Source: Demequina zhanjiangensis | GTDB taxonomy: Bacteria; Actinomycetota; Actinomycetes; Actinomycetales; Demequinaceae | Direction of reading: 5' to 3' | Assembly (NCBI RefSeq): GCF_030418315.1 | Contig: NZ_JAUHPV010000004.1 | Location: 124,001 to 188,000 of the forward strand | Length of the DNA: 64,000 bases | Shown here: positions 1 to 64,000 of the stretch, piece by piece | How the letters are laid out: the number at the start of each line of letters is the position of its first letter | Position numbering within the stretch: position 1 is the stretch's first letter | Made by a program: the position numbers and the translations under genes | Notes under the pieces: model-generated | Databases searched by the model: none | Told to the model about the DNA's origin: nothing | The model's input: only the letters and a program-made list of their open reading frames with translations

Positions 1-916
1 CCCGTCGTCCGCGTCCTTCGGCCGCACCGAGGCCACGTCGGAGCATCGCGAGAGCATCTACCTGGGCTATCGCTACTTCGACAAGGTCGGCATGGAGGTG
101 CGCTACCCGTTCGGGCACGGCCTGTCCTACACGGCCTTCGCCTACTCGGACCTCCGAGTCGACCGAGACGGCGTCCGCGTGACGGTCACCAACACAGGCG
201 AGCGCGCAGGCGTCGAGACCGTGCAGGTCTACGTCGAGGCCCCCGACGCGGGGCTTGGTCAGTTCCGTGCTCCGCGCGAGCTTCGTGGCTTCGCCAAGGT
301 CGCGCTCGACGTGGGGGAGAGCGCCGAGGTTGAGATCGCCTTCGCGGACCACGCCTTCGAGGTCTTCGACGTCGAGTCCTCCGACTGGAGGGCCGTGGGC
401 GGCGAGTACACGGTCCACGTCGGCGCGTCGTCGCGCGACCTTCGACTGAGCGAGGCGCTCGTCGTGACCGGCGCCCCGATGCCGACGGTCAGCGTCGACG
501 TGCTGCCTCACTACATCGTGGGGACGGTCGAGCACGTGGACGCCACCGAGTTCGAGGCGCTGCTCGGGCGCCCGCTGCCGCCGAGTGACTGGCCCACCGG
601 TGTGCCGCTCACGAGGGACGACATCATCGCCCAGACGCAGGGGCGCGGAGGCTTCGCGGGCTTCCTCCACTGGGTCATCACGGCCGCGGGCAAGGTGCTG
701 ATGCGCCTGCGCATGCCGCTCGCCGCCAACAACACGAACTTCGCGCTCGACATGCCCTTCAGGTCTGTCGCGCGCCTGAGCGGGGGAGCGGCCGACGACG
801 ACATGGTCGACGGCCTCCTGCTCATGGTCAACGGACAGTTCTGGCGCGGCCTGCGCCGGACCGCGACCGCATGGCGCGCGCTGCGCCGACGCACGCGCGC
901 TGCACACCGCCGCTGA
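1..916 (+). CDS. Glycoside hydrolase family 3 beta-glycosidase, C-terminal part (5' truncated by window)
   Basis: The frame is open from base 2, so the gene begins upstream of the window. The visible part opens with the end of the GH3 alpha/beta sandwich domain (ESIYLGYRYFDKVG) and the strongly conserved junction VRYPFGHGLSYT. A fibronectin-III-like domain follows (about the next 120 residues, with VTNTGERAGVETVQVYV). The last 140 residues are an extension (PPSDWPTGVPLTRDDI, then MPFRSVARLSGG) that I recall from some actinobacterial and bifidobacterial GH3 enzymes. The family removes terminal beta-linked sugars from oligosaccharides. The catalytic Asp lies outside the window, so substrate cannot be judged. 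It lies 30 bp upstream of a second GH3 gene and probably shares its transcript. Confidence 0.9.
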   Translation, partial: PSSASFGRTEATSEHRESIYLGYRYFDKVGMEVRYPFGHGLSYTAFAYSDLRVDRDGVRVTVTNTGERAGVETVQVYVEAPDAGLGQFRAPRELRGFAKVALDVGESAEVEIAFADHAFEVFDVESSDWRAVGGEYTVHVGASSRDLRLSEALVVTGAPMPTVSVDVLPHYIVGTVEHVDATEFEALLGRPLPPSDWPTGVPLTRDDIIAQTQGRGGFAGFLHWVITAAGKVLMRLRMPLAANNTNFALDMPFRSVARLSGGAADDDMVDGLLLMVNGQFWRGLRRTATAWRALRRRTRAAHRR

Positions 917-946
917 ACGCGGCCCCACCGAGAAGCCGAGAGGAAC

Positions 947-3688
947 ATGGCTACCCGTAGAGAGATCAAGAGGGACGCGGTCGCACGCGTCCAGGCGGAC
1001 CGCGCAGCGACGCGCGAGCGCCGTACCCAGCTGAAGGCGATGACGCCTGAGGAGCGCAAGGCTGCGAAGGCGCAGGACGCCCGCGACGCACGCGAGGCGA
1101 AGGCCTCCGCGAAGGCTGAGCGCAAGGCCGCCCGTGCGGGCATGAACCGCAAGGAGCGGCGCGAGGACTCGCGTCGCGCGCGCATCACCCGAAAGGTCGC
1201 GCACCGCCGCAGGCGTGCGATCGGATGGGGCGTGGCCGGAGTGGCGGTCGTCGGCATCGGCGCGCTCGCGGCGCCGTACGTCGGCGGGCTGGCTCGCGTC
1301 GCGTCGCTCGAGTTCGCCGACGGCACCGTCGAGGCGCTCCAGGCACGCGAGGACGCGCTCGTCGTCGCTGAGAACGTGTCGGACGAGGGCATGGTGCTGC
1401 TGAAGAACGAGGGCGACGTCCTCCCGCTCGCAGGCGACCGTGTCAACGTCTTCTCGTTCGCGTCGTTCAACCTCCTGCTGGGCGGCGGCGGCTCGGGCGG
1501 CTCGACCGTCGCGGGAGCGCCCACGCTGTACGAGGCGCTCGAGGCGCAGGGCGTCGCCTACAACGAGGACCTCTACGCGACCATGGAGGACGCGGGTGCG
1601 GCGCACAGCGAGGGCGCCTCGAACGCCTTCGTCCAGATGGCGCAGCTCGCGATGGGCGGAGGCTCCTCGGAGCCCGCGCCCGACTACCTCACGGACGACG
1701 TCATGGCGCAGGCGGCGGACTACTCCGACACCGCGATCGTGGTGTTCGGTGTGAGCGGCGGCGAGGGCACCGACCTCACGCAGGAGCAGCTTCAGCTGTC
1801 CGACGAGCAGGTCGCGCTGCTCGACGCCGTGACCGCGCACCAGGATGACGTGATCGTCGTCATCAACGCGGGCAACCAGATGGAGCTCGGCTTCCTGGAC
1901 GACTACCCGCAGATCAAGGCCGCCGTCTGGATGGGCACGCCCGGCCCGCAGGGCGCGGTCTCGCTTGCGAAGATCCTCACCGGAGAGGTGAACCCGTCGG
2001 GCCGCCTCACCGACACGTACGCGTATGACGTGACGTCGGCGCCGGCGACTGAGAACCTCGGAAGCCACCGCTACACGAACACGAACCGCGCCTTCCTCGA
2101 CTACGAGGAGGGGATCTACGTCGGATACCGCTACTACGAGACGCGCTACGAGGGCGATGAGGCGGGCTATGAGGCCGCTGTCCAGTTCCCGTTCGGGTAT
2201 GGGCTCAGCTACACCGACTTCGAGTGGGCGGCCTCCGAGCCTGTCATCGCCGACGGCGAGGTCACGGTCGACGTGTCCGTCACCAACGTCGGCGACGCCG
2301 CGGGCAAGGACGTGGTGCAGGTCTACTTCTCGGCGCCCTACCTCGACGGCGGCGTGGAGAAGTCATCGATCGAGCTCGCGGGCTACGCGAAGACCGACCT
2401 GCTCGCCCCGGGAGACGAGGAGACCGTCACCGTCTCGTTCGGCGTGCAGGACATGGCGTCGTGGGACACCGGTCAGGGCGCGTACGTGCTCGACGCGGGC
2501 GCCTACGAGATCAGCGCGTCCACGGACGTGCACACGCCGATCGCCAGCTTCACGCACGACGTGGGCGAGTCGGTGGTCTACACGGCCGACGCCGACACCG
2601 GCTACGACTACGCACGCCTGTTCGAGTTCGCCGAGGGAGACCTCGAGTTCCTGTCGCGCGCGGACTGGGAGGGCACCTACCCGGCCGGTCCCGACGGTAC
2701 CGAGACCGCATCCGACGAGGCGCTCGCGCTCATGGATCCCGAGCTCGTCCCTGCCGATGGCGACGCCCCGACCTACGGAGCCGACAACGGCCTGACGCTC
2801 GCCGACATGGTCGGCCTCGACTACGACGACCCGCAGTGGGACGCCTTCCTCGACCAGCTGACCGTGGAGGAGCAGATCCACCTGTTCTCCTACGGTGCGT
2901 ACAAGACCTACGAGGTGGATCGCCTCGGCATCCCGTCGATGGTCATGCTCGACAGCCCCGCAGGACTGAACTCCCTGTTCGCCTCGCTCGAGGCGGCCGC
3001 GTACCCGTCGGAGATCGTGATCGCCTCCACGTGGAACGACGCTCTCGCCTACGAGGTCGGCGCCGCGATCGGACACGAGGCCGACCTGTACGGCGTGGAC
3101 GTCTGGTACGCGCCCGGCATGAACCTGCACCGGACCGCGATGGGCGGCCGCGACTTCGAGTACTTCTCGGAGGACCCGCTGATCTCGGGCATGATGGCCG
3201 CCGGCATGGTCTCGGGCGCGCAGGACCAGGGCGTGCTCACCACCATCAAGCACTTCGTGCTGAACGACCAGGAGGTCAACGCACGCTCCGGCATCAACGT
3301 GTCGCTCTCCGAGCAGGCGTTGCGTGAGCTCTACCTGCAGCCCTTCGAGGTCGCGGTCAAGGAGTCCGCTCCCACCGGCGCGATGTCCTCCTTCATCAAC
3401 CTGGGCGGCAAGTGGGCCGGCGGCAGCGACGAGCTTCTGCAGGAGGTCCTGCGTGGCGAGTGGGGCTTCGAGGGCTTCGTCACCACCGACGCTGTGCTCG
3501 GCGGATGGATGGACCCGGTTCAGGCGGCGCTGCATGGCAACGACCTGATGCTCGCAGTGTTCCCGTCCGCGACCGTCGCCTCGATGTCCGAGGCGATCGA
3601 GGAGGACCCGGTGGGCCTGGGTCACGCGCTGCGTGACCGCGTCCATGCAGTCCTCTACTCCGTGGCCCTCACGGACCGCGTGAGCTGA
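947..3688 (+). CDS. Domain-permuted, membrane-anchored GH3 beta-glycosidase
   Basis: A 913-residue GH3 enzyme with domains in reversed order. Residues 1-85 are a Lys/Arg/Ala-rich, probably helical cytoplasmic segment. Residues about 88-108 form one membrane helix (GWGVAGVAVVGIGALAAPYV), which suggests a type II anchor with the catalytic part outside. The alpha/beta-sandwich domain comes next (EGMVLLKNEGDVLPL, then VQFPFGYGLSYT), followed by an Fn3-like domain (about 430-530). The catalytic TIM-barrel-like domain comes last (about 620-913), with KHFVLNDQE and the nucleophile motif GFVTTDAVLGGW, whose Asp is the predicted nucleophile. In standard GH3 enzymes the barrel is first. The start ATG has a GAGAGGA ribosome site. 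Permuted GH3 enzymes exist (for example in Ruminococcus), so the fold should be active; substrate unknown. Confidence 0.9.
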   Translation: MATRREIKRDAVARVQADRAATRERRTQLKAMTPEERKAAKAQDARDAREAKASAKAERKAARAGMNRKERREDSRRARITRKVAHRRRRAIGWGVAGVAVVGIGALAAPYVGGLARVASLEFADGTVEALQAREDALVVAENVSDEGMVLLKNEGDVLPLAGDRVNVFSFASFNLLLGGGGSGGSTVAGAPTLYEALEAQGVAYNEDLYATMEDAGAAHSEGASNAFVQMAQLAMGGGSSEPAPDYLTDDVMAQAADYSDTAIVVFGVSGGEGTDLTQEQLQLSDEQVALLDAVTAHQDDVIVVINAGNQMELGFLDDYPQIKAAVWMGTPGPQGAVSLAKILTGEVNPSGRLTDTYAYDVTSAPATENLGSHRYTNTNRAFLDYEEGIYVGYRYYETRYEGDEAGYEAAVQFPFGYGLSYTDFEWAASEPVIADGEVTVDVSVTNVGDAAGKDVVQVYFSAPYLDGGVEKSSIELAGYAKTDLLAPGDEETVTVSFGVQDMASWDTGQGAYVLDAGAYEISASTDVHTPIASFTHDVGESVVYTADADTGYDYARLFEFAEGDLEFLSRADWEGTYPAGPDGTETASDEALALMDPELVPADGDAPTYGADNGLTLADMVGLDYDDPQWDAFLDQLTVEEQIHLFSYGAYKTYEVDRLGIPSMVMLDSPAGLNSLFASLEAAAYPSEIVIASTWNDALAYEVGAAIGHEADLYGVDVWYAPGMNLHRTAMGGRDFEYFSEDPLISGMMAAGMVSGAQDQGVLTTIKHFVLNDQEVNARSGINVSLSEQALRELYLQPFEVAVKESAPTGAMSSFINLGGKWAGGSDELLQEVLRGEWGFEGFVTTDAVLGGWMDPVQAALHGNDLMLAVFPSATVASMSEAIEEDPVGLGHALRDRVHAVLYSVALTDRVS

Positions 3689-3692
3689 TCGT

Positions 3693-3731
3693 GCGGGATG
3701 GACGGCCCGCCCCCGGGACCGTCCATCCCGC
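3693..3731 (+). terminator. Rho-independent-like terminator after the GH3 pair
   Basis: A perfect 13-bp stem (GCGGGATGGACGG paired with CCGTCCATCCCGC) closes a 13-nt loop just after the stop codon of the permuted GH3 gene. There is only a weak T-rich tail (CGTTCTGTG), as is usual in high-GC actinobacteria. Confidence 0.7.
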
Positions 3732-3829
3732 CGTTCTGTGGGCGCCACGGCGCCCACGCCGCATGACCCTCGCACCGCCTGCTGGCAGCCGACGCGGGGC
3801 ACACCGCACACCCCCACCAAGGAAGATCA

Positions 3830-4600
3830 ATGGCGACCTCCTCTGTACCCGCGCACGCCGGCACCCGCCGCAGCGTCCGCCCGCGTCTCGCGCTCTGGCT
3901 CGGTCTGGCCGGGCTCACCTTCTATGTCACGCTCGGCGCCGTGATGGCGGCGACGCTGGACCACCCCTTCACGCAGCCGATGGACGACGCGTGGCGAAGC
4001 CTCGTGGGCGCCGGCACCCTTGAAGAGGCGTCCGGCCCGCTGCCGATGTTCTTCCAGCACTTCGGAGAGCTGGCCGGCGCCGTGGTGTACGCGCTGGTCG
4101 TCCCGATCGTGCTCTTCTCGATCCGCCGCTGGCGCACCGGGCTGTTCTGGCTCGCGACCATGCTGTTCGCGAACGGGCTGGTCTCGCAGGCAGGCAAGCA
4201 TCTGGTGGACCGTGAGCGCCCCGCGGCCGACGAGGCCGCCGGGCTGGTCGGTCCGCTCTTCGCCACCGACCACGGTTCCTTCCCTTCGGGCCATTCCGTG
4301 ACGATGGGAGCCTTCGTCGTGGCAGTCGCGGCGCTGCTTCCCGCGCTGTACCGCCGATGGTGGTGGATCGCCGGAGCGGTGCTCGCCGTCGGCATGATCT
4401 GGCAGCGCACGTTGATCAACGCGCACTGGCTGTCGGACACGATCGCCGGGATCGTCGCCGGCGCCTCCGCTGCGGCCCTGCTCTGGTGGGCCTTCGCGCC
4501 GCTGCTCGACCGCGACAGGGGGAGGGCGGTCCGGCATCGGGCCTCCAGGTCGGAGCCGCGTCAGGGCGCGTCCGAGCCTGCGGAGAGCACGGCCTCCTAG
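3830..4600 (+). CDS. PAP2-family membrane phosphatase
   Basis: A 256-residue polytopic protein with the three PAP2 phosphatase signatures: KHLVDRERP (KX6RP), PSGHS, and a late HWLSDTIAG that supplies the second catalytic His. About five or six hydrophobic helices surround them. Members dephosphorylate lipid phosphates such as undecaprenyl pyrophosphate, phosphatidic acid or PGP; the sequence does not tell which. The ATG is preceded by AAGGAAG. It is convergent with the TetR gene that follows, 9 bp away, with no clear hairpin between them. Confidence 0.88.
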   Translation: MATSSVPAHAGTRRSVRPRLALWLGLAGLTFYVTLGAVMAATLDHPFTQPMDDAWRSLVGAGTLEEASGPLPMFFQHFGELAGAVVYALVVPIVLFSIRRWRTGLFWLATMLFANGLVSQAGKHLVDRERPAADEAAGLVGPLFATDHGSFPSGHSVTMGAFVVAVAALLPALYRRWWWIAGAVLAVGMIWQRTLINAHWLSDTIAGIVAGASAAALLWWAFAPLLDRDRGRAVRHRASRSEPRQGASEPAESTAS

Positions 4601-4609
4601 AGAGTGCGG

Positions 4610-5311
4610 CTAGTGGCCGGCCCATCCGTCGTCACCCGGCGCGTCGTCGGGTGAGGCGGGTGTCGCCGTCCGAGGCGCGGGACGCGCGGGTGTGCTCAGC
4701 TCGAGCGCTTGCCGCAGGGTCAGCTCCAGGACCCACAGCACGTCGAGCCTGCCCGGGTTCAGATCGCCGTAGACGAGGAGCCCTTCCCAGGTGGCGATCA
4801 CCGTCGAGGCCCTCTCCTCGGGCGTGAGCGGGTCCGCGGTGCTTCCGAGCGCCTCGCGCTGCGACTGGATGCTCTTGGCGATGATCCCGTGGAAGATCGA
4901 TTGCCTTTGACGAAGGATGTCCTGCGCGGGATGTCGCAGCGCGCTCGCCTCGGCCTTGAGGAGCGCCGTGAGCCGCACGTAGCCGGGTGTCGTCGCGTGG
5001 CGGCGCGCCGTGCCCATCAGCGCGCCGACGAGCTCCTCGGCAGACATGGTGTCGAACACCGCGATCCTGTCAGTGAGGGCGCCGTAGCCTCCTGGTGCCC
5101 CGCGAGTGTCGTGCCATTCGAGCAGGGCGAGCAGGACGGACATGCGGTCGCCGAAGTGCTGTCTCAGCAGCGCAGGGTCGACCTGGGTCTCGTGCGCGAT
5201 CGCCTCCAGCGTCTCGCCGTAGGCGCCGGTGCCCGACAGGGCGCGTGCGAGGTGGTCGACGAGCGCCGCGCGGTCTGTCGCCTCGTCGTGTGATGCGGGA
5301 CGCTCTGTCAT
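4610..5311 (-). CDS. TetR-like transcriptional regulator (tandem paralogue A)
   Basis: A 233-residue one-component regulator. The N-terminal 65 residues carry a TetR-type helix-turn-helix (TLEAIAHETQVDPALLRQHFGD). The rest is the helical effector-binding domain, with conserved TPGYVRL and TWEGLLVY. I place the start at the ATG with AGGAGGA five bases upstream; a longer frame upstream lacks support. It aligns without gaps over most of its length with the next gene (5430-6122), so the two are tandem duplicates. No target gene is divergent from it, so the ligand and regulon are unknown. Confidence 0.82.
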   Translation of the reverse strand: MTERPASHDEATDRAALVDHLARALSGTGAYGETLEAIAHETQVDPALLRQHFGDRMSVLLALLEWHDTRGAPGGYGALTDRIAVFDTMSAEELVGALMGTARRHATTPGYVRLTALLKAEASALRHPAQDILRQRQSIFHGIIAKSIQSQREALGSTADPLTPEERASTVIATWEGLLVYGDLNPGRLDVLWVLELTLRQALELSTPARPAPRTATPASPDDAPGDDGWAGH

Positions 5312-5314
5312 CGG

Positions 5315-5336
5315 ATCCTCCTGCGGCAATCGTGGC
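5315..5336 (-). promoter_or_regulatory. Upstream element shared by the two TetR paralogues (copy A)
   Basis: On the minus strand the sequence TGTGCCACGAT lies just upstream of the ribosome site. An identical 11-mer precedes the second paralogue. CACGAT could serve as a -10 box, or the element could be a common operator site. There is no experimental support. Confidence 0.35.
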
Positions 5337-5429
5337 ACAGCGCACGAGCAGGCGGCACGACCAGCGCCGCGGCCACGGCGCGCGCGGTCGATCTCCCGCC
5401 CTGTGCGGATCGAAGCGGGGCCGGGTCCC

Positions 5430-6122
5430 TCAGGGGGAGTCGGAGTGGACTGCCGGCCGTGCGGTGTGAGGTCCTTCCGCGACTGGCAGCTCCAGCGCGG
5501 AGCGGAGCGTCAGCTCGAGGACCTGCGGGACTTCGAAGTGGTCAGGGTTGAGGGCCTGGTACGCCTGCAGGCCCTCCCAGGTGGCGATGGCCGCGGCTGC
5601 GCGCTGTTCCGGTGTCAGGGGGTCGTCGGCCCGTCCCACCCTTTCGCGCTGGGCGGCGATCGCGTGCGCGAGGATTCCCCGCAACAGCTCGTGCCGCTGC
5701 TTCAGCATGTCGCGGGCGGGATGGCGCGGGGCGCAGGACTCTGCTGTGAGGATCGAGATCAGGTGGACGTAGCCGGGAAGCTCCGTGTTGCGCCGTGCGG
5801 TCTCCACGAACTCGGTCACCAGGTCCTCGACGGGCATGTCTTCGAACATGGAGATCTTCGGCGGCAGGTCTTCGTAGCCCTCGGGGACGCCACGCATGTC
5901 GTGCCATTCGAGGAGCGCGACGAGCAGCGTCGCCCTGTCTCCGAAGTGGCGCACGAGCAGAGCGAGGTCGACGTGCGCATCGCGCTCGATCGCCTCAAGG
6001 GTGTCGCCGTAGCCGCCCGTGGCGGCGAACGTGCGCGCCAGGTGCTCCACGAGCTCGGCGCGCGAGGCGCCGTCCTGCCCCGGGGTGCGCGCATCCTCGC
6101 GCGTCCGTGAGGTCTCGGCCAT
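5430..6122 (-). CDS. TetR-like transcriptional regulator (tandem paralogue B)
   Basis: A 230-residue paralogue of the downstream gene, sharing the HTH block (TLEAIERDAHVDLALLVRHF), the segment LLVALLEWHD and the C-terminal IATWEGLQAY and VLELTLRSALEL. The ATG at 6122 sits 6 nt after GAGAGGGG; an in-frame GTG at 6128 is too close to that site. The gene follows the MMPL exporter on the same strand but is separated from it by a strong terminator, so it has its own promoter. It could control paralogue A as well. Ligand unknown. Confidence 0.82.
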   Translation of the reverse strand: MAETSRTREDARTPGQDGASRAELVEHLARTFAATGGYGDTLEAIERDAHVDLALLVRHFGDRATLLVALLEWHDMRGVPEGYEDLPPKISMFEDMPVEDLVTEFVETARRNTELPGYVHLISILTAESCAPRHPARDMLKQRHELLRGILAHAIAAQRERVGRADDPLTPEQRAAAAIATWEGLQAYQALNPDHFEVPQVLELTLRSALELPVAEGPHTARPAVHSDSP

Positions 6123-6139
6123 CGGCACCCCCTCTCACG

Positions 6140-6160
6140 CGTATCGTGGCACAGTTTGCG
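6140..6160 (-). promoter_or_regulatory. Upstream element shared by the two TetR paralogues (copy B)
   Basis: Second copy of the minus-strand 11-mer TGTGCCACGAT, 18-28 nt upstream of the paralogue B start. It marks either a duplicated promoter or a common operator. Confidence 0.35.
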
Positions 6161-6172
6161 CTCGTAGACAGG

Positions 6173-6213
6173 AAGAAGGGCCGCGATCCCGGGTGGGGAT
6201 CGCGGCCCTTCTT
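6173..6213 (-). terminator. Strong terminator between the MMPL exporter and TetR paralogue B
   Basis: A perfect 18-bp inverted repeat (AAGAAGGGCCGCGATCCC and its complement) with a 5-nt loop. The minus-strand copy ends in CTTCTT. It lies 14 bp after the exporter stop codon and separates the two minus-strand units. Confidence 0.8.
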
Positions 6214-6226
6214 GGTCAGGAGTCGG

Positions 6227-8866
6227 TCAGGCCGACGGCTTTCCGGAGGCCTCTGCAGGCTCCGCCGTGGTGTGCTCCTCGTCGTCGTACTGGTGCGGCA
6301 CGGGGTGGCTGCGCTCGAGTGCAGCGCCTTCCACGTCGACGTTCGGGAGGATCCGGTCGAGCCACGCGGGCAGCCACCAGGCCTTCTCGCCGGCCAGGTG
6401 CATGAGTGCCGGGACGATCAGCATGCGCACCACGAACGCGTCTGCGAGGACGCCCACGGCGAGGCCGAAGCCCATCGGGCGGATCATCGCGATGTGGCTG
6501 AAGATGAAGCCTCCGAAGACGGACATCATGATGATCGCCGCGGCGGTGACGACCGCGCGACCGTGGCGTCGGCCCGCGACCACAGCGCGTCGGGCGTCCA
6601 GGCCGTGCACATACGACTCGCGCATGCCGGAGGCGAGGAACAGCTGGTAGTCCATCGCCAGGCCGAACAGGATGCCCGTGAGGATGATCGGCAGGAAGTT
6701 CAGCACGGGGCCCGGGTCGTGGACGCCGAAGATGCTGCTGAGCCAACCCCACTGGTAGACGGCCGTGACCGCGCCGAACGCGGCGAACAGCGAGAGCACG
6801 AAGCCGAGAGTCGCCATGAGCGGCACCAGGATTGAGCGGAACACGACGATCAGGATGACGAGCGAGAGACCGACGACCACGACCAGGTAGATCGGCAGCG
6901 CGTCGGCGAGCTTCTCGGAGATGTCGATGTTGCCGCTGGCCTCGCCCGCGACCCCCAGGACCGTGCCGTCGTCGAGCGGCGACAGGGCTCGAAGCTCGTG
7001 GACCAGGTCCTCGGTGGACTGGCTGGACGGCCCCTCGGCGGGGATCACCTGGAACGCGAGGAAGGAGTTGTCCGCGGAGGTGCCCGCGGGGCTGACCGCG
7101 ACGACGTCCTCGTTCTCCATCAGCGTGTCGGTGATCTCCACCTGCGTGGCCAGAAGCTCGTCGTCAGAGACGGCGTCCGGAAGGTCCGCAGTCACGAGCA
7201 GGGTGCCGTTGAGCCCCTCGCCGAACTTCTCGTCCGTGATCTTGTACGCCTGGTACTGCGTGGAGTCGGTGGGCTCCTGCGTGCCGTCGGGCAGGCCGAG
7301 ACGCATCGACAGCGCCGGGATGGCGATGACGAGCAGGATCGCGGCGGCGCCCACGGCGCCGAGGATCGCGCGGCCCGTCCGCATCGGCTCGACGGGCTTC
7401 TCGTGGTGCTCGGGCGCACCGATCGTGGCACGCGCCTTCTTGCTCAGCGCGCGCGGGCCGAGCAGGCCGAGGAGCGCGGGCGTGAGCGACACGGCGACAG
7501 CGACGGCGATCGCCACGGAGAACGCGCCGACGGAGCCCATGATCCCGAGGAACGGGATGCCGGTGATGTTGAGCGCGAGCAGCGCGATCAGCACGGTGGT
7601 GCCCGCGAAGACGACGGCGTTGCCGGAGGTGCCGTTGGCGAGCCCCACGGACTCGTGGACCTCCATGCCGCGCCTCAGCTGGGTGCGGTGACGGTTGACG
7701 ATGAAGAGCGAGTAGTCGATGCCGACCGCGAGGCCGAGCATCACGCCCAGGATCGGGGTGACGGAGGACATCTCCACCACGTCGGAGAAGGCGAGCGCGG
7801 TGAGCACGCCGACGCCCACGCCGACCACCGAGGTGACGATCGGCAGCAGCGCCGGGAGCAGGGTGCGCATCATGACGATGAGGACCACGAGCGCGAGCAG
7901 GACGCCCACGACCTCGCCGACGCCCATGATGCCCTCGACGGAGGTGGCGATGTCGGCGGAGAAGTAGACGTTCAGGTCGTCCGGCGTCGCGGCGGTGATG
8001 TCGTCCATCACCGCGGTCTTGTCCTCCTGCGCGAGCGTGAAGGCCGACTCGCCGAACTGGACGATGCCGAGCGCGGTGGTGCCGTCCTGCGAGACGGTGC
8101 GGATCTCCGCGGCCGCGTCAGCGAGACGCTGACCGAGCTCGAGCTGCTCGGACTGGGTGGCGAGCTCCTCAGCGTTCGCGTCGATCTGCGCCTGCTGCTC
8201 CTCGATCTGCGCGAGGCCAGCGTCGATCTGCTGCTGCTGCTCGTCGATCTGCGCCTGCTGGGCGTCGAGCTGCGCCTGCTGCTCCTGGAACTGCGCCTCG
8301 GCGAAGGCGTAGGTGCCATCCTCCTGCGCGGCCTGGATCGCGGCGTCGAGCTGCTCCTGACCGGCGTCCAGCTGTGCCTGGCCCTCGTCGAGCTGCGCCT
8401 GGCCGGCCTCGAGCTCGGCGCGCGCGGCGTCGAGCTGCTCCTGACCGGCATCCAGCTGCGCGCGGCCCTCCTCGATCTGTGCGGCGCCGTCGGACAGCTG
8501 CTGGAGCTGCCCCTCAAGCTCCGCCTGCGTGGCGAAGGGGTCGATCACGGCCTCGACGGAGTCGGTGGCCATCGCCGCGTTGAGCGCGTCGGAGATCTCC
8601 GTCTGCTGGGCCTCCGTGATCTCGGCGCCGTCGGCCGACTGGAAGACGACGCGGGCGCTGAGCCCGTCGAGGCCGTCGATCTCCTCGCGGAGCTGGTCGG
8701 TGACCCGCTCCGTCTCGGTGCCCGGGATGGAGAACGAGTCGGTCAGCGAGCCGCCGAAGCCGAGGAAGGCGCCTCCTGCGATGAGCAGGGTGGCGACCCA
8801 TGCGGCGATCACCACGAGGGGGTGCCTCGAGGACGAGTGCCCGAGGCGATAGAGGAAGTTGGCCAC
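6227..8866 (-). CDS. MMPL/RND-family membrane exporter with a coiled-coil extracellular domain
   Basis: An 879-residue transporter. One N-terminal helix (VVIAAWVATLLIAGGAFLG) is followed by a long extracytoplasmic loop and two blocks of about five helices (near 310-480 and 655-820), the usual MMPL layout. The first loop contains roughly 150 residues (about 115-265) of near-repeating Q/E/A-rich helices (for example AQLDAGQEQLDAA), predicted coiled coil. The C-terminus is cytosolic and acidic. The GTG start is preceded by GAAAGG. The divergent TetR gene and an operator palindrome between them suggest inducible export of a hydrophobic or toxic compound or lipid; the substrate is not readable. 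Confidence 0.88.
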   Translation of the reverse strand: MANFLYRLGHSSSRHPLVVIAAWVATLLIAGGAFLGFGGSLTDSFSIPGTETERVTDQLREEIDGLDGLSARVVFQSADGAEITEAQQTEISDALNAAMATDSVEAVIDPFATQAELEGQLQQLSDGAAQIEEGRAQLDAGQEQLDAARAELEAGQAQLDEGQAQLDAGQEQLDAAIQAAQEDGTYAFAEAQFQEQQAQLDAQQAQIDEQQQQIDAGLAQIEEQQAQIDANAEELATQSEQLELGQRLADAAAEIRTVSQDGTTALGIVQFGESAFTLAQEDKTAVMDDITAATPDDLNVYFSADIATSVEGIMGVGEVVGVLLALVVLIVMMRTLLPALLPIVTSVVGVGVGVLTALAFSDVVEMSSVTPILGVMLGLAVGIDYSLFIVNRHRTQLRRGMEVHESVGLANGTSGNAVVFAGTTVLIALLALNITGIPFLGIMGSVGAFSVAIAVAVAVSLTPALLGLLGPRALSKKARATIGAPEHHEKPVEPMRTGRAILGAVGAAAILLVIAIPALSMRLGLPDGTQEPTDSTQYQAYKITDEKFGEGLNGTLLVTADLPDAVSDDELLATQVEITDTLMENEDVVAVSPAGTSADNSFLAFQVIPAEGPSSQSTEDLVHELRALSPLDDGTVLGVAGEASGNIDISEKLADALPIYLVVVVGLSLVILIVVFRSILVPLMATLGFVLSLFAAFGAVTAVYQWGWLSSIFGVHDPGPVLNFLPIILTGILFGLAMDYQLFLASGMRESYVHGLDARRAVVAGRRHGRAVVTAAAIIMMSVFGGFIFSHIAMIRPMGFGLAVGVLADAFVVRMLIVPALMHLAGEKAWWLPAWLDRILPNVDVEGAALERSHPVPHQYDDEEHTTAEPAEASGKPSA

Positions 8867-8942
8867 GTCAAAGCCTTTCGAAGATGTCGAGGGGGACGGA
8901 TGGCGACGATGCCTGAGCCCACTCTAACCCGGCGGGAGAGAG

Positions 8943-8964
8943 ATAACCAACAAACGTTGGATAT
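8943..8964. promoter_or_regulatory. Palindromic operator between the MMPL exporter and its TetR gene
   Basis: An imperfect 22-bp palindrome with core CCAAC-AAAC-GTTGG and flanking ATA/TAT arms. It lies between the divergent starts, as expected for a TetR dimer site that controls both genes. Confidence 0.65.
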
Positions 8965-9002
8965 GTCTCGCATGGTGCGGAGGAACCTGGCACGATAGGC
9001 CC

Positions 9003-9587
9003 ATGGATGCCCGGGTAGCCCGCACTCGCGCACGCCTCCAGGAGGCGCTGCTCGAGCTCGCGCGCGAGCGGCCCGCGTCCGAGGTGTCGATCTCCGACAT
9101 CGCCGACCGTGCAGGCGTGAACCGCAGCACGTTCTACCAGCACTACGCGGACAGGGACACGCTTCTCGCCGACGCGCTCGACGCTGAGATCGCCAAGGCC
9201 GGCGCCCAGCTCAATCACTCAGAGCTCGACCCCGACGTCCCGCCCGCGGTCCTCGTCGACTTCCTGTCGCACATCTCGCTCAACGTCGACATCTACCGCC
9301 AGGCGCTCACGGGCGCGGCCAGCGGCGCGGTGATCGTGCGCATGCGGGCGCGCGTGAGCGAGATGATCCGCGAGAGCGCCCCCGCGGTCGGCTTCGAGGT
9401 GGACCGGCTCCCCGTCGATGTCATGTCGGCCGGTGTGGCGGGCTCCGTCCTGGGCGTCATCACCGCGTGGCTCGAGCGCGAGCCGCTCGAGCCGCCAGCC
9501 GTGGCCGCGGAGTGGGCGTGGGCCGCACTGTTCGGCCCCGGCCGGACCCTGGAGCAGCGTCACGTCGCGGAAACACCCGAGTCGTAG
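9003..9587 (+). CDS. TetR/AcrR regulator, likely repressor of the MMPL exporter
   Basis: A 194-residue TetR protein. Residues 10-55 carry the classical HTH (VSISDIADRAGVNRSTFYQHYADRDTLL); the remainder is the variable ligand-binding helical domain. It is divergent from the exporter with 136 bp between the starts. There is no Shine-Dalgarno; a CACGAT box ends 6 nt before the ATG, so the mRNA may be leaderless. Autoregulation through the palindrome at 8943-8964 is the natural inference. Confidence 0.88.
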   Translation: MDARVARTRARLQEALLELARERPASEVSISDIADRAGVNRSTFYQHYADRDTLLADALDAEIAKAGAQLNHSELDPDVPPAVLVDFLSHISLNVDIYRQALTGAASGAVIVRMRARVSEMIRESAPAVGFEVDRLPVDVMSAGVAGSVLGVITAWLEREPLEPPAVAAEWAWAALFGPGRTLEQRHVAETPES

Positions 9588-9660
9588 CATCGGTCGCACG
9601 CAGGCCCTCCGCTAGAGGCGGGCCCCGCCTCTCGGGTCCTGCGCCGGAAGGTCCCCGACC

Positions 9661-10428
9661 ATGACCGACATCGTCGACAAGTCCGCCGTCGGACTCGATG
9701 CCCGCCAGTACCACATCGACATCGCGCCGGGGGAGGTGGGGACGGTCGCGCTGCTGCCCGGCGATCCGTTCCGAGTCCCCTTCGTCGCGGAGTTCCTCAC
9801 CGACGTGAAGGACGTCGCGCACAAGCGCGAGCACCGCACCATGACCGGCTACTACAAGGGCCGGCTCATCACCGCGACCTCCACGGGGATGGGATGCCCG
9901 TCCACCGCGATCGCGGTCGAGGAGCTCGCCCGGGTGGGCGTCACCTCGTTCATCCGCGTGGGATCCTCAGCGGCGCTGCAGGAGGGCGTGGAGCCGGGCG
10001 ACCTGCTCGTCTCCGAGGGGTCGCTGCGCAACGACGGCACCACCGCCGCCTATGTGCACCCGGGGTATCCCGCGATCCCCGACCTTGCCATCGCGCAGTC
10101 CCTCAAGGACACGGCCGCAGCCGTGATGGCCGACAGTGAGCGTTCCGTCTTCTCAGGGCTGAACGCGACCGACGACGCCTTCTACGCGGAAGGGCCCGAA
10201 TGGATCTCCGAGCTCAACCGCATGGGGATCCTCAACGTGGAGATGGAGAGCTCCGCGATGTACGTCGTCGCACGGCTTCGAGGCCTCCGCGCCGGGATGA
10301 TCTGCGCCTGCTCGTCCAACCTCGTCACCGGGGACAGCCTCTACGGAGACAAGAACTCGCGGCTCAAGGAAGGCTGGATGGCCTCGATCGAGGCGGCGCT
10401 CGAGACCGCGGTCGCACTCGAGCTGTAG
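9661..10428 (+). CDS. udp: Uridine phosphorylase (PNP/UDP family)
   Basis: 255 residues, the normal length for the family. It has the phosphate-site loop LLPGDPFRV, the family signature TGMGCPSTAIAVEELA, RVGSSAALQEGV, and the ribose-binding segment VEMESSAMYVVA. The enzyme cleaves uridine with phosphate to uracil and ribose 1-phosphate in pyrimidine salvage. Other nucleoside phosphorylases share the fold, but the overall pattern matches uridine phosphorylase best. The ATG has GGAAGG upstream. It stands alone and ends at a hairpin before the tmRNA gene. Confidence 0.85.
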   Translation: MTDIVDKSAVGLDARQYHIDIAPGEVGTVALLPGDPFRVPFVAEFLTDVKDVAHKREHRTMTGYYKGRLITATSTGMGCPSTAIAVEELARVGVTSFIRVGSSAALQEGVEPGDLLVSEGSLRNDGTTAAYVHPGYPAIPDLAIAQSLKDTAAAVMADSERSVFSGLNATDDAFYAEGPEWISELNRMGILNVEMESSAMYVVARLRGLRAGMICACSSNLVTGDSLYGDKNSRLKEGWMASIEAALETAVALEL

Positions 10429-10439
10429 CCCGCCACCAC

Positions 10440-10483
10440 GGCCGACGGGTGGGTGGGCGTCCACGTCACCCCGCCCGTCGGCC
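10440..10483 (+). terminator. Terminator after uridine phosphorylase
   Basis: GGCCGACGGG pairs with CCCGTCGGCC, extended by a T-G wobble and a GGG-CCC step, around a 16-nt loop. It starts 11 bp after the stop codon. No T-run follows. Confidence 0.6.
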
Positions 10484-10545
10484 CTGGGCGAACGGCCCTA
10501 CCGAGCTGTCGGTGCGAACCCGTACACTGGAGGCACAACTCCACA

Positions 10546-10908
10546 GGGGATGATCGGTTTCGACGTGTGTGTACTTCCTAGGGGAAGCGGGCCGAGAATG
10601 CAGAGTTATCTCGTTAACGCCCTCTGCAAAACATAGGTGCCGATTCCAAGCGCACCGACTTCGCCCTCGCTGCCTAAGCGAGCCTCGAAGTCCGTCAGCC
10701 CAGGCTAGATCCCGACCTGGACCCTGGCGTCATCTAGGGAACTGGCTGCACCTCCTCGTCGTCGGGGGGTGCGGGACTCTTAGACGACTGGGCCTATCTC
10801 ACTTGCTCGCCTGATGCGGGTGAGGGGCCGAGAAACAGATCTCAGGCTGCGCCCGGAGAAGACCTGGGTTTGCACATGCGGACGCGGGTTCGATTCCCGC
10901 CATCTCCA
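10546..10908 (+). ncRNA. ssrA: tmRNA (ssrA), tag peptide ADSKRTDFALAA
   Basis: The 5' end GGGGATGATCGGTTTCGAC and the 3' end with the T-arm GCGGGTTCGATTCCCGC and acceptor strand CATCTCC form the tRNA-like part. The tag reading frame runs from GCC at 10639 to TAA at 10675 and encodes ADSKRTDFALAA, with the ALAA degron typical of tmRNA. Pseudoknot-rich sequence lies between. A CCA end is not encoded (ACT follows). The RNA rescues stalled ribosomes with SmpB, whose gene is not in the window. Confidence 0.95.
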
Positions 10909-10930
10909 CTCATCCCTGTTGTTGCAGGCA

Positions 10931-10964
10931 GAAGGCCGCCGCCCCGTCCGGGGTGGCGGCCTTC
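10931..10964. terminator. Bidirectional terminator between tmRNA and the CorA gene
   Basis: A 15-bp stem (GAAGGCCGCCGCCCC with GGGGTGGCGGCCTTC, one G-T pair) with a 4-nt loop. It sits between the convergent ssrA and corA-type genes and can serve both strands. Confidence 0.75.
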
Positions 10965-10981
10965 GCCATGCTCGCGCCGCG

Positions 10982-12079
10982 TCACATCCAGCGGTTGCGC
11001 TTGAACACCAGCCACAGCACGCACGCGAACGCCACCATGCCACCCAGCGCCAGGGGATAGCCCCACGCCCATCCCAGCTCGGGCATCGTGCGGAAGTTCA
11101 TCCCGTAGATCGCGGCGATCAGCGTCGGTGCGAAGAGGATCGCAGCCCAGCCCGAGATCTTCTTCATGTCCTCGTTCTGGCGCTGCGCCACGAGAGTCGC
11201 GTTGACGTCCAGGATCTGCGCGAAGCTCTCCCTCAGCTCCACGACACGGGTCGCCGCGTGCGAGTGATGGTCGGAGACGTCCTGGAGGTAGGTCTGGAGA
11301 TCGTGCGACAGTCCGTGCCTGTCGATTCCCCTGCGGAGCGCCTCAAGCACCGCGCCGAGCCCTGTCACCGCATGCTGAAGGTCGATCACCTCCTGGCCCA
11401 GCCGGTAGATGCGTTCCGTCGCCGCTGCGTCTCCAGCGAAGACCTGGCGCTCGACCTGCTCCTTGTCGATCTCCAGACCCTCCAGCACCGGGGCGTAGGC
11501 GTCGACGATGATGTCCAGCAGCCAATAGGCGACTGCCTCGGGGCCCATGCGCAGCAGGTGCTCCGACTCGAACAGGGCGGCGCCGTAGCGGGGGTTGCCG
11601 ATCGCCGCGGCGGCGATCCCTTCAGCGTCGGTGCCGTCCACCCACTGGTCGTCCTGGCAGAGGATCGCCACGGCCCCGGGTCGCACCAGGATGTGGAACT
11701 CCGCGAGCTCGACGCGCTCGGCCGCGTCGAGGTATCGCGCGGCACGCGCGACAAGGAAGAACACGTCCCCATAGCGTTCCGCCTTGGGTCTCTGCTTGCC
11801 CAGCAGGAGGTCTTCCCGCAACACGGGATGGAGATCCCACGCGTCCGCGAGCGACTCGACCTGCGCGGTGGTCGGCGCGGGGTAGAGGGACATGGCGAGC
11901 CGCGAGGGGGAGCCGGCGGCATAGGTGAGCGCGTCCGCGGGAGAGCCGTCGTCGAGGGTGTCCACGACGCGGCCGTCCTCGACGTATCGCACCAGGTAGC
12001 CGGTCCCCGGGGCGGGGGGCGAGCCTGCGCCGGAGCCCTGCCTGCTGCGCCGGCCGATGCTCCTTCTGTGCTCTCCCAT
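10982..12079 (-). CDS. CorA-family magnesium/cobalt transporter
   Basis: A 365-residue inner-membrane channel protein. The long N-terminal cytosolic part is alpha/beta plus a long helix. At the C-terminus two helices flank the diagnostic YGMN motif (IYGMNFRTMPEL), followed by WGYPLALGGMVAFACVLW and a basic tail. The family forms pentamers that let Mg2+ (sometimes Co2+ or Ni2+) into the cell. I choose the ATG at 12079 because GAGGAGAGGA lies 6 nt upstream; the frame continues upstream without a good site. Confidence 0.88.
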   Translation of the reverse strand: MGEHRRSIGRRSRQGSGAGSPPAPGTGYLVRYVEDGRVVDTLDDGSPADALTYAAGSPSRLAMSLYPAPTTAQVESLADAWDLHPVLREDLLLGKQRPKAERYGDVFFLVARAARYLDAAERVELAEFHILVRPGAVAILCQDDQWVDGTDAEGIAAAAIGNPRYGAALFESEHLLRMGPEAVAYWLLDIIVDAYAPVLEGLEIDKEQVERQVFAGDAAATERIYRLGQEVIDLQHAVTGLGAVLEALRRGIDRHGLSHDLQTYLQDVSDHHSHAATRVVELRESFAQILDVNATLVAQRQNEDMKKISGWAAILFAPTLIAAIYGMNFRTMPELGWAWGYPLALGGMVAFACVLWLVFKRNRWM

Positions 12080-12160
12080 GACAAGTCCTCTCCTCGGCGT
12101 GTGAATCTCCCGACACGGTAGAGCCACACCTTCGCACGGCGAAGCGTCGTCGGACAGCCC

Positions 12161-12194
12161 GAAGGGGGCCGGGGCGTGCGCTCCGACCCCCTTC
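12161..12194. terminator. Terminator after the S8 protease gene
   Basis: GAAGGGGG pairs with CCCCCTTC, continued after one mismatch by CGGGG with CTCCG; loop of 6 nt. It lies 14 bp after the stop codon of the minus-strand protease gene. Confidence 0.65.
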
Positions 12195-12207
12195 GTCAGG
12201 TGAGGCG

Positions 12208-15200
12208 TCAGCCGGCGAAGGTCGCCAGCACCTCGTCCAGGGTCACGCCGCGGTGCTTGTCCTTCGGAGTGGGCACCGTGTCGGCCGTCGGGTTGCGCAC
12301 GAGCCAGTTGAGCTCGACGAACGCGAGGTCGGCGGAGTCCACCACACCGTCGTAGTTGATGTCGGCGGCACGATCGCTCGTGCTCGCTGCATCGCGGATC
12401 GCGATCGCATCCAGGATGTCGACCACGTCGTCGCCGTTCACGTCGCCCGCCGCGAGCGAGGCGCCGAACGACACCGTGGTGCCGGCGAGGCCCCCGTCGG
12501 CCGTCTCGGTGGACAGCGGCAGCGCCAGGTGCGCGGTCAGGTGACCGGGCAGGCTGATCTCCGCATTCCAGTCCTCCGCCGTGAGCGGCACCCGAGCGGT
12601 CAGTGAGCCGTCGGAGCCGATCTCCATGGCGACGGTCTGGCCGTCCACGCTGGTGAGCGTCGCCGAGGCGCCGACCGCCGAGTGGTCGAGCTCAGCGTCC
12701 GGTGCCCCGGCCTCCGTGAGCAGGCCCTGAGCGTAGAAGCCGCCCGCCGCGATGCCGCGGGTCGCCATCAGCTGGACCTGGTCGTAGGCGCGCTGCATCG
12801 AGACGCCACGGCCGTCGAGGTTCTTCACGTACGTGCTGACCGACAGGAAGCCGGTCGTCTCGGCGGCCGCGGTGTCCGGAACCGCGAACTCGATGTCGAT
12901 GAGCGGCAGGTCGTCGCCTGTGTACTCCTTCTCGCCGTCGAAGACGACGGGCACCGACAGCAGCCACGCGTTGGCCGAGGTCTGCCTCGTGGTCATCTCG
13001 CCATCGATGCGGCCGTACTCGGCGAACGCCTCCTGCGCGACCGCCGCGAGGGGCGTGGTGTCGCGCGGGTTGTAGTACGCCGTGAGCGTCATGGAGCCGA
13101 ACCGGTCCGCGCCGTTCGTGGTGAACGACATGGTCACGGTGTCGCCCTCGCGTGCCTCGGTCGCGCTCGCGCGGCCGACGACGTACGCCTGGGTCTCCTT
13201 GAACCACATCGACTGCACCAGCCCGCCGATGTTCCCTGCCGCGTCCATGCCGAGGAAGCGGTGCGACTGCACCGGGCTCCAGTACAGAGGCACGTCCGCA
13301 GCGAAGGCGCCGGTCTCGTCGGCGTGGGTCGAACCTGTCGGCAGAGTCATGGTGGAGAAGAACTGGACCGTGTTGTCCGACTGGTCGACGTCGATGCCGG
13401 CGGCCCGGATCGCCTCGACCTCACCGTCCACCAGCGAGCCGTTCAGCGCGAACGAGGACTGGCCGTTGGCGAACTCGTAGATCCCGTCGTCCTCGAGGTT
13501 CGTGGTGAACTCGGGGGCGGTGTTGTCCACGTAGAAGTCGGCCGTGCTCTCGAAGCGGTGGCCGGCGTCGTCGGTGCCGATCACGCGCAGCGAATGCAGG
13601 CCGGGCTCGACCGTCACCTCCTTGTGGCTGATCGGGAAGTCCTTGTCCCCGGTCAGCGGAAGGTAGCCGCCGTACCAGGCGAACGGACCGTAGAGCAGGC
13701 CATCGCGCATGAGCGTCGCGTCGAGCGCTCCGAGGTAGCCGACGTCCTCGCCCGTGGCGGAGTCCACCAGGAACAGGTCCACGACCCGGGTGGGCGTGGC
13801 GACACCGAAGGCGAGCTTCAGCGCCGGGTCCCAGACGTCCTCGGTGGAGGTGGACATCACGGGCTTCAGCATCTGGAAGCCCACGATCTCAGGGGTGTCG
13901 ATGTCGAAACCGAACGGGAGGCGCAGGTCCTCCTCACCCTTCTGGCCGACGGTGACGAAGCCGCCGTAGGTGCCCTCCTCGGCCCCTGCGGGGACCTCAA
14001 GGGTCACCTGCACCGGGCGGGTGGCGCCGGCCGGGACCGTCACCTTCGAGGGCGTCGAGATCGACACGCCGGATCCGGCGATGTCGACGGTGCCCGCGCC
14101 GTTCTCGGTGTCGACGGCAAGCGTGTAGGTCACCGAGGACGAGCCGCGGTTCGTGAGCTCGATCGTCGCCTTCGTCTTGGTCGGCTCGGACTGCGGAAGC
14201 ATGCCGAACACCAGGGCGCCAGAGACGTCGTCCGTCGTGTGAGCGTTGCCCTGCGCGTCCTCACGCCACAGGTCCGCGATCACCTGCGCGTCGGCGGTGC
14301 CGTGCACGGCCTGGCGCGGATCCACCTGGCCGGCGCCCGACTCGAACACGCCCGAGTCGTCCCGCAGGCCGTCGGCCGTGTTCATGAGTCGGGTCTTGAC
14401 ATCCGCGGGCGCGGCCGTCGGGTCGTCCTCAAGCATCAGCGCCGCGAGGCCCGCCACGAACGGCGTGGCCATCGAGGTGCCGGACATGCGGGCGTACGAC
14501 TCCGCGTAGTCGAGCTCGACCCCGGGCTCGATGTGCCACGTGGGCACGCTCGACATGACCGAGACTCCGGGTGCGGTGATCTCGGGCTTGATGTCGGTGG
14601 TGCCGTTCACCGGACCGCGGGAGCTGAAGCTCGCAAGGGTGTCGCCCTCGGTCGTCTCGCTTCCGAGCTCGCCGAAGGAGACCTCAGCGGCGCCTGCGGC
14701 AAGCTGCGCTCGCAGCGCCGCGCCGTCGGCAGCGCTCATGCTGAACGTCGGCACGAACGTCGCGTCCTCACCCAGGTAGTAGGCGATGTGGCCGTCGGGG
14801 CGGTTGTTCACCACGATCGCCGCCACCGCGCCGCGGCGCTTCGCGTAGGTGACCATGTCGTTGAAGGTGGTCGCGCCGCGCTCGATCAGCACCACAGCGC
14901 CGGTCGGGTTCTTGCCGCTGTAGCCCCTCCACGTGCCGTCGCCCACGTCGATGATCGGATAGGACGCGAGCTCAAGGGCTGCGAGGTCCGCGTCGTCCCT
15001 GGTCTGTGCGAGAAGCCGGACGTCGCCGGAGACACCGTCGACGGTCGCGTCGGTCGCGGCGAGGGTGAGCGGGCTGTCGTTCGCGCCCACCGTGATGGCG
15101 AGCGCGGAGGTGCCGGGGGAGCCGAGCGTCTGCGCGCCGTCCCCGTCGTTGCCCGCGGCGATCACGGTGGTCACTCCCGCGAGGGTGAGGTTGTCGGCGG

Positions 15201-16242
15201 CGACGCTGAGCACGGACTGGTGGTCGTTGTACGAGCCGCCCAGGGACATGTTGATCACGTCCATGCCGTCCTGGAGCGCATGCTCCATGCCTTCGAGGAT
15301 GTCCTCGGTGCTGCCGGAGCCGTACGGGCCGAGCACGCGGTAGCCGTAGATCTCAGCCTCGGGCGCGACGCCCCACGCGGCGCGGCCGCCGAACTCGTCG
15401 TCCTGGCCCGCGATGATGCCTGCGACATGGGTGCCGTGGCTCGTGTAGTACGGCGAGCCCTGCACCTTCTCGACCTTGCCGGACGCCTTCCAGTCGGCGT
15501 AGGTGGTCTCCATCGGGTCGTCGTCGCCGTCGACGGCGTCCCAGCCGCCCGCGTAGACGTCTGCGAGCGCGGGGTGGAGGTAGTCGATTCCCGTGTCGAG
15601 CACGCCGACCTTGATGCCATCTCCGGTGATGCCCTCCGCGTGCAGCGCGGCCACCTCGTCGTACGTGACGCCGCCACCGGTCAGGCCGCCAGCCTCTTCC
15701 TCGGTCGGCAGGTCGAGCGTGATGGTCTCGTTCGGCCAGACTCCGGCCACGTCGTGCGAATCGAGCAGGACGCTGATCTCGTCGCCGGTCGCGCTCAGCG
15801 CCACAGCGTTGAGCGCCTCGTCGTAGGTCGAGGTGATCCGCTTGCCGAGGCCCTTGCCCTTGGCGAAGGTGACGAAGCGGTCCTGGGCCGCCTTCGCGGC
15901 CGCCTTCGCGTCGGCCTTGGACAGCGAGTCGCCGTTCGCCGCGGCCATCGCGATCGCGGTCGAGGCGACGGGCTGACGCAGCATGACGATGACGTCGAGC
16001 CGATCGGCGGAGCTCAGGTCCACGCCGTCGGCGACCAGCACCTCGTCCGGTGCCGTGAGGGCGAGCGTGGAGGCGAGCGCCTGCCGCTGTGCGGCGGTGG
16101 TCGAGTCGAGCACGTCGTAGGCGTCCGGGGCAGGCGCGGCGGTCGCCGCCGCGGGCAGCAGCAGCGTGCAGCCGAGGGCTGTCGCCACCGTGCCCGCCGC
16201 GAGGCGCGCGGTGCCCCTCCGGGGTGTCAGGGGATTGAGCAT
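12208..16242 (-). CDS. Secreted S8 subtilisin-like protease with PA, cohesin-like and dockerin modules
   Basis: 1344 residues from the ATG at 16242, which has AGAAGG upstream. An N-terminal Sec signal ends near ATAAPAPD. After a propeptide-like region come the catalytic Asp (GVLDTGID, about 216), His (SHGTHVAG, about 270), a protease-associated insert (about 400-520) and Ser (SGTSMATPFVAG, about 592). Beta-sandwich domains follow. Near 1020-1160 a segment resembles a cohesin (GDTVTMSF, then LPLIDIEF). A CarboxypepD-like repeat follows, and a two-repeat type I dockerin closes the protein (AGDVNGDDVVDILDA and AADINYDGVVDSADLA). It is predicted to be an extracellular endopeptidase. Similar S8-dockerin enzymes are known in Bacillus; the cohesin-like call is tentative. 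A regulator gene is divergent from it. Confidence 0.9.
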   Translation of the reverse strand: MLNPLTPRRGTARLAAGTVATALGCTLLLPAAATAAPAPDAYDVLDSTTAAQRQALASTLALTAPDEVLVADGVDLSSADRLDVIVMLRQPVASTAIAMAAANGDSLSKADAKAAAKAAQDRFVTFAKGKGLGKRITSTYDEALNAVALSATGDEISVLLDSHDVAGVWPNETITLDLPTEEEAGGLTGGGVTYDEVAALHAEGITGDGIKVGVLDTGIDYLHPALADVYAGGWDAVDGDDDPMETTYADWKASGKVEKVQGSPYYTSHGTHVAGIIAGQDDEFGGRAAWGVAPEAEIYGYRVLGPYGSGSTEDILEGMEHALQDGMDVINMSLGGSYNDHQSVLSVAADNLTLAGVTTVIAAGNDGDGAQTLGSPGTSALAITVGANDSPLTLAATDATVDGVSGDVRLLAQTRDDADLAALELASYPIIDVGDGTWRGYSGKNPTGAVVLIERGATTFNDMVTYAKRRGAVAAIVVNNRPDGHIAYYLGEDATFVPTFSMSAADGAALRAQLAAGAAEVSFGELGSETTEGDTLASFSSRGPVNGTTDIKPEITAPGVSVMSSVPTWHIEPGVELDYAESYARMSGTSMATPFVAGLAALMLEDDPTAAPADVKTRLMNTADGLRDDSGVFESGAGQVDPRQAVHGTADAQVIADLWREDAQGNAHTTDDVSGALVFGMLPQSEPTKTKATIELTNRGSSSVTYTLAVDTENGAGTVDIAGSGVSISTPSKVTVPAGATRPVQVTLEVPAGAEEGTYGGFVTVGQKGEEDLRLPFGFDIDTPEIVGFQMLKPVMSTSTEDVWDPALKLAFGVATPTRVVDLFLVDSATGEDVGYLGALDATLMRDGLLYGPFAWYGGYLPLTGDKDFPISHKEVTVEPGLHSLRVIGTDDAGHRFESTADFYVDNTAPEFTTNLEDDGIYEFANGQSSFALNGSLVDGEVEAIRAAGIDVDQSDNTVQFFSTMTLPTGSTHADETGAFAADVPLYWSPVQSHRFLGMDAAGNIGGLVQSMWFKETQAYVVGRASATEAREGDTVTMSFTTNGADRFGSMTLTAYYNPRDTTPLAAVAQEAFAEYGRIDGEMTTRQTSANAWLLSVPVVFDGEKEYTGDDLPLIDIEFAVPDTAAAETTGFLSVSTYVKNLDGRGVSMQRAYDQVQLMATRGIAAGGFYAQGLLTEAGAPDAELDHSAVGASATLTSVDGQTVAMEIGSDGSLTARVPLTAEDWNAEISLPGHLTAHLALPLSTETADGGLAGTTVSFGASLAAGDVNGDDVVDILDAIAIRDAASTSDRAADINYDGVVDSADLAFVELNWLVRNPTADTVPTPKDKHRGVTLDEVLATFAG

Positions 16243-16397
16243 GTGTGCCTTCTTCTCCGCATTGTCGGTTCTTGGAACGGGTGGCATAACAGTGACATCG
16301 GATGGGCCTCTGTAGGGTGGCGGGTATACGACATGACTACTTCTCGCCTGTCGAAACGTCGTGGACGGCAGCGTGAGACGACCAGGGTGGAGGCGTG

Positions 16398-17366
16398 ATG
16401 AGTCTTGAAGTGCTCGGCCTGGGCCACGTCGAGCATCGTGTGTACGAGCACCTGGTGCGGCGGCGAGCGCTCGCTCCCGACGCGCTCTGCAGCGAGCTCG
16501 GGATGCGGTCGTCGGTCGTCGGCCAGGCTCTCGACGCGCTCGCGGAGCGTGGCCTCGTCGCGCGCGACGCGGCGGGAGAGGAGCGCGTCATCGCCGCACC
16601 CCCCGACGTCGCGCTTGGCGCTCTGATCCTCAAGCATGAGGACCAGCTGAGACGGGCCGAGGCCGAGATGCTCCTCCTGGAGCAGGAGTACCGCGATGCA
16701 GGCTCGTCGGAAGCGCAGTTCGTCGACCTCGTCCGAGGGCCTGAGGCGGTCCGGCATCGCTTCAACCAGCTTCAGCGGAGCGCGCAGCGCGAGGTGCTCC
16801 TGTTCATCAAGGGCGACGCCGTCGCCGTCGAGCGTGACGACAACGTCGAGGAGGCGCTCGCGATCGAGCGTGGCGTCCGCTATCGGTATCTGCTGGAACG
16901 TTCCCGCCTCGAGGCTCCCGGGCTCATCGAGGCCGTGCGGTCCGCCATCTCCGAAGGTCTCGACGTGCGCGTCACGACGGAGCTTCCCACGCGCCTGCTC
17001 ATCGTGGATCGTGCCGTGGCGATGGTGCCTCTCGCTGCCGCAGGCCAGGATCAGTCCACCGGCGCGCTGCTGCTCCACGCGGGCGGGCTCGTGAACCTCG
17101 CGATCGACCTCTTCGAGAGCAGGTGGCTGACCGCCTCCCGGCTCACGGCCGACCCGACAGGCAGCGTCACGGCGTCCGAGCTCGCACCCGAGGAGCGGGA
17201 GGTGCTCGCCATGCTGGACCTCGGGCTCACGGATCGCGCGATCGCGACGAGGGCCGGCGTCTCCATGCGCACCGTCCAGAGGCGCGTGAGGGATCTCATG
17301 GACCGTGCCGACGTCGAGACCAGGCTCCAGCTGGGAGTCGTCGCCGTGCGGCGGGGCTGGCTCTAG
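16398..17366 (+). CDS. TrmB-like/LuxR-type transcriptional regulator
   Basis: 322 residues. The N-terminus is a TrmB-like winged HTH (EHRVYEHLVRRRALAPDALCSELG), followed by a coiled segment (about 80-110) and a phospholipase-D-like/TrmB middle domain (about 115-235). The C-terminal 65 residues are a LuxR/GerE HTH (LTDRAIATRAGVSMRTVQRRVRDLM). Proteins of this build often lie beside S8 proteases in actinobacteria, and this one is divergent from the protease, so control of it is a reasonable inference. I prefer the ATG at 16398, 4 nt after GGAGG, over the GTG at 16395, which is too close. Confidence 0.8.
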   Translation: MSLEVLGLGHVEHRVYEHLVRRRALAPDALCSELGMRSSVVGQALDALAERGLVARDAAGEERVIAAPPDVALGALILKHEDQLRRAEAEMLLLEQEYRDAGSSEAQFVDLVRGPEAVRHRFNQLQRSAQREVLLFIKGDAVAVERDDNVEEALAIERGVRYRYLLERSRLEAPGLIEAVRSAISEGLDVRVTTELPTRLLIVDRAVAMVPLAAAGQDQSTGALLLHAGGLVNLAIDLFESRWLTASRLTADPTGSVTASELAPEEREVLAMLDLGLTDRAIATRAGVSMRTVQRRVRDLMDRADVETRLQLGVVAVRRGWL

Positions 17367-17455
17367 CGCGACCCACGTCATTGCTGGACATCGCGTCCCG
17401 CATTCCGGGACCTCGGTACCTCATGACTCGTGAAGTAGTCGCTTAGTGTCGCTCT

Positions 17456-18307
17456 GTGCTTTCGCTTGAGGAGACCGTCGAGGTCCACGCCCACGCCGCT
17501 GCCCACAAGTCCGACCTCGCGCGGACGCCCACCCGGCTCGTCGTGTCCGGCATGCTCGCCGGCATGTGGATCGGCGTCGGCGACGTCCTCATGTGGTCCG
17601 CCGCGGGACCGTTCATCGAGGCGGGCGACCCTGCCGGCAAGCTCGTCGCCGGCGCGGTGTTCGCTGCCGCGCTGACCATCGTCGTCTTCGCAGGCTCCGA
17701 GCTCGCGACGTCGGCCATGATGATCCTCCCCATCGGCGCCATCCGGAGGACGGTGACCTGGGCGCGCGCCGGAGCGCTGCTGCTCGGGGTGTTCTTCTCC
17801 AACATGCTCGGCGCGTTCCTGTTCGCCTGGGGCATCATGCAGACGGGAATCCTCAACCACGGGGCCGCCGGCGACTTCTATGCCGAGTACCTGCTGGGAA
17901 AGATCGACCACACCCCCGCGGAGCTGTTCTTCCGCGGCGTGATGTGCAACATCCTCGTGTGCGTCGCCATCTGGGCCGCCGCCCGCCTGCGCAACGAGGT
18001 GGCGAAGGCCGTCATCATCTTCTGGGGCGTGCTCGCCTTCATCGCCTCCGGCTTCGAGCACGTGGTCGCCAACATGACGACGTTCGCGCTCGGCCTGATG
18101 GGCGAGGGCGGCCTCGACGTGACGCTCGGCGACTTCGTCATCAACATGGGAGCGGTCGGCCTGGGCAACCTGGTCGGTGGCGGCATCGTGATCGGCGTGG
18201 CCTACGCCTACGTGGCGGGCAAGATCACGCGTGGCCAGGAGCCCACGGTCGTGGACCCGGATCTCGAGTGGCGCACCAACGCCAAGGAGGTCGGCGTCGA
18301 GGAGTAG
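17456..18307 (+). CDS. Formate/nitrite transporter family channel (FocA/NirC type)
   Basis: 283 residues with six predicted membrane helices and the FNT fold pattern, including FAGSELATSAMM, RGVMCNILVCVAIW and SGFEHVVANM, where the central His of the pore is present. The family passes formate, nitrite, hydrosulfide or other small monovalent anions. No formate lyase, nitrite reductase or sulfite gene is adjacent, so the anion is open. No Shine-Dalgarno precedes the GTG; TAGTGT ends 6 nt before it, which suggests a leaderless mRNA. Confidence 0.87.
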   Translation: MLSLEETVEVHAHAAAHKSDLARTPTRLVVSGMLAGMWIGVGDVLMWSAAGPFIEAGDPAGKLVAGAVFAAALTIVVFAGSELATSAMMILPIGAIRRTVTWARAGALLLGVFFSNMLGAFLFAWGIMQTGILNHGAAGDFYAEYLLGKIDHTPAELFFRGVMCNILVCVAIWAAARLRNEVAKAVIIFWGVLAFIASGFEHVVANMTTFALGLMGEGGLDVTLGDFVINMGAVGLGNLVGGGIVIGVAYAYVAGKITRGQEPTVVDPDLEWRTNAKEVGVEE

Positions 18308-18321
18308 TCCTCCCGGCGTCG

Positions 18322-19569
18322 TCAGGCGGCGGAGCCGACGATCGCCAGCGCCTCCCCGTACGCCTCCGCGGCTCGCGTGAGCTGCGCGTCCGTCACCGCG
18401 GTGGACAGGTTGATCATGCCTCGAGGCGTCGTGTAGATGCCGTGATCCATGAGGCTGAGGTGCAGCGCGGTGCGCCACGCCGGGTGCGCCCCCGGGTCGG
18501 TGATCACCAGTCCATCGACCACAGGGTGGACGTTCATGATCGAGCCCGCTCGCGTGACGTATGCCGTGCCCAAGGACGCTCGCGTGACGGCGTCGGCGAG
18601 CGCCGAGGCCGCAGCGTTGAGCGACCGGATCGCATCGGCATCCAGCAGCCTGAGCGACGCCACGCCTGCGGCAGCGGCGGCCGCGTGGCCGTTGAAGGTT
18701 CCCGAATGGTGCAGATGGCCCGTGCGTGTCGCTGCCGTGATGTCCATGAGGTCCGCGCGCCCGCCCACGGCGCCGATCGCGAGCCCGCCGCCGATGATCT
18801 TGGCCATGAGGGTGAGGTCGGGCGCGAGCCCGAGCGTCCCCTGGGCGCCGCGCGGGTCGTTGCGCAGCGACTGCACCTCGTCCAGCACGAGGAGCGCGCC
18901 GGCGGCGTGGGCGGCCTCCTGCGCCGCAGCGAGGTATCCCTCGGGTGCGGGCACGACTCCACCGGCTCCGAGGAACGGCTCGAGGAAGACAGCGGCGACC
19001 TCGGTGGACACCGCGGCGCGGAGGGCGTCGGCGTCGCCGTAGGGGATCCGGACGACGTCGGGCTCGTCGGCGTCGGCGAACGGTGGGATGCCGCCGTGAT
19101 AGCCCTCGGCGGCCATCACCAGGACGCGCCGCCCGGTGGCGCGGCGCGCGATGCGGGCCGCGAGGGACGACGCCTCCGATCCGGAGTTCGTGAACCGCAC
19201 CTTCTGCACCGAGGCGAGCCGTCCGATGATCGCCTCTGCCAGATCGAGCTGCGCGGGATGCACCGCCGCGAAGGCGGTGCCGGCGTCGGCGGTCGACTTG
19301 ATCGCCTCCACGATCGCGGGGTGCGCGTTGCCGTGCACGAGCGAGGTGTAGTTGTTCACCAGATCGATGTACTCGTGGCCGTCGGCGTCTGTCAGCACGG
19401 CCGCGTGGCCACGGGCGATCGCTGCGGGGAACGGCGAGTAGTGCGTGATGGAACGTGTCTCGCCGCCAGGCAGTGAGAGCTGGGCACGCGTGAAGGCGGC
19501 TCGTGAGAGTGGTCTCCGCGCAGCGTAGGCGTCTTGGACGGTGGTGAGGGTGGTGTCGAGCGTGGTCAC
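18322..19569 (-). CDS. Class III PLP aminotransferase, glutamate-1-semialdehyde aminomutase-like
   Basis: 415 residues of fold-type I aminotransferase. Visible are NSGSEASSLAARIAR (cofactor phosphate site), LLVLDEVQSLRN (Asp to the pyridine N) and LMAKIIGGGLAIGAVGG with the Schiff-base Lys. The overall pattern resembles glutamate-1-semialdehyde 2,1-aminomutases of tetrapyrrole synthesis, but many paralogues act on other amino acids and no hem gene is nearby, so the substrate is uncertain. The GTG at 19569 has AGGAGG upstream, whereas the frame above it is non-coding in character. The gene is divergent from metN and convergent with the FNT channel gene. Confidence 0.8.
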   Translation of the reverse strand: MTTLDTTLTTVQDAYAARRPLSRAAFTRAQLSLPGGETRSITHYSPFPAAIARGHAAVLTDADGHEYIDLVNNYTSLVHGNAHPAIVEAIKSTADAGTAFAAVHPAQLDLAEAIIGRLASVQKVRFTNSGSEASSLAARIARRATGRRVLVMAAEGYHGGIPPFADADEPDVVRIPYGDADALRAAVSTEVAAVFLEPFLGAGGVVPAPEGYLAAAQEAAHAAGALLVLDEVQSLRNDPRGAQGTLGLAPDLTLMAKIIGGGLAIGAVGGRADLMDITAATRTGHLHHSGTFNGHAAAAAAGVASLRLLDADAIRSLNAAASALADAVTRASLGTAYVTRAGSIMNVHPVVDGLVITDPGAHPAWRTALHLSLMDHGIYTTPRGMINLSTAVTDAQLTRAAEAYGEALAIVGSAA

Positions 19570-19843
19570 TGCGGGGCGCCTCCTGAGTCCGTCGGCTCGT
19601 GTCCCTCCGGGGTGCGGGGCCGTCGCGTCCGAACCTAGTGCTGCTGGATTTCTACGCTGTTTCGTACACAGGTGTCGAGGAAATGTCCGCGATGCGTTCG
19701 GGGCCGGAGGTGTGCGTCTGGCCACACTCGATGCCCCCGCCGGTATCACGATGTGGACAAGGTGTCTCGCGGGTCGGTACCCTCGGTGCCATCCCCGCGC
19801 TCGATGGTGTGCGCACGTCCCCCCGCGCACCCATGAGGAACCG

Positions 19844-20836
19844 ATGATCACGCTCGAGCAGGTCTCCAAGACCTTCGCCGCCCGTTCCGGGTCCGTGCGC
19901 GCGCTCGACGATGTCAGCCTCCACGTGGAGCAGGGCGAGATCTACGGCGTCATCGGCCGTTCCGGCGCGGGCAAGTCCACGCTGATCCGCACCGTCAACA
20001 TGCTCGAACGGCCCGACTCCGGCACCGTGACCGTCGACGGCCTCGAGCTGACCGGCCTTGAAGGCGCCGAGCTGCGACGCGCCCGCCAGCGCATCGGCAT
20101 GATCTTCCAGCAGTTCAACCTGCTCGCGTCCCGCACCGTCCGCGGCAACGTCGAGCTCGCGCTCGAGATCGCGGGCGTGGATCGCGCCGCCCGACGCGCG
20201 CGCTCCAGCGAGATCCTCGAGCTCGTCGGCCTCGGCGACCGGGCAGGCGCCCGCGTCTTCGAGCTCTCCGGAGGCCAGAAGCAGCGCGTCGGCATCGCCC
20301 GCGCGCTCGCCGGCAACCCGAGCGTCCTGCTGTCCGACGAGGCGACCTCCGCGCTCGATCCCGAGACGACCGCGTCGATCCTGGGCCTGCTGCGCGAGCT
20401 CAACAAGGAGCTGGGCCTCACGATCCTGCTCATCACGCACGAGATGGATGTGGTGAAGACGCTGTGCGACTCTGCCGCGCTCATGCGCGACGGCCGCATC
20501 GTGGAGCAGGGGCGTCTGGACGACATCGTCGTGCGCGAGGACTCGCTCATGTCTCCGGACCTGTTCCCGCTGGGTGAGCTTCCCGAGCCCCGTGGCACCA
20601 CGATCATCGAGATCACCTTCGTGGGGCTCGCCTCCGAGGAGCCCGTGATCTCCCGCCTCGCACGGACCCACGAGCTCGACGTGAGCCTGCTCGGTGCCGC
20701 GATCGAGACCATCCATGGCCGTCAGACCGGCCGCACCCGCCTGGAGATCTCCGGCTCGGCATCGCAGGTCGACGCCGCGGTCGCGGACCTCCAGGGCCAG
20801 GGCCTCGCCGTCAACAGGGTGAGGGAGGCGCGATGA
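19844..20836 (+). CDS. metN: Methionine ABC transporter ATP-binding protein
   Basis: 330 residues. Walker A is GRSGAGKST, the signature LSGGQKQRVGIARAL, Walker B VLLSDEATSALD, and the switch His lies in LLITHEMD. The C-terminal 75 residues are the NIL domain typical of MetN, which binds methionine for feedback inhibition. The ATG has GAGGAA 5 nt upstream. It is the first gene of a metNIQ operon and overlaps metI by ATGA. I see no SAM riboswitch in the 273-bp upstream region, only a small GTGCGC hairpin, so control may be by a protein. Confidence 0.93.
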   Translation: MITLEQVSKTFAARSGSVRALDDVSLHVEQGEIYGVIGRSGAGKSTLIRTVNMLERPDSGTVTVDGLELTGLEGAELRRARQRIGMIFQQFNLLASRTVRGNVELALEIAGVDRAARRARSSEILELVGLGDRAGARVFELSGGQKQRVGIARALAGNPSVLLSDEATSALDPETTASILGLLRELNKELGLTILLITHEMDVVKTLCDSAALMRDGRIVEQGRLDDIVVREDSLMSPDLFPLGELPEPRGTTIIEITFVGLASEEPVISRLARTHELDVSLLGAAIETIHGRQTGRTRLEISGSASQVDAAVADLQGQGLAVNRVREAR

Positions 20837-21585
20837 TCGACAGCTCCGATCCCGACTTCTGGCCCGACCTGTTCGCCACCGTGTGGCAGGCGACGGGGGA
20901 GACCCTGTACCAGGTGGGCGTCACGCTCCTGCTGACCGCGATCCTCGGCACCATCATCGGCGTGCTTCTCGTCGTCACCGACAAGGGCGGCATGCTTGAG
21001 GCGCCGTTCGGGTCGCGCGCATTCGGACGCACCGTCAACGTCGTGCTGCAGCTGGTCGTGAACCTGGGTCGGTCCATCCCCTTCCTGATCCTCATGATCG
21101 CGCTGATCCCGTTCACGCGTCTGGTGCTCGGCACCGCGTTCGGCGTCACCGCCGCGATCGTCCCGCTCACCGTCGCCGCCGTGCCGTTCTTCGCCCGCAT
21201 CGTGGAGATGTCGCTGCGTGAGGTCTCGGACGGCCTGCTCGAGGCCGGCATGTCGCTCGGCGCGACGCGCTGGCACCTGGTCGCCAAGGTGCTGCTGCCC
21301 GAGGCGCTGCCCGGGCTGATCCTCGGCTTCACCACCACGGCCGTCTCGGTCGTCAACTACTCCGCGATCGTCGGCACCATCGGTGGCGGCGGCCTCGGCG
21401 ACGTCGCCGTGCGTTACGGCTACCAGCGCTACTCGACCGAGTACATCGTCGTCGTCATCGTCGTGCTCGTCGCGATCGTCGCGTGTCTCCAGGGCCTCGG
21501 CGGCTGGATGTCCATGCGAATGCGCCGGGGCGGCACCCCTTCCGCGCGCTCTGCCGCCGCGGTGCCGCCCGCCCAGGCCGACTGA
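20833..21585 (+). CDS. metI: Methionine ABC transporter permease
   Basis: 250 residues with five predicted membrane helices and the BPD-type coupling loop EAGMSLGATRWHLVAKVLLPEALPG cut here into its familiar EAA-G form. It starts within the metN stop (ATGA overlap), implying translational coupling. With metN and metQ it forms the D- and L-methionine importer. The C-terminus is a short basic/Ala tail. Confidence 0.92.
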   Translation: MIDSSDPDFWPDLFATVWQATGETLYQVGVTLLLTAILGTIIGVLLVVTDKGGMLEAPFGSRAFGRTVNVVLQLVVNLGRSIPFLILMIALIPFTRLVLGTAFGVTAAIVPLTVAAVPFFARIVEMSLREVSDGLLEAGMSLGATRWHLVAKVLLPEALPGLILGFTTTAVSVVNYSAIVGTIGGGGLGDVAVRYGYQRYSTEYIVVVIVVLVAIVACLQGLGGWMSMRMRRGGTPSARSAAAVPPAQAD

Positions 21586-21678
21586 CCCTCGCGTCAGTCC
21601 CTGGACCCGCAGCCTCCGAAGCTTCCGCCGCGCCGTGTCGCGGCCCCTTCACCTTCATCAAGAAAGCAGGAAACACCC

Positions 21679-22515
21679 ATGCGTAAGCACCTCCTTCCCC
21701 TCACCACCCTCGCCGCGACCGCGGCTCTGACCCTCGCCGCGTGCTCGGGCTCGGCGGACTCCGACACCGACGCGTCGGGCGACTCGGTCGGCGACCTCCA
21801 GGTCCTCACCGTCGGCGCGACCGCCGTCCCCGCGGGCGAGCTCGTGCAGTACGTCATCGACTCGGGCCAGGCCGAGGCCGCCGGCCTCGAGATCGAGGTC
21901 ACCGAGTTCTCGGACTACAACACGCCGAACCCGGCGCTGTCCGAGGGCGCGACCGACGTCAACCTGTTCCAGCACAAGCCGTTCCTGGACCTCTACAACG
22001 ACAACGCGGGCGACGACCTGATCAGCGTCGGCGAGGTCTACCTCCCGCCGCTCGCGCTGTACTCGAAGACGGTCGACGCCCTCGAGGACCTGCCCGAGGG
22101 CGCGTCGATCGCGCTGCCGAACGACGCCTCGAACGAGTCGCGCGCGCTGCTGCTGCTGCAGGACGCGGGCCTCATCGAGGTCGCCGAGGGTGCCTCCACC
22201 GCCTCGGACATTACGAGCAACCCGAGCAGCTTCGAGTTCCTCGAGATCGACGCGGCGAGCCTGCCCGCGGCGCTCGACGACCAGGACGCGGCGATCGTGA
22301 ACTTCTCCTTCGCCTCGGCCGCCGGCCTGTCCTCGGACCTCCAGCTCGTGGCCGAGGGTGAGGAGTCGCCGTACTTCAACATCCTCGCGACCCGCGCCGA
22401 CCTCGCCGACGACGAGCGCGTCGCCGCCTTCTACGCCGCGCTGACCTCGGAGGAGACGCAGGCCTGGATCCTCGAGACCTACAACGGCCTCGTGGTCCCC
22501 GCCTCGGTTGCGTAA
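21679..22515 (+). CDS. metQ: Methionine-binding lipoprotein (NlpA/MetQ)
   Basis: 278 residues. The signal peptide ends in the lipobox LAAC (Cys 21 region), followed by a Ser/Asp-rich linker. The mature part shows the NlpA-family signatures LTVGATAVPAGELVQYV, GATDVNLFQHKPFLD and YNGLVVPA. It captures methionine outside the membrane for MetNI. It lies 93 bp after metI, downstream of a Shine-Dalgarno-like AAGCAGGA, and ends at a strong terminator. Confidence 0.92.
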   Translation: MRKHLLPLTTLAATAALTLAACSGSADSDTDASGDSVGDLQVLTVGATAVPAGELVQYVIDSGQAEAAGLEIEVTEFSDYNTPNPALSEGATDVNLFQHKPFLDLYNDNAGDDLISVGEVYLPPLALYSKTVDALEDLPEGASIALPNDASNESRALLLLQDAGLIEVAEGASTASDITSNPSSFEFLEIDAASLPAALDDQDAAIVNFSFASAAGLSSDLQLVAEGEESPYFNILATRADLADDERVAAFYAALTSEETQAWILETYNGLVVPASVA

Positions 22516-22531
22516 CCCGCGCTGACATACG

Positions 22532-22567
22532 CAAGGCCCCCGTCCTCCTGGTGAGGGCGGGGGCCTT
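22532..22567 (+). terminator. Terminator of the metNIQ operon
   Basis: A 16-bp stem (CAAGGCCCCCGTCCTC with its complement, one T-G pair) with a 4-nt loop, 17 bp after the metQ stop and before the convergent desaturase gene. Confidence 0.8.
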
Positions 22568-22645
22568 GTCGCGTCTGCAGTGAGTCTGTGGTCTCCGCTG
22601 GGCGGCGCTGAGGGGGTCGACGCGTCGAACGTGCGGCGCGCGGGC

Positions 22646-23710
22646 TCAGCGACCCATCGCCACGCGCTCGGGGCAGTCGAACGGATCGCGGGCGGCGAGT
22701 CCCACGCGGTTGAGGTACGCGACGACGATCGCGTACGACTCGACGAGGCTCGTCTCCGTGTACGGCATGTCGATCGACGCGCAGTGCTCGCGCACGATCT
22801 CGCGGGCTCGGGCCAGATGCGGGCGAGCCATGTTCGGGAACAGGTGGTGCTCGATCTGGTAGTTCAGGCCGCCCATGAGGATGTTCATGGCCCATCCGCC
22901 ACGGATGTTGCGGCTGGTCAGCACCTGCTTGGAGAGGAAGTCGAGGCGGGCATCAGCCGGCACGAGCGCCATGCCCTTGTGGTTCGGGGCGAACGAGGCG
23001 CCCATGTAGACGCCGAAGACCGCCATCTGCACGCCCACGAACGCGAAGGCCATGCCGAGCGGCAGGAACGCGAACACGGGGATCAGGTACAGGCCGAAGT
23101 GCAGCGCGATGGACGGCAGCTCGATCCACCGCTGCTTGCGATTGCCGTGCGTGATCAGCGACGAGACCGAGCGGTAGTGGAGGTTGAGCCCCTCGAGCGT
23201 CAGCAGGGGGAAGAACAGCCAGCCCTGGCGGCGTGTCAGCCACCGCAGGGGGCCTCGGGCGCGTGCCGCGTCCTCCTCGACGAACGAGATCGTGTCCCGC
23301 TCGATGTCCGGGTCCGCGCCGCGCTTGTTCGGGTTCGCGTGGTGCCGCGTGTGCTTGGTCATCCACCACTGGTGGCTGATGCCGACGACGACGGTGCTGA
23401 GCAGGCGACCGAGGCGGTCGTTCGCAGGGCCGGTGCTGAGCACGGCGCGGTGCGACGCCTCGTGTCCGAGGAACGCGACCTGGGTGAGCACCAGGCCGAG
23501 CGCGGCTGCCATGAGCAGCTGGAACCACGAGTCACCGAGCAGGATGAAGCCCGTGATGATGCCGCCGAGCGCGAGCGTGAGGGCCGCGCCGTAGAGCGCA
23601 TAGAAGAGCGGTGCGCGCCGCAGCAGGCCGGTCTCTCGGACCGTCGCTGCAAGCTCCGTGAAGGAGCGGGTGACGTGGTTGACGGGCGGGGACGGGTACG
23701 ACGAGGCCAC
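22646..23710 (-). CDS. Membrane fatty acid (acyl-lipid/acyl-CoA) desaturase
   Basis: 354 residues. The three His clusters of membrane desaturases are present: GHEASH, HTRHH and QIEHH, between pairs of hydrophobic segments. These ligate a di-iron centre that inserts a double bond into an acyl chain using O2 and reduced ferredoxin or cytochrome. The QIEHH form is typical of front-end (delta-5/6-like) and actinobacterial desaturases. Start is GTG with GGAGA just upstream. It is a single-gene unit; cold or membrane-fluidity control would be expected but is not readable here. Confidence 0.9.
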   Translation of the reverse strand: MASSYPSPPVNHVTRSFTELAATVRETGLLRRAPLFYALYGAALTLALGGIITGFILLGDSWFQLLMAAALGLVLTQVAFLGHEASHRAVLSTGPANDRLGRLLSTVVVGISHQWWMTKHTRHHANPNKRGADPDIERDTISFVEEDAARARGPLRWLTRRQGWLFFPLLTLEGLNLHYRSVSSLITHGNRKQRWIELPSIALHFGLYLIPVFAFLPLGMAFAFVGVQMAVFGVYMGASFAPNHKGMALVPADARLDFLSKQVLTSRNIRGGWAMNILMGGLNYQIEHHLFPNMARPHLARAREIVREHCASIDMPYTETSLVESYAIVVAYLNRVGLAARDPFDCPERVAMGR

Positions 23711-23880
23711 GCGGTCTCCAGAAGTCGAGGGGGGAACGTCGACTTCTCAGCCGAGGCCGAGCGCCGGGACGCTCGTGGGGTGCCTCTTCAGGCTACGCGA
23801 CCGTAGGTTGGATGTCACGAAATGTGACGAGCGCCCCGCGATGAAGCGCTCGCGAGCCGCGGAAGGCGCGGCCGAAGCGG

Positions 23881-25602
23881 TCAGATCGCGCGGATCCGCT
23901 GGCGAGGCGTGGTGGCTGCCACGAGCCGAGCCTTGAGCAGAGGCTCCGACATGGGTCGGTAGTGGAGGAATCCCTGCTGGAGCCCGATCCCGGCATGGCG
24001 CACCGCGTCTCGCTCACGATCGGTCTCGATGCCCTCGGCGATCACGGCGACGTCCAGCTCGTCGGCGATGCGGGAGATGACTGACAGCACCTCCGCGTCG
24101 ACCGCGCTGCCGCGGCCGGCGCCCCGGATGATCGTCCTGTCCACCTTGATGATGCTGAAGGGGATCGGCTCCTGCAGGAACCGGAGGGTGTCGAGCGAGA
24201 TGCCCACGTCGTCGAGCGCGAGACGCACGCCCGCGGCGTCGAGGGCCCGGAGCTCTGCGCGGGCCGCCGCGAGGTCGCCGAGCCGTGACAGCTCGGAGAG
24301 CTCCAGGACGATCCGCTGGGGGGAGACTCCCGAGTCTCGAATCGTGCTGAGCAGGCCGTCGGCGAGCCCAGGCACCACGAGTGATTCGGGGGACAGGTTC
24401 ACGTGCATGACGAGCCCGCGGGCGGGCTTGAAGTCGTCGGCCTCCCAGTGGCGCAGCGCCCTGCAGGCGTGGCCCAGGATCCAGCGGTCCAGGTCGAGCG
24501 TGGCTCCCAGGCGGGCGGCACGCTGCTTCACGTCGAGCGGGAAGCTCTCGTCGTCCGCGCCGCGGTGCATGCGCAGCAGCGCCTCGACCGCGGTGGGCAC
24601 GCCCGTGATGGTGTCGACGATCGGCTGATAGGTCAGGTACAGCGCGTCGTTGAGGATCTTGTCGATGCCCTCGGCGGTGCGGCGGCCGAACTGGACGCGG
24701 TCGCCTCCCGCGAGCTTGGCCGAGTACATCGCGGCGTCGGCGAGGCGCAGGAGCTCGTCGGGGTCCTCGGTCGGGTTCTCGGCCGCGACGACGCCGATGC
24801 TGGCGCGGGCTCGCGCAGTCGACGGGAGCGACGGGTCGGGCTGGGAGAGCACGGCGCGGAGCCGCTCGCCGAACGCCATCGCCGCGGCCTCGACCGCGAC
24901 GGTGCTCGGCAGGTTGATGCGGGTGACGATCGCGAACTCGTCACCCGCGAGGCGCGCGACCACGTCCGCGCCGGCGGCTGCCGCGAGGATCTGCCGTGCG
25001 GCCGTGCGGAGCATCGCGTCGCCGTGGTGGTGGCCCAGCGAGTCGTTGATGATCCTGAGCGAGTCGAGCGTCAAGTACGCCACGAGCACGCGCGAGTCGC
25101 TCGTCCGGAGGGCGCGAAGGGCCTCCTCGAGCGCGGACATGAGGCGCTCGCGAGAGGCGAGGCCGGTGAGGCCGTCGGTCTCGGCATGCCGGGCCGACGA
25201 GTCGGCGAGCGCACGCATGAGGCGCACGGGACGGATCACTCCGTACGCGACCCCGGCCGCGTCGATGACGGGGAGGTCACGGAAGCCGTTGCCGCCGTCC
25301 GCGCTCATCATGCGCACCGCCGCAGCTGTCAGCGACGTGCGCTCGCTCACGGTCGGGAGGTCCCACACGGCGAGGTCGCCGACGGCTTGGTGGGCCAGCG
25401 TCGACCGGTCGGGCGTTCTGGCGATGTGACCCAGGAAGGCCTCGCGGCCGACCACGCCGACCTCGCCGTCGGGCCGTTGCACGAGGATGTGATGGCGGCT
25501 GCCCCGGCTGAAGATGTGGGAGGCGATCTCCGAGCATGGGGTGTCCGTGGGTACGAGCGGGCACGGCTCGATGAGCGGCTCGATCGTCGCGTCTGGCGTC
25601 AT
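23881..25602 (-). CDS. CBS-GGDEF-EAL cyclic di-GMP signalling protein
   Basis: 573 residues. A CBS-pair-like sensor occupies about 15-140 (FRDLPVIDAAGVAYGVI). A GGDEF domain spans about 150-310 with the signature altered to LAGDEF; AGDEF variants can retain cyclase activity. An EAL domain spans about 320-565, with EALLR, VNLSPES, ELSELS, LALDDVGIS, IIKVDR and AEGIET. The metal and catalytic acidic residues appear present, so phosphodiesterase activity is likely. The protein is probably cytosolic and bifunctional or GTP-regulated. GGAGGG lies about 10 nt before the ATG. It is divergent from a MarR gene. Confidence 0.9.
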   Translation of the reverse strand: MTPDATIEPLIEPCPLVPTDTPCSEIASHIFSRGSRHHILVQRPDGEVGVVGREAFLGHIARTPDRSTLAHQAVGDLAVWDLPTVSERTSLTAAAVRMMSADGGNGFRDLPVIDAAGVAYGVIRPVRLMRALADSSARHAETDGLTGLASRERLMSALEEALRALRTSDSRVLVAYLTLDSLRIINDSLGHHHGDAMLRTAARQILAAAAGADVVARLAGDEFAIVTRINLPSTVAVEAAAMAFGERLRAVLSQPDPSLPSTARARASIGVVAAENPTEDPDELLRLADAAMYSAKLAGGDRVQFGRRTAEGIDKILNDALYLTYQPIVDTITGVPTAVEALLRMHRGADDESFPLDVKQRAARLGATLDLDRWILGHACRALRHWEADDFKPARGLVMHVNLSPESLVVPGLADGLLSTIRDSGVSPQRIVLELSELSRLGDLAAARAELRALDAAGVRLALDDVGISLDTLRFLQEPIPFSIIKVDRTIIRGAGRGSAVDAEVLSVISRIADELDVAVIAEGIETDRERDAVRHAGIGLQQGFLHYRPMSEPLLKARLVAATTPRQRIRAI

Positions 25603-25710
25603 GGCTGCATTTCCCTCCGGCGTACCTTTCGGCAGCGACCCGCCGGAGGTGAGGGAATGGGGGCGCGGTCACCGTCATCGGACGGTCCACGTCGTGGAGT
25701 GAGGCTCCAT

Positions 25711-25728
25711 GGGTGGCATCGGCCACCC
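25711..25728. promoter_or_regulatory. Palindrome upstream of the MarR -10 box
   Basis: GGGTGGC-ATCG-GCCACCC is a perfect inverted repeat ending 3 bp before the TAAGAT box of the MarR gene. Its position in the core promoter suits autorepression. Confidence 0.5.
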
Positions 25729-25743
25729 CGTTAAGATCTCCCC

Positions 25744-26217
25744 ATGACAGCCGAGCAGCTCGACACGAGAGAGGACGCCCTCTGGCAGGACGTCCTCGCG
25801 CTCAGCATGCTGCTCCCGTCCGCGATCGACGAGGAGATGCGGCGTGAGGCGGACCTCAGCCTCTTCGAGTTCTCGATGCTCGCCATGCTGGCCCGCCGCG
25901 ACGACCTCACCGACACCATGTCGAGCCTCGCGAGGGCCACGCACTCGTCGGCATCCCGCCTCTCTCACGCGGCCACCCGTCTCGAGGAGCGGGGACTGCT
26001 GGCGCGCACTGCCTGCCCGACGGATGGGCGTTCCGTCTACGCCAGGCTGACCGACGCCGGCCTTGAGAAGGTGCGCTGCTCCGTCCCCGTCCACACGGCC
26101 GGCATCCGACGGCTCGTCCTCGACGGTCTGACAGAGGAGGACCGTGCCGACCTGGCGCGCATCCTTGGACGGCTGCTGAGCGAAGGCGGCTTCAGCGGCG
26201 ACGCCTGCCGCAGCTGA
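25744..26217 (+). CDS. MarR-family regulator
   Basis: 157 residues with a winged helix-turn-helix (SSLARATHSSASRLSHAATRLEERGLL) and the wing (PTDGRSVYARLTDAG), flanked by dimerisation helices. TAAGAT at 25732-25737 ends 6 nt before the ATG and there is no Shine-Dalgarno, so it looks leaderless. A perfect palindrome touches this promoter. The two neighbours, a c-di-GMP protein (divergent) and a Ca/Na antiporter (downstream, own promoter), are not obvious targets. Confidence 0.85.
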   Translation: MTAEQLDTREDALWQDVLALSMLLPSAIDEEMRREADLSLFEFSMLAMLARRDDLTDTMSSLARATHSSASRLSHAATRLEERGLLARTACPTDGRSVYARLTDAGLEKVRCSVPVHTAGIRRLVLDGLTEEDRADLARILGRLLSEGGFSGDACRS

Positions 26218-26285
26218 CCGCGTCTCACCCCCCGCGACCGCGTGCGCGCCCGCCCCGCGTGCGACCGCGCCGGTAGGCTCGGCGC

Positions 26286-27239
26286 ATGCTCATCGCCGTC
26301 CTCGCGACGATCGTCGGACTCGCCGCGCTCGCCTGGAGCGCGGACCACTTCGTCAGCGGCGCCTCCGCCGTGGCTCGGCGCCTGGGGATGTCCCCCCTGC
26401 TCGTCGGCATGCTCGTCATCGGCTTCGGCACCTCCGCCCCGGAGCTCGTCGTCTCCGGCTTCGCTGCCGCGGGAGGCAACCCTGAGCTCGCGATCGGCAA
26501 CGCCTTCGGCTCGAACGTCGCGAACATCGGCCTCATCCTCGGCATCACCGCGGTCGTCATGCCGATCCTCGTGCACCGAGGAGTCCTCAAGCGTGAGCTG
26601 CCGTTCCTCATCGTCGTCACCATCGTCGCGTGGCTGCTGCTCGCCGATGGCGAGCTCTCCAGGCTCGACGCTGCCGTCCTGTTCGGCACGCTGCTCCTCC
26701 AGATCGTGTGGTCCATCCTCGAGGGTCGCCGCAACGCTGCCGACGAGCTCGCGAAGGAGGTGGGCAGGGCTCCAGCCATGGCCGCGTGGCGGGCCTGGAC
26801 CTCGCTGCTCGCCGGTCTGGTGCTGCTCGTGCTGTCGTCACGCCTGCTCGTGTGGGGCGCAGTCGACATCGCGGAGCGCCTGGGATGGTCCGATCTGGTG
26901 ATCGGCCTCACCGTCGTCGCGATCGGCACCTCCGCGCCCGAGCTCGCATCCGCGCTCGCCGCAGTCCGCAAGGGCGAGAACGACATGGCGCTCGGCAACG
27001 TCATCGGCTCCAACCTGTTCAACACGCTCGGAGTGCTCGGCGTGGCCGGCCTCATCGCTCCCGCCGCCGTCGCCCCCGAGGTCGTCACCCGCGACGTGCC
27101 GTTCACGCTCGGCCTCACGATCCTCCTCGTGGTATTCGCCCTGTGGCCGCGCTCGCGTGGGCGTATCAGCCGACGCGAAGGTGCGAGCCTGTTCGTCCTC
27201 TGGGTGGCGTACACGGTCTACCTGCTGCTCACCGCCTGA
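26286..27239 (+). CDS. Calcium/sodium (cation/proton) antiporter, YrbG/CaCA family
   Basis: 317 residues with about ten helices in two homologous halves. Each half carries the CaCA alpha repeat: GFGTSAPELVVSGFAA with GNAFGSNVANIGLILG, and AIGTSAPELASALAA with GNVIGSNLFNTLGVLG. The acidic residues in these repeats bind the cation. It exports Ca2+ in exchange for Na+ or H+. TAGGCT ends 6 nt before the ATG with no Shine-Dalgarno, a leaderless pattern. Confidence 0.9.
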   Translation: MLIAVLATIVGLAALAWSADHFVSGASAVARRLGMSPLLVGMLVIGFGTSAPELVVSGFAAAGGNPELAIGNAFGSNVANIGLILGITAVVMPILVHRGVLKRELPFLIVVTIVAWLLLADGELSRLDAAVLFGTLLLQIVWSILEGRRNAADELAKEVGRAPAMAAWRAWTSLLAGLVLLVLSSRLLVWGAVDIAERLGWSDLVIGLTVVAIGTSAPELASALAAVRKGENDMALGNVIGSNLFNTLGVLGVAGLIAPAAVAPEVVTRDVPFTLGLTILLVVFALWPRSRGRISRREGASLFVLWVAYTVYLLLTA

Positions 27240-27303
27240 CGAGGGAGTGGGGTACTCCACGAGAGCCTGTCCGGGGGTGCGCGACCGCGGTTACGCTGAC
27301 CGC

Positions 27304-28059
27304 GTGAACCCCGCACTCCAGCTCTTCGGCCTGCGCAAGGCCTTCGGAGCCACCGTTGCAGTCGACGGCGTGGACCTGACCATCCCCCAGGGCTCGTTCT
27401 ACGGAATGGTCGGACCGAATGGCGCAGGCAAGACCACCACGCTGTCGATGGCGACCGGCCTGCTCACGCCCGACGCCGGCACCGTCCACGTCCACGGCAT
27501 CGACCTCTGGCGCGATCCCGACGCGGCGAAACCCCTGCTCGGTGTGCTTCCCGACGGCCTGCACACGTTCGACCGTCTCACGGGCGCGGAGCTGATCTCC
27601 TACTCGGGGCTGCTCCGGGGACTGCCTGCGGACGAGGTGAGGCGGCGCCGCGACGATCTCCTGGCGGCGCTCGACCTCGAGTCCGCGGGTCGAGTGCTCG
27701 TGACCGACTACTCGGCGGGCATGACCAAGAAGGTCGCGCTCGCGTGCGCCCTGGTGCACGCTCCCCGCGTGCTCGTCCTCGACGAGCCGTTCGAGGCGGT
27801 CGACCCCGTCAGCGCGGGCGCGATCCGGCGCATCCTCGCCGCCTTCGTCGAGGACGGCGGCACGGTGATCATGTCGTCGCACGTCATGGCGCTCGTGGAG
27901 CGGCTGTGCGACCGCGTCGCGATCGTCGGCTCCGGCCGGATCCTCGCGGAGGGCACGCTCGAGGAGGTACGAGCCGGCCGTGACCTGGAGGACCGCTTCG
28001 TCGAGCTCGTCGGCGACGTGGCAGACCAGAGAGACCTGGCGTGGTTGCGACGATCCTGA
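27304..28059 (+). CDS. ABC transporter ATP-binding protein (ABC-2 type)
   Basis: 251 residues: Walker A GPNGAGKTT, signature YSAGMTKKVALACAL (a common ABC-2 variant), Walker B VLVLDEPFEAVD, switch His in SSHVMALVE. The subfamily usually powers export or membrane processes with an integral partner, here the next gene, which overlaps by 19 nt. TACGCT ends 6 nt before the GTG start, a leaderless pattern. Substrate unknown. Confidence 0.88.
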   Translation: MNPALQLFGLRKAFGATVAVDGVDLTIPQGSFYGMVGPNGAGKTTTLSMATGLLTPDAGTVHVHGIDLWRDPDAAKPLLGVLPDGLHTFDRLTGAELISYSGLLRGLPADEVRRRRDDLLAALDLESAGRVLVTDYSAGMTKKVALACALVHAPRVLVLDEPFEAVDPVSAGAIRRILAAFVEDGGTVIMSSHVMALVERLCDRVAIVGSGRILAEGTLEEVRAGRDLEDRFVELVGDVADQRDLAWLRRS

Positions 28060-29696
28060 GCCTGCGCTGGCGCACCACCCTCCACTCGCTGCGCCGCGAC
28101 AAGTGGCGCATCCTCGTGGTGATCGCCGGCGCGATCTGGTCGATCTCGATGGTGCCGAGCATCTTCTGGGCGGAGTATCTCCTCAGGCTCCAGCTGCCCG
28201 ACATCAGGGCGGACGCGATGACCGTGATCGGCGCCGTGATCGCGCTCGGATGGGTATCGGTGCCCCTGCTCGTGACGGGGCTCGACGACACGCTCGATCC
28301 GACGCGCTTCGCCTCCGTGGGGATGCCCGCACGGCGCCTCATGCCGGGGCTCACGGTCTCGGCCTTCCTTACGGTCCCCGCCGTCTTCACGCTCCTGGCG
28401 GTGGCCCTGCTCGCGACCTCATGGCGAGGAGACGCGGCGGCGTTCGCAGTCGCGCTCGTCGGCGCGCTCCTCACGGTCGCCACGATGATCCTGTCCGGCA
28501 GGGTCGCCGTCGCGTGGGCGGGCCGCATCCTCACGGGTCGGCGCTCGCGCATCGCCGCGGCCGCCGCCGCCCTGGCGGGCATCGCGCTCGCGATCGTGAT
28601 CGGCCGTGCACTGCTCGCGCGTGGGCTGGAGAGCATCCTCGAGGAGGACGTCCCGGTGCTCATCACCGCGCTCGGCACCACGCCGATCGCGGCCGGCCTC
28701 GCCGCCCCGGAGTTCGTCCGCTTCGACGACTGGTTCTCGGTGGGGTGGCGGCTCGCGATCACCGCCGGGTGGAGCGTCATGCTCGCGTTGGCCTGGCGTG
28801 CGAGCGTCGCGCGGTCGCTCGTCACACCGCCCACTCGCACCTCCGGATCGGCGCGGAGAGACGACAGGATCCTTTTCCATGCCGAGCTCGCCGACCGTGT
28901 GAGGAGTCGGCTCGCGGCGGCTTCGGTGCCCCTGCTCGGCCCGGTCGCCCGCGGGTTCGCGCGCGCGATGCCCTCGCCCGAGGTGAGGGCGGTGCGCAGC
29001 CGTGCTCTCCGCTACTGGGCCAGCGACCCTCGCTATCTCGCGGCGGGAGTCGGCGCCCTCGTCGGCCCCGTGCTGCTGTTCGGCATCCTTCTGCCGGCGC
29101 TCGGGCTGCCGGGCTGGACCGCCTTCCTCATGCCCGCGACCGTCGCGATGTCCCTGTCGTGGGGACGCCACAACGACGTCGCCTACGACTCGACGGCGCT
29201 GTGGGTGGACGTGGTCTCGGGCCGCCTGGGCCGCCGCGTGATGCGAGGCCGCCTCGAGGCTCTGCTGCTGTGGGCGACGCCCGTGGTGGTCGTGAGCGCT
29301 GTCGCCGCTGCGCTGGTCGCGGAGCGGCTCGATCTGGCGCTCGGGCTGAGCCTTGCCTCGCTCGGCGTGCTCGGCACCACGTTGGGCATCTCCGCCGTGC
29401 TCTCGGTGGCGATGCCGTACCGCGCGCCGCAGCCCGGGGCGAACCCTTTCGGGGCCGAGGTCGGGTCGGTCGGCGCGGGCCTCGCCGCCCAGGTGCTCTC
29501 GTCGCTCGCGACCGCGGTCACCGCGCCGCTCGTGATGCTGCCGTTCATCCTCGCGGTGGTCGTCCACCCTGCGTGGTCGGCGGTCGCCGCGATCACGGGG
29601 CTCGCGCTAGGGGTGCTGGGCGTGGTGCTGGGTGTGAGGTTGAGCGGAGACCTGTACGACAAGCGGTCCGGGCGGCTGCTCAGCGCGGTCGTGTGA
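28041..29696 (+). CDS. Large ABC-2-type permease, partner of the preceding ATPase
   Basis: A 551-residue polytopic protein with about twelve predicted helices in two groups (30-240 and 330-540) and a basic, charged stretch between them (about 255-330). I recognise no substrate-specific motif. Its start lies inside the ATPase gene, so the two are translationally coupled and form one exporter. It could be an antibiotic, peptide or lipid exporter; the sequence alone does not decide. Confidence 0.8.
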   Translation: MVATILSLRWRTTLHSLRRDKWRILVVIAGAIWSISMVPSIFWAEYLLRLQLPDIRADAMTVIGAVIALGWVSVPLLVTGLDDTLDPTRFASVGMPARRLMPGLTVSAFLTVPAVFTLLAVALLATSWRGDAAAFAVALVGALLTVATMILSGRVAVAWAGRILTGRRSRIAAAAAALAGIALAIVIGRALLARGLESILEEDVPVLITALGTTPIAAGLAAPEFVRFDDWFSVGWRLAITAGWSVMLALAWRASVARSLVTPPTRTSGSARRDDRILFHAELADRVRSRLAAASVPLLGPVARGFARAMPSPEVRAVRSRALRYWASDPRYLAAGVGALVGPVLLFGILLPALGLPGWTAFLMPATVAMSLSWGRHNDVAYDSTALWVDVVSGRLGRRVMRGRLEALLLWATPVVVVSAVAAALVAERLDLALGLSLASLGVLGTTLGISAVLSVAMPYRAPQPGANPFGAEVGSVGAGLAAQVLSSLATAVTAPLVMLPFILAVVVHPAWSAVAAITGLALGVLGVVLGVRLSGDLYDKRSGRLLSAVV

Positions 29697-29745
29697 GCCT
29701 GGATCGTCGGTGACCGCGGCGACGCGCGCGGCTACCATGGTGCCC

Positions 29746-30027
29746 ATGAGCGAGCCGAACATTCCCGTCGAGCAGCCTCAGGGCGGCACCTCGACCATCG
29801 AGCGCACCGACACGCAGGAGCTCGTCGAGCCCGGCGACGCCGAGCGCTTCTCGCACTACGTGCGCAAGGAGAAGATCCTCGAGTCGGCGATGACCGGCGA
29901 CCCCGTGATCGCGCTGTGCGGCAAGGTGTGGGTGCCCGGCCGCGACCCGAACCGCTTCCCCGTGTGCCCGGCCTGCAAGGAGATCATCGACGGCCGCTTC
30001 GGGAACGACGACGGCGACGACTCCTGA
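29746..30027 (+). CDS. DUF3039 small zinc-ribbon-like protein
   Basis: 93 residues, matching the conserved actinobacterial DUF3039 family. The middle reads FSHYVRKEKILESAM; a CGK...CPAC pair of Cys motifs (ALCGKVWVPG and VCPACKEI) could bind zinc. The acidic tail ends GNDDGDDS. It commonly sits near clpS, as here. The function is not established. TACCAT ends 7 nt before the ATG, a leaderless pattern. Confidence 0.85.
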   Translation: MSEPNIPVEQPQGGTSTIERTDTQELVEPGDAERFSHYVRKEKILESAMTGDPVIALCGKVWVPGRDPNRFPVCPACKEIIDGRFGNDDGDDS

Positions 30028-30070
30028 CAGCCTGACCCCGTTCTGGCACCCCGGGCCGTAGGCTTGCGTC

Positions 30071-30358
30071 GTGGCATTCCAGGAGGACCTCTCGCCTGAG
30101 GGCAGCGTCGCCACCCGTGCGGACGACGCCTGGGTGACGCTCGTCTGGAACGACCCTGTGAACCTGATGTCGTATGTGACGCACGTGTTCCAGACCTACT
30201 TCGGGTTCTCGCGCGCCGATGCCGAGCGTCGGATGCGCGAGGTTCACGAACGCGGCCGCACCGTGGTGAGCACCGGCAGCAGGGAACGCATGGAGGTCGA
30301 CGTGCAGGCGATGCACGGCTATGGGCTGTGGGCCACGCTGCAGCGGAGCGGCGAGTGA
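30071..30358 (+). CDS. clpS: ClpS, adaptor for the ClpAP/ClpCP N-degron pathway
   Basis: 95 residues with the ClpS core: VTLVWNDPVNLMSYVTHVF (NDPVN is the N-degron pocket), ADAERRMREVHERGRTVV and LWATLQ. It hands substrates with destabilising N-terminal residues to the Clp unfoldase. TAGGCT ends 6 nt before the GTG start, a leaderless pattern. The stop overlaps the next start (GTGA), so it heads the clpS-DUF2017-murI group. Confidence 0.93.
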   Translation: MAFQEDLSPEGSVATRADDAWVTLVWNDPVNLMSYVTHVFQTYFGFSRADAERRMREVHERGRTVVSTGSRERMEVDVQAMHGYGLWATLQRSGE

Positions 30359-30990
30359 GGGGCTTCGAGGCCGAGGGGGACGTGCTCGTCGCGGTCCTCG
30401 ATGACGAGGAGCGCACCGTGATCGCGCGGATCGTCGCGGATGTGGGCCTCCTGCTCGGCGATGTGCGCTTCGATCTCGAGGGAGACGCCGAGGACGGCTC
30501 CGGTGACGACGAGGCGGCGCTGTTCGCGGGACTCAGCGACCTCGGCGGGACGCCCACGCGTCCGCGGGATCCTGCAGTGCTCCGGCTGCTGCCCACCGCC
30601 GCCCCTGACGATGCCGAGGTCTCCGACGAGTTCAGGCGGCTCACCGAAGGCGACCTGCGATCGCTCAAGGTCGACAGGCTGCGCACCATGTGGCGGCAGC
30701 TGTCCGAGGGGGAACCCGACTGGCGCCTCTCGCTCGAGGACGCGATGCCGACCGCGGCCGCGCTCACCGATGTGAGGCTCGTGCTCGCCACGCGGCTGGG
30801 CCTCGACTCCGACGCCGACGTGGACCGCCTGCACGAGGAGATCGACGCGGGAGTGCGTGCGCTCGATGCCGACGAGGAGGCCGAGGTCGATCACGAGAGG
30901 GTCTGGCTCGGTATGCTCTACCAGGCACTCAGCTGGCTTCAGGAGACGCTCGTGGCATGCCTCGCGGCGGGACAGGGGGACGATGTCTGA
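30355..30990 (+). CDS. DUF2017 protein
   Basis: 211 residues from the GTG that overlaps the clpS stop. This is the actinobacterial DUF2017 family, nearly always beside clpS. It is acidic and mainly helical, with [21 protein letters not shown] cut to its core [10 protein letters not shown], and [17 protein letters not shown] near the end. The function is unknown; the constant pairing with clpS suggests a role in proteolysis or an accessory of it. Its end overlaps the murI start by 8 nt. Confidence 0.85.
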
Positions 30991-31786
30991 CGCTCCGATC
31001 GGGGTGTTCGACTCGGGGGTCGGGGGGCTCACCGTGGCGCGCGCCATCATGGACATGCTCCCGCACGAGTCCCTTCACTACGTGGGTGACACCAAGTTCG
31101 GCCCGTACGGCCCGCTGCCCATCCAGGAGGTTCGCGAGCACGCGCTCGACATCATGGACGGCCTCGTGGCCGACGGCGTCAAGATGCTCGTGATCGCCTG
31201 CAACACTGCGTCGGCCGCGGTCCTCCGCGACGCCCGCGAGCGGTTCTCGCGTGAGCGTGGCGTGCCCGTCGTGGAGGTCATCATCCCGGCCGCCAGGCGC
31301 GCGGCGTCCCTCACCAAGGAGGGACGCGTCGGCGTGATCGGCACCCGGGCGACCGTCACGTCGGGCGCGTACTCGGATGCGCTCGCGGCGGCACCGCAGA
31401 TCGAGGTGACGAGCCAGGCCTGCCCGCGCTTCGTGGAGCTCGTCGAGGCGGGCGTGACCTCCGGGCCCGAGGTGATCGCGGTGGCGGAGGAGTACCTCGC
31501 CCCGCTCAAGGAGGCGAAGGTCGACACCGTGATCCTCGGCTGCACCCACTATCCGATGCTCGCGGGTGCGATCGGGTACGTCATGGGGCCCGATGTCACC
31601 CTCGTCGACTCGGCGACGGAGACGGCGATCGACGTCTACCGCGAGCTGGTGAAGGCCGGTCTCGAGCGGTCCACGCAGGCGGTGCCGGTGCATCGGTTCT
31701 TCGCGACGGGGGAGACGGAGCGGTTCGAGGCGCTCGCGCAGAGGTTCCTCGGCCCCGTCGTCGGCACGGTGGAGGCGTTGGGATGA
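30983..31786 (+). CDS. murI: Glutamate racemase
   Basis: 267 residues. [10 protein letters not shown] places the catalytic-pocket Asp10/Ser11; the two catalytic Cys are in ACNTASA (about 74) and GCTHYP (about 185). The enzyme makes D-glutamate for peptidoglycan. The ATG has AGGGGG just upstream, within the end of the DUF2017 gene, and the stop overlaps the next start (ATGA), so translation is coupled. Confidence 0.95.
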
Positions 31787-32550
31787 GGCTCACGATCGTC
31801 GGCTGCTCCGGCTCCGGTCCGGGCCCCGCCTCCCCGGCGTCCTGCTATCTCGTGGAGGCGGACGACGCCGCGGGCAGGACGTGGCGCGTCGTTCTCGATC
31901 TGGGCTCCGGATCGGTGGGCGCCCTGCAGCGGTACGTGGACCCCGTGGACGTGGACGCCGTCCTCATCTCCCACGGGCACCCCGACCACTGCGCAGATCT
32001 TGCGCCGCTCGACGTCTACCTTCGCTACAGCCCGCGCGGCCCCGTGGAGATGCCGGTCCATGGCCCGTTCGGCCTCGCCACCCGGATCGCACAGTTCCGC
32101 GGCGAGGACGAGCATTCCTCCGTCCTGCCGGTCACGCCCTGGCAGCCCGGCGCCGAGGTGGCGATCGGACCCATGAGAATCGCCTGCGCGGCGGTCGAGC
32201 ACCCGGTACCCGCGTACGCGATGCGGATCGAGGGGCCCTCCGAGCGCGGTGGCTCCACCACGCTGACGTACTCGGGGGACTCGGACATGTGCACGGGGCT
32301 CGACGAGGTGGCGCGCGGCGCCGACGCGTTCCTGTGCGAGGCGTCGTTCCTGGAGAAGGACGAGAACCCTCCCGGCATGCACCTCACAGGGATGCGGGCA
32401 GGGCAGGTCGCGCAGGATGCGGGCGTGGGTCGGCTCCTGCTCACGCACGTCCCCCCGTGGATCGACCCGTACGAGACGGTGGCCGAGGCCGCGCTCGAGT
32501 ACAGCGGGCCGCTCGATGCAGTGCACGCGGGGATGCGCGTCGCGCTCTGA
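31783..32550 (+). CDS. MBL-fold metallo-hydrolase (RNase Z/cyclic phosphodiesterase-like)
   Basis: 255 residues with the beta-lactamase-fold metal motif [11 protein letters not shown], later His/Asp ligands ([22 protein letters not shown]) and a last His in LLLTHVPPW. The subgroup resembles RNase Z and cyclic nucleotide phosphodiesterases and is a fixed neighbour between murI and rph in actinobacteria. A role in RNA or nucleotide processing is plausible; the exact substrate is unknown. Confidence 0.85.
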
Positions 32551-32622
32551 CCCTGGAGCCTCCCGCCGGAGGGCGCTGTGGGCGTCAGGTGACGTCTCCG
32601 TGGCCGGGTAGTCTCGGGAAGC

Positions 32623-33357
32623 ATGACCTCTCGCGCCGATGGCCGTCGCCCAGACCAGCTCCGTCCCGTCACCCTTGAGCGGGGATTCCAGTCCAACGCC
32701 GAGGGCTCCTGCCTCGTGACGTTCGGCGGGACCCGCGTGCTGTGCTCCGCCTCCTTCACCGTGGGTGTGCCCCGCTGGAAGAAGGGGTCGGGCGAGGGCT
32801 GGGTCACCGCCGAGTACGCGATGCTTCCTCGTGCGACGAACACGCGCAACGATCGCGAGAGCGTGCGCGGCAAGATCGGCGGACGCACCATGGAGATCTC
32901 GCGCCTGATCGGGCGCTCGCTGCGTGCTGTCGTGGATGTGAAGGCCCTCGGCGAGAACACGATCGTGCTCGACTGCGACGTGATCGACGCCGACGGCGGC
33001 ACCCGCACCGCTGCGATCACCGGCGCCTACGTGGCCCTCGCCGACGCGATCGCGTGGGGCAAGGCCAACGGTGCGATCGCCGCCGACGCGAAGCCGCTGA
33101 CCGGATCGGTCTCGGCGATCTCCGTGGGCATCATCGACGGCACGCCCATGCTGGACCTCCCCTACGTGGAGGACGTGCGCGCGGAGACCGACATGAACGT
33201 CGTCATGACCGGCGACGGCGGCTTCGTCGAGGTGCAGGGCACCGCGGAGGGCGCGCCGTTCAGCAAGGCGGAGCTCGATGCGCTGCTCGAGCTCGCCACC
33301 GCCGGCAATGCCGAGCTGACCGCGCTGCAGCACGACGCGCTCGCGACGGAGGCCTGA
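32623..33357 (+). CDS. rph: Ribonuclease PH
   Basis: 244 residues of the RNase PH fold: [30 protein letters not shown] with the conserved phosphate-site Arg, and RQDRRT-type region here as [14 protein letters not shown]. It trims tRNA 3' ends phosphorolytically. It lies 4 nt before rdgB. TAGTCT ends 8 nt before the ATG, so a very short or absent leader is possible. Confidence 0.95.
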
Positions 33358-33361
33358 GAGC

Positions 33362-33994
33362 ATGGCCGACTCGTCAGGGCTCTCGCCGGTCGTCGCGTTC
33401 GCGACGCACAACGCCCACAAGATCGATGAGGTGTACGACATCCTGCGCGAGCGCGTGCCTGGCCTCGAGCGAGGGCACCTGCTGAGCGCTGCCGAGGCCG
33501 GAGCTCCCGCGCCGGTCGAGAGCGGCATCTCCTACGAGCAGAACGCGCTCATCAAGGCGAGGGCGCTCGCCCAGGCGACAGGACTTCCCGCGATCGCCGA
33601 CGACTCAGGATTGAGCGTCGACGTGATGGGTGGCGCCCCAGGGATCTTCTCCGCGCTGTGGAGCGGCCGTCACGGCGCCGACCGCGAGAACCTTGAGCTG
33701 CTGCTCGCGCAGATGGATGACATCCCCGACGCGAACCGTCAGGCGGCCTTCGTGTGCGCCGCGGTGATGGTTCACCCGGACGGCCGCGAGATCACTGAGA
33801 TGGGCATCATGGGCGGGAAGCTGACGCGCGAGCCCGCGGGCGCGGGTGGGTTCGGGTACGACCCGATCTTCATCGCGTGCGGCCAGGAGGTGACGAACGC
33901 GGAGCTCGAGCCTGAGGTGAAGAACGCGATCTCGCATCGTGGGGCGGCGTTCCGCGCGCTCGCCCCGCACATCGCGGCGCTCCTGCCGCGCTGA
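33362..33994 (+). CDS. rdgB: RdgB/HAM1 non-canonical purine NTP pyrophosphatase
   Basis: 210 residues: ATHNAHKIDEV at the N-terminus (canonical T/SxNxxK), ADDSGLSVDVMGGAPG (metal-binding Asp) and GGFGYDPIF, the full HAM1 signature set. It hydrolyses dITP and XTP to keep deaminated purines out of DNA. It is cotranscribed with rph, as usual. A segment near 150 (HPDGREITEM) is ordinary family variation. Confidence 0.94.
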   Translation: MADSSGLSPVVAFATHNAHKIDEVYDILRERVPGLERGHLLSAAEAGAPAPVESGISYEQNALIKARALAQATGLPAIADDSGLSVDVMGGAPGIFSALWSGRHGADRENLELLLAQMDDIPDANRQAAFVCAAVMVHPDGREITEMGIMGGKLTREPAGAGGFGYDPIFIACGQEVTNAELEPEVKNAISHRGAAFRALAPHIAALLPR

Positions 33995-34056
33995 GCCAGG
34001 CCCGCTGCTGACCCCGGCCACCGCGTGTCCGGAGGTTCAGCGTCGTCGGCCCTCCC

Positions 34057-34599
34057 TTACGGAAGCACGCCGCAGTAGGCGAGCGCCTGGCGCACGAGCA
34101 CGTCCTGCCCGCCGACCATCTCGTTCGCGATGTCCTCGGAGGCGGCCTCCTCTGGCGTGAGCCAGGAGATGTCGAGCGCGTTCTGGCTTGGCTCGCAGTC
34201 ACCGTCCACGGCGACGACGAAGGCGAGCGCGACGGCGTGCTGGCGGGTGTCGTGGAACGGCGTGACGCCGGGGGTGGGGAAGTACTCGGCGACCGCGAAG
34301 GGCGTCGGGTTGAGCGGAAGCCGCGGCAGGGCGACGGTCCCGAGGTCCTTCTCAAGGTTGCGCAGGAGGGCGTCGCGGACGGTCTCGTGGTACATCACGC
34401 GGCCGGCGACGATGGCGCGGGAGATCATGCCGTCGTCGGCCCGCAGCAGCAGTCCGACATGCGTGAGCTGGCCCGTGGGACTGATTCGGACCGGGATTGC
34501 GTTCACGTACAGGAGGGGAAGCTCTCCTCGGACGTGCTGCAGTTCTCTGTCGCTGAGCCAGCCCGATGGCTCGGGGGGGAGTTCGGCCATGTCCGTCAT
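34057..34599 (-). CDS. NUDIX-like family protein (DUF4916)
   Basis: 180 residues of the actinobacterial DUF4916/NUDIX-like family: LPLLYVNAIPVRIS, then GLLLRADDGMISRAIVAGRV, then DALLRNLEKDLG, where a Nudix box would be. The glutamates of a classical Nudix box (REXXEE) are not all there, so hydrolase activity is doubtful. A regulatory or degenerate role is possible. The ATG at 34599 has TAGAAA ending 6 nt upstream and no Shine-Dalgarno. The gene is divergent from thioredoxin. Confidence 0.7.
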   Translation of the reverse strand: MTDMAELPPEPSGWLSDRELQHVRGELPLLYVNAIPVRISPTGQLTHVGLLLRADDGMISRAIVAGRVMYHETVRDALLRNLEKDLGTVALPRLPLNPTPFAVAEYFPTPGVTPFHDTRQHAVALAFVVAVDGDCEPSQNALDISWLTPEEAASEDIANEMVGGQDVLVRQALAYCGVLP

Positions 34600-34697
34600 G
34601 AGTCTTTTCTACATGCCCGGGGCGGGCACCTCGCAAATGCGCGCCGGGCGTGACAACCTGAACACCGGGAAATAAGAGTCGATCTGAATGCGTTACG

Positions 34698-34713
34698 ATA
34701 CCCCCTAGGGTAT
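34698..34713. promoter_or_regulatory. CsoR/CstR-like operator in the thioredoxin promoter
   Basis: ATACCC-CCTA-GGGTAT is a perfect inverted repeat with the C-tract/G-tract build known for the CsoR/RcnR/CstR family (copper or persulfide sensors). It overlaps possible -10 boxes TAGGGT and TATATA and lies 22 bp before the thioredoxin ATG. The matching regulator gene is not in the window. Confidence 0.6.
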
Positions 34714-34734
34714 ATAGCGCCGATGAGAGGAAAC

Positions 34735-35106
34735 ATGGCTACCGTCAATCTGAGCACCGACACCTTCGAGGAGACCGTCTCCAAGGACGGCATCGTCCTC
34801 GTGGACTTCTGGGCCGACTGGTGCGGCCCCTGCAAGCGCTTCGCGCCGATCTTCGAGGAGTCCTCAGGCGAGCACCCCGACATCGTGCACGCCAAGGTGG
34901 ACACCGAGGAGCACCAGGAGCTGAGCATCAAGTACGGGATCACCGCGATCCCCACCCTGATGGCGTTCCGCGACGGCATCATGGTCTTCAACCAGGCCGG
35001 TGCCCTCCCTGGGCCCGCCCTGAAGCAGCTCGTCGACGCGGTCGAGGGCCTCGACATGGACGAGGTCCGCCAGAAGATCGCCGAGCACGACGCCGAGGGT
35101 CACTGA
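34735..35106 (+). CDS. Thioredoxin
   Basis: 123 residues with the redox motif WCGPC (WADWCGPCKRF) and the cis-Pro segment ITAIPTLMAF. A disulfide reductase of the cytosol. The start at 34735 has GAGAGGA 5 nt upstream; an in-frame ATG 12 nt earlier would place that site inside the gene. The acidic C-terminal tail (KIAEHDAEGH) is a little longer than in E. coli thioredoxin. The promoter carries a CsoR/CstR-like operator, hinting at persulfide- or copper-linked control. Confidence 0.93.
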   Translation: MATVNLSTDTFEETVSKDGIVLVDFWADWCGPCKRFAPIFEESSGEHPDIVHAKVDTEEHQELSIKYGITAIPTLMAFRDGIMVFNQAGALPGPALKQLVDAVEGLDMDEVRQKIAEHDAEGH

Positions 35107-35142
35107 CCCCACCGTCGGGCACGCGCCCGGCATCCGACTTCC

Positions 35143-35174
35143 CGCGGGGGTCGACCACACGGTCGGCCCCCGCG
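35143..35174. terminator. Terminator between thioredoxin and tRNA-Leu
   Basis: CGCGGGGG/CCCCCGCG plus CGACC/GGTCG stems separated by one T-G pair, 4-nt loop. It lies between the thioredoxin gene and the convergent tRNA-Leu. Confidence 0.65.
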
Positions 35175-35210
35175 TCGTCGTCTCCGCGGCCATGTGCCGG
35201 GAACGGATGG

Positions 35211-35292
<82 letters not shown>

Positions 35293-35431
35293 GCCTCGCC
35301 AGTCTACGGGGCGGCTTGAGCCCTCGGCCGTCACCGGGTGCTCCGCGAAACGTCGAGAATCCGCGTCATCACCGACCCGGTTCGCAGTCTCATAGGGCGG
35401 ACGGTGCGAGGGCGCCGCGAAGGGAGATCGG

Positions 35432-36211
35432 ATGCTCGGCACGACCAGGCTCGACGCGCGCTGGACGGCGCTGCTCGACGACGCGATCGCAGGCCATGGG
35501 GTCGGCATCCACGTCCAGCCTGTGGTCGACCTGTCCGACGGCCGCGTGATCGCGTACGAGGCGCTCGCCCGCTTCCAGCACGATGAGGCCGTGGGCGCGG
35601 CGCCCGACGTCTGGTTCTCCAAGGCGCGCGACCGCGGCCTCGTCTCCGAGCTCCAGGCGTCGGTGCTCCGTGTCGCGCTGGGCCTGCTCCCTACGCGTCC
35701 CGACGGGGCCTACCTGGGGCTCAACGTGGAGCCCGACACGCTCGCGCGGCCTGAGACGCGCGAAGCCCTGCTCGATCATGCTGACCTCACCGGAGTCGTC
35801 GTCGAGCTCACCGAGCACGCGCGCTGGAGCTGGGCCGAGATCGAGCCGACCGTCGCCGAGCTGCGAAGGCGCGGGGCTCTCACAGCGATCGACGACGCCG
35901 GCACCGGCTACGCGGTGATCGAGCAGATCGCCGAGCTCGCGCCCGCGACGCTCAAGCTCGACCGGAGCATCGTCACAGGCGTCGCTCAGGACGCGGGCAA
36001 GCAGGCGCTCGTGGACATGATCGTGGGCCTCGCACGGCGTGCAGGCGCGGTGCTCGTGGGCGAAGGCGTGGAGCGCCTGGCCGACGCGCGGTACCTCACG
36101 GAGCACGGCGTCACCTTCGCGCAGGGCTTCCTGCTTGCGGCGCCGTCCGAGCCGTGGCCCGAGCCCGACGCCACGGTGGTCGGGACGCTCAGGGCAGCGG
36201 CCGCGGCGTAG
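35432..36211 (+). CDS. Stand-alone EAL-domain protein
   Basis: 259 residues, EAL domain only. Key sites are YEALARF, LNVEPDT (for NxSP), VELTEH, TAIDDAGTGYA, LKLDRS, VGEGVE and QGFLL, so the catalytic Glu, Asn, paired Asp, Lys and late Glu are retained. It is probably an active c-di-GMP phosphodiesterase, cytosolic, with no visible sensor domain. ATG with AGGGAG upstream. It converges on the Bcp gene, 9 bp away. Confidence 0.87.
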   Translation: MLGTTRLDARWTALLDDAIAGHGVGIHVQPVVDLSDGRVIAYEALARFQHDEAVGAAPDVWFSKARDRGLVSELQASVLRVALGLLPTRPDGAYLGLNVEPDTLARPETREALLDHADLTGVVVELTEHARWSWAEIEPTVAELRRRGALTAIDDAGTGYAVIEQIAELAPATLKLDRSIVTGVAQDAGKQALVDMIVGLARRAGAVLVGEGVERLADARYLTEHGVTFAQGFLLAAPSEPWPEPDATVVGTLRAAAAA

Positions 36212-36220
36212 CGGGGTCGC

Positions 36221-36691
36221 TCAGTCGATCTTCAGGTCACGGCGCAGCTTGGCGACGTGTCCCGTCGCCTTCACGTTGTACTGCGCGAGCTCGACGTGGC
36301 CCTCGGGGTCCACGACCACGGTCGAACGGATCGAGCCGACGACGGTCTTGCCGTAGTTCTTCTTCTCACCCCACGCGCCGTAAGTCTCCTGCAGGCTCTT
36401 GTCCTCGTCGGACACGAGCGTGAACGTGAGGCCCTCCTTCTCGCGGAACTCCGCAAGCTTCTCCGGAGAGTCCTTCGAGATGCCGACCACGGTGTAGCCG
36501 GCGGCGTTGAGCGCGCTCAGCGAGTCCCGGAAGTCGCAGGCCTGCGTGGTGCAGCCAGGAGTCATCGCGGCAGGGTAGAAGTACAGGATCACGTGCTCGC
36601 CACGGTGCTCCGAGAGGGTGAACGTGCCCTGGTCGGTGGTCGCGGTGAAATCGGGGGCGGCGTCGCCCTTGCTCAGTCGGTTCTCGCTCAT
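36221..36691 (-). CDS. bcp: Thioredoxin-dependent thiol peroxidase (Bcp/PrxQ)
   Basis: 156 residues from the ATG at 36691. The PrxQ motif PAAMTPGCTTQACDFRD contains the peroxidatic Cys, with the second Cys five residues later, as in E. coli Bcp. The enzyme reduces hydroperoxides with thioredoxin. There is no clear Shine-Dalgarno and an in-frame GTG lies upstream (36733), so the start is uncertain by 14 codons. Confidence 0.92.
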   Translation of the reverse strand: MSENRLSKGDAAPDFTATTDQGTFTLSEHRGEHVILYFYPAAMTPGCTTQACDFRDSLSALNAAGYTVVGISKDSPEKLAEFREKEGLTFTLVSDEDKSLQETYGAWGEKKNYGKTVVGSIRSTVVVDPEGHVELAQYNVKATGHVAKLRRDLKID

Positions 36692-36816
36692 GGTGCCGAC
36701 AACGCTGGCGCCGTGCACAGGATTCCGCCCCACGACACGAATCCACCGCTTCTTTCGTGTGCCGATGGCCGCGTCCCACGCGGCGCTACTCTGGCGCCGG
36801 GGAGAACGGGGGCACC

Positions 36817-39800
36817 GTGGTGCAGCAGAACGAGCCGACGGACGTCAGATGTCCGATCTGCACAGGGCCGTGCAGGCCCGGCGAGCAGGACCGCTGTCCG
36901 CGTTGCCAGGCCGACCTGACGCACCCCGCATTCGCCCGCACCGCCGAGCTCGACGCGCGCCTCCAGGGATTCCAGGCGGAGTACGACGCGCTCGCCGTGC
37001 GGTGGCGAGAGGCCTCGGCCCAGCGCGAGAACGCCTACGCACACCTCAACCAGACGCGCATCGCGCCGCACACCTATGCCGAGAGCATGGCGGCTGCGGG
37101 CCAGACATCCGCTGCTGCGGGGCCCGCGTGGGCTGGCGCGGCTCGGCGGGACGACGCCCCTGAGGCGAGCGCAGCCCCCGCGGACGTGCGGCCTGCGGCT
37201 GCGGGCGCGCCGACGCGGGCCGTGCCCCACGGAGGGGCGCCTGCCGCTCCCCGCCGGAGCGCGTGGCGGGAGTCGTTGACGGCGCCGGTCCTGTTGGGCC
37301 TCTCGGGCGCGGTCCTGCTGATCGCCTCGGCGGTGGTGTTCGTCGCCGTCACCTGGCAGACCTTCTTCCCTCCCGCGCAGGCGCTCCTGCTGCTCGCCCT
37401 CGCCGGCGGGACCGGATGGCTCGCGCACTGGCTCACACGAAAGGGACTCGGGGTCTCCGCGGGTGCCGTCGGAGTGGTGGCGATGGCCTTCGCGGGCACC
37501 TCTGTGGTCGCGCTCGCGCGGGCGCTGACCGTGCTCGGGCCGTTCACCGCGTCCGCGGCCGCCGCCGCGGGCGCCGCCGCAGGCTGGCTGCTCGCCCGCC
37601 GCCGCGTCGCGTGGGTGCCCGTCGTCGCCACGGGAGCGCTCGGAGTCGCTGCCGTCGGGCTCGCGGTCGCAGGCGCCGACTCCCTCGGCATCGTCGGATG
37701 GACGCTCCTGGGCAGCGCGGCTGCCGCCGCGCTGGCGGCGCTCGCGCCCTGGTGGATCGAGGGAGCCCCGCGACGCGCGCTGCTGTTCGCCGCATGGGCG
37801 CTCGTCCCCGTGATCGCCGGAGGAGCTGTCGCGCTCGGCTGGTCGGGCAGCGCGCTCCTGTGGGCGTGGCTCCCGGTCGGCCTCGGCGCTTTCCTCACGA
37901 GCGCAGGGCGCGAGCCTCGTGCGGGCGCGGTCTCGACCGTCGCGGTGGCATCCGGCGTCGCTGCCGCCACCGCGCACGCGTGGGGGGTGCTCGGCGCCGC
38001 TCCGCTTCTGGTGGCCGTGGTCGCCGTTGCCGCGCTCGCCCTCGCCGGACGGCTCGTCGCGCTGCGTGCCCACCTGGTCGCCGGGCTGTTCCCCGCGGCG
38101 GTAGCCGCTGCGCTCGCTGCCCCTGCCGCGCTCGGCGCCGGCCTCACTGCGGCGCTCGACGAGGGCGGATCGCTCTCGCCGTGGGTCCCGGTCGGGCTCG
38201 TGGCGCTCGCGTGCTCCACGCTCCTCACGCGGTCGTGGAGTGAGGAGAGCGGGCCGCGCTGGGCGTCCGCGCGCGTTCTGAGCCGTGGGGGAGCCGTGCT
38301 GCTCGCCGCGACGCTTCCCGCGCTCGCGCTCGTGGCGGCACCGGCGGACGGCGCCGTGCTGGCGCTGTCCGCCTTTGGCTCCGCGCTCGTCGGAGGCCTG
38401 GCCGCGCTTGCATGGGTCGACGCGAGCGACCGTCGCGTGCTCGGCATCGCGGCCGTCGTGATCGGCGTCCTGGCGGGGCTCGGTGGCGCCGCGGCGTGGA
38501 GCAGCCCAGACTCCCACCTCGTGATCGCAGGGCTGGCGGTGCTGCTGCCGCTCGCGGCCTCGCTCGGCCTTGTGCGTCGCTTCCCGCGCGCGCTGTCCGC
38601 AGTCGGCACCGGGCTGGCGCTGGTGACGGTGGGCGCCACGGTCGCTCGCCTCACGGAGGAATGGGCGTGGGCGGCCGCAGCCGTGACCCTCGCAGGGGCC
38701 GTGGCCGTGTGGATTCTCGCGCGCCTCGCTCCCCGCGCTCAGACCTGGGCCGCGCCAGGGCTTGCGCCGGCGGCCTTGACGCTGATCGTGGCCTTCGGCC
38801 TTGCCTTCGCTGAGCTCGCGCTGACGATGCCACTCGACTCGACCCGCGAGGTCGTCGTGGCGCGCGGACCGGTCCTGGCGACGCTGCTCGCAGGGGGAGT
38901 GGCGGCAGCGGCATTCAGGATCCGCAGACCTGCCGACGGCCATCCGTTGACCCCAGGCGCGGGCGCAGCCATCGAGATCGGTGGTGTCGTGCTGCTCCTC
39001 GCGGCGCTCGTGCAGGCGACGAGGCTCCTCGAGGAGTCAGGCGCCACGAGCCTCGCGGTCGGTCTCGCCTCGCTTGTCGGTGCAGTGCTGCTCGCAGCGA
39101 CCGCGGCATGGTGGAGTGTTCGCGTCGCCCGGACCTCCGCTTTCGTCGCGGCATCCGCGTGGTCGGCCGTGCTCGCCGCTCGGGCGCTGGTGGGCCTGTC
39201 GGAGGACACCCTTCCGTGGTGGCAGGGCGCCCTGCTCGTGGCGCTCGTGGTGGCGCTGCTCGCGGTCGGAGCGCGGTGGCGCCCTCACGCGACCCTGCCG
39301 GTCGCCTTCGCGCTCGGCCCGCTGCTTCCGCCAGCCCTCGTCGGGCAGGCGACCGGCGACTGGATCGATGCAGGAGTCGCAGCGGCCTTCTCGGCAGCGG
39401 CGGCATGCTGGCTGCTCCTGGTGATCCCACGGAAGCTCGCGCGCGTCGCCGGGTGGGGAGTGCTCGCACCCGCGCTGGCTGCTCTCCCCGCGGCCGTATC
39501 CGCTCTCGGCGACTGGATCGTCGGGGTCGCCGATCCCTGGCTCTCCGGAGCGGAGGCGAGCCTCAGCATGCAGCCGGTCCTGTTCGCATCTGCCGGGGCG
39601 CTCGCGGCGGTCGCCACCCAGCGCGGGCGCCGCCAGCTGGGCACCATCCTCACGGTGCTGCTCCTCGCGTCCGCCTCGTCGGTCCCCGCCACGGCCGCAT
39701 GGATCGTGCTCACCCTCGTGGCAGCCGCGGCCGCTTCGGCGCTGGTGCTCTCGGTGGCGCCGCGCCTGTCCATACGCGGATGGCACGCGGTCGCGCTCAT

Positions 39801-40668
39801 CGCCGGTGCCTCGCTGTGGGCTGGGCCTCACTTGTGGGCGCAGGTGGGCGTGCTCGTCGTCGCAGCAGGCGTCCTCCTCGCCCTCGCGTGGCACGACGCC
39901 GCGACGAGACAGATCACGGCGCACGCCTCAGCCATCGCGTGCGGCGCGGCGGGCATGGTGGCATGCCACGCGGCGGGACTCGCGCCCGTCTCGGCGGCGG
40001 CGGCCCTCGGCCTCTACGGGGCGGCACTGGCAGCCCTGCTGCGTGCGCGATGGGTCGCGCCCGGCAACGCGCTGATCGGGTTGCTTCTCGCCTCCTTCGT
40101 GCTCCCGCTCTATGCCGCCAGCGACGCCGACCTGAGGTCAGCAGGCGTCGCCGCGCTCGTCGCCGCAGCCGCGTGGCTCGCGGTCATGCCGGACGAAGGA
40201 CTCCAGGCTCGGTGGCTCGCAGGCGTGCTCGCCAGCGTTGGACTCGGTCTGGTCGTCTTCTCGGCAGGCTTCTACGCGGTCGAGGCCTACACCGTGCTGC
40301 CGGCCGCTTGGGCACTCGCCGAGGGCGTCGCCTGGATGCGGCGCGACCCGCAGGTGCCGAGCCTCACTGCGCTGAGCGGCGGCCTTGCGATCGCGCTCGT
40401 GCCCAGCATCATCGCGCTGGCCGTGCTCCCAGGCGCGTTGACCCGCACCCTGGTCCTGACATTCGCGGTCGCTCTGCTGGCTTTCGCCACGGTGCTGCTG
40501 CGATGGCTCGCGCCCGCTGTCGCCGCTGCAGCGACGGCCATCGCGGTCGCGCTCGCCCAGTTCGCGGTGGACGAGCAGCTCGCCCCTCGATGGGTCTCGT
40601 TCGCTGTCGTGGGCGCGGTGCTGATCGCGCTCGCGGCCACCTACGAACGGCTCAAGGAACTGCGCTGA
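36817..40668 (+). CDS. Very large polytopic membrane protein, SCO7613-like, with N-terminal zinc ribbon
   Basis: 1283 residues from the GTG at 36817 after GGGGG. The first 30 residues hold two CxxC pairs (CPICTGPC and CPRC), a probable zinc ribbon. A coiled segment (about 35-90) and an Ala/Pro-rich linker lead into roughly 30-35 predicted membrane helices that fill the rest. Actinobacteria often have one such protein (SCO7613 type) and its function is unknown. No other gene appears to share the operon; tRNA-Lys follows. Base use is as in its neighbours. Confidence 0.82.
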   Translation: MVQQNEPTDVRCPICTGPCRPGEQDRCPRCQADLTHPAFARTAELDARLQGFQAEYDALAVRWREASAQRENAYAHLNQTRIAPHTYAESMAAAGQTSAAAGPAWAGAARRDDAPEASAAPADVRPAAAGAPTRAVPHGGAPAAPRRSAWRESLTAPVLLGLSGAVLLIASAVVFVAVTWQTFFPPAQALLLLALAGGTGWLAHWLTRKGLGVSAGAVGVVAMAFAGTSVVALARALTVLGPFTASAAAAAGAAAGWLLARRRVAWVPVVATGALGVAAVGLAVAGADSLGIVGWTLLGSAAAAALAALAPWWIEGAPRRALLFAAWALVPVIAGGAVALGWSGSALLWAWLPVGLGAFLTSAGREPRAGAVSTVAVASGVAAATAHAWGVLGAAPLLVAVVAVAALALAGRLVALRAHLVAGLFPAAVAAALAAPAALGAGLTAALDEGGSLSPWVPVGLVALACSTLLTRSWSEESGPRWASARVLSRGGAVLLAATLPALALVAAPADGAVLALSAFGSALVGGLAALAWVDASDRRVLGIAAVVIGVLAGLGGAAAWSSPDSHLVIAGLAVLLPLAASLGLVRRFPRALSAVGTGLALVTVGATVARLTEEWAWAAAAVTLAGAVAVWILARLAPRAQTWAAPGLAPAALTLIVAFGLAFAELALTMPLDSTREVVVARGPVLATLLAGGVAAAAFRIRRPADGHPLTPGAGAAIEIGGVVLLLAALVQATRLLEESGATSLAVGLASLVGAVLLAATAAWWSVRVARTSAFVAASAWSAVLAARALVGLSEDTLPWWQGALLVALVVALLAVGARWRPHATLPVAFALGPLLPPALVGQATGDWIDAGVAAAFSAAAACWLLLVIPRKLARVAGWGVLAPALAALPAAVSALGDWIVGVADPWLSGAEASLSMQPVLFASAGALAAVATQRGRRQLGTILTVLLLASASSVPATAAWIVLTLVAAAAASALVLSVAPRLSIRGWHAVALIAGASLWAGPHLWAQVGVLVVAAGVLLALAWHDAATRQITAHASAIACGAAGMVACHAAGLAPVSAAAALGLYGAALAALLRARWVAPGNALIGLLLASFVLPLYAASDADLRSAGVAALVAAAAWLAVMPDEGLQARWLAGVLASVGLGLVVFSAGFYAVEAYTVLPAAWALAEGVAWMRRDPQVPSLTALSGGLAIALVPSIIALAVLPGALTRTLVLTFAVALLAFATVLLRWLAPAVAAAATAIAVALAQFAVDEQLAPRWVSFAVVGAVLIALAATYERLKELR

Positions 40669-40743
40669 ACGGGTGCTGCCGCCTAGCGACGGCTCGATTT
40701 CGTAGATCGGCAGATGCCTGCTAATGTTGTCTCTCGGTCGCAA

Positions 40744-40819
<76 letters not shown>

Positions 40820-40822
40820 GTC

Positions 40823-40856
40823 ACGAAAGCCCGGTCCAGTCGGACCGGGCTTTCGT
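40823..40856. terminator. Terminator after tRNA-Lys
   Basis: A perfect 15-bp stem (ACGAAAGCCCGGTCC and complement) with a 4-nt loop, starting 4 nt after the tRNA. It can also serve the convergent LURP-one-like gene. Confidence 0.85.
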
Positions 40857-40885
40857 CGTTCTCGGGTGTCTCGTGCGAGGGCCGC

Positions 40886-41398
40886 TCAGTCTCGCTCGAC
40901 CCACCGGTCGATCGCCCACACGAGCGCGAAGGCGATACCAGGCTCCACGCCCTCGAGCACGTCGACCGTGTACTTGTCGCGCACGGTCACCCACTTCTGC
41001 GTGATCTGCATCGCGACCGTCCCGTCGGCGCGGCGGACCGTGTAGTCCTTCTCGATGATGTTGCCCTCGAGCAGCAGCTCCTCGCCGGAGGCGAGCGTCA
41101 CCTCGATCTTGTCCTTGACGAACTGGAACGGCTTGGCGTGCAGGTGGGCCACATGCTCTCCGCCTGCGGTCTCGATGTCCATGCGCTTGGGGATGCCGAG
41201 CATCTTGCCTGTCACCTTGAACAGCAGCGTCCCCTGGGTGTCCACGATCTCCGCGCGCGGCTTGGGGCCCATCTTCCCGTCGACGAGGAACAGGTCGGCC
41301 TCCGTCGCGGGGTCCAGGATCCTGAAGTCGCGGCCCGCGCCGAACTTGCTCTTCATCAGGAACCGGGCGTAACCCTCGGGTGCGGGTGGGACGGGCAT
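40886..41398 (-). CDS. LURP-one/scramblase-like (tubby-fold) protein
   Basis: 170 residues of the LURP-one-related/phospholipid-scramblase fold, with FLMKSKFGAGRDFRILDP, TGKMLGIPKRMDI and FALVWAIDRWVE at the C-terminal hydrophobic helix. It is a beta-barrel-type domain around one helix, possibly membrane-associated. The role in bacteria is unknown. The ATG at 41398 has GAGAGGAG upstream; the longer frame lacks a site. It is a single gene, between hairpins at 40823 and 41479. Confidence 0.72.
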   Translation of the reverse strand: MPVPPAPEGYARFLMKSKFGAGRDFRILDPATEADLFLVDGKMGPKPRAEIVDTQGTLLFKVTGKMLGIPKRMDIETAGGEHVAHLHAKPFQFVKDKIEVTLASGEELLLEGNIIEKDYTVRRADGTVAMQITQKWVTVRDKYTVDVLEGVEPGIAFALVWAIDRWVERD

Positions 41399-41478
41399 GG
41401 CGGTGCTCCTCTCGTGGGCGTACCTCGACAGTAGCCAAGGCCGGTCGATCGCGCCTGGTAAGTGCACCTGGAGACACC

Positions 41479-41514
41479 ACGAGGGCCCGGTTCCTCGCGG
41501 AACCGGGCCCTCGT
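41479..41514. terminator. Strong hairpin between the LURP-one gene and the betaine operon
   Basis: A perfect 16-bp stem (CGAGGGCCCGGTTCC core) with loop TCGC. It lies 80 bp after the minus-strand betaine-binding protein gene and upstream of the LURP-one gene, so it most likely terminates the minus-strand betaine operon. Confidence 0.75.
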
Positions 41515-41593
41515 CGTCGTGGGGCGCCCTCTCGGCGTTCCCGTCAGGGCGCCTCTCGGCGTGCCCGAACGTGTGATGGTGGCGGCGCTGGCG

Positions 41594-42589
41594 TCAGCCC
41601 AGCGCGCCGTCGGAGCTGAAGACCAGGCCGAGCGCGATGTCGCCCTCGGTGATGGCGGTCTTGGTGAGCGGGCCACCCGCGTCGAGCGAGAGGAACGAGT
41701 CGATCTCGATGCCGTAGGTGTTCTCGAGCCCCACCTGGCAGAAGTCGCGCTCGGGGCACTCGGCGGGTCCGCCGAGCACGATCGGGCCGCAGGCCTCTGC
41801 CAGTTCGGTCAGCGAGGTGACGCCGTAGGCGTCGACGAAGCCCTGTGTGGTGGCGAAGGCGTTCTGGTCCTGCGCTGAGGAGGCAGCGCCGAAGACGAGC
41901 CCGACCTCCTCGCCGAGCGGTGCGAGCGCCGCGACGGTCTCGTCGATGTCGCCCGACGCGACGGTCTCCGCCTCGGCGCCGTTGATCGACTTGTTGAGGA
42001 ACTCGGTGACGGTGGCGGCGTACTCGGGAACGATGTCCACCTCGCCGGACTGCAGCGCAGGCATGTACGTCTCGCGGTTGCCGATAGTGCGCACCTCGAC
42101 GTCGTAGCCGGCGTCGGTGAGGACGTCGCCGTAGATCTCCGCGACGGTGATGTTCTCGGAGAAGTTGGCCGCGCCGATCACGAGGCTGCCCTCACCGGAC
42201 ATCGGCGCGGTGAGGCCGTTGTCCGCGACGAACTGTGCGGCGACGTCACCCGACGTCTGTCGGTCGACGTCCACCGCCTTGTTGAGCTGGATCAGCGTGT
42301 CGGTGTCGAGCGCGGCGGAGACGGCGTCGAGCGCGCCCAGCACGGCCTCGGACGCCGAGTCGGCGTTCACTGCGGGGATCATGTTGTCGGACAGTTGAAG
42401 GTTCATGTCGTCGTCCAGGACGACGAGGGTGTCGCCGGCGACGGGTGCGCAGGCCTGGGCCTGCATCGTGTCGGAGCCGGTGGTGGCGGTGGCCGAGCCC
42501 GAGGTGTCGGACTCCTCGTAGCTCGTGCAGCCGGCGAGGGCGATCATGGAGATCGCCGCGGCGGCGACGATGCCGGAACGGGTGTGCAT
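41594..42589 (-). CDS. Glycine-betaine/osmoprotectant-binding lipoprotein, circularly permuted
   Basis: 331 residues. A signal peptide with lipobox LAGC (Cys21) is followed by a linker. The segment about 50-130 (LVVLDDDMNLQLSDNMIPAV, then LNKAVDVDRQTSGDVAAQFV) looks like the tail normally found at the C-terminus of OpuCC/OsmF-type binding proteins. The usual N-terminal core follows (LVIGAANFSENITVAEIYGDVL, YEVR-like VEVRTIGNR, GEVDIVPEY), and the protein ends at DIALGLVFSSDGALG. It should still form one two-lobe binding protein for a quaternary amine. GAGGAG precedes the ATG. It is third in the minus-strand operon, after two permease genes. Confidence 0.83.
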   Translation of the reverse strand: MHTRSGIVAAAAISMIALAGCTSYEESDTSGSATATTGSDTMQAQACAPVAGDTLVVLDDDMNLQLSDNMIPAVNADSASEAVLGALDAVSAALDTDTLIQLNKAVDVDRQTSGDVAAQFVADNGLTAPMSGEGSLVIGAANFSENITVAEIYGDVLTDAGYDVEVRTIGNRETYMPALQSGEVDIVPEYAATVTEFLNKSINGAEAETVASGDIDETVAALAPLGEEVGLVFGAASSAQDQNAFATTQGFVDAYGVTSLTELAEACGPIVLGGPAECPERDFCQVGLENTYGIEIDSFLSLDAGGPLTKTAITEGDIALGLVFSSDGALG

Positions 42590-42750
42590 CGGTGCTCCTC
42601 GTGTCGTGGGCGGTCACGGTTGCAACCCCGGAGATGCCGGGATTGTTCCCCCTTGTTCCTTGCGCCCTGGCGTGCACCAGGGCCGATGGTGTTCGGAGCC
42701 GCCTCGCCGCGGGACGGGTGACGCGACCCGGCACCTTCCCCAGTCAACCG
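42590..42750. other. 161-bp gap between betaine permease 2 and binding-protein genes
   Basis: Holds the binding-protein ribosome site and a hairpin, GCCCTGG-6 nt-CCAGGGC at 42664-42683, with no T-run. It may modulate downstream expression or mRNA stability. No coding signal is seen. Confidence 0.4.
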
Positions 42751-43482
42751 CTATGCGGCGGCGCGTGCATCCGCTCGTAGGGGTGCGGGCGTCAGGCGGA
42801 TCTGCAGGCGGCCCATGATCCAGTCGACCAGAAGGCTCAGCGCGGCCACGATCAGTCCTCCCGCGAGCACCTGTCCGTAGCGCTGCGTGGCGAGGCCCGT
42901 GTTGATGATGACGCCGAGTCCGCCTCCGGCGACGAGCGCCGCGAGGGGCACCGTCGCCACGGTCTGCACGGTGGCGACGCGCAGGCCCGCCGCGATGAGC
43001 GGCCACGCGAGCGGCAGCTCCACGCGCGTCGCCACCTGGAAGCGTGTGAGCCCCTGGCCCAGTGCCGCCTCGCGCAGGTCGGCGTCCACGTCTGCCATGC
43101 CTGTGTAGGCGTTGGTCAGGATCGGCGGGAACGCGAAGATCGCGGCGGCGAGGACGACGGCGTGGTTGCCGAATCCGATGGCGGACGCGGCGAAGAGCGT
43201 CAGGAGCGCAAGCGTCGGCATGGCACGCGTGACGTTCGAGACGACCACGGTCGCAGTGCCGCCCTTGCGCAGATGGCCCAGCCAGACGCCGAGGGGAAGT
43301 GCGACCGCCGTCGCGCCGAGGACGGCTCCCAGCGACATCCCCAGGTGCTCGATCGTCAACGCGATGATCGAGTCCTGCGGCAGCACCCACTCTCCAGGCG
43401 CCACCTCACGCAGGACGCCGTACTGGCCGGTCCAGCTCGTCGGGTCCGAGAGGTAGTCCCACGCGTCGGAGATCACGCTCAT
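42751..43482 (-). CDS. Betaine/osmoprotectant ABC transporter permease 2
   Basis: 243 residues with about five or six helices, of the OpuBB/OpuCD type, and the BPD-type coupling loop ALGQGLTRFQVATRVELPLA. I place the start at the ATG overlapping the upstream permease stop (ATGA). Both permease genes and the binding protein are on the minus strand, while the ATPase is divergent. C-terminus is Ala-rich. Confidence 0.87.
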   Translation of the reverse strand: MSVISDAWDYLSDPTSWTGQYGVLREVAPGEWVLPQDSIIALTIEHLGMSLGAVLGATAVALPLGVWLGHLRKGGTATVVVSNVTRAMPTLALLTLFAASAIGFGNHAVVLAAAIFAFPPILTNAYTGMADVDADLREAALGQGLTRFQVATRVELPLAWPLIAAGLRVATVQTVATVPLAALVAGGGLGVIINTGLATQRYGQVLAGGLIVAALSLLVDWIMGRLQIRLTPAPLRADARAAA

Positions 43483-44144
43483 GCGGTCTGCCTCCTTCGC
43501 GTCCAGGGCATCGCGAGCCGTCCCAGCAGCACGAGCGCCAGGTCCAGCACGAGCGCCAGCAGCAGGCACAGGATCGACGCCGTGAGGATCTGGGCCCGGT
43601 AGTCCGACTGGAAGCCGCGGAACATCAGCTGGCCCAGGCCGCCATAGCCGACGACCACGCCGACCGTCACGAGCGCGACGGTCGACACGGTGGCGATCCG
43701 GAGGCCGGCGAGGATCGAGGGGAGCGCGTTCGGCAGCTCCACGGCGAACATCAGGCGGGTGGGCGTGTATCCGAGCCCCTTGGCGGCGTCGACCACGTCG
43801 GCGTCCACGCCTTGGAGTCCGACGAGCGTGTTGCGCACCAGCACCAGCAGCGCGTAGATGACGAGGCCGATCAGCACCGTGGTGCGTCCGATGCCCGTGA
43901 ACGGTGCGAGGAGGGCGAAGAGGGCGAACGACGGGATCGTGTACATCACGCCGCTCAAGCCCATGATGGGGCCGGCGAGGCGCGGGATCCGGCGTGCGAC
44001 GATCGCGAGCGGGAGCGCGATCAGCACGGCGATCGCGATCGCCTGCAGCGTCAGCGTGGTGTGGATCGAGAGCTGGCGCAGCACCTCATCGGAGTTGCGT
44101 TCGAGGTACGTCCACGAGAACCACGGGTTGGGGACCTCGTCCAT
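43479..44144 (-). CDS. Betaine/osmoprotectant ABC transporter permease 1
   Basis: 221 residues with five or six helices and the coupling loop AKGLGYTPTRLMFAVELPNALPS. It is first in the minus-strand operon. TACGCT (minus strand, 44151-44156) ends 6 nt before the ATG and there is no Shine-Dalgarno, so translation probably starts on a leaderless mRNA. The two permeases are likely a heterodimer, as in OpuC and OsmYW. Confidence 0.88.
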   Translation of the reverse strand: MDEVPNPWFSWTYLERNSDEVLRQLSIHTTLTLQAIAIAVLIALPLAIVARRIPRLAGPIMGLSGVMYTIPSFALFALLAPFTGIGRTTVLIGLVIYALLVLVRNTLVGLQGVDADVVDAAKGLGYTPTRLMFAVELPNALPSILAGLRIATVSTVALVTVGVVVGYGGLGQLMFRGFQSDYRAQILTASILCLLLALVLDLALVLLGRLAMPWTRRRQTA

Positions 44145-44150
44145 CGTGCC

Positions 44151-44247
44151 AGCGTACACAGGGTGGCGAGGGGCGCGTCCGGCGCCGCTCGCGAGCCGGC
44201 CGGGCGCGGCACGAGGAGTGCGCGCGGCGACGTGGACCGGCTACGGT
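44151..44247. promoter_or_regulatory. Divergent leaderless promoters of the betaine transporter genes
   Basis: Two -10 boxes point away from each other: TACGCT (minus strand, 44151-44156) 6 nt before permease 1 and TACGGT (plus strand, 44242-44247) 6 nt before the ATPase start. The whole intergenic region is 109 bp, so one regulator could act on both. Confidence 0.55.
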
Positions 44248-44253
44248 GGCCGG

Positions 44254-45018
44254 ATGGGAAGCACCGGGATCGTCTTCGAGGGCGTGCGCAAGGAGTACCC
44301 CGACGGCACTGTCGCGGTCGGCTCGCTCGACCTTGAGGCGCGTGAGGGCGAGATCCTCGCGCTCGTGGGCCCCTCGGGCTGCGGGAAGTCGACCACGCTG
44401 CGCATGGTGAACCGGCTCGTGGAGCCCAGCGCCGGGCGCATCGCTGTGGCGGGCTCCGACGTGATGGACCAGGACCCGGTTCAGCTGCGCCGAGGGATCG
44501 GGTACGTCATCCAGCACGTGGGGCTGTTCCCGCATCGCACCGTCGCGCAGAACGTCGCCACCGTGCCCGGCCTGCTCGGATGGTCCAAGGCTGACTCACA
44601 GGCCCGCGTGGAGGAGCTGCTCGATCTCGTGGGGCTTCCCGTGGGCGAGTACGGCACGCGCTATCCGCACGAGCTCTCCGGCGGTGAGCGTCAGCGCGTG
44701 GGCGTGGCGCGAGCGCTCGCGGTGCGGCCGCCTGTGCTGCTGATGGACGAGCCGTTCGGCGCGGTGGACCCGCAGGGCCGACGCAGGCTGCAGCGGGAGT
44801 TCGCGTCGATCCAGAAGGATCTGGGCACCACGGTGATGATGGTGACGCACGACATCCGGGAGGCGGTGCTGCTGGCGGACAGGATCGCGGTGCTGAGCCG
44901 TGGCGGTGTGCTGGAGCAGCTGGGCACCCCGGAGGAGGTCACGGAGAATCCCGCGAACGACTTCGTGGAGGACTTCCTGGCGGACTTCGACGTGGAGCCG
45001 CGTCAGGCCGAGGGCTGA
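44254..45018 (+). CDS. Betaine/osmoprotectant ABC transporter ATP-binding protein
   Basis: 254 residues: Walker A GPSGCGKST, signature LSGGERQRVGVARAL, Walker B VLLMDEPFGAVD, switch His VTHDIREAV. The C-terminus reads ENPANDFVEDFLADFD, typical of OpuA/OpuC ATPases, without the CBS pair of many relatives. It is divergent from the permeases. TACGGT ends 6 nt before the ATG, a leaderless pattern. Its end overlaps the DUF4126 gene tail-to-tail by 16 bp. Confidence 0.88.
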   Translation: MGSTGIVFEGVRKEYPDGTVAVGSLDLEAREGEILALVGPSGCGKSTTLRMVNRLVEPSAGRIAVAGSDVMDQDPVQLRRGIGYVIQHVGLFPHRTVAQNVATVPGLLGWSKADSQARVEELLDLVGLPVGEYGTRYPHELSGGERQRVGVARALAVRPPVLLMDEPFGAVDPQGRRRLQREFASIQKDLGTTVMMVTHDIREAVLLADRIAVLSRGGVLEQLGTPEEVTENPANDFVEDFLADFDVEPRQAEG

Positions 45019-45851
45019 TCCCGCCGCTCGCGACGTGAGCGCGTCGTGGGCCCGGGCGTGCCGGCCTCAGGGGTCGCCGCGCTGGGAGGCGTCTCGCCGG
45101 TGGCGGGCGTGGGGGCGCTGTCCGAGTCGGAGCTGCTCCCGCGTGAGCCGCGACGCTCGCGGTACTCGTTGGTCCAGGCCTTCCAGCGTTCGCGGCGCGA
45201 GCCCTTGCCCTCTGCCTGTTCCGCCTCGCGCGCGAGCCGGTTCTTGGTCTGGAGCAGCGACTTGTGCTTGCGGCGGCGACGTCCGCTCGTGACGATCCGG
45301 TAGACCATGATGCCGAGCACGATGAACACCACGACCACGAGGATCGGGATGAAGATCGCGAGGAAGGACAGGCCTACGGCGATCGCGTCCTCGGCGAACG
45401 ACGCGAGCGGCGCGCCGGTGCCGCCGGTCGACGCGTTCACGGCAGGCCGTGACGCTGTCTTGGAGATGTGGACGGCCGCGGCGACGACGGCGCCGACGAT
45501 GCCTGCCACGAGCGGGTGATCGGTCCAGAACGTCTGGTCGCCGAACTCGGCGGCCGAGGAGCTCGCCGCGAAGATGACGCCGCCGACGAGCGGGCGCACC
45601 GCGGTCTGGATGAGGTCGTTGACGGTGTCGACCCCGGGGATCTTGTCCAGCACGATCTCGGCCGCCAGCAGGACGAGGCCGATGATGATGGCGGGCCAGG
45701 ACTGGAGCCACAGCAGCTCGGAGGGGAGCTCGATCACGTCGGTGAAGCGGGCGAAGACGCCGACGATCACCAGCGGGATGAAGGCGTTGAGGCCGGCCGC
45801 CGCCGAGAGGCCTGCTCCTGTCAGAGCGGCCCCGGTCACTGCGCCGAACAT
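45003..45851 (-). CDS. DUF4126 membrane protein
   Basis: 282 residues. Five or six helices occupy about 5-195, with GLNAFIPLVIVGVFARF, LVGGVIFAASSSAAEF and VVFIVLGIMVYRIV; the C-terminal 85 residues are basic then Ser/Pro-rich and cytosolic or disordered. It belongs to the DUF4126 family of unknown function. The ATG at 45851 has AGGAGGT upstream. No partner gene is obvious. Confidence 0.78.
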   Translation of the reverse strand: MFGAVTGAALTGAGLSAAAGLNAFIPLVIVGVFARFTDVIELPSELLWLQSWPAIIIGLVLLAAEIVLDKIPGVDTVNDLIQTAVRPLVGGVIFAASSSAAEFGDQTFWTDHPLVAGIVGAVVAAAVHISKTASRPAVNASTGGTGAPLASFAEDAIAVGLSFLAIFIPILVVVVFIVLGIMVYRIVTSGRRRRKHKSLLQTKNRLAREAEQAEGKGSRRERWKAWTNEYRERRGSRGSSSDSDSAPTPATGETPPSAATPEAGTPGPTTRSRRERRDQPSA

Positions 45852-45916
45852 GTCCACCTCCTGGATCGGTGTCCCCCTTGCGGGGTGCACGGCACCACGA
45901 TATCGGTCGGGAGACG

Positions 45917-45950
45917 CGAGAGGCCCCCGGCCTCAGCCGGGGGCCTCTCG
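45917..45950 (-). terminator. Terminator after tRNA-His
   Basis: A perfect 15-bp stem (CGAGAGGCCCCCGGC and complement) with a 4-nt loop, 10 nt beyond the 3' end of tRNA-His on the minus strand. Confidence 0.8.
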
Positions 45951-45960
45951 ACCTCCTTGG

Positions 45961-46034
45961 GGTGGCTGACGGGACTTGAACCCGCGGCCCTCGCGACCAC
46001 AACGCGATGCTCTACCTGCTGAGCTACAGCCACC
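45961..46034 (-). tRNA. tRNA-His (anticodon GTG)
   Basis: Acceptor GTGGCTG/CAGCCAC with an encoded G at -1 and discriminator C, as required for histidine tRNA. Anticodon stem GCG/CGC with loop TTGTGGT; T-arm GCGGGTTCAAGTCCCGT. CCA is not encoded. Confidence 0.95.
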
Positions 46035-46101
46035 ATCGACCCTTACGGGAAGGGCCAGCGAAAAGTGTACCTTGCCTGGGCGGGTGCTGGGGACACTTTC
46101 G

Positions 46102-46731
46102 TCAGCCGGTGGTCGTGGCTGCGTCGGCCTCCTTGGAGGGGGAGACGCTCTTGGCGGCCTCGCGTGCCTCGTCGGAGTCCGGTCCCGGCAGCGGGACGAG
46201 CACGGTCTCCCGGTAGTAGCGCAGCTCCGTGATCGAGTCCTTGATGTCGCCGAGTGCGCGATGGCCGCCGGTCTTGTCGGGAGCCTGGAAGAAGACGCGG
46301 GGGTACCAGCGTCGGACGAGCTCCTTGAGCGAGCTGACGTCGACCACACGGTAGTGAAGGCGCTCCATGAGCTGCGGCATGTCGCGCTCGAGGAACGCCT
46401 TGTCCATGCCGACGGTGTTGCCTGCGAGCGGCGGGCGGGTGCCTGAGGGCACGTGCGCGTTGACGTAGGCGAGCACCTGCTGCTGGGCGTCCTCCATCGT
46501 GGTGCCGTGCTCGAGCTCGGGCAGCAGTCCGGACTTCTCGTGCATCTTCGTCACGAAGTCGTTCATCTGCTCCACGGCAGCGGCGGGGGGTCGGATCACC
46601 ACCGAGACGCCGTCGCCGAGCACGTTCAGCTCGGCGTCCGTGACCAGGCATGCGACCTCGACGAGCGCGTCGTTCTCAAGGTCCAGCCCGGTCATCTCGC
46701 AGTCGATCCACACCAGATGATCAGAAGCCAT
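46102..46731 (-). CDS. orn: Oligoribonuclease
   Basis: 209 residues of the DEDDh exonuclease family: WIDCEMTGLD at the N-terminus (first acidic pair), GNTVGMDKAFL (middle Asp), and HRALGDIKDSI (late His and Asp). It degrades 2-5 nt RNAs and pGpG to nucleotides, so it also completes c-di-GMP breakdown, which fits the two EAL proteins in the window. The start at 46731 follows TAAAGT by 7 nt, a leaderless pattern. Confidence 0.95.
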   Translation of the reverse strand: MASDHLVWIDCEMTGLDLENDALVEVACLVTDAELNVLGDGVSVVIRPPAAAVEQMNDFVTKMHEKSGLLPELEHGTTMEDAQQQVLAYVNAHVPSGTRPPLAGNTVGMDKAFLERDMPQLMERLHYRVVDVSSLKELVRRWYPRVFFQAPDKTGGHRALGDIKDSITELRYYRETVLVPLPGPDSDEAREAAKSVSPSKEADAATTTG

Positions 46732-46738
46732 GGCACTC

Positions 46739-46796
46739 ACTTTAGAGCGTCGGGCGGACATCTCCTGTTGACGGCCTCCCGGTTCTATGGTTAATT
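46739..46796. promoter_or_regulatory. Divergent promoters of orn and the GntR-ABC operon
   Basis: Minus-strand TAAAGT (46739-46744) serves orn. In the plus direction TTGACG (46768-46773), 17 nt, TTAATT (46791-46796) form a good promoter for the GntR operon, overlapped by the operator. Confidence 0.55.
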
Positions 46797-46812
46797 AGTC
46801 AGGTAACTAACC
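46789..46812. promoter_or_regulatory. Operator of the YtrA-type GntR regulator
   Basis: GGTTAATT, 8 bp, AACTAACC: arms complementary at 7 of 8 positions. It overlaps the -10 box, as expected for autorepression in YtrA-type operons. Confidence 0.6.
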
Positions 46813-46827
46813 AACATGGAGGTGCTC

Positions 46828-47184
46828 GTGGACGACGGACGCCCGCTGTTCGAGCAGGTCGCAGAGGCGCTCGAATCGGCAGTGCTCGACGGCTCGATGC
46901 CCGAGGGGTCGCGAGTCCCCTCGATCAACGAGCTCGCTGTGTTCCACAGGATCAACCCGGCCACGGCGCTCAAGGGCGTCAACCTGCTGGTCGACGCCGG
47001 GGTGCTCCACAAGAGAAGGGGGATCGGAATGTTCGTCACCGACGGGGCTCGTGCCCAGCTGCTCGCCGAACGGCGCGGGGACTTCGTCCAGCGCCACCTG
47101 GCGCCGGTCGTCACGCATGCGAAGTCGCTCGGCATGAGCGCAGACGAGCTCGCAGCGCTCGTGAAGGAGGAGATGGAGCGATGA
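46828..47184 (+). CDS. GntR-family regulator, YtrA type
   Basis: 118 residues: winged HTH at about 10-65 (LFEQVAEALESAVLDGSMPEG, cut here before RVPSINEL) and a short helical tail of YtrA build. I start it at the GTG at 46828, 5 nt after GGAGG; an in-frame ATG at 46816 overlaps that site and is less likely. Its last codons overlap the ABC ATPase gene (ATGA). YtrA types repress their own ABC operon, usually under cell-wall antibiotic stress. Confidence 0.88.
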   Translation: MDDGRPLFEQVAEALESAVLDGSMPEGSRVPSINELAVFHRINPATALKGVNLLVDAGVLHKRRGIGMFVTDGARAQLLAERRGDFVQRHLAPVVTHAKSLGMSADELAALVKEEMER

Positions 47185-48068
47185 CAGCAGTGCTCGAGGC
47201 CCACGGCCTCACCAAGAGGTTCAAGGACGTGACGGCCCTGGCCGACGTGTCGTTCAGCATCGACGGTCCCGGCGTCTACGGCGTGCTCGGCCGCAACGGC
47301 GCAGGCAAGACCACCCTGATGAACCTGCTCACGGGTCAGGACTTCCCGACCTCCGGCACGGCCCGCCTCGCGGGCCTCGACCCCGCGACCGGCTCCCATG
47401 CGTTCGGCGCCATCGCCTTCATCAAGGAGTCGCAGGCCTACCCCGAGGGCTACAAGGGCCGCCACGTGCTCAAGGCCGCGTCGGGCATCTTCCCGCGATG
47501 GGACGACGCGTACGCCGCCCAGCTCATCGAGGACTTCGGTGCGCCGCTCGACCGTCACATGAAGAAGCTGTCGCGCGGACAGCGCTCCGCTGTCGGCGCG
47601 GTGGTCGCCCTTGCCTCCCGCGCCGAGGTGACCCTTCTCGACGAGCCCTACGCCGGCCTCGACGCCGTCGCCCGCCAGCTCTTCTACGACCGGCTCCTCA
47701 CCGACTTCGCCGAGCACCCCCGGGTGATCCTCATGTCCACGCACCTGATCGACGAGGCGGCGGATCTGTTCCAGCGGGTCCTGGTGATCGACAAGGGTCG
47801 CCTCGTCATCGACCAGGACGCCGACGAGCTGCGCGGCGCCGCCGTCAGGCTCGTCGGGCCCGCCGCTCAGGTCGACCGGCTCGTCGGCTCGCGTGAGGTG
47901 CTCCACCGCGAGACCCTCGGCGGGACCGCCGCGGTCACCGTCGACGGCGCCGACGACGCCTTCAAGGCCGAGGCAGTCGCCGCGGGCCTCGAGCTCGCGC
48001 CCGTCTCGCTCCAGCAGCTCATCGTGCGCCGCACCGGCGTCCAGTCCACCGAGGAGATCTCCGCATGA
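47181..48068 (+). CDS. ABC transporter ATP-binding protein (YtrB type)
   Basis: 295 residues with Walker A GRNGAGKTT, a variant signature LSRGQRSAVGA, Walker B VTLLDEPYAGLD and switch His STHLIDEA. The C-terminal 70 residues are an accessory domain. It is coupled to the GntR regulator and to the following permease, forming a three-gene operon; YtrA-type operons are often induced by cell-envelope antibiotics. Substrate unknown. Confidence 0.87.
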   Translation: MTAVLEAHGLTKRFKDVTALADVSFSIDGPGVYGVLGRNGAGKTTLMNLLTGQDFPTSGTARLAGLDPATGSHAFGAIAFIKESQAYPEGYKGRHVLKAASGIFPRWDDAYAAQLIEDFGAPLDRHMKKLSRGQRSAVGAVVALASRAEVTLLDEPYAGLDAVARQLFYDRLLTDFAEHPRVILMSTHLIDEAADLFQRVLVIDKGRLVIDQDADELRGAAVRLVGPAAQVDRLVGSREVLHRETLGGTAAVTVDGADDAFKAEAVAAGLELAPVSLQQLIVRRTGVQSTEEISA

Positions 48069-48844
48069 CCGCCATCGAGACGAGCCCGGCCGCCGCGGTC
48101 GGCTACCCCGCGACCCCGCTGGCGCACCGCCTGCGCGCGGTGCTCCGCATCCACTTCGCGAACCCGTTCATGACGCTGATCCAGCCGTGGCTCATCACGC
48201 TGCTGATCTTCGGGGTGAACCTGGCGATCTACGGCCTCATCGCCTATGCGGCCGGCGGCGCCGACCGCGTCGAGGAGGGCGCGTTCCAGAACAACGGCGG
48301 CGTGAGCTGGGTCTTCGTCTTCATGATCGTCATCGCCGTGCAGGCGATGCACTTCACGTTCCGGTTCGCCCTCGGGATGTCCGTGGCCAGGCGCGACTAC
48401 TACGTGGGCACGCTCGGGTACTTCGGCATCCTCGCCCTTGTGCACTCGCTGGGGCTCACGGTCTTCGCCGTGATCGAGCGCGCCACCGGGGGATGGTGGA
48501 TGGATGCGGCGTTCTTCGCCCCGCTCGGTCTGGCGGGCCAGCCGGTGCCCGTGGTCACGTACCTCTACGTGGTCGGGTTCCTCCTCGCACTGTCCACCGG
48601 GGCGTTCGCTGCAGGCGTCTGGGTGAGGTGGGCGAGCAACGGCCTGTACGTCTACTTCGCGACGCTGCTCGTCGCCGTCGTCGCGTTCCTGTGGGTCGTG
48701 ACCACCTCGCACGCCTGGGGCGACGTCTGGAGCTTCCTCACCGGAACCTCGATCCCGACCCTGGCGACGTGGGCGCTGCTCGTGGTCGCGGTCAGCGCCG
48801 GCGCAGGCTTCGCGCTGATCAGGCGGGCGCCGGTCCGCTCGTAG
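48065..48844 (+). CDS. ABC transporter membrane protein, partner of the YtrB-type ATPase
   Basis: 259 residues with six predicted helices (for example LITLLIFGVNLAIYGLIAY, and VVAVSAGAGFALI at the end). No sequence motif indicates a substrate. The start overlaps the ATPase stop (ATGA). The operon ends at a bidirectional hairpin. Confidence 0.8.
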   Translation: MTAIETSPAAAVGYPATPLAHRLRAVLRIHFANPFMTLIQPWLITLLIFGVNLAIYGLIAYAAGGADRVEEGAFQNNGGVSWVFVFMIVIAVQAMHFTFRFALGMSVARRDYYVGTLGYFGILALVHSLGLTVFAVIERATGGWWMDAAFFAPLGLAGQPVPVVTYLYVVGFLLALSTGAFAAGVWVRWASNGLYVYFATLLVAVVAFLWVVTTSHAWGDVWSFLTGTSIPTLATWALLVVAVSAGAGFALIRRAPVRS

Positions 48845-48854
48845 CCGACTGCAT

Positions 48855-48885
48855 ACGGGTCGGGGTCCTGGCGGCCCCGACCCGT
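48855..48885. terminator. Bidirectional terminator after the GntR-ABC operon
   Basis: ACGGGTCGGGG pairs with CCCCGACCCGT, plus an inner T-G and C-G pair, around a 5-nt loop. It lies between the operon and the convergent OYE gene, whose stop it touches. Confidence 0.7.
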
Positions 48886-49994
48886 CAGTCCTGCTGGTCG
48901 ACCGAGGTGGGGCGGGCGGCGAAGGTGCCGCGCAGGAACTGCTTGGGCCAGTAGCTGATGTCCACGCCCAGCTCGTGCGCCGCGCGGAGCGCGAAGTGCG
49001 GGTCGCGCAGGAACTCGCGCCCCGCGAAGACCGCGGTGGCCTTGCCGTCGGCGATGATGCTCTCCGCCTGACGCGCGTCCACGATCTCGCCCACTGCGGC
49101 GGTGATGATGCCCGAGCGGTCGTAGATGGCGGCCGAGTGGGGCACCTGGTAGCCGGGGCCGGTCGGGATCGTCGCGCCGGGCACGAGCCCGCCGGTCGAG
49201 GTGTCGATCATGTCGACGCCCGCCTCGCGAAGCCAGGTCGCGACGGTGACGGTGTCCTCGAGCGTCCAGCCCTCGGGCTCCATCCAGTCGGTCGCGGACA
49301 CGCGCACGAGCACAGGGACGTCAGGTCCGGCGATCGCGCGCACCTCCTTGGCGATGTCCAGCAGGATCCGCGAGCGGTTGACGATCGAGCCGCCGTACTC
49401 GTCCTCACGATCGTTGGAGAGCGGCGAGAGGAACTGGTGGATCAGGTAGCCGTGGGCGGCGTGGATCTCCAGCACGTCGAACCCTGCTGCCAGCGCACGC
49501 GCGGCCGACTGGCCGAAGGCGTAGACGATGTCGTTGATCTCGTCCGAGGAGAGTCCGTTCGGCTCGGCGTAGCCGGGGAACGCGATGGGTGAGGGGGCGA
49601 CGGTGCTCCAGCCGCCCTCGTCCTTGGGGACCGAGCCGTTGCCGACCCAGGGGCGCTGGGTCGAGGCCTTGCGACCGGCGTGGGCCAGCTGGATGCCGGC
49701 CTTGGCGCCCTGCGAATGGATGAAGTCGACGACACGCTTCCAGGCGGTCTCCTGCTCGTCGCTCCACATCCCGGGGCACCAGGGGGTGATGCGGCCCTCG
49801 GGGACCACGCCGGTGGCCTCCGCCATGACGAGTCCTGCGCCTCCCTGGGCGTAGGCGCCCAGCTCCACGAGGTGCCAGTCGCCCGGCACTCCGTCCTGGT
49901 TCTCGCACGAGTACTGGCACATCGGGCTCACCCACAGGCGGTTGCGGAACTCGACGGACCGGATCGTCAGGGGGGAGAAGAGCGCTGATGTCAT
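48885..49994 (-). CDS. Old Yellow Enzyme-family NADH:flavin oxidoreductase (YqjM-like)
   Basis: 369 residues of the OYE TIM barrel. VSPMCQYSCENQDGVPGDW has the YqjM-type Cys near the flavin; QLAHAGRK, EIHAAHGYLIHQFLSP with the paired substrate-binding His residues, and AGREFLRDP are present. It reduces activated C=C bonds with NAD(P)H and FMN. Natural substrate unknown. Start: the ATG at 49994 has AGGATGGGG just upstream; an in-frame ATG 18 nt earlier (50012) is also possible and could be leaderless. A TetR gene lies upstream on the same strand. Confidence 0.88.
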   Translation of the reverse strand: MTSALFSPLTIRSVEFRNRLWVSPMCQYSCENQDGVPGDWHLVELGAYAQGGAGLVMAEATGVVPEGRITPWCPGMWSDEQETAWKRVVDFIHSQGAKAGIQLAHAGRKASTQRPWVGNGSVPKDEGGWSTVAPSPIAFPGYAEPNGLSSDEINDIVYAFGQSAARALAAGFDVLEIHAAHGYLIHQFLSPLSNDREDEYGGSIVNRSRILLDIAKEVRAIAGPDVPVLVRVSATDWMEPEGWTLEDTVTVATWLREAGVDMIDTSTGGLVPGATIPTGPGYQVPHSAAIYDRSGIITAAVGEIVDARQAESIIADGKATAVFAGREFLRDPHFALRAAHELGVDISYWPKQFLRGTFAARPTSVDQQD

Positions 49995-50050
49995 GGCCCC
50001 ATCCTGGCGCATGTCGGCAGATTTGCGAACAGTCGATCTTCTGGCCGCTG

Positions 50051-50653
50051 TCAGGCGGGGTCGGAGAACTCGAACCAGTAGCGCGGCGTGGCCTCGACGA
50101 TGATGGCGGCCGCGGCGTCGCGGTCGCGGGGTGCGGGCGACACGAGCCAGGCACGGATCGCGCCCACGAGTCCGTGGCTGGTGAAGGCGGCCTCCATCTG
50201 CAGGCGGAGGCGCTCGTTGGGGTCGGAGAACCTGGCGGGGGAGGCCGTCTCGGCGTACTTGAGGAGCGTGGCCTCGAAGTGCCGGGCCAGAAGGGCCGAG
50301 AGCGCGGTGCCGCGGTTCGCCTGAGTGGGGGCGAGCCCGGTGCGGTACACGTCCTCGTGGTTGAGCACGTGCGTCATGAGGGCGTCCTCGGAGGCCCTCC
50401 ACTGGGTCATGAGGTCGCCGGACACGGTGCCGTGCAGGAAGTCCTCGCGCACGCGGTCGAGCTCGCTTGCGAGCACCCGGCCGAGCAGCTCCTCCGGCGA
50501 CTCCGCATGGTTGTAGAAGGTGGCGCGGGACACGTGTGCCGCCCGCGCGATCTCGCTGACCGACAGGTCCTCGACGGGTCGGGACGCGGCAAGCGTGAGG
50601 ACGGTGGCCTCCAGCGCTGTGGCGCTGCGTGCGAATCGCGGGTCGACGCTCAT
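50051..50653 (-). CDS. TetR-family regulator, likely repressor of the divergent MFS exporter
   Basis: 200 residues; HTH at about 25-60 (LSVSEIARAAHVSRATFYNHAESPEELL). The C-terminal domain is helical. TATCGT ends 7 nt before the ATG, a leaderless pattern, so I prefer 50653 to the GTG at 50662. It is divergent from an EmrB/QacA-type exporter with a palindrome on that exporter's promoter. Confidence 0.87.
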   Translation of the reverse strand: MSVDPRFARSATALEATVLTLAASRPVEDLSVSEIARAAHVSRATFYNHAESPEELLGRVLASELDRVREDFLHGTVSGDLMTQWRASEDALMTHVLNHEDVYRTGLAPTQANRGTALSALLARHFEATLLKYAETASPARFSDPNERLRLQMEAAFTSHGLVGAIRAWLVSPAPRDRDAAAAIIVEATPRYWFEFSDPA

Positions 50654-50698
50654 GCCCGACACGATATCGCTCCAGGGTGCGTGAGTGGTGGCTATTCG

Positions 50699-50712
50699 CA
50701 GGAACGTTCCTG
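50699..50712. repeat. Perfect 14-bp palindrome in the TetR-MFS intergenic region
   Basis: CAGGAACGTTCCTG, a perfect self-complementary sequence of 14 bp, about 50 bp upstream of the operator at 50751. It may be a second regulator's site. Confidence 0.45.
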
Positions 50713-50737
50713 GAAATGGAAGCGGCTTGCGGAATAC

Positions 50738-50774
50738 TTGACCACTCCCTAATGTTTGACAAGTATCAAACGTT
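50738..50774 (+). promoter_or_regulatory. Promoter and TetR operator of the MFS exporter
   Basis: TTGACC (50738-50743), 17 nt, AAGTAT (50761-50766) form a promoter. The inverted repeat AATGTTTGA, 6 nt, TCAAACGTT (50751-50774; arms match at 8 of 9 positions) covers its -10, suited to repression by the divergent TetR. Confidence 0.65.
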
Positions 50775-50805
50775 GATCCACGTCACAGAATCTTGGAGGG
50801 AATCC

Positions 50806-52491
50806 GTGACCGCACTCCCCACCGACGTCGCACCGCCCCGGAGCCGCGGCGACGTCCTGCGTCCCCTGAGCGGACTCATGCTCGGAATGTTCGTGTCGAT
50901 GCTCGCGAGCACCGTCGTGTCCTCCTCGCTCCCCTTGATCGTCGCTGAGCTCGGGGGCAGCCAGACCTCCTACACCTGGGTCGTCACCGCCACGCTGCTC
51001 GCCACCGCCGTGTCCACGCCCCTGTGGGGCAAGTTCGCGGACCTGGCCAATCGCAAGGTGCTCTTCCAGGCCGCCATCTCACTGTTCATCGTCGCCTCGC
51101 TCATCGCAGGCTTCGCAGGCGATGTCGGCGTGCTCATCGCCGCCCGTACGGTGCAGGGCATCGGCGCAGGCGGGCTCGCGGCGCTCAGCCAGATCATCAT
51201 GGCCGACATCGTCAGCCCCCGTGAGCGTGGGCGCTACGCAGGCCTCTTCGGTGGCGTCATGGCGGTCGCGACGGTGGGCGGCCCGCTGCTCGGAGGCGTC
51301 GTCACCGACACGTTCGGATGGCGCTGGAACTTCTTCATCGCCGCGCCGGTCGCGATCATCGCGCTCGTGATGATCCAGCTCACGCTGCACCTGCCTCACC
51401 GTGAGCCCAAGAAGGTCAGCATCGACTACTGGGGCATCGCGCTCATCTCCGCCGGCGTCTCCACGCTCCTGATCTGGGTCACCCTCGCGGGTAGCCAGTT
51501 CGCCTGGGCCTCGACCACGTCCTATGTGATGGTGGGCGCAGCGGCGGCGCTGCTCATCGGCGCCGTCGTCGTCGAGCTCGTGGTCCCGGACCCCCTGATC
51601 CCGCTCGACATGTTCAAGGACCGCACGTTCACCTTCGCGGTGATCGGTTCCGCGGCGATCGGTGTGACCATGTTCGGCACCTCGGTCTTCCTCGCGCAGT
51701 ACATGCAGCTCTCGCACGGCGCGACACCCACGCAGTCGGGTCTGCTCACGATCCCGATGATGGGCGGCCTGCTCATCGCCTCCACGACGTTCGGCCAGGT
51801 GATCAGCCGCACCGGCAAGTGGAAGGCGATCATGGTCTCGGGTGCCACGCTCGCCGTCATCGGCTCGTCTCTCCTCGGCACCATCGACGCCGACACGTCG
51901 CTGGTCCAGGTGGGCATCTCCATGTTCATCCTCGGGGCCGGCGTCGGCATGCTCATGCAGAACCTGGTGCTCGTGGTGCAGAACCGTATCGAGGTCGAGC
52001 GTCTTGGCGTCGCCACCTCGACGCTGACCTTCTTCCGCACGATCGGCGGCACCATCGGCGTGTCCCTGCTCGGGGTCGCGCTCGCGAACTCGCTGCCGGG
52101 CCGTCTCGCCGAGGGCTTCGCGACGCTCTCCGCGGAGGACCAGGCGGATGCTGCGCGTCTCCTCGCCTCGGGCTCGGTGCCTGAGATCGCCCAGCTGCCG
52201 GACTCGATCGCCTCGGTGGTCGAGCATGCGTACGGGGCGGGCATCGGCCACGTGTTCCTGCTCTCCGTCCCGCTCGCTATCGTGGCCTTCGTGGCCGTCT
52301 CCCTGCTCCCCAACGCGCGTCTCGGCACGCAGACCGCGATCGAGGCGGAGCGTCAGGCCGCGCAGCGCGCCGCCGAGGCGGGCGCTCTCGAGAGCGAGCT
52401 CGTGGAGGCGGAGCTCGGCCTGGCCGCGGTCGGCGCCGTGCCCTCGCGCGAGGCGGAGGCCGACGGCGCCGAGGAGGCTGACCGCCCGTGA
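50806..52491 (+). CDS. MFS drug exporter, DHA2 (EmrB/QacA) family
   Basis: 561 residues from the GTG at 50806, 5 nt after GGAGGG. Fourteen predicted helices; motif A is GKFADLANRK and motif C-like GVMAVATVGGPLLGG. The last 70 residues are an Ala/Glu-rich cytosolic tail. It is a proton-coupled multidrug exporter. The upstream TetR and downstream MarR form a two-regulator unit with it. Confidence 0.9.
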   Translation: MTALPTDVAPPRSRGDVLRPLSGLMLGMFVSMLASTVVSSSLPLIVAELGGSQTSYTWVVTATLLATAVSTPLWGKFADLANRKVLFQAAISLFIVASLIAGFAGDVGVLIAARTVQGIGAGGLAALSQIIMADIVSPRERGRYAGLFGGVMAVATVGGPLLGGVVTDTFGWRWNFFIAAPVAIIALVMIQLTLHLPHREPKKVSIDYWGIALISAGVSTLLIWVTLAGSQFAWASTTSYVMVGAAAALLIGAVVVELVVPDPLIPLDMFKDRTFTFAVIGSAAIGVTMFGTSVFLAQYMQLSHGATPTQSGLLTIPMMGGLLIASTTFGQVISRTGKWKAIMVSGATLAVIGSSLLGTIDADTSLVQVGISMFILGAGVGMLMQNLVLVVQNRIEVERLGVATSTLTFFRTIGGTIGVSLLGVALANSLPGRLAEGFATLSAEDQADAARLLASGSVPEIAQLPDSIASVVEHAYGAGIGHVFLLSVPLAIVAFVAVSLLPNARLGTQTAIEAERQAAQRAAEAGALESELVEAELGLAAVGAVPSREAEADGAEEADRP

Positions 52492-52982
52492 CTCCCGATG
52501 CCCTCACGGACCGTGACGCCGCCATGGTGCGCCTCGAGCGCTCCGTGGCGGACGTCCAGGCCGCCTACAGGGACGTCCTGCGCGACGTCGCCGTGAGGGT
52601 CCACCCTGAGCTGCAGAGCCTGGGGTTCCGCCTGCTCGCCTCGATCTCGCGACGTGGGCCGCTCACCGCGGGAGACGCGGCCGATGCGATCCACACCGAT
52701 CGCGCTGTCGTGAGCAGGCTCATCAAGGACCTGGAGAAGCTCGGGCTCCTGGAGGTCACGCCGCATCCGGAGGACAGGCGTCAGAGGGTGCTGGCCCTCA
52801 CGCCCGACGCCGTGCGGAGGCTGGCGCCGCTGCGGGGCTCCGGACGCTCGCTCCTCGCGCGCTCGCTCGACACCTGGGACGTGGCCGACGTCGAGGCGTA
52901 CGCCGCGTTCAACGAGCGCCTGATCTCCGCCTATCGCGCGTACTTCACCGAGGGCGAGCAGCCGGCACCCGAGGTGGGCTGA
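52488..52982 (+). CDS. MarR-family regulator downstream of the MFS exporter
   Basis: 164 residues; winged HTH at about 60-110 (LTAGDAADAIHTDRAVVSRLIKDLEKLGLL, with the wing HPEDRRQRVLAL). Its start overlaps the exporter stop (GTGA), so they are coupled. It may sense the exported compound. Together with the divergent TetR it gives the exporter two possible inputs. Confidence 0.86.
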   Translation: MTPDALTDRDAAMVRLERSVADVQAAYRDVLRDVAVRVHPELQSLGFRLLASISRRGPLTAGDAADAIHTDRAVVSRLIKDLEKLGLLEVTPHPEDRRQRVLALTPDAVRRLAPLRGSGRSLLARSLDTWDVADVEAYAAFNERLISAYRAYFTEGEQPAPEVG

Positions 52983-53039
52983 GCGCTCGCTGGGGCGACC
53001 GGCGGGCGCGGCAGGCGCTGGGCTCAGGACACGGCGATG

Positions 53040-53765
53040 TCACGGAGCGCCGACGCGGGTGGCGCCGTCGCTGCGAGGTCCGGGGGTCCAGCCCTGGGTG
53101 TGCAGCCTCTCTGCGGCGTCAAGGATGAGGTCGAGCGCGAAGGTGAACTCGGTCTCGTCGTCGCATCCGGGGCCCACGGCCGTGTCCTGCTGGTGCAGCG
53201 TCGACATGGCTGACTCGAGCACCGACGGCCATCTGGCGGCCATCATCTCCATGGCCTCCTGCGCCGCCTGCGGGTCCGTCGGCTGCGGCCCTGTGGCGAA
53301 CACCTCCTGGCTGAAGCCCCACAGCCTGCTCCCGAGCGTGTGCATGACGTGATGCACGAGCGGGGCGGAGAGGCCGCCTGAACGGAGCGTCCCGATCATC
53401 GCCTCCATGCGGTCGAGCGCTGCGGGGGAGGGGGCCTCGCGAGTTTCGATAGCACGCCATGCCCACGGGTGCTGGAGCATGGTGCGGCGCGCGGCCATGA
53501 CCTGCTCGCGTGCCGCCTCCTTCCAGTCGTCGGCGACGTCGCGCGGCTGGATCTCACGGATCACGGCGTCGACCATCGCGTCCAGCAGCTCCTCCTTGTT
53601 GCTGACGTGCTTGTACAGCGCCATGGGGACCACGCCGAGCCTGTCCGCGAGGCTGCGCATCGACAGGCTCTCGAGTCCCGCCTCGTCGGCGGTTGCGAGC
53701 GCTTCCGCCACCACGCGTGCGCGGTTGAGCGGGGTGCGGGCGGCGGGTGCTGAGGCAGGCGTCAT
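53040..53765 (-). CDS. TetR-family regulator with TetR_C domain
   Basis: 241 residues. HTH at about 30-60 (LSMRSLADRLGVVPMALYKHVSNKEELLD) and a TetR_C-like effector domain. The ATG at 53765 is the likely start; the frame extends into its own operators upstream. It is divergent from a DUF4386 membrane protein, with two near-identical operators between, which implies control of both genes. Confidence 0.85.
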   Translation of the reverse strand: MTPASAPAARTPLNRARVVAEALATADEAGLESLSMRSLADRLGVVPMALYKHVSNKEELLDAMVDAVIREIQPRDVADDWKEAAREQVMAARRTMLQHPWAWRAIETREAPSPAALDRMEAMIGTLRSGGLSAPLVHHVMHTLGSRLWGFSQEVFATGPQPTDPQAAQEAMEMMAARWPSVLESAMSTLHQQDTAVGPGCDDETEFTFALDLILDAAERLHTQGWTPGPRSDGATRVGAP

Positions 53766-53791
53766 CGCGCGATCATGCCCTTCCTCTTGAC

Positions 53792-53808
53792 GGTGTACGC
53801 CATACACC
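53792..53808. promoter_or_regulatory. TetR operator, copy 1
   Basis: GGTGTACGCCATACACC, a 17-bp palindrome with one mismatch. It is nearly identical to the site at 53827 and lies between the TetR gene and the DUF4386 gene. Confidence 0.75.
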
Positions 53809-53826
53809 CTACTCTCCATCGCGAAA

Positions 53827-53843
53827 GGTGTACGCCGTACACC
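53827..53843. promoter_or_regulatory. TetR operator, copy 2 (perfect palindrome)
   Basis: GGTGTACGCCGTACACC is a perfect palindrome around a central C. The two sites are spaced 35 bp centre to centre (about three helical turns), which suits two dimers on one face of the DNA. Confidence 0.8.
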
Positions 53844-53863
53844 CATGACCTGAGGAGAGCCCT

Positions 53864-54565
53864 ATGGCCACCTACCGTCGACCGGGCGCACTCGCAGGCG
53901 CCATGTACCTGCTCACCCACGTCACCTCGGTGGGAGCGGTCGTGCTCTACGGCACGATGCTCACCGACGAGGCCTGGGGCGAAGGCGGCGGCTCCGCTCT
54001 CCCGCAGCAGCTCGGCGCGCTGCTCGACGTCGTGCTCGCCGTCGCGATCGTGGGCACCGCCGTCGCCCTCTACCCGCATGTGCGGCGCCGAAGCCAGACC
54101 GGAGCCATCGCCTACGTGGGGCTGCGCACCCTCGAGGCAGGGGTGGCCGCAGTGGGTGCCGTGATGGTGATGGCCGCGGTGCAGATGCGCGACGTCGGCC
54201 AGGCCGATGTTGCCGCAGGGCTGGTCGAGACGTATACGTGGGCGTTCTTCGTGGGCCCGGGCCTCGTGGTCGGGGTGCACACCGTCGTCCTCGCCGCAGT
54301 GCTGCGACGCCATGCACTCGTGCCGCAGTGGATCACGTGGCTCGGACTCGTCGGAGCCCCGCTGGTCACCGCGTCCAACCTGCTGATCTTCTTCGGGCTC
54401 CAGGACCAGGTGTCGGTCACCGCCTCGCTCGCTGCGGTGCCGATCTTCGCGTGGGAGATCTCGCTCGCGCTGTTCCTGATCCTGAAGGGGCTGCGGCTTC
54501 GCGCTCCTGACGCGGATGCGCAGGAGGTGGCGGCTCCGGGTGGCCCGGTCGCCTCGCGCGTCTGA
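53864..54565 (+). CDS. DUF4386-family membrane protein
   Basis: 233 residues with six or seven predicted helices (GAMYLLTHVTSVGAVVLYG; WAFFVGPGLVVGVHTVVLAAVL). The function of the family is unknown. It is adjacent to and probably controlled by the divergent TetR. The ATG has GAGGAGAG upstream. A strong terminator follows. Confidence 0.78.
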   Translation: MATYRRPGALAGAMYLLTHVTSVGAVVLYGTMLTDEAWGEGGGSALPQQLGALLDVVLAVAIVGTAVALYPHVRRRSQTGAIAYVGLRTLEAGVAAVGAVMVMAAVQMRDVGQADVAAGLVETYTWAFFVGPGLVVGVHTVVLAAVLRRHALVPQWITWLGLVGAPLVTASNLLIFFGLQDQVSVTASLAAVPIFAWEISLALFLILKGLRLRAPDADAQEVAAPGGPVASRV

Positions 54566-54585
54566 CAGCCTCGCCGCCGAGGACG

Positions 54586-54621
54586 ACGAAGGCCCCCACC
54601 CGGGCGGGTGGGGGCCTTCGT
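54586..54621. terminator. Terminator between DUF4386 and pntB
   Basis: A perfect 16-bp stem (ACGAAGGCCCCCACCC and complement) with a 4-nt loop, between convergent genes. Confidence 0.85.
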
Positions 54622-54632
54622 GACGGGGGAGG

Positions 54633-56042
54633 TCAGGCGCTGGCGCCCGCCTTCGTGCGGACCTCGGTGAGGATCTCCTCGACCTTCGCCTTGGCGTCGC
54701 CGAACAGCATCGCCGAGTTCTCGCGGAAGAACAGCGGGTTCTGGACGCCCGCGTAGCCGGTCGCCATGGAGCGCTTGAAGACGATGCACTGCTTGGCCTT
54801 CCAGACCTCCAGCACCGGCATGCCGGCCAGGGGAGAGCCCGGGTCCTCGAGCGCCGACGGGTTCACCACGTCGTTCGCGCCGATGACCAGCACCACGTCG
54901 GTCTCCGGGAAGTCGTCGTTGATCTCGTCCATCTCGAGCACGATGTCGTACGGCACCTTCGCCTCGGCGAGCAGCACGTTCATGTGGCCGGGCAGGCGTC
55001 CCGCGACGGGGTGCACGCCGAAGCGCACCTCCACACCCTGCGCACGCAGGTGCTCGACGATCTCCGCCACCGGGTACTGCGCCTTCGCCACGGCCATGCC
55101 GTAGCCGGGCACGATCACCACGGACTTCGCGTCGGTGAGCATCTCGGCCACGTCGGCGGCCTGCACCTCACGATGCTCGCCCTGCTCCGCGCCGGAGGAC
55201 GACGAGCTCGCCTCGGTGCCGAAGCCGCCGAGGATCACGGAGATGAACGCCCGGTTCATGGCCTTGCACATGAGGTACGACAGGATCGCACCGGACGAGC
55301 CCACGAGCGCACCGGTGACGATCAGCAGGTCGTTGCTGAGCATGAGGCCCGCCGCAGCGGCGGCCCAGCCGGAGTACGAGTTGAGCATCGAGACGACGAC
55401 GGGCATGTCGCCGCCGCCGATCGCCGCGACCAGGTGGAAGCCCAGCGCCAGGGCGATCACCGTCATGATCAGCACCGGGACGATGCTGCCGGTCGCCATG
55501 TAGACGCCCATCAGGACGAGGCTCACGACGATCGCGCCGAGGTTCAGCCAGTTGCGGCCCGGAAGGGTCAGCGGGCTCGACTTCATGCGCGCCGACAGCT
55601 TGAGGAAGGCCACGACAGAGCCGGTCAGCGTGACCGCACCGATGAAGATGCCGAGGAAGACCTCGATCTGGTGCACGGCGTCGGCGTGCGTGGCGGTGAG
55701 GTGGGAGTTGAAGCCCACGAGCACCGCGGCGGCGCCGACGAAGCTGTGGAGCATCGCGATGAGCTCCGGCATCTGCGTCATCTCGACGGTGCGGGCCCGC
55801 CAGATGCCGATCGAGGCACCGATCGCGAACACCATCGCGATCAGCAGGGCCGTGACCCAGAGCGAGCGCTCCGAGACATCCAGCGCCAGGATGACCGTGG
55901 CGACGAGCGCGAGGCCCATGCCGACCATGCCCAGCATGTTGCCGCGTCGGGCCGTCTCCTGCTTGGACAGGCCAGCGAGGGACAGGACGAAGAGCACAGC
56001 GGCGACGACGTAGGTCGCCTGAGCGAGCGAGGTGAGGGTCAT
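54633..56042 (-). CDS. pntB: NAD(P) transhydrogenase subunit beta
   Basis: 469 residues. About nine helices at the N-terminus form the proton channel (domain II), then the NADP-binding domain III with [38 protein letters not shown] and the Asp-rich [14 protein letters not shown]. It uses the proton motive force to reduce NADP with NADH. The start overlaps the pntA stop by one base (TGATG). Confidence 0.95.
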
Positions 56043-57601
56043 CACGCGTCCTTCCTGAACATTCCGAGCATGCGGTAGGTCACCAGGAAGCCTCCGAAGA
56101 TGTTGATGCTCGCGACCGCCGCGGCGATGAAGGCGAGCGTGGACACGAGCGTGTCGGCGGAGCCGATCTGCAGAAGCGCGCCCACCAGGATGATTCCGGA
56201 GATCGCGTTCGTCTGGCTCATGAGCGGCGTGTGGAGCGAGTGCTTCACGTTGCTGATCACGTAGAAGCCGACGATCACGGCGAGCGCGAACACCGTGAGG
56301 TGCTGCACGGTGGCCGAATCGGCGAACGAGAGGAGCAGGAGCGAGGCGACCGCGCCGATGCCGTACATGATGTTGCGGCGCTGAGTCTTGCGCTGCTCCT
56401 CCTCGGCGGCGACGCGTGCCTGCTCGGCGAGCTCCTCCTCTGAAGGGCCGGCCACGGCCGCAGATGCGGGCGCGGCGGACACGGAGACGGGCGGCGGCGG
56501 CCACATGATCTCGCCCTGATGCGCCACGGTCATGCCGCGCTGCACCACGTCCTCGAGGTCGAGCACCAGATGCCCGTCCTTCTCGGGCGTCAGCAACGCC
56601 ATCAGGTGGACGATGTTCGTACCCAGCAGGGTGGAGGTGTGGCGCGGCATGCGGCTCGTCAGGTCGGTCCAGCCGACGATCGTCACGCCGTTGTCGGTCG
56701 TGATCGTCTTGCCGGGAACCGTGAGCTCGCAGTTGCCGCCACCGGACGCTGCAAGGTCCACGACCACGGAGCCGGGCTTCATCGACTCGACCATCGCGGC
56801 CGTGATCGTCGTGGGTGCCGAGCCGCGCACGAGCGCGGTGGTGATGACCACGTCGGCGTTCGCAGCCTCGCGGGCGTAGACATCCATCGCTGCGGCCTGC
56901 TGCTCCTCGGTGAGGGGCTTGGCGTAGCCGTCGGCGCTGATCTCCTGCTGCGCCTCGGGCGCGACCACGAACTCACCGCCCATGGAGCCGATCTGCTCGG
57001 CGACCTCGGGGCGGACGTCGAATGCGCGCACCTGGGCGCCCAGCGAGCTGGCGGCTCCGATGGCCGCGAGGCCCGCGACGCCGGCGCCGATGATGAAGAC
57101 GGTGGCAGGCTTCGTCTTGCCCGCAGCGGTCACCTGCCCGGTGAACATGCCGCCATACGACTCCGCGGCCTCGATGACCGCTCGGTAGCCGGCCACGTTG
57201 GACATCGTGGAGAGCACGTCGATCGCCTGCGCACGCGAGATGCGCGGCACGGCGTCGAGTGCGAGCGCGGTGACGCCCTTCTTGGCGAGGCTCGCGACGA
57301 GCTTCTCGTTCGACTGAGGCGCCATCGTGGAGATCAGCGTCGCGTCCTTCGCGAGCAGCTTGATCTGTGCGGCACCCGGCGCGTTCACGCAGGTGACGAC
57401 ATCCGCGCCCCACGCCTCGGCGGCGTCGACCATCGTCGCACCCGCCTCGAGGTACTGCTCGTCAAGGAAGCTCGCGGCCGTGCCGGCGCCCTCCTGGACG
57501 ACCACCTCGTAGCCGAGCTTGATGAGCTTGGCGACAGAGTCGGGGCTGGCGGCGACGAGCCTCTCGCCGCGGCGGGTCTCTGCAGGGACCCCTATCTTCA
57601 T
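56042..57601 (-). CDS. pntA: NAD(P) transhydrogenase subunit alpha
   Basis: 519 residues in one chain: the NAD-binding domain I (about 1-370, with [18 protein letters not shown] and the AlaDH/PNT signature) followed by an acidic Ala-rich linker and four C-terminal helices. Many actinobacteria split this into PntAA and PntAB; here they are fused as in E. coli. The ATG at 57601 has AAGGA upstream. It heads the pntAB operon. Confidence 0.94.
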
Positions 57602-57870
57602 GGTCGATCCTTGTCCGCCGCTCCGGTCCGAGCCCGCCTGAGGCGGAGTCAGGGTCCGGGGCGACCGTTGCGTCGGGCGGCCATGCTCATGGGGGGCGAG
57701 AGGCCGTCGGTGGACTTCCGTCGAGGGAACTCTAGCCAACCACGCGGGGGGTGCGGGTGGTACCTAGGGCCCGGCTGTGCGGGAGACCCCCTCCGCCAGG
57801 ACTTTCGGCGGCCGCGCCCGTGTTGTCCTGGATGGCACCCCGCCCCTGCGCTTCGAGGAGCACCTCACCC
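57602..57870. other. 269-bp divergent region between pntA and the LLM gene
   Basis: Contains the pntA ribosome site and the LLM leader. I see no convincing palindrome or RNA element. The frame upstream of the LLM start continues open but looks non-coding. Confidence 0.3.
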
Positions 57871-58731
57871 ATGGACTACGGGCATCGACTCGCCTTCGGC
57901 ACCTTCGTCACCCCGGGCAACGCTCAGCCGCACGCGCCCGTCGCGCTCGCGCAGCTGAGCGAGCGGCTCGGCTACGACCTGGTGACGTTCCAGGACCACC
58001 CGTATCAGCCGCGATTCCACGACACATGGACGCTCCTCAGCTACGTCGCCGCGTCCACCGAGACGATCCGGCTCGCCCCGAACGTGCTCAACCTGCCGCT
58101 GCGGCAGCCGCTCGTCTACGGGCGGGCGGCGGCCTCGCTCGACCTGCTGAGCGGCGGCCGGCTGGACCTGGGCATCGGTGCTGGCGGCTTCTGGGATGCG
58201 ATCGAGGCGATGGGCGGCCGACGCCTCACGCCCGGCCAGGGAGTCGACGCGCTCGAGGAGGCGATCGACCTGATGCGGGGACTGTGGGCGCCGGAGGAGC
58301 GCGGCGGGCTGCGCGGTGGCGACTACTATCCGGCGGTCGGGGCCAAGCGCGGCCCCCAGCCGGCCCACAGGATCCCTCTATGGATCGGCGCCTACAAGCC
58401 GCGCATGCTCCGCCTCACGGGACGCAAGGGCGACGGATGGCTGCCCAGCCTCGGCTACATGAGGCCGGACGAGATCGGCGTGCACACCGCGCGGATCGAC
58501 GACGCCGCGGCCGCGGCCGGCAGGGACCCGGGCGAGATCACGCGGCTCCTGAACATCTCGGGAGGGGAGGGGGCCGACCAGCTCGCCGACCTCGCGCTCA
58601 CGCACGGCTTCTCCACCTTCATCGTCGCGTCGGACGACCCCGCCGCGATGACGCGCTTCATCCAGGAGACGGCGCCTGAGGTGCGCGAGGCGGTGGAGTC
58701 CGAGCGAAGCCGCGTCAGCCGGTCTCGGTGA
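57871..58731 (+). CDS. LLM-class flavin-dependent oxidoreductase
   Basis: 286 residues of the luciferase-like TIM barrel: LGYDLVTFQDHPYQP, APNVLNLPLRQP, LSGGRLDLGIGAGGF and GDGWLPSLGYM. Length is shorter than bacterial luciferases but normal for F420- or FMN-dependent members common in actinobacteria. Substrate unknown. The ATG has GAGGAG about 10 nt upstream. Its 3' end overlaps the VOC remnant on the other strand. Confidence 0.85.
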   Translation: MDYGHRLAFGTFVTPGNAQPHAPVALAQLSERLGYDLVTFQDHPYQPRFHDTWTLLSYVAASTETIRLAPNVLNLPLRQPLVYGRAAASLDLLSGGRLDLGIGAGGFWDAIEAMGGRRLTPGQGVDALEEAIDLMRGLWAPEERGGLRGGDYYPAVGAKRGPQPAHRIPLWIGAYKPRMLRLTGRKGDGWLPSLGYMRPDEIGVHTARIDDAAAAAGRDPGEITRLLNISGGEGADQLADLALTHGFSTFIVASDDPAAMTRFIQETAPEVREAVESERSRVSRSR

Positions 58732-58835
58732 CGCCCTCGTAGGGGCCGATGTGGTTGCCGTCGGCGTCGGCGATGACCGCCCTCCGGTGCGGGGCCTCGC
58801 CCTTCGATGATCAGCCAGGTGTGCCGGGTCTGCAA
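58715..58835 (-). pseudogene. Remnant of a VOC-family (glyoxalase-like) gene
   Basis: On the minus strand the sequence ending at the stop (58715-58717) reads [20 protein letters not shown], the typical C-terminal end of a VOC protein. A second frame immediately upstream reads [12 protein letters not shown]. The rest is missing and the frame shifts between the pieces, so this is a decayed fragment next to a tRNA gene. Confidence 0.55.
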
Positions 58836-58860
58836 CGGGAGGCGGGGACGACGGAGCGGG

Positions 58861-58934
58861 CGCCCCCGGCAGGATTCGAACCTGCGACCTGCGGATTAGA
58901 AGTCCGATGCTCTATCCAGCTGAGCTACGAGGGC
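58861..58934 (-). tRNA. tRNA-Arg (anticodon TCT)
   Basis: 74 nt, acceptor GCCCTCG with CGGGGGC, anticodon stem CGGA/TCCG with loop CTTCTAA, T-arm GCAGGTTCGAATCCTGC. CCA is not encoded. It reads the rare AGA codon. Confidence 0.95.
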
Positions 58935-59123
58935 AAGGCGGCGGCGTGGCCGACGGGTACCAGGGTAGTGGGCGTGCGTCCTGAGAAGAACTCCTGGGAG
59001 GGGCGCGAGATCGGGCCCAAGGTCCCATTCCTGATCGTTCGGCATGGACGAACTGTCGGCGTGCCCCGGCAGTCCGGGCGCCTGTGGGTCGCAGAGACGG
59101 CTCTGATGTCTAGGGGGTGGCTC

Positions 59124-60638
59124 GTGTTCGGGTTCAAGGGTCAGTTGATGGTGGGGGCGACGGTGTCGTCGCTCGCGGGGGTCGTGGGCGCGCTCGCGGG
59201 AGTGACAGCGCTGAGCGGCGTCGAGGGCGCCCCGGGATGGGCGCTGCCGACCTTGGCCGTCGCGGCCATCGGCGCCGTCGTGCTCCCCTTCGCGTGGGCG
59301 GGCTGGTTCGCGGCGCGGGTGGGGGCTTCGTGGCGCGAGCTCGCAGGCCTGATGCGCGCGGCCGCTGACGGCGACCTGACGGGTCGGACTGAGGCCGCGC
59401 GCCGCGGCCCGTGCGCAGGGCTCGCGGAGGACTACGACCACCTCGCCGCTCGCCTGGGCCATGAGCTCGGCACGATCGGAGACGACGTGCTCGCCCTCTC
59501 CGCTGCGATGGAGGAGCTCTCGGTCGCGACGTCGGAGATCTCGGGCGGCGTCGCGGAGTCCTCGCGCGAGGCGGGCTCGGTCGCCGCCTCGGCGCAGCAG
59601 GTCTCCACGAGTGCGCAGGCCGTCGCGACCGCGACCGAGCAGATGTCGGCGTCGATCCGGGAGATCGCGAGCTCGACGAGCGCCGGTGCGGCGGAGGCGT
59701 CGCAGGCGGTCGAGGCTGTCGAGACGGCGAGCGCGACGGTGTCGCAGCTCGGCGAGTCGTCGGCGCAGATCGGCGAGGTGGTGAAGCTGATCACGCAGAT
59801 CGCCGAGCAGACGAACCTGCTCGCGCTGAACGCCACGATCGAGGCGGCGCGCGCGGGGGAGGCGGGCAAGGGCTTCGCGGTCGTCGCGTCCGAGGTCAAG
59901 GATCTGGCGCAGGAGACGGCGCGCGCCACCGAGGACATCGGCGGGCGGATCGAGGCGATTCAGACCGACGTGGGCGCCGCGGCGACGGCGATCGGCCGCA
60001 TCACGACAGTGATCGACCATGTCAGCGAGAGCCAGGGTGCGGTCGCCACGGCGCTCGACGAGCAGACGTCGGTGACCGAGGAGATGAGCCGGTCGGTGAC
60101 GGAGGCGGCCGCGGGGGCCGAGGCGATCGCGGAGTCGATCAACCGGATCGCGGATGCTGCGTCCACGTCGAGCGAGGCGGTGACCGACACGACGGCGGCG
60201 CAGGCCGACGCCGCCCGGATGACGGGCGGTCTCACGGAGCTGTTGGCCCGTTTCCGCTATGTCGCCGACGACGGGGACGTCGCGGTCGAGCGGCAGATCA
60301 CCCGAGCGATCGGCGCCCACGGCGCGTGGAAGAAGCGTCTGCGGAGCGCGGTCGACGCGGGCCGTCACCAGGAGGACGTCGCCCTCGTCGGTCGTGACGA
60401 CAGATGCGCCTTCGGGCGCTGGCTGGGGGAGAGCGGCGGTCAGGACTCCACTGGCAACCATGCGGTCGCCAAGGAGCAGCATGCGGCCTTCCATCGGGCA
60501 GCCGCCGAGGTGCTGCGGATGCTCGATGCCGGTCGACGGGCCGATGCGGAGGCATCCCTTGAGCCCGGAGGGTCGTTCGCGGAGGCCTCGCGCGTCCTCA
60601 CGGCGACGATGATGGGCTGGCGCCGCCAGGTGTCGTGA
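59124..60638 (+). CDS. Methyl-accepting chemotaxis protein with C-terminal CZB zinc-binding domain
   Basis: 504 residues from the GTG at 59124, 6 nt after AGGGGG (an in-frame ATG at 59106 lacks a site). Two N-terminal helices with almost no periplasmic loop are followed by a HAMP-like stretch and the MCP signalling hairpin, with the tip [21 protein letters not shown] shortened here to its core [18 protein letters not shown]. Near 392-480 lies a CZB domain: [10 protein letters not shown] (HxxxW), RCAFGRWL and [11 protein letters not shown] domains bind zinc and can sense hypochlorous acid or zinc. No other che gene is in the window. Confidence 0.87.
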
Positions 60639-60674
60639 GCGGGGTACCCGGGTCGACGCGGGTGAGGCAGCTGT

Positions 60675-60688
60675 TGTGAGCACTCACA
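60675..60688 (+). promoter_or_regulatory. LacI-type operator O1
   Basis: TGTGAGCACTCACA: arms TGTGAG/CTCACA around a 2-nt centre, the build of LacI/GalR-family sites. It lies about 200 bp upstream of the sugar-binding protein gene and exactly 100 bp before O2. Confidence 0.7.
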
Positions 60689-60758
60689 TTTCTGCTCGAA
60701 TGCCTGCGTCGAACCGGTTCCCCGTACAAGACTTTACAGAAACGTGACCGTTCTCGAC

Positions 60759-60789
60759 TTGAGAGCCTCCGAATTGTGAGCGCTAATAT
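60759..60789 (+). promoter_or_regulatory. Promoter with LacI-type operator O2
   Basis: TTGAGA (60759-60764) and TAATAT or GCTAAT (60782-60789) form the likely promoter. TGTGAGCGCTAATA (60775-60788) is a LacI-type site with one good arm, inside the core promoter. O1 and O2 are 100 bp apart, about 9.5 helical turns. Confidence 0.6.
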
Positions 60790-60872
60790 TTGTAAGCGAC
60801 GTCATCGGCGACGTCGTGAGGCAATGCGCTCTACCCGGCAACGGCGCCGGACAGAACGAGGAGGTTCTGAGC

Positions 60873-61868
60873 ATGAAGAAGCGTTTCCTATCCACCCTCG
60901 CACTGGCAGGTGTCGCGGCATTCGCACTGGCTGCCTGCTCCAGCTCCGGAGACACCGAGAGCTCTGACGGTGCGGCACCAGCGGACGGCGGCGGTGACAT
61001 GATCACCGTCGGCTTCGCGCAGACGGGTTCCGAGAGCGGCTGGCGCTCCGCGAACACCGAGTCCATGAAGACCGCGTTCTCCGAGGACAACGGATTCGAC
61101 CTTGTCTTCAACGCGGCGGACAACGACCCCGCTGCCCAGATCCAGGCGGTCCGCAGCTTCATCAACCAGGGCGTCGACGCCATCGTCATCGCCCCGATCG
61201 TCGAGGACGGCTGGGACGACGTCCTCCAGGAGGCTTCCGACGCGGGCATCCCCGTGATCCTCGAGGACCGGACGGTCTCGGCCTCCGACGACCTCTACGC
61301 CTCGTGGGTCGGCCTCGACTTCCAGCTCGAGGGCCAGAAGGCCGGCGAGTGGGCGGCTGAGACCTTCACCGAGCCCACGAACATGGTCGTGCTCGAAGGC
61401 ACCACCGGCTCCGCGCCCGCCAACGACAGGGCCACCGGCTTCGACATGGCGATCGAGGGAACACCGATCGAGAAGATCGACTCGCAGACCGGCGACTTCA
61501 CCCGTGACGGAGGCAAGACCGTCATGGAGAGCTTCCTGCAGAAGTACGGGGCCGACGAGATCGACCTGGTCTACGCGCACAACGACGACATGGCGCTCGG
61601 CGCGATCGAGGCCATCGAGGCGGCGGGCGCGGTGCCCGGCGAGGACATCATGATCGTCTCCATCGACGCCGTCCACGACGGTATGCAGGCCCTCGCCGAC
61701 GGCAAGATCAACTACATCGTCGAGTGCAACCCGCTGCTCGGCGACAAGGCTGCCGAGCTGGTCAAGGCGGTCCTGGCAGGCGACTCCGTGGAGAAGCGGA
61801 CCATCGTCGAGGACCAGGCCTTCGACCAGGAGGCCGCCATCGAGGCCCTCCCGAACCGCTCGTACTGA
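60873..61868 (+). CDS. Sugar ABC transporter binding lipoprotein (YtfQ-like)
   Basis: 331 residues. A lipobox LAAC ends the signal peptide, and a Ser/Asp/Gly linker follows. The periplasmic-binding-protein fold resembles the ribose/galactofuranose group: VGFAQTGSESGWRSANTESM, NQGVDAIVIAPIVEDGW, VYAHNDDMALGAIEAIEAAG. The ATG has AGGAGG upstream. It is first in a YtfQRT-like operon; galactofuranose or a related pentose/hexose is inferred from similarity to YtfQ. Confidence 0.87.
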   Translation: MKKRFLSTLALAGVAAFALAACSSSGDTESSDGAAPADGGGDMITVGFAQTGSESGWRSANTESMKTAFSEDNGFDLVFNAADNDPAAQIQAVRSFINQGVDAIVIAPIVEDGWDDVLQEASDAGIPVILEDRTVSASDDLYASWVGLDFQLEGQKAGEWAAETFTEPTNMVVLEGTTGSAPANDRATGFDMAIEGTPIEKIDSQTGDFTRDGGKTVMESFLQKYGADEIDLVYAHNDDMALGAIEAIEAAGAVPGEDIMIVSIDAVHDGMQALADGKINYIVECNPLLGDKAAELVKAVLAGDSVEKRTIVEDQAFDQEAAIEALPNRSY

Positions 61869-61896
61869 CGGGCGTCCTCTCCAACCGGGAGGGAGC

Positions 61897-61935
61897 CCCG
61901 TCGGGGGCCGGTCACAGCAGCCGGCCCCCGACGGG
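61897..61935 (+). terminator. Intercistronic hairpin between binding protein and ATPase genes
   Basis: A perfect 15-bp stem (CCCGTCGGGGGCCGG and complement) with a 9-nt loop and no T-run. It may attenuate transcription or protect the binding-protein mRNA, giving the excess of binding protein common in such operons. Confidence 0.6.
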
Positions 61936-61970
61936 AACCCTCGCACTCGATCAGAAAGCTGCCTGAAGAC

Positions 61971-63506
61971 ATGACCGCGGACACCGTCGTCCCACCGATC
62001 GTCGAGATGACCGGGATCACCATCCGATTCCCCGGCGTCCTCGCTCTCGACAAGGTCGACTTCACCCTCCGGCCAGGCGAGGTCCACGCCCTCATGGGCG
62101 AGAACGGCGCCGGCAAGTCCACCCTCATCAAGGCCCTCACCGGCGTCTACACGATCGACGAGGGCACCATCGTCGTCGACGGACGCCAGCAGTCGTTCTC
62201 GACCGCAGGCGACGCCCAGGCGGCGGGCATCTCCACCGTCTACCAGGAGGTGAACCTCTGCGAGAACCTCACGGTGGGGGAGAACGTGATGCTCGGGCAT
62301 GAGCCCCGCCGCGGCTCCGTCATCGACTGGCGGCGCACCCATGCCGAGGCGAGGAAGCACCTCGTGAGCCTCGGCCTCGCGATCGACCCGCGATCCTCGC
62401 TCGCGAGCCACTCGATCGCCATCCAGCAGCTCGTCGCGATCAGCCGTGCCATGGTCCTCGAGGCCAAGGTGCTCGTGCTCGACGAGCCGACGTCCAGCCT
62501 CGACCGCGGAGAGGTGGAGCTCCTCTTCCGCGTCGTCCGCGACCTGCGCGACCGCGGCGTCGCCATCCTCTTCGTCTCCCACTTCCTCGACCAGGTGTAC
62601 GAGATCGCCGACCGCATCACGGTCCTCAGGAACGGTGCCCTCGTCGGCGAGTACCCCATCGCAGAGCTGCCCCGTGACGCGCTCGTCACCAAGATGATCG
62701 GCCGCGAGCTCGAGGACCTCGCGACGCTGTCCAGCTCGGCACATCGTGAGATCGACCGCAGCGGCGCGCCCGTCGTCAAGGCGACCGGGCTCGGCAAGCG
62801 CGGCATCCTCGAACCCGCGGACCTCGAGGTCTATCCCGGCGAGGTCGTCGGCCTCGCGGGCCTGCTCGGCTCCGGACGCACCGAGCTCGTCCGCCTTCTG
62901 TACGGCGCCGACCGCGCCGACGAGGGCGAGATCGAGCTGCACGGCGCGCCCGCCAAGATCCACTCCCCCCTCCACGCGATCGGACGCCGCATCTCCTTCT
63001 CCTCCGAGAACCGACGCGAGGAGGGGGTGGTGTCCGACCTCACCGTCGCCGAGAACATCGTCCTCGGCATGCAGGCCAGGCAAGGCTGGGCGCGGCGCCT
63101 GCGCAGGTCCGAGAAGGACGCGGTCGTCACCGGCTGGATCGAGGCGCTCGGTGTGCGCCCCGCCAACCCGAACGCGCTCGTCGGCAACCTCTCCGGCGGC
63201 AACCAGCAGAAGGTGCTGCTCGCACGATGGCTCGCCACCGCGCCCGAGCTGCTCGTGCTCGACGAGCCGACCCGCGGCATCGACGTGGGCGCCAAGGCTG
63301 ACATCCAGAAGAAGGTCTCCGAGCTGTCCGCTGACGGACTCTCCGTCATCTTCATCTCCTCCGAGCTCGAAGAGGTGCTTCGATTGGCGCAGAGGATCGT
63401 CGTGATGCGCGACCGGCGCAAGATCGGCGAGCTCGAGAGCGCGTCGACCGACCTCGACGGGCTCATCGATTACATCGCCAACGAGGGCGAAGGGAGCGCG
63501 GCATGA
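61971..63506 (+). CDS. Sugar ABC transporter ATPase, tandem (RbsA/YtfR type)
   Basis: 511 residues with two ABC halves. Half 1: GENGAGKST and LVLDEPTSSLD; its signature is degenerate (SIAIQQLVAISRAM). Half 2: GLLGSGRTELVRLLYG replaces Walker A, with NLSGGNQQKVLLARWL and LVLDEPTRGIDVG. This split of duties is normal for RbsA-type ATPases. It follows the binding protein gene and overlaps the permease (ATGA). Confidence 0.92.
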   Translation: MTADTVVPPIVEMTGITIRFPGVLALDKVDFTLRPGEVHALMGENGAGKSTLIKALTGVYTIDEGTIVVDGRQQSFSTAGDAQAAGISTVYQEVNLCENLTVGENVMLGHEPRRGSVIDWRRTHAEARKHLVSLGLAIDPRSSLASHSIAIQQLVAISRAMVLEAKVLVLDEPTSSLDRGEVELLFRVVRDLRDRGVAILFVSHFLDQVYEIADRITVLRNGALVGEYPIAELPRDALVTKMIGRELEDLATLSSSAHREIDRSGAPVVKATGLGKRGILEPADLEVYPGEVVGLAGLLGSGRTELVRLLYGADRADEGEIELHGAPAKIHSPLHAIGRRISFSSENRREEGVVSDLTVAENIVLGMQARQGWARRLRRSEKDAVVTGWIEALGVRPANPNALVGNLSGGNQQKVLLARWLATAPELLVLDEPTRGIDVGAKADIQKKVSELSADGLSVIFISSELEEVLRLAQRIVVMRDRRKIGELESASTDLDGLIDYIANEGEGSAA

Positions 63507-64000
63507 CCGGCATCTTCAAGAACCGGCTGTTCTGGCCGGTCGTCTCGCTGCTGACGCTCGTGGTGGTCAACACCATCGCGCGCCCCCAGTTCATCGAGAT
63601 CACGATGCGGGACGGGCGCCTCTACGGCGCTCTGATCGACATCCTCCGCAACAGCGCCCCGCTGATGCTCGTGGCGCTCGGCATGACGATCGTCATCGCG
63701 ACGCGAGGCATCGACCTTTCCGTCGGTGCCGTCATGGCGGTCTCCGGCGCGGTGGCGCTCACCATCATCGACGGATCGGGCAATCCGGGGAGCCTGGGGA
63801 CGGTCGCGGTCGCCGTGGTCGTCGCTGTGCTCGTCGCGCTCGTGCTGGGCGTGTGGAACGGCTTCCTGGTCGCCGTCCTCAAGATCCAACCGATCATCGC
63901 GACACTCGTGCTGATGCTCGCGGGCCGAGGCGTCGCCCTGCTGATCACCGGTGGGTTCATCACCACGGTGAACTCGGACCCGTTCTCCTTCATCGCGAGC
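63503..64000 (+). CDS. Sugar ABC transporter permease (YtfT/RbsC type), 3' truncated by window
   Basis: 166 visible residues from the ATG overlapping the ATPase stop. Helices include FWPVVSLLTLVVVNTIA and LMLVALGMTIVIATRGIDLSVGAVMAVSG, the conserved RbsC-type ATRGIDLSVG region, and QPIIATLVLMLAGRGVALLITGG. The gene continues beyond the window; a second permease gene (YjfF type) may follow. Confidence 0.9.
   Translation, partial: MTGIFKNRLFWPVVSLLTLVVVNTIARPQFIEITMRDGRLYGALIDILRNSAPLMLVALGMTIVIATRGIDLSVGAVMAVSGAVALTIIDGSGNPGSLGTVAVAVVVAVLVALVLGVWNGFLVAVLKIQPIIATLVLMLAGRGVALLITGGFITTVNSDPFSFIAS

Follow-up and report, generated by a model that had tools for sequence, protein, structure and literature searches.

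A circularly permuted substrate-binding lipoprotein of an OsmF/OpuC-type ABC importer in Demequina and other Actinomycetes

One gene of the window (the whole stretch of 64,000 nucleotides of Demequina zhanjiangensis DNA that was analysed) very probably encodes a lipid-anchored binding protein with a circularly permuted domain, belonging to an ABC importer of the OsmF/OpuC type. Throughout, A and B denote the first and second halves of the core and T the displaced C-terminal segment, the conventional order being A-B-T and that of the window protein T-A-B (Table 1). In the 331-residue ORF a signal peptide ends in LAGC, which we take to be a lipobox from general knowledge of the motif, and after a linker come the block CAPVAGDTLVVLDDDMNLQLSDNMIPAV...LNKAVDVDRQTSGDVAAQFVADNGL, the core LVIGAANFSENITVAEI and the C-terminal end LVFSSDGALG. 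An earlier sequence-only reading had placed a tail block directly after the lipobox linker, the start of the core near residue 137 and the stop where the tail would begin. All of this was recovered: the ORF, the LAGC with Cys21 and the tail block were located as described, the match to ProX of A. fulgidus begins at residue 135 and that to the nearest unpermuted relative at residue 133, and segment B ends the chain.

Table 1. Features of the putative permuted lipoprotein gene and of the adjoining importer genes (window positions).
Feature	Position	Strand	Basis or best match
Permuted substrate-binding lipoprotein gene (putative), 331 aa, order T-A-B	41594..42589	-	ORF, profile and segment matches
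Signal peptide and lipobox LAGC, residues 1-21 (Cys21)	42527..42589	-	sequence, by eye
Ser/Thr/Gly-rich linker, residues 22-46	42452..42526	-	sequence
Cys47 at new N-terminus; in T-A-B proteins, absent from unpermuted relatives	42449..42451	-	
Segment T, residues 50-127, equivalent to the C-terminal segment of conventional proteins	42209..42442	-	
Short linker joining T to A, about residues 128-132	42194..42208	-	
Segment A, residues 133-266, N-terminal half of the conventional core	41792..42193	-	
Segment B, residues 267-331, second half of the core; chain ends where T would begin	41597..41791	-	
Cys267, proposed partner of Cys47	41789..41791	-	
Cys278 to Cys284, second Cys pair, common to unpermuted relatives	41738..41758	-	
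ABC permease A	42751..43569	-	PF00528; best NCBIfam match ProW, below cut-off
ABC permease B	43479..44159	-	PF00528; best NCBIfam match choline permease, below cut-off
Divergent ATPase gene	44254..45018	+	PF00005; best NCBIfam match TIGR01186 proV, 296.7 bits, below cut-off of 326.6

The lipobox, together with the two adjoining PF00528 permease genes and the PF00005 ATPase gene (its start codon was picked by eye, and searches were run on 44245-45018), gives the gene the context of an ABC importer, and judged from its sequence the protein should be the putative ligand-capturing lipoprotein of that system. Permease and ATPase genes also adjoin those of ProX (A. fulgidus), OpuCC (B. subtilis) and OsmF/YehZ (E. 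coli), as we observed for E. coli OsmF, and these three proteins share with the window protein both the Pfam family and segments A, B and T, but their order is A-B-T.

Comparison with family profiles and with single proteins broke the window protein into two stretches. Its whole-protein score for PF04069 was 117.4 bits, against a Pfam cut-off of 21.2, and this OpuAC match was split in two, the best stretch aligning residues 135-330 with profile positions 2-183 of 257. The match to the NCBIfam OsmF equivalog (NF049931) was likewise split, with residues 35-126 on positions 187-281 of 283 as its best stretch, and its 51.1 bits, far under the 400-bit cut-off, place the protein outside that equivalog. 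In a phmmer search of chains of known structure, A. fulgidus ProX (1sw1) was matched in swapped order, residues 135-298 corresponding to 7-166 and residues 55-127 to 201-274 (whole-sequence E 7.4e-11, single stretches E 0.00012 and 0.013). The segments being swapped, the protein is not co-linear with ProX or OsmF, which keep the conventional order.

With the segments re-ordered, the nearest unpermuted relative found (L157) shares 52.5% identity with the window protein. BLASTP against the single sequence returned two stretches (133-330 to 1-200, 208 bits, and 50-126 to 200-276, 73.6 bits), and against the doubled sequence one alignment, of residues 50-330 with 200-477, at 51.6% identity (7 gap positions, 271 bits). 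The outcome was the same with two other doubled relatives (L116 and L183) and, more weakly (58.9 bits), with doubled E. coli OsmF; among 200 shuffled versions of the window protein the best score was 25.4 bits against L157 and 29.6 bits against any of the four subjects. The one-piece alignment to doubled L157, a comparison of the kind suggested in the sequence-only reading, supports the proposal made there that the same domain was cut and rejoined, that is, circular permutation. Automatic annotation sees mainly the core (best Pfam stretch 135-330), as it would if the N-terminal 80 residues formed an additional domain, unrelated or duplicated, preceding a conventional binding protein complete in itself; an unrelated domain of this kind had been named beforehand as counting against the permutation. 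It did not appear: the core lacks a C-terminal T, reaching only 2-183 of 257 profile positions and 6-207 of 280 residues of a structural chain, and the N-terminal block matches the T of ProX, OsmF and closer relatives, with up to 50.6% identity over 77 aa to its unpermuted counterpart. The doubled-sequence alignment rules this reading out, and we give it next to no credence.

The T-A joint is short, the gap between these two model segments measuring 4-7 residues in each of 109 distinct T-A-B proteins and in 10 proteins of a third order, B-T-A, described below. Downstream of T-A-B genes no leftover T was detected at E <= 10 in 107 distinct stretches extending 300-1000 bases past the stop, in which the best A or B match was 3.8 bits, and the ORFs scanned for segment order at the surveyed loci included no fused intermediate. 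A 'BTAA' tally at L175/L218 was set aside as a candidate for such an intermediate, being a weak overlapping match of 9.3 bits.

AlphaFold2, run on the mature window protein with an alignment of 35 sequences (the window protein included), gave a model with pLDDT 96.2 and pTM 0.89, in which the protein is predicted to have the ordinary two-lobed PF04069 fold (VIA Z 11.2-16.7 to family chains, rows 1-40). VIA appears to align its ranges sequentially, which for a permutant limits the match to one part of a conventional chain, and such a partial match was observed: model residues 88-285 superposed on 6-207 of 4nd9 (chain of 280; Z 14.6, 2.1 A, 192 aligned) with T unmatched, and rows 5-40, all of them PF04069-family chains, start at model residues 83-89 and end at 285, again without T. 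Foldseek TM-scores of at most 0.61 against the 50 chains listed are likewise expected if each chain covers part of a permuted model. Structure prediction and superposition, which had been suggested as a check, therefore came out for circular permutation.

The four best VIA rows are OpuAC, and OpuAC of B. subtilis (2b4l) is itself a circular permutant of the ProX fold with T before A, as in the window protein, so the two might share one permutation by descent, with the window protein a member of the OpuAC family. The top row pairs model residues 2-219 with 64-272 of 2b4l (Z 16.7, 4.1 A, 184 aligned), that is, T and most of A, and the match stops there, which places the cut of OpuAC between A and B (order B-T-A) and that of the window protein between B and T. 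B therefore stands before T in OpuAC but after A here, and the window protein does not have the OpuAC topology, in agreement with the earlier suspicion that its permutation differs from the one known between ProX and OpuAC. The sequence matches, moreover, were ProX, EgtU, OsmF and similar proteins, OpuAC not being among the 17 at E <= 1, and beyond the T-A-B group the closest relatives of the window protein are unpermuted (52.5% identity). Given the cut, the sequence matches and these unpermuted relatives, descent from the OpuAC permutation was judged very unlikely.

The B-T-A order was encountered in other classes of Actinomycetota. A draw of 296 Actinomycetota genomes contained ten with a one-stretch match over about model positions 4-226, in the order B-T-A, and G921 is an eleventh (loci L169-L178 and L239, the last in G921; genomes G680, G814, G755, G725, G844, G895, G817, G827, G709, G704 and G921); a conventional copy was also listed in six of the first ten. 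One of these proteins (L172) aligns in swapped order with chains of ProX, OpuCC and OsmF, and the 30 sequences it matched at E <= 10 do not include OpuAC. Its predicted structure (pLDDT 89.8), in turn, is best matched by OpuAC 2b4m, along almost the entire chain (Z 18.7, 3.8 A, 245 residues). B-T-A rows are nested among A-B-T proteins in the tree (100/98 in a 14-row set). From an OpuCC-type sequence, an OpuAC-like structure and this nesting, the topology of OpuAC seems to have been reached again, once or twice, by the actinobacterial B-T-A proteins: the free tree requires two changes, and a single B-T-A clade was not rejected by the AU test (p 0.347). These proteins resemble the window protein in sequence (about 33-46% identity over re-ordered segments), in having mostly the same pocket and in having permeases upstream on the same strand (7 of 10), but they differ in the OpuAC-like cut, in belonging to other classes and in lacking the C47/C267 pair. 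Counting the conventional A-B-T, the family thus contains each of the three cyclic orders.

The T-A-B order itself is not confined to Demequina. A scan of named genomes gave 284 relatives, the best 80 of which all place T in front and stop soon after B, and the genera among these 80 include Demequina, Actinotalea, Cellulomonas, Promicromonospora, Oerskovia, Isoptericola, Myceligenerans and others. In the surveys T-A-B was called from the range of the match, with an ORF-level check for genomes with a fetched locus. Within a draw of 297 Actinomycetales genomes, 230 had a match and at least 39 carried T-A-B in one stretch, namely all 23 Demequina genomes and 16 from five other families (that of G030 being truncated by a contig end); the sole sampled Demequinaceae genome of another genus (G159) gave no match. 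A draw of 394 Actinomycetes genomes yielded at least 17 T-A-B rows, three of them already counted, and in both draws the counts are lower bounds for weak or divergent genes, part of the first-look candidates having been scored in most genomes. In the draw of 296 Actinomycetota genomes, at E <= 1e-30, T-A-B was seen in G000 and G386 alone, both counted earlier. The suggestion that the permutation may be lineage-wide thus stands for the genus (23 of 23 sampled) but not for the order (at least 39 of 297, with no match in G159).

In 38 of the 39 Actinomycetales genomes the T-A-B gene is the sole match listed at E <= 0.001. In the remaining genome, G067, a divergent T-A-B gene (L114) occurs alongside a conventional copy (L115) accompanied by permease and ATPase genes, and further matches were found in three of the 14 newly counted genomes of the Actinomycetes draw (G357, G647 and G630), so that replacement by T-A-B is not universal. 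The divergent protein of G067 (L114:4586-5737, plus strand) keeps C47/C267 and has lost C278/C284 and several pocket residues, and no permease or ATPase match lies within about 5.5 kb of its gene (BLASTP E <= 1e-8); from these losses and the missing permease match, one T-A-B member may act otherwise.

To place the permutation on a tree, 188 ORFs were re-ordered by segment and aligned, of which 160 were distinct (109 T-A-B, 41 A-B-T and 10 B-T-A). On an IQ-TREE tree of 79 rows, rooted with E. coli OsmF as outgroup and built without OpuAC sequences, one change suffices for T-A-B, as it does in 94% of 200 bootstrap trees, and the neighbours of the T-A-B clade are A-B-T proteins of Actinomycetes. 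The branch support of 96/76 is not starred and comes from a bootstrap that had not settled, with two long rows (L155 and L114). This support, the 6% of 200 bootstrap trees that need more than one change and the patchy taxonomic spread would suit an order that arose more than once, for example separately in L155 and L114; these two proteins nevertheless agree with the other T-A-B proteins in their cut and in the extra Cys pair, and we consider several origins unlikely. A single origin in an ancestor within the Actinomycetes would accommodate all of them.

Both permease genes lie upstream on the same strand for 126 of 133 T-A-B ORFs and for 38 of 45 A-B-T ORFs (counts that include repeats of one genome, the window's own among them), and the T-A-B gene is mostly the last of the permease operon, as are the genes of unpermuted relatives. 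With permeases placed alike in the two groups, the permutation looks like a replacement in place. We envisage that tandem gene copies supplied the material, the T of one copy and the A-B of the next giving T-A-B, in which a few residues bridge T and A and the termini now fall between B and T, and that the permuted gene would then have taken the place of the old one in situ. Two adjacent A-B-T binding-protein genes in the same orientation were seen on the minus strand of another locus (L237, G866:C3:52500-60000), which provides the raw material needed for permutation by duplication; it is not beside a T-A-B gene, and no tandem or fused intermediate adjoining a T-A-B gene was found at the loci scanned.

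A pair of cysteines accompanies the permutation. Cys267 is present in all 109 distinct T-A-B proteins, and no Cys occurs within about six residues of its position in 45 A-B-T and 10 B-T-A ORFs. Immediately ahead of T, a Cys was found in 133 of 133 T-A-B ORFs, at the exact offset in 131 of them, and in none of 45 A-B-T ORFs; the single one among ten B-T-A ORFs belongs to the end of B. The C278/C284 pair, for its part, is common to all orders (107 of 109 T-A-B, 39 of 41 A-B-T with the outgroup counted, and 9 of 10 B-T-A, with one gap). From this pattern of conservation a C47-C267 disulfide is probable; it would pin the new N-terminus of T-A-B proteins and may have been added after the permutation. 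Going by the known ProX fold, both new ends presumably fall in lobe II, so that the lipid anchor would have shifted from lobe I to lobe II, and the ligand would still be caught by normal closure of the lobes and passed to the two permeases encoded upstream.

As to the ligand, the betaine cage of A. fulgidus ProX consists of Y63, Y111, Y190 and Y214, and K13 and R149 of the same protein were mapped as well. In the window protein Y63 corresponds to Y190, Y111 to N243, Y190 to F324 (placed by motif), Y214 to D68, K13 to A141 and R149 to R281, so that one of the four cage tyrosines is kept and three are replaced, and the pocket is not that of a ProX-type glycine-betaine binder. The label of glycine-betaine binding protein given to it at first sight is thus unsupported. 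Apart from OsmF, R172, Y190, N243 and N69 vary little or not at all among T-A-B and A-B-T proteins, and R172, Y190 and N243 are also present in all ten B-T-A proteins; other pocket positions vary more, the position of D68 being E in 10 of 40 A-B-T and 5 of 10 B-T-A proteins. The three orders probably share a ligand other than the classic betaine, to judge from these residues, and that of the window protein is probably not a quaternary amine.

To our knowledge, natural circular permutations have mostly been recognised between proteins too diverged for the event itself to be studied. In this family, identity between permuted and unpermuted forms reaches about 50%, the forms occupy the same place in like operons and there are two different cuts, so that stepwise questions become testable: whether the permutation is neutral, whether the Cys pair repairs it and how the anchor lobe affects docking to the transporter. 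T-A-B is kept across an actinobacterial lineage, and shuffling can be studied beside close unshuffled relatives. One could go further and regard the family as a natural laboratory of permutation, in which three orders occur in one phylum at the end of like operons, both cuts fall in lobe II and each moves the anchor from lobe I to lobe II, B-T-A became OpuAC-like independently and the T-A-B disulfide was fixed afterwards, the moves being adaptive re-anchoring instead of neutral drift; we find this possible but doubtful.

Permutation within the glycine-betaine binding proteins was already known, the relation among a set that includes 2b4l, 1r9l and 1sw1 being in print according to the excerpted text of PMC2395249. 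The T-A-B cut and the actinobacterial B-T-A group are new to the literature searched: no report of them was among the literature matches listed, in a search that most subscription journals lay outside. The excerpted text of PMC2861598, on the OpuA binding domain, has no mention of permutation, and that of PMC12667903 (CIRPIN) none of the transporter terms sought. A parallel in the excerpted text of PMC4990184 is TpMglB-2 of Treponema, a circularly permuted sugar-binding lipoprotein present in a set of related species and, like the window protein, a natural permutant among lipid-anchored ABC binding proteins. According to the same excerpt it differs in its Type I fold and in that its last 100 residues correspond to the usual first 100 at 13% identity, against up to 50.6% for the moved segment here (PMC4990184).

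A practical caution is that co-linear profile methods see permuted genes as pieces, Pfam and NCBIfam each having returned two stretches for the window protein. The sole other PF04069 protein found in the genome of the window lies outside it (L001, G000:C13:198878-199618, minus strand) and is co-linear with the Pfam profile over positions 2-256; the T-A-B survey profile does not reach it. Downstream of the permuted gene, at 41467..40886 on the minus strand, lies a gene for a LURP-one-related protein (LOR, PF04525).
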